DNA from: Candidatus Aminicenantota bacterium
GTDB lineage: Bacteria; Acidobacteriota; Aminicenantia; Aminicenantales; UBA4085
Assembly: GCA_003154255.1 (NCBI GenBank)
Contig: PMCY01000318.1
Coordinates: forward strand, 1,866-12,053
Length of the DNA stretch: 10,188 nt
Direction: 5' to 3'
Positions 1 to 10,188 of this stretch are shown here, in pieces. The first letter of the stretch is position 1. Each line of letters begins with the position of its first letter. The translations under genes and the position numbers were made by a program. The notes beneath the pieces were generated by a model that was not told the origin of the DNA, searched no databases, and saw only the letters and a program-made list of their open reading frames with translations.

Positions 1-692
1 CGCACGCTGAGATCACCGCCCTGGACCTTGATCATGCCCTCCTTGAGAAGGCGGATGGGACGGTTGATCAACCGTTGGAAAAGGCGGAGGATGATGAAAG
101 TCAGCAGGCCCAGGGCGATGAAGGCCAGGACGATGCCCTTCCACTGGCTCCGCCAGAGGAGCGCGGAAGCCTCACGATAGTCGAAATCGACTTCCAGAAA
201 GCCGTTGATCTTGCCCTCGGGCGCATGGCAGGCGTGGCAGGCGGGAGCGTTTTCGACCAACGATAGGCTCTGAATGACCGAGCCCGGGCGGTGACGCAAA
301 AGCCGACGGGATTCCCGGCCGTCGAGCATGCGAAGGAGGACCGAGCGGTCGTCGGCCGTGATGAACGAGGCGATTTCGGATGGCCGGGTGGAGGCAAAGA
401 TCCGCCCTTCGGGGGTCAGGATGCGTATGGAGCTGACCGCCTCGGTCAGCTGGACCAGTTCATGGATCTCGGCCTGGGTGTCCTGGACGCGGCCGCACTT
501 TTTCAGCAGAAAGACGCTGTTCTCGATCAGGGAGCCGACGATCTCGGCCTCCTGGCGGATGAACGACTGAAGGACGTTTCGCTGGGTGGTGAAATACAAG
601 GCGGCCAGGATCGCCGCGGACAGCGCGCCCAGGACGATGACATGCAGGACGACCTTCGCCCGGAGCGTCCAATGACGGATCTGCGTGGCCAT
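1..692 (-). CDS. Membrane sensor with periplasmic c-type haem motif and HAMP domain (3' part outside window)
   Basis: I translated this frame by hand; it stays open to the left edge, giving 230 residues. It starts MATQIRHWTL at 692, with GAGGAA directly before the ATG. Visible order: a first membrane segment (about residues 11-34), a periplasmic domain of about 150 residues, a second membrane segment (about 185-206), then a HAMP-like stretch (RLINRPIRLLKEGM, 207-220, ending in GGDLSVR). The periplasmic domain carries CHACH at 152-156, a CxxCH haem-attachment motif, followed by GKINGFLEVDFDY, the G-x-L-x-V ending common in haem-binding PAS/Cache-like sensor domains. Established: membrane-HAMP proteins of this plan are histidine kinases, diguanylate cyclases or chemoreceptors. 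The output domain is outside the window, so I cannot choose. Inference: a redox or small-ligand sensor for the neighbouring cytochrome operon, possibly paired with the receiver at 5941-6321. It has its own promoter and sits behind a terminator. Confidence 0.85.
   Translation of the reverse strand, partial: MATQIRHWTLRAKVVLHVIVLGALSAAILAALYFTTQRNVLQSFIRQEAEIVGSLIENSVFLLKKCGRVQDTQAEIHELVQLTEAVSSIRILTPEGRIFASTRPSEIASFITADDRSVLLRMLDGRESRRLLRHRPGSVIQSLSLVENAPACHACHAPEGKINGFLEVDFDYREASALLWRSQWKGIVLAFIALGLLTFIILRLFQRLINRPIRLLKEGMIKVQGGDLSV
225..239 (-). other. CxxCH haem c attachment motif in the sensor's periplasmic domain
   Basis: The minus-strand codons read Cys-His-Ala-Cys-His, residues 152-156 of the sensor. 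This is the only CxxCH in the visible part of the protein. It lies near the end of the segment between the two membrane helices, on the periplasmic side where haem c is attached. Confidence 0.8.
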
Positions 693-730
693 TTCCTCGT
701 TTCTGCCGTGGCTCGATCGGAATGGTCCGG

Positions 731-759
731 ATTATAGCCCAGCGGCCGGGCCGGCACAA
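731..759 (-). promoter_or_regulatory. Sigma-70-type promoter for the haem sensor gene
   Basis: On the minus strand a perfect TATAAT (731-736) is preceded after exactly 17 bp by TTGTGC (754-759), a weak -35 that keeps only the TTG. The expected transcript start is near 724, about 30 bases before the ATG at 692. The spacer holds the GC-rich palindrome GCCGGCCCGGC (745-755), which could be an operator but could also be chance in a GC-rich genome. The element lies downstream of the terminator at 791-823, so the sensor can be transcribed independently of the cytochrome operon. Confidence 0.6.
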
Positions 760-790
760 CGGGAAAAGATTTTCGGGTAAGGCGGCGGGC

Positions 791-823
791 AAAAAAAGGG
801 GCGGCACCTTGCGATGCCGCCCC
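791..823 (-). terminator. Intrinsic terminator of the porin-cytochrome operon
   Basis: On the minus strand a perfect 9-bp stem, GGGGCGGCA (815-823) and TGCCGCCCC (798-806), encloses an 8-base loop and is followed at once by seven T (791-797). It starts 27 bases after the stop codon of the large decahaem cytochrome. This is a textbook rho-independent terminator oriented to stop transcription from the cytochrome operon before the sensor gene. Confidence 0.9.
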
Positions 824-850
824 GGAAAATGCGGTGCCGAGGATTTCCGC

Positions 851-3013
851 TCAGCGCCAGGTGTACTTGGAGACGTCCCCGCCCAGGCTCTGGATGGAAT
901 CGACCAGAAGCTGGGCCACGTAGCGGGCGTTGTGGATGAAGCCGTGGGGCTCCTTCCTGCTCAACTGGAAGTTGAACGTCGCCTTCAGCGCCGCGGCGTT
1001 GAGCTTGTAACCGTTGGCCGAGGTCATCTCGCTAGCCTCCAGGACGCCGTTGTTGTTGGTGTCCTTAAACCAATAGGGGTAGGTGTTGCCGTCATAGAGC
1101 GCCCGGCTCCCCTGGTTGGCCAGCGTGTAAGCCTTAATCTGGGCGTAGAGGGCATTCTCCAGCCCCAGAATCTCGTCTTTGAGCGATTCCCGGGTGTTGC
1201 CGTTGCCGTTATAATCGGGAATATTGCCCGGCCGGATCTGTTCGAAATCGAATTTCTCCGGGTCGGCGCCCTGGAACGTCTGGGAGATGTCGTTGCCGTG
1301 GCAGGGCACGCAATTTTCCTTCATCGGCTCGGCCACGTTGTGCGTCCGCATCGTCCAATTGTGTTTCTCGGCGACGACCGCTGTGCTCATGTGGCATTCG
1401 ACACAGGTATTGAAGCGCCCGCCGTGGTTGGCGAAGGGCTGACGGCCGATGTAGCTTTTGCCCGGGAATTCGTAGCCGACCTGGACTTCGGTTCCCAGGA
1501 ATGTGGCCCCGGCGGCGAAATAGTGGACATTTTTGAAGCTGAAGGTGCCCGAAGGGTTGGCGGCGATCGCGGCGTCCACTGAGGATTTCGATTCGCGTCC
1601 CTGATGGCAGGTGATGCACAGGTTGCTGTTGTCCCCCAGCGTGACGCTTAGGCCCGAGGGAAACTTGACGAGGGGCGCCTGGCGTAGGGCCGGGGGCGCC
1701 GTATGGCAGGTGGTGCAAAGCATGCCGTTGGAAAGGGGCTCGGCCTGGTTGGTGCCGTTGGCCAGGTAATATGCCAGACCGGTGGCCGAATGGCAGCGGG
1801 CGCAGCCGGCGTCGACCTGGCCGCCCGAGTCCCAATGCCGCCACGGCTGGCCGGACCCGTCGAAGTGGCCTTCATCGGTCCGGCTCATGGCGCTTAGGTC
1901 GGTCTTCTGGATCAGCTTCGCGTTAAGGTCCTCGATCGAATCGTACATCAGCTCGATCAGGTACTTGCCGTTATGGGCAAAGCCGTTGGGGTCCTTGGTC
2001 GCGACCTGGTAGTTGTAGCAGGCTTTCGTCAGGCGGTTGGTGAAGCTGGCGTAACTATTGGAGGAATCCGCCTCATTGGAATCGACGACGCCGTTGCCGT
2101 TGAGGTCGTTGAACCAGTAGGGATTTGTCGCGCCGTCATAGGCGATGGGCTTGTTGATGACCGACCGGGCGTAGTTCTGGATCGTCGCCAGGAGCTTGGC
2201 CTTGATGCTGTCGATCACGTAGAACATGCCTTTGGTCAGGTCGCCGCTGCCGTCGTAATCGACCTGGGAGCCGACGAAGCGGATATCCTTGAAATCATTG
2301 ACCCCGGTGTGGCAGGTGTTGCACTTGGTGATGTCGACCTGCAGGGAGTGGGGGTTGTGGCAGTTGTTGCAGGCGTTATAGCCGGTGATATGGGAAAAGC
2401 GGGCGTCGTAGGATTTGCCGCTATACTCGTAGCCGCTCTTGGCGAAAGTGCCGAACTGGGTCGCGGCCGCGGCGTAATAATGGATGTTGTTGAATTTAAT
2501 CTTGGTGCTGGGCGTGTCGTCGTTGGGCGCGGCGGCGGAGGCGATGTTGGAGTCGACCGTGGCCTTGGAGGCCCGGCCCTGGTGGCATTCCATGCAGAGG
2601 CCCTCGGGGCCCAAGTTGTTGACCACGTACCCGGAGGGGAACAGGACCGAGGAGTTCACCCGCAGGACGCCCTTTCTGGGGTCGGTATGGCAGACCAGGC
2701 ATTCGACCGTCGTGCCGATGGGAGCGGCCTTGTCCACCTGTCTGGCGGGCGTCCCGTCGGCGCCCAGAAAGTCCAGGAAGCCGGGGGTGCTGTGACACTT
2801 GGCGCAGGTCGTGGGGATCTCGGCCGGCGAGGCCGTATTCCAGTGCTTGAACGGCTCATCCGTCTTGTCGGCATGGCCGGACGTCTTCCACAGCTTGGTA
2901 GCCACGGCCGACTTGGTGTTGGTGCCGGCATCGACCTTGGCGCTGGGGAAAACCAGAACCAGGCCGATGAGGGCCGGCAGGGCCAGGAAGCCGATCATGT
3001 TTCGTTTTTTCAT
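851..3013 (-). CDS. Secreted decahaem c-type cytochrome with two tandem five-haem halves (candidate extracellular terminal reductase)
   Basis: This 720-residue protein has a Sec signal peptide (MKKRN, then a hydrophobic run, likely cut after VDA at 29) with no lipobox Cys. CxxCH motifs start at residues 70, 105, 140, 215, 231, 404, 433, 466, 537 and 568. Residues about 45-365 and 382-712 are a clear internal repeat: GHADKTDEPFKHW/GHFDGSGQPWRHW, CMECHQGRASK/CITCHQGRESK, NPYWFNDLNGNG/YPYWFKDTNNNG, DPNGFAHNGKY/EPHGFIHNARY. Each half has two acidic EF-hand-like loops (D252 and D303; D600 and D651) that may bind calcium. The family resembles the large envelope-associated polyhaem cytochromes of metal-reducing bacteria. 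It follows the barrel gene by 25 bp, with AGGAGG before the ATG. Inference: it is the outer-face electron acceptor of the conduit, like MtrC/OmcA in role but not in sequence. Its surface location is not shown by the sequence. Confidence 0.9.
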   Translation of the reverse strand: MKKRNMIGFLALPALIGLVLVFPSAKVDAGTNTKSAVATKLWKTSGHADKTDEPFKHWNTASPAEIPTTCAKCHSTPGFLDFLGADGTPARQVDKAAPIGTTVECLVCHTDPRKGVLRVNSSVLFPSGYVVNNLGPEGLCMECHQGRASKATVDSNIASAAAPNDDTPSTKIKFNNIHYYAAAATQFGTFAKSGYEYSGKSYDARFSHITGYNACNNCHNPHSLQVDITKCNTCHTGVNDFKDIRFVGSQVDYDGSGDLTKGMFYVIDSIKAKLLATIQNYARSVINKPIAYDGATNPYWFNDLNGNGVVDSNEADSSNSYASFTNRLTKACYNYQVATKDPNGFAHNGKYLIELMYDSIEDLNAKLIQKTDLSAMSRTDEGHFDGSGQPWRHWDSGGQVDAGCARCHSATGLAYYLANGTNQAEPLSNGMLCTTCHTAPPALRQAPLVKFPSGLSVTLGDNSNLCITCHQGRESKSSVDAAIAANPSGTFSFKNVHYFAAGATFLGTEVQVGYEFPGKSYIGRQPFANHGGRFNTCVECHMSTAVVAEKHNWTMRTHNVAEPMKENCVPCHGNDISQTFQGADPEKFDFEQIRPGNIPDYNGNGNTRESLKDEILGLENALYAQIKAYTLANQGSRALYDGNTYPYWFKDTNNNGVLEASEMTSANGYKLNAAALKATFNFQLSRKEPHGFIHNARYVAQLLVDSIQSLGGDVSKYTWR

Positions 3014-3038
3014 CTATGCATCCTCCTGAGTTCGTTCC

Positions 3039-4946
3039 TCAATCCCAGCGGTAACCGAAGGTGAACTCGAAAATATTGGCGTTGTAGTTGTTGGCTCCGC
3101 CGGAGAGGCTTTCCTTGAAGTGGGCGTACCGATAGGCGATCTGGGCGGCGAAACCGCCGCTCAACAGGTACTCGACATAGGCCCGCAGCATGGTCCGGTC
3201 GATGGGCCAGTACCCCGAATTCGTGTAGCTGTTGGCGTACAGGCCGACCTTCCAGTCGGGGGACAGGGTCCAGGCCGCGGTGGCGTCGAGCAGGGTGGAA
3301 TTTCCAAGATAGGCGATGACCCAGGAGAACGACCCGGGCGCTCCGGCCCAGGATGCCGGATAGGTGATCAAACGCGTGCTGTCCTGTTTGGCGTGGATAT
3401 AGGCATAGCCAAGGCTGAAATTAATCTTGTCGCCGTGGTAGCCCAGGCGCAGGTTGACCTGGTCATTGCTGCTCTTCCAAAGGTCGTTGTAGTTGTCATC
3501 TCCATAATTGATGAAAAAGTTGAGCCCGCCGGGAACGTCGCTCTTGATCCGGGTCATGAGATAGCTGGCCGAGAGGTTGAATTTGTCCAGCTGCCAGCGG
3601 ACCGTCGTCCGCAAGCGGTCGAAGCTCGTCGGAGAGATCAGAGTGAAAGGGTTCTCGTTCCGGCCGTGCTGGTAGTCGGCGGTGACATGCAGGTTCTTGA
3701 GGTCCCATTTAAGGTTGCCGAAGAGGCCGTTGCGTGTCGTCTGATCCGCGCCCGTAGCCGTCTCCAGGTTGTTCAGCTTGCGCTGCTCGTTGCGGTATCC
3801 CAGGGTCAGAACAAATTTCGGAGTGAATTCGTATTGCAGGCCGGCTTCGACGCCCCGAGTCTTGAATCCGAAGTTCTGGAGCTCGGTGGCGCCCGTCTGC
3901 ATGAACGAACCGCTTTGGTCGAACGTGTCGTATCGAAAGGCTCCGACGACGGCCAGCTTGCTGAAGATGAGGTAGCTCAGGTCGAAGTCGTAAAGATCCA
4001 TCTTCCGGGCAAAATTGCCCTGGCCGGTCAGCTGGTACTGGAAGCCGGCCGATAGGTAGTCCACCCCGGCCGCCTCCTCCGTATAAGAGATGTTCGTTTT
4101 CTGGTTGCTCAGCCGAGCGGCGCCTTTCAATAAAAGGTTGTCAAACGGACGCGCGGTGAACCGGAAGGTGCTGACGTTGGTCTTGAATTCATAGGGCAGG
4201 TTCTGGAGAAAAGAGTCGAGGTCGGCCACTCCCCCCGTGCTGTCGGCGAAGGCCGGCAGGTAGGACATATTGTCACTGGTGTACTTCTGGTAGCGTTGCT
4301 CGAAAAGCAGGGAATAGCGGGGCACATGCAGGTCGAGGCCGAAACCCGTGTCGGTCATTTTTTCGGACACGGGCTGCGCGAGCGTATAGTCGGCCCGGTT
4401 GGACAAATAGGCCGTCGTATTCTGGCCCTCTTTCGTATAGTGGTCGAAATTCAAGAAGATGTTGACATTGGGGCTGAGGGTCACGTTGAAATCGCCGTTG
4501 TCGTGGATCCGCGTGAAATTGAGGCGGCGGGCGTCGTAGAACACGCCCCCGCCGATCGTCTGCATGTCGGCATAGAAATAGTCGGACTTGCGGCGGTCGA
4601 AGCGGAACTTGTAGGTCCCGAACTTCTGGATGTTCAGGCTGAAGGACTCGAAGGGGTCGCCGCCGAGGTTGACGACGTTCAAATCGATCCGGTCGAAGTA
4701 TTTTTTCAAGGCCTCGCTGGCCTGATAGGTCAAGCTGAGGTTGAACAGCCGCATTCCGCTGGTCAGATTGATATGTTCCTTGTATTTGTTGTAGCCGGGG
4801 GCGTTTTCATTCGTATCCACGGCCCGGTAGCCGAACTGGAAGCTCCCGCTGAAGTTCGGGTCCTTGGCTTGGGCGGCTAGGGGAATAGCCCGGGCCAGGA
4901 CGAGGACGAGGAACGCGGCCACGATGATCGTTTGGATTCTTCGCAT
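3039..4946 (-). CDS. MtrB/PioB-type outer-membrane beta-barrel of a porin-cytochrome conduit
   Basis: The protein has 635 residues. The frame is open upstream to 5159, inside the preceding gene, but the ATG at 4946 has GAGGAG a few bases ahead and starts a proper signal peptide (MRRIQTIIVAAFLVLVLARA, likely cut after AAQA at 27). The mature part is a long run of alternating-hydrophobic strands rich in Tyr, Phe and Asn (for example VLTLGYRNEQRKL, NFSLGYAYIHAK, AQIAYRYAHFK) and ends FEFTFGYRWD, typical of large barrels. Length matches the MtrB/PioB family. I find no Cys, so it lacks the N-terminal CxxC of Shewanella MtrB. It starts 14 bp after an MtrA-type decahaem gene and precedes a secreted decahaem gene. 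Known role of the family: a sheath that holds the periplasmic decahaem protein across the outer membrane. The family call rests on length, barrel pattern and context, because barrel sequences diverge strongly. Confidence 0.85.
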   Translation of the reverse strand: MRRIQTIIVAAFLVLVLARAIPLAAQAKDPNFSGSFQFGYRAVDTNENAPGYNKYKEHINLTSGMRLFNLSLTYQASEALKKYFDRIDLNVVNLGGDPFESFSLNIQKFGTYKFRFDRRKSDYFYADMQTIGGGVFYDARRLNFTRIHDNGDFNVTLSPNVNIFLNFDHYTKEGQNTTAYLSNRADYTLAQPVSEKMTDTGFGLDLHVPRYSLLFEQRYQKYTSDNMSYLPAFADSTGGVADLDSFLQNLPYEFKTNVSTFRFTARPFDNLLLKGAARLSNQKTNISYTEEAAGVDYLSAGFQYQLTGQGNFARKMDLYDFDLSYLIFSKLAVVGAFRYDTFDQSGSFMQTGATELQNFGFKTRGVEAGLQYEFTPKFVLTLGYRNEQRKLNNLETATGADQTTRNGLFGNLKWDLKNLHVTADYQHGRNENPFTLISPTSFDRLRTTVRWQLDKFNLSASYLMTRIKSDVPGGLNFFINYGDDNYNDLWKSSNDQVNLRLGYHGDKINFSLGYAYIHAKQDSTRLITYPASWAGAPGSFSWVIAYLGNSTLLDATAAWTLSPDWKVGLYANSYTNSGYWPIDRTMLRAYVEYLLSGGFAAQIAYRYAHFKESLSGGANNYNANIFEFTFGYRWD

Positions 4947-4960
4947 CGCTTCTCTCCTCA

Positions 4961-5833
4961 TTACCGGATGAAGATATTGCTCAGGTTCGAGCCGTGCATC
5001 TTGGTATGGCACGACGTGCAATTGGTGGTCTGGGAATTGAAGGAGCTGTGCCACTGGGGCAACTGTATGGTGTGGCAACTGAAGCACAAATCGGCCACAC
5101 TGGGAGTCGAGAGCATATGCCTGTTGGGCGTGCCGTGGGGATCGTGGCAGGTGACGCACCCCTCGACGCGGGACGAACCGTGTTCAAAGAGAAAGGGTCC
5201 GCCCTTATCCGTATGGCATTTCAGGCAGAGCTCCTGCTTGAATCCGCCCAAACGGCCGAGCGTCGAGGGCTCGTGCGGATTGTGGCAGGTCGTGCATTCG
5301 AGAACGCCTTCCTGCAAATGGTGCCGCTCGTTCAGGCTGAATTTGGCGTAAACGTCCTGGTGGCAGGTGATGCAGGCCTTCGTCCCTCCGGACTTGGCCC
5401 CGTCGTGGGGTTTGGAGGCATGGACGGAGTGGCAGGTGGTGCAGTCCAGGGAGGCTTTGCCGTGCGGACCCGCCAGGAATTGGGCGTTCGATGCGGTGTG
5501 GCAGGTCAGGCAGACCTTGTTTTTCCTGGCCGCCGAGTCGGCCGCCTTGAAGGCCAGGATTCCGGCCCCGCCGCCGTCCTTGAGGTGAGCCTCAGAGCCG
5601 GCGTGGCAGGATGTGCAGGAAGCCGCGCCGATAGCCGAATGGGGCGTACGCCCGAAGGCCTTGGCCACGTCCTCATGGCAGGCGCCGCAGGTATCGACAT
5701 CCTTGGCCGTCTGGGGTGCCTGGGGCCGCGACCCGGCCGCGGCCAAAGAGCCGGCGACGCACAGGACCAGTCCCAGCAACGCCAACAACCGGACGGATGA
5801 GACGAATGGCTTGGGTTGTTTGTTCGCTGACAA
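4961..5833 (-). CDS. Periplasmic decahaem cytochrome c, MtrA/PioA/DmsE family
   Basis: I place the start at TTG 5833, giving 290 residues. AAGGAGG lies 6 bases ahead of it, and the next residues form a normal signal peptide (SANKQPKPFVSSVRLLALLG, likely cut near LAAAG at 34). The in-frame ATG at 5944 would add 37 residues of non-signal sequence. Ten CxxCH motifs start at residues 49, 73, 108, 131, 154, 180, 203, 226, 250 and 272, with many spare His for bis-His ligation. The C-terminus CTSCHTKMHGSNLSN matches the conserved CHxxxHGSN ending of the DmsE/MtrA/PioA family, and the length fits. Members are haem wires that insert into an MtrB-type barrel, and here the barrel gene follows 14 bp downstream. 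The gap of 107 bp from the receiver gene shows no convincing promoter, so co-transcription with the receiver is likely. Direction of electron flow (out as in Mtr, in as in Pio) cannot be told from sequence. Confidence 0.92.
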   Translation of the reverse strand: MSANKQPKPFVSSVRLLALLGLVLCVAGSLAAAGSRPQAPQTAKDVDTCGACHEDVAKAFGRTPHSAIGAASCTSCHAGSEAHLKDGGGAGILAFKAADSAARKNKVCLTCHTASNAQFLAGPHGKASLDCTTCHSVHASKPHDGAKSGGTKACITCHQDVYAKFSLNERHHLQEGVLECTTCHNPHEPSTLGRLGGFKQELCLKCHTDKGGPFLFEHGSSRVEGCVTCHDPHGTPNRHMLSTPSVADLCFSCHTIQLPQWHSSFNSQTTNCTSCHTKMHGSNLSNIFIR

Positions 5834-5846
5834 TGGAAACCTCCTT
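5827..5846 (-). promoter_or_regulatory. Ribosome-binding site that fixes a TTG start for the decahaem gene
   Basis: The minus strand reads AAGGAGG, then TTTCCA, then TTG TCA GCG. This is the strongest Shine-Dalgarno match of the operon and its spacing suits the TTG at 5833. No ATG or GTG in frame is better placed. The rare start codon may lower translation of this gene. Confidence 0.75.
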
Positions 5847-5940
5847 GAACTGTTTGCCGAGAAAATATCGAATACCACGGATGCGACCTGAGGCCCGGCT
5901 TCGGCTGGGAATGAAAGGTCGCCGCCGCACTTCTTCGCAT

Positions 5941-6321
5941 TCATGCTTGGCTCTCCGCCGGGGCCGCGGCCAAGGCGGCCTTGACCGCCGCGCGGATCTC
6001 CTGCGAATCGAAAGGTTTTTCCAGGATCCGCTCGGCCTTGAAACCTCCCAGCCGCCGCTCGGCCTGGTCCCCCGGAACGGCGGTGAGGATGATGATCTTG
6101 GCCCCCTTCTGAAGCCGGACGAACTCGGTGAAACGGGCCTTGGCCTGATCACCGCAGACTTCAAGATCGGCCAGGATCAATTCATAGCTGCGGGTATTAG
6201 CCAGCCGGGCGGCTTCTTCGACAGTGGCCGCTAAATCGACCTCATAGCCTTCTTGGAGGAAGATCTGGTTCAGAGACCAACGGATGAGCTTTTCATCATC
6301 GAGGATAAGTATGCGCGGCAT
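5941..6321 (-). CDS. Stand-alone response-regulator receiver domain
   Basis: The 126-residue protein is a single receiver domain. It shows the acidic pair D8-D9 (ILILDDEK), the phospho-acceptor D52 (LILADLEV), the conserved T80 (IIILTAV) and K102-P103 (LEKPFD). The DDEKLIRWSL opening is typical of receivers of NtrC-type regulators, but no AAA+ or DNA-binding domain follows; only a short Ala-rich tail remains. It is therefore a CheY/Spo0F-like phosphate carrier, or acts through an unseen partner. It is the first gene of the minus-strand unit, 107 bp ahead of the decahaem gene. No histidine kinase is certain in the window; the haem sensor at 1-692 is the obvious candidate partner, which is inference. 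The ATG lacks a good Shine-Dalgarno sequence (only TAGG at a distance), so translation may be weak. Confidence 0.9.
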   Translation of the reverse strand: MPRILILDDEKLIRWSLNQIFLQEGYEVDLAATVEEAARLANTRSYELILADLEVCGDQAKARFTEFVRLQKGAKIIILTAVPGDQAERRLGGFKAERILEKPFDSQEIRAAVKAALAAAPAESQA

Positions 6322-6402
6322 AATAAAAGCAACCGGCCTAATAAGAGCGAATATCGTGCCACGGCAGGCTTGTCGGCAGAGGCCACGTATCTAATTTATT
6401 TT

Positions 6403-6447
6403 AATAGAATTATAATTTATTATAGAATCTAAAAGATCGCTTGAATC
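6403..6447 (-). promoter_or_regulatory. Candidate promoter(s) for the receiver-conduit operon
   Basis: Two perfect TATAAT hexamers lie on the minus strand at 6409-6414 and 6419-6424 in a very AT-rich tract. Neither has a convincing -35 at 16-18 bp; TTCAAG at 6440-6445 is the closest, with a 15-bp spacer. A weak -35 would suit a promoter that needs an activator. The resulting leader to the receiver ATG would be about 80-90 bases. Confidence 0.4.
6418..6429. repeat. 12-bp direct repeat, copy 1 (TATTATAGAATC)
   Basis: The sequence TATTATAGAATC is repeated exactly at 6556-6567, 138 bp further on, in the same orientation. Copy 1 overlaps a minus-strand TATAAT box. Confidence 0.5.
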
Positions 6448-6466
6448 GGAAAGAGTGGGTTAAATA

Positions 6467-6488
6467 GCCAAATGATGGGGAATTTGGC
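6467..6488. repeat. Short inverted repeat in the divergent region
   Basis: GCCAAAT (6467-6473) and ATTTGGC (6482-6488) are perfect 7-bp arms around an 8-base centre. GTGG and CCAC extend the symmetry further out with an unpaired stretch on one side. It lies between the two candidate promoters and could be an operator; no regulator family is identified. Confidence 0.35.
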
Positions 6489-6536
6489 CCACCCGATTTA
6501 TTGCCGAAAGACCTCTTAATAATCGTCTCCCCGTTT

Positions 6537-6566
6537 TTGACTTTATTTTGTGGAGTATTATAGAAT
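6537..6566 (+). promoter_or_regulatory. Candidate sigma-70 promoter for resB-ccsA-cytochrome
   Basis: TTGACT (6537-6542) is followed after 18 bp by TAGAAT (6561-6566); an alternative -10, TATAGA at 6559-6564, gives 16 bp. Transcription would begin near 6573 and leave a leader of about 145 bases before the resB ATG, containing hairpins at 6593-6611 and 6668-6700. Confidence 0.45.
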
Positions 6567-6567
6567 C
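6556..6567. repeat. 12-bp direct repeat, copy 2 (TATTATAGAATC)
   Basis: This is an exact copy of 6418-6429. This copy overlaps the candidate -10 of the resB promoter. Confidence 0.5.
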
Positions 6568-6592
6568 CGAATGCGCCGCGAGAAAAGGGTTC

Positions 6593-6611
6593 TTTCGCCC
6601 GTTGAGCGAAA
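6593..6611 (+). repeat. Small hairpin in the resB leader
   Basis: TTTCGC (6593-6598) and GCGAAA (6606-6611) are 6-bp arms with a 7-base loop. It is not followed by a T run, so it is not a terminator. It could be chance or part of leader structure. Confidence 0.3.
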
Positions 6612-6667
6612 ACAGTTGCCATTCTAAAAATAATTCCTATATAATTACTCGGCTTTGTGCAGAAACA

Positions 6668-6700
6668 GTCCTTATCCGTTCCGGCGGAACGGATAAGGAC
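6668..6700 (+). repeat. Perfect 15-bp-arm hairpin just upstream of resB
   Basis: GTCCTTATCCGTTCC (6668-6682) and GGAACGGATAAGGAC (6686-6700) are exact reverse complements with a 3-base GGC centre. It ends directly before the GGAAAGAG that precedes resB, 18 bases from the resB ATG. No T run follows on either strand, so it is not an ordinary intrinsic terminator. The 3' arm contains AAGGA (6695-6699), a Shine-Dalgarno-like sequence that would be buried in the stem. It could be a translational control hairpin, a processing site, or a large palindromic operator. Confidence 0.7.
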
Positions 6701-6718
6701 GGAAAGAGATGGATATTC

Positions 6719-8092
6719 ATGAAGCGCATCTTTAAATTCCTGTCGTCGATCAAGCTGGCCATCATCCTCCTGATCATTCTGGCCGCCGCCTCGATTCTGG
6801 GCACTCTCATACCGCAGGGACGGAGCCTGGAGGAATATACGGCCCGCTATGGAATGCTCTCGGGGGCCCTGATCAAGCTTCAACTCACGACCCTTTACCA
6901 CTCGGTCTGGTACCTGGCCCTGCTGTTCTTTTTCGCCCTGAACATCATCGTCTGTACGCTGACCCGGCTGTCCGCCAAGCTGAACCGGGCCTCCCGGCCG
7001 AAGGTGGAAAGCGAAGCGAAGGCCCTGCAGGCCCTCAAAAACAAGGACCGTATTAAAAGGAACGCGCCGCTCCAGGCCGCGCAGGCCGAAACGGTTGCCC
7101 GCCTCAAAGCTTCCCGCTATAAGATCAGGACTTCGGCCGCCGGAAACCGCGTCTCGCTCCTGGCCCGCAAGCGCATCGCCGGAATCTTCGGCTCGGATGT
7201 CGTCCACGTCGGGCTTCTGGTCATTCTCTCCGGCGGAGTCATCAGCGGCCTGACCAGCGTCCGCCAGAACCTGGAGATGCGGGAAGGCCAGGTCGTCTCC
7301 ATCCCGGCCACGGATTTCAGCCTGCGCCTGGATAAGTTCACGACATTGTATTATCCCGACGGCAGCGTCAAGACCTGGATCAGCGACCTGACCGTTCTGG
7401 AGGGCGACCGGACCGTCCTGACCCGCAAGGTCGAGGTCAACCGGCCCCTCAACTATAAGGGATTCAACTTCTACCAGACGAGCTATGGCTATAACTGGGA
7501 CTCCCCCGCCGTCGAGATCGGAGCCAAAAAGAAATCGGACCCGGCCTATGCGAAGAAGGTCAAGGTCAAAGTCGGGGAACGCGCCCTCCTCGACGACAAG
7601 GACCAGCTGACCGTTTCCGTCGTCCGCTTTCTGCCCGATTTCGTCCTGGGCGAAGGGAACCAGCCCGAAACGAGATCGCTCCAGCCCAACAATCCCGCCG
7701 CCCTCGTCGAGGGGTTCCGCGGCGGCGAGAAGATCATCACGGGCTGGGTTTTCGCCAATTACCCCGATTGGGACCAGATGCACTCGGCCAACGCCAAGGA
7801 CAAAGCGGCCCCGACCGACCTGGTCTTCCAGCTGAAGAGCTTTGAAGCCGGCCAGTTCTCGGTGCTCGAAGCGGCCAAGGATCCGGGCGTTCCGCTGATC
7901 TGGATAGGCTGCGTCCTGGTCATGGCCGGCTTCGGCCTGGCCTTCTACTGGCCGACCTGGGAAATCAAGGCCGTCTTCGAGGAAACACTGGGCAAAACCG
8001 ACATCGTTCTGGGCGGACTGGCCGCCAAGAGCCGCGAGTCATTCGCCGTCGAATTCGAGGCCGTCGCGGCCGATTTGAGGAGATCGAAATGA
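6719..8092 (+). CDS. resB: ResB/Ccs1, System II cytochrome c biogenesis protein
   Basis: ResB forms with CcsA the complex that carries haem across the inner membrane and attaches it to CxxCH of apocytochromes. I chose the ATG at 6719 (457 residues), which opens with MKRIFKFLSSIKLAIILLII, the standard ResB start; the preceding GGAAAGAG is a modest ribosome-binding site. Membrane segments: about 13-31, 63-83, 160-179 and 390-410, with a large periplasmic loop of roughly 180-388 between the third and fourth, as in the family. Recognisable motifs: LGTLIPQG (27-34), the third-helix His in DVVHVGLLVILSGG (H163), and NRPLNYKGFNFYQTSYG (241-257). A cytosolic tail of about 45 residues follows the last helix. 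Length is normal for bacterial ResB. The stop overlaps the ccsA start. A separate thiol-reducing partner (CcdA, ResA/CcsX) is not in the window. Confidence 0.93.
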   Translation: MKRIFKFLSSIKLAIILLIILAAASILGTLIPQGRSLEEYTARYGMLSGALIKLQLTTLYHSVWYLALLFFFALNIIVCTLTRLSAKLNRASRPKVESEAKALQALKNKDRIKRNAPLQAAQAETVARLKASRYKIRTSAAGNRVSLLARKRIAGIFGSDVVHVGLLVILSGGVISGLTSVRQNLEMREGQVVSIPATDFSLRLDKFTTLYYPDGSVKTWISDLTVLEGDRTVLTRKVEVNRPLNYKGFNFYQTSYGYNWDSPAVEIGAKKKSDPAYAKKVKVKVGERALLDDKDQLTVSVVRFLPDFVLGEGNQPETRSLQPNNPAALVEGFRGGEKIITGWVFANYPDWDQMHSANAKDKAAPTDLVFQLKSFEAGQFSVLEAAKDPGVPLIWIGCVLVMAGFGLAFYWPTWEIKAVFEETLGKTDIVLGGLAAKSRESFAVEFEAVAADLRRSK

Positions 8093-8877
8093 GCGAATCC
8101 ACGCTGTTCGGACTGGCGTTCATTCTTTTTTGTCTGGCCGCGCTCGTCTATCTGGCGTTTCAATTCTCGAAGAAGAGCTCCCTGGCGAATGTCGGTTTCT
8201 GGATCGCCGCGGCGGGCTTGACCAGCCATACCGCCGCCCTGATCTTCCGGACGATCAGCAGCGGTCACGCCCCGTTTACCAACATGTTCGAGTCGATGTC
8301 GTTCCTGGCCTGGGCCATCCTCTTGGCCTTTCTGATCATTGACCGAAAATACAAGATCCCCAGGATCGGGGCTTACATCCTGCTCATCGTCATCGGCATC
8401 GTGGCCCTGGCTTCTACCCCGCTCATGCCCAAAGAGGCCACGCCGCTCGTTCCGGCCCTGCAGAGCTATTGGCTCTGGTTGCACGTCTCGGTCACCATGC
8501 TCGGCGAGGCCTTCTTCGCCGTGGCCTTCATCGCCAGCATCATGTATCTCACGGCCAAGGAGCCGGAGAAGAAGGACAAGATGGACTCCGTCGGCTATCG
8601 CTGCGTGGCCGTCGGCTTCCCCCTTTTCACCCTGGGCGGGCTGATCTTCGGCATGGTCTGGGCCTACAAGGCCTGGGGGACCTACTGGAGCTGGGATCCC
8701 AAGGAAGTCTGGAGCCTCATCACCTGGATCGTCTTCGCCCTCTATCTCCACACCCGCATTGTCATGGGCTGGAAAGGAAAGCGCTCGGCCATCATCGCCC
8801 TGATCGGCTTCCTGGCCGCCCTGTTCACCTATTTCGGCGTGAATTATCTTCTCGCCGGCCTGCACAGCTACGCTTGA
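8089..8877 (+). CDS. ccsA: CcsA/ResC-type haem lyase, System II cytochrome c biogenesis
   Basis: This 262-residue polytopic protein has about eight membrane segments. It carries the tryptophan-rich WWD haem-handling motif at 196-213 (WGTYWSWDPKEVWSLITW), the diagnostic feature of CcsA/CcmC/CcmF proteins. Family His are visible at H47 (TSHTAAL), H132 (WLWLHVSV), H221 (LYLHTR) and H259 (GLHSYA), placed as expected for haem ligands. The segment APFTNMFESMSFLAW (61-75) is also typical. The ATG overlaps the resB stop as ATGA, and GAGGAG lies a few bases ahead, so the two are translationally coupled. Known role: with ResB it forms the System II synthase that attaches haem on the periplasmic side. 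In this locus the clients are presumably the multihaem proteins on both sides. Names vary (ccsA, ccsB, resC). Confidence 0.94.
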   Translation: MSESTLFGLAFILFCLAALVYLAFQFSKKSSLANVGFWIAAAGLTSHTAALIFRTISSGHAPFTNMFESMSFLAWAILLAFLIIDRKYKIPRIGAYILLIVIGIVALASTPLMPKEATPLVPALQSYWLWLHVSVTMLGEAFFAVAFIASIMYLTAKEPEKKDKMDSVGYRCVAVGFPLFTLGGLIFGMVWAYKAWGTYWSWDPKEVWSLITWIVFALYLHTRIVMGWKGKRSAIIALIGFLAALFTYFGVNYLLAGLHSYA

Positions 8878-8896
8878 GATAAGAAAGGATGCTTTC

Positions 8897-10188
8897 ATGA
8901 CCGGGACCGCCGCCGAACCCGTTCCCGTCCCCGCGGATGCGGGCGCGCCCCCGCCGCCGGAGCCGAAGAAGAAAAAGAAGAAGAAGATCCTGCGGATCGT
9001 CCTGATCGCCGCCGTGGCCTTGGTTATCGTCTTCGTCGCCGCGATCGAAATGACCTCGACGTCTTCGTTCTGCTCGTCCTGCCATTATATGAAATCCTTC
9101 TACCAGAGCTGGAAGACGTCGTCGCACGGCAAGATCGAGTGCAAGGTGTGCCATTATCCGCCCGGCATCCGCAACACCATCCGGGCCAAAATCGAGGGCC
9201 TGGTCATGGTCGGTCGCTATTGGACCAAGCTCTACCTGAAATCCAAGCCCTGGGCCGAGATCCAGGACGAGAGCTGCCTGCAAAAGGGCTGCCACGACCG
9301 CCGCCTCCTCGAAGGCCAGGTCAAGTTCAAGACCGTCGTCTTCGACCACAAGGCCCATTTCGCGGACCTCAAGCGCGGCAAGCAGCTTCGCTGCACGACG
9401 TGCCATTCGCAGATGGTCCAGGGCGAACATATCACCGTGACCGAGGCCGCCTGCTTCATCTGCCACTTCAAGAAGACCGAGAACTCGCCCCAGGTCAGCG
9501 CCTGCGCCAACTGCCATAAGAAAGAAACCTTGACCGCTCCCCAGTCCCGCTACAACCACACCGTCGTCTTCGAACGGGATTTTAAATGCGACAAGTGCCA
9601 CAGCCAGGTCGTGGTGGGCGACGGGGCCGTGCCCCGGGAGAACTGCTTCAAATGCCACTTCGAAAAGGAGCGGCTGGATAAATACGGCGATACCACGGTC
9701 ATCCACGACATGCACATCGCCAGGAACAAGATCGAGTGCACCCAATGCCATTTGGCCATCCAGCATAAGATCGTCAAGGACATCGAGACGATCGCCGACT
9801 GCCGCGCCTGCCACACCGGGTCCCACCAGGCCCAGAAGATACTTTTCACCGGTACGGGCGGCCGGGGTGTCGATCACCCCATGCCCAACGTCATGCTGGA
9901 GAAGGGCCTGAGCTGCAAGGGCTGCCATATGTTCCATGAGGAAACCGGCGGACTGCAGGTCCGGAGCCAGACGGCCGTCTCGCGCGAACAGGCTTGCGAG
10001 TCCTGCCACGGCAAGGGATTCGGGGACATCCTCAAGAACTGGGAGAGTTCGACCCGCCAGAAGCTTCTGGCCATCAACGGCATCTATCAAGCCGCTCTCC
10101 AGGAAATCCGCAAGGCCGCCCCGGCCCGGCGGGCCGCGGCCGAAAAGCTCCTCCAGGACGCGGCCTTCAACATCGACGTGGTGGACCG
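8897..10188 (+). CDS. NapC/NirT-like membrane-anchored multihaem cytochrome c (3' end outside window)
   Basis: I translated this frame by hand: 430 residues to the right edge with no stop. The ATG at 8897 follows ccsA by 19 bp; AAGAAAGGA lies just ahead. Order: a cytosolic tail rich in Pro and Ala, seven Lys in a row (24-30), a single membrane anchor (about 31-50), then FCSSCHYMKSFYQSW (58-72), which resembles the first haem site of NapC/NirT/NrfH quinol dehydrogenases. Haem motifs start at residues 59, 82, 127, 166, 186, 203, 231, 250, 281, 302, 340 and 367. The third is CLQKGCH, a CX4CH form known from cytochromes c3. Twelve haems exceed the four or five of NapC/NirT. The stretch 375-430 is helical, Ala-rich and haem-free. 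Inference: it oxidises menaquinol and passes electrons to the periplasmic decahaem protein. It could equally serve another reductase beyond the edge. Confidence 0.88.
   Translation, partial: MTGTAAEPVPVPADAGAPPPPEPKKKKKKKILRIVLIAAVALVIVFVAAIEMTSTSSFCSSCHYMKSFYQSWKTSSHGKIECKVCHYPPGIRNTIRAKIEGLVMVGRYWTKLYLKSKPWAEIQDESCLQKGCHDRRLLEGQVKFKTVVFDHKAHFADLKRGKQLRCTTCHSQMVQGEHITVTEAACFICHFKKTENSPQVSACANCHKKETLTAPQSRYNHTVVFERDFKCDKCHSQVVVGDGAVPRENCFKCHFEKERLDKYGDTTVIHDMHIARNKIECTQCHLAIQHKIVKDIETIADCRACHTGSHQAQKILFTGTGGRGVDHPMPNVMLEKGLSCKGCHMFHEETGGLQVRSQTAVSREQACESCHGKGFGDILKNWESSTRQKLLAINGIYQAALQEIRKAAPARRAAAEKLLQDAAFNIDVVD

What the first reader, a model, noticed from the sequence alone, without database searches (positions are those of the whole stretch)
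851..6321. Complete candidate porin-cytochrome conduit for electron transfer across the outer membrane
The sequence shows, in tight minus-strand order, an MtrA/PioA/DmsE-type decahaem protein, an MtrB/PioB-type barrel (14 bp gap) and a large secreted decahaem protein (25 bp gap), ended by a strong terminator. From known Mtr and Pio systems this trio is the minimal set for moving electrons across the outer membrane. The outer component here is not an MtrC/OmcA homologue by sequence and has no lipobox, so the conduit seems to be a variant type.
Basis: partly seen in the sequence, partly recalled or inferred. Interest (0 to 1): 0.7.

Follow-up and report, generated by a model that had tools for sequence, protein, structure and literature searches.

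The report
Variant outer-membrane electron conduit, Aminicenantes
Three neighbouring genes of an uncultured Aminicenantes-like bacterium probably build a wire that carries respiratory electrons through the outer membrane, pairing a known kind of membrane wire with a surface cytochrome whose relatives also occur in bacteria that probably have only one membrane.

The parts
4961..5833 (-). MtrA-like periplasmic decahaem cytochrome (10 CXXCH, signal sequence, TTG start behind GGAGG)
   Evidence: phmmer to 6r2q_A E 8.6e-28; TIGR03508 172 bits, NF041028 154.8 bits; ten non-motif His conserved in at least 12 of 13 homologues, window included
3039..4946 (-). MtrB-fold outer-membrane beta-barrel, about 26 strands, signal sequence, no cysteine
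851..3013 (-). exported decahaem outer cytochrome of two pentahaem repeats, no lipobox
   Evidence: 10 CXXCH; halves 34.6% identical over 356 columns, E 8e-62; 10 motif His and 10 further His invariant in 32 of 32
1874..2914 (-). N-terminal pentahaem repeat of the outer cytochrome (residues 34-380)
   Evidence: EF-hand-like loops at residues 252 and 303
854..1873 (-). C-terminal pentahaem repeat of the outer cytochrome (residues 381-720)
   Evidence: EF-hand-like loops at residues 600 and 651
798..823 (-). intrinsic-terminator-like site closing the trio
   Evidence: 11-pair stem, T7 tail
5941..6321 (-). stand-alone response-regulator receiver upstream of the MtrA-like gene
   Evidence: PF00072 E 7e-15; homologue just upstream of the MtrA-like gene in L033, L034, L035, L038, L045
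3..692 (-). N-terminal part of a membrane sensor with one CXXCH and a weak HAMP start, beyond the terminator
   Evidence: HAMP E 0.0048, below cut-off; one CXXCH; homologues next to the outer cytochrome in L038, L046, L047, that of L047 with HAMP, HisKA and HATPase
6719..8092 (+). ResB-like cytochrome c biogenesis protein (system II), divergent
   Evidence: PF05140 E 2.3e-77
8089..8877 (+). CcsA/CcsB-type haem lyase subunit
   Evidence: TIGR03144 258 bits, over its 187.6 cut-off
8897..10188 (+). NapC/NrfH-type inner-membrane multihaem cytochrome, 11 CXXCH plus one CX4CH inside the window; runs on past its end
   Evidence: PF03264 E 1.1e-11, haem count; homologous single ORFs with 17 CXXCH in L033, L038, L040

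Best explanation
The trio encodes an Mtr/Pio-type trans-outer-membrane electron conduit of an Aminicenantes-type bacterium. The barrel spans the outer membrane, the decahaem MtrA homologue is threaded into it as an insulated haem wire, and the two-repeat decahaem cytochrome caps it on the outer face and passes electrons to (most likely) or from extracellular partners such as iron oxides, shuttles or other cells. A divergently encoded NapC/NrfH-type multihaem cytochrome probably feeds it from the quinol pool, ResB/CcsA attaches the many haems, and a haem-c sensor with receivers probably sets expression. The cap is not an MtrC: it is a different family whose homologues in Chloroflexota and Actinomycetota are mostly lipoprotein-like and have no detected MtrAB, so the conduit looks like an MtrAB wire fitted with an exchanged surface cytochrome. 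Shown by computation: gene content and order, homology of the MtrA-like protein, MtrB fold of the barrel model, haem sites, conservation of the trio, family difference of the cap. Inferred: assembly, surface position, electron direction and acceptor.
Against: The barrel alone has no profile hit, and generic barrel models ring in its family more often than MtrB/PioB (PF10677 in 27 of 32). The MtrA-like protein stays below both curated cut-offs (172 of 192.2 and 154.8 of 325 bits). No complex was modelled. The cap has no lipid anchor, so how it stays on the surface is unknown. One relative (G015, L044) has MtrA-barrel without a cap, and one locus (L071) has a truncated cap without MtrAB. Counting histidines does not prove bis-His haems: OcwA has enough of them and still has open haems (PMC6703420 passage), and in 53 cytochromes the tenth further His is kept in only 19. 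Two Planctomycetota and two Myxococcota, diderms by general knowledge, have the cap but no barrel match in their genomes, so a diderm envelope alone does not predict the pairing.
Confidence: 0.78

Rival explanations
1. The MtrA-barrel pair is a conduit, but the large decahaem protein is a periplasmic or freely secreted electron carrier or a reductase of small molecules, not a cap docked on the barrel.
Against: Ten further invariant His for ten haems in 32 of 32 leave no obvious open haem, though OcwA shows that this is no proof; gene adjacency to the barrel in 16 of 17 loci; 23 of 27 homologues in Chloroflexota and Actinomycetota carry lipoprotein-type signals.
Confidence: 0.2
2. The conduit works mainly inward, as in PioAB/MtoAB, taking electrons from Fe(II) or from partner cells.
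For: MtrA/MtrB-type conduits are known in both directions (Pio and Mto, general knowledge); nothing in the sequence fixes direction.
Against: Clusters for Fe(II) oxidation are described as lacking the outer cytochrome gene (PMC4245776 passage), which is present here; a NapC/NrfH-type quinol-side cytochrome is usual for outward flow (general knowledge); Guaymas Basin Aminicenantes genomes were read as fermentative (PMC5569505 abstract passage).
Confidence: 0.15
3. The genes are neighbours only by shared regulation of haem proteins and form no conduit.
For: No complex was predicted; the region is rich in cytochrome genes of other kinds.
Against: A barrel of this family lies beside an MtrA homologue in each locus whose contig does not end inside the barrel; the gap here is 14 bp and the barrel model has the MtrB fold.
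Confidence: 0.04

Closest known systems
MtrCAB of Shewanella (PDB 6r2q)
   Same: MtrA homologue by sequence; barrel of MtrB fold; ten haems inside and ten outside; tight cluster
   Different: outer cytochrome not of the MtrC/OmcA family and without lipobox; order here is A-B-outer, not C-A-B; barrel 12% identical to MtrB in the structural alignment and free of cysteine
PioAB / MtoAB
   Same: MtrA-type decahaem with an MtrB-type barrel
   Different: an outer decahaem gene is present here; clusters for Fe(II) oxidation are described as lacking one (PMC4245776 passage)
GSU2203-GSU2204 of Geobacter (NCBIfam NF041028, NF041027)
   Same: NF041028 matches the MtrA-like protein (154.8 bits) and NF041027 matches 21 of 32 barrel-family members; a table lists both genes as up-regulated with hematite and magnetite (PMC4070692 passage)
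   Different: 154.8 bits is below the 325 cut-off; the window's barrel has no CXXCH and no profile hit of its own, and is followed by the decahaem cap
OcwA of Thermincola (6i5b) and an 11-haem S-layer cytochrome of Carboxydothermus (6qvm, probably OmhA)
   Different: ten haems in two repeats; conserved His enough for ten bis-His haems, whereas OcwA has two open haems and one His-Met (PMC6703420 passage); coupled to a porin conduit here
Pcc conduits of Geobacter (OmbB-OmaB-OmcB)
   Same: porin plus inner and outer cytochrome in one cluster
   Different: inner cytochrome octahaem and phylogenetically unrelated to Mtr (PMC4245776 passages); here decahaem and an MtrA homologue

Membership tests
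MtrA/DmsE decahaem cytochromes | ten CXXCH in a protein of about 260-330 residues | tested here: met
   10 CXXCH in 290 residues
MtrA/DmsE decahaem cytochromes | sequence homology to MtrA over the haem domain | tested here: met
   6r2q_A, residues 43-283, E 8.6e-28
TIGR03508 DmsE family as curated | score over the curated cut-off | tested here: not met
   172.0 against 192.2 bits; so MtrA homologue, not filed as a DmsE-family member
MtrB/PioB barrels | PF11854 or TIGR03509 match of the protein itself | tested here: not met
   no hit; 5 of 32 family members hit each at E up to 0.1
MtrB/PioB barrels | MtrB fold, about 26 strands | tested here: met
MtrB/PioB barrels | gene adjacent to an MtrA homologue | tested here: met
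   14 bp gap; same in relatives
MtrB/PioB barrels | profile-profile match to barrels over the TIGR03509 cut-off | tested here: met
   hhalign against 15 such barrels from the same phylum: probability 98.4, 529 columns, 16% identity; no barrel family outside MtrB was run as a control
MtrC/OmcA outer decahaems | TIGR03507 match | tested here: not met
   no hit of the window protein at E 0.1; 1 of 32 family members, E 0.0015; PF22113 29.3 bits, below its cut-off of 30; PF22113 is unspecific, as the MtrA-like protein passes it (46.1 bits)
MtrC/OmcA outer decahaems | lipoprotein signal | tested here: not met
   no Cys before the first haem motif; 0 of 20 Aminicenantes-type homologues, window included, by a strict rule
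NrfA/OcwA-type cytochromes | fold: pentahaem core and C-terminal helix bundle | tested here: inconclusive
Working trans-membrane conduit | MtrA homologue inserted in the barrel and electron transfer across a membrane | not testable with these tools
   no complex prediction or assay available

The most novel reading that the evidence does not exclude
The outer cytochrome is an exchangeable surface module that works independently of envelope type: in Chloroflexota and Actinomycetota it is a lipoprotein on the surface of the only membrane, without MtrAB, while in Aminicenantes it lacks the lipid anchor and was fixed once, in one clade, behind an MtrAB wire. MtrAB conduits would then be general sockets that accept unrelated surface cytochromes, and searches that demand MtrC overlook them.
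Probability: 0.5. Interest if true: 0.7.

Novelty: new variant of a known kind. Interest (0 to 1): 0.58.

Why it matters
A large survey of Mtr conduits kept only clusters that hold mtrC, mtrA and mtrB (PMC8805035 passage), so conduits with another outer cytochrome escape it. If this trio works, extracellular respiration becomes predictable in an uncultured lineage that one study read as fermentative (PMC5569505 abstract passage), and the question whether MtrAB needs an MtrC-type partner becomes directly testable with a naturally different partner. The same surface family in Chloroflexota and Actinomycetota would link electron transfer in one-membrane and two-membrane bacteria.

Tried and rejected
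Direct sequence search of the outer cytochrome and of the barrel against solved structures gave nothing useful, nor did profiles (outer cytochrome: best NrfA E 0.021; barrel). Placing the outer cytochrome in the NrfA family by sequence was rejected: profile probabilities to NrfA (38.6 and 8.8) are below those to MtrA (95) and to most other multihaem sets tried, so CXXCH-rich profiles match each other unspecifically. Foldseek alone found no fold for it. The search for related loci with the single barrel sequence found no relative in genome contigs; the outer-cytochrome alignment did. PF11854 in the own genome found nothing. The genome-wide motif count (56 matches against 73 for its reversed control) was my mistake: the pattern spelt CXCH, not CXXCH; it is not used. 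I considered that a nonahaem near the cytochrome in Chloroflexota is an MtrA without porin: profile probability 99.3 over 218 columns but different haem spacing; left open. An 8-9-haem ORF near the cap occurs in several Aminicenantes loci; the one tested, L051, is HAO-like. Empty barrel searches in the 36 other genomes had no positive inside the call; the same queries rang, but the completeness of those 36 genomes is not told.

Full report
What is in the window. The window is bases 1866-12053 of a 14,674-base contig in a draft genome of 377 contigs. Named relatives of the barrel are mostly Candidatus Aminicenantes (P0016, P0030, P0040, P0059; one, P0116, is filed as Pseudomonadota), and the nearest named outer cytochromes are Aminicenantes, so the host is inferred to be of that lineage; the genome itself is unnamed. 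On the minus strand lie, in order, a receiver-only response regulator (5941-6321), an MtrA-like decahaem cytochrome (4961-5833), a beta-barrel (3039-4946) and a large decahaem cytochrome (851-3013), ended by a terminator-like site (798-823). Divergently on the plus strand lie ResB (6719-8092), CcsA/CcsB (8089-8877) and a NapC/NrfH-type multihaem cytochrome (8897 to the window end). Beyond the terminator lies a sensor with a single CXXCH (3-692).

The periplasmic cytochrome. Ten CXXCH in 290 residues. phmmer finds chain A of 6r2q, the Mtr complex, at E 8.6e-28 over residues 43-283; the molecule label of that chain reads oddly, cystathionine beta-synthase, and that it is MtrA is my knowledge of the entry. 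TIGR03508 gives 172 bits against a cut-off of 192.2, NF041028 154.8 against 325: a clear homologue, outside both curated families. Ten histidines outside the haem motifs are conserved in at least 12 of 13 homologues, the window included, matching ten bis-His haems.

Conservation of the trio. Among 59 related genomes (own included), the barrel family occurs in 14 and the outer cytochrome in 14, 13 being the same. MtrA-barrel-cytochrome lie in a row on one contig in 10 of the 14 barrel genomes (in one, G005, only the start of the cytochrome fits on the contig); in three others (G006, G033, G041) a contig ends inside the cluster; in one (G015, with the most distant full-length barrel) MtrA-barrel stands without the cytochrome. 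The one genome with the cytochrome but no barrel (G009) holds it at the very start of a contig. The two other genomes of the window's genus have neither. These loci overlap in part with the 59 genomes and are not independent. Within 199 genomes drawn from the window's phylum (unnamed; Acidobacteriota in GTDB by my knowledge) the cytochrome is found in 5, one of them by a weak partial match, the four strong ones all in the window's class, while TIGR03509 barrels occur in 50, 21 of them over the cut-off.

The cytochrome outside Aminicenantes. The other 36 loci are 25 Chloroflexota, 4 Actinomycetota, 2 Planctomycetota, 2 Myxococcota, 1 Thermodesulfobacteriota and 2 unnamed. Of the 25 with at least 3 kb upstream (18, 3, 2, 0, 0 and 2), none has the barrel or an MtrA homologue at the thresholds used. 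None of the 36 whole genomes gives a TIGR03509 or barrel-family match; those calls held no positive of their own, but the same queries ring. By a strict lipobox rule 19 of 23 Chloroflexota and 4 of 4 Actinomycetota proteins are lipoprotein-like, 2 of 2 unnamed, 0 of 2 Planctomycetota, 0 of 2 Myxococcota and 0 of 20 Aminicenantes type, the window included. Eight of these 20 have a cysteine near the end of the signal segment that the strict rule rejects (seen), so lipidation is not excluded for those; the window protein has none. Actinomycetota are monoderm by general knowledge, and a Chloroflexota isolate is described as presumably monoderm (PMC5808234 passages). In a tree of 53 cytochromes the 20 Aminicenantes-type rows form one clade (100/99), with an anammox planctomycete as neighbour under midpoint rooting. 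The simplest account is one acquisition or founding event in the lineage, tied to MtrAB.

The electron path proposed. Quinol, then the NapC/NrfH-type cytochrome, which carries 17 CXXCH in one ORF in relatives (L033, L038, L040) and might itself bridge much of the periplasm (inference), then the MtrA homologue inside the barrel, then the decahaem cap, then an outside acceptor. ResB/CcsA would attach haem. The single-haem sensor and the NtrC-type regulator seen next to the cap in L047 suggest redox control. Direction is not fixed by sequence.

What is known. The Mtr survey required mtrC and reported 5 hits among the Acidobacteriia (PMC8805035 passages). Desulfobacterota with mtrC away from mtrAB are described (PMC12133095 passages). 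FeGenie names Aminicenantes once, for cyc2 or sulfocyanin homologues (PMC7005843 passage). OcwA and OmhA relatives are known from monoderms and diderms, including a cluster from Acidobacteria, and the Carboxydothermus cytochromes OmhA, SmhA and SmhB were described as not associated with porin complexes (PMC7829351 passages). Searches for Aminicenantes or Aminicenantia with multihaem, porin or Mtr terms listed nine entries, seven different papers; I saw passages of PMC7005843, PMC13212322 and PMC5569505, none of which describes this conduit; the other four I saw as listings. Papers of subscription journals and preprints were not searched.

Verdict. A well-supported candidate conduit, new in the combination of its parts rather than in principle.

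Noticed in passing
8897-10188 and beyond (L001:10708-12306 and 11777-12607): The NapC-type gene is one ORF with 17 CXXCH in relatives (L033, L038, L040) but in the own contig it falls into two frames with 11 and 5 CXXCH around the window end: a frameshift or an assembly error.
   Followed up: partly
3-692 (L001:1457-2596): The sensor ORF of the own contig shows no HisKA or HATPase domain, although the homologue L047:2299-3783 does: again a possible break or draft error.
   Followed up: partly
L001:12945-14117 and 14110-14673: Next along the contig lie a cytochrome b (PF00033) and a 5-haem fragment with a weak PF02335/NrfA-type match (E 2.9e-5, just under the cut-off); possibly a second respiratory module.
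   Followed up: partly
L051:14777-16054; similar ORFs in L050, L052, L053, L059, L060, L063, L067, L071: Several Aminicenantes loci carry an 8-9-haem ORF near the cap; the one tested (L051) matches hydroxylamine oxidoreductase-type structures, E down to 3.9e-29.
   Followed up: partly
Maybe a porin-free version of the same chain.
   Followed up: partly
P0161, P0167: Homologues of 1067 and 1027 residues look like three pentahaem repeats, and P0161 starts with a lipobox-like segment: the repeat unit seems to be multiplied.
   Followed up: no
G001, G002: The two other genomes of the window's genus lack both barrel and outer cytochrome, while G001 has a strong NrfA-type match: the conduit is patchy even within the genus.
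   Followed up: no
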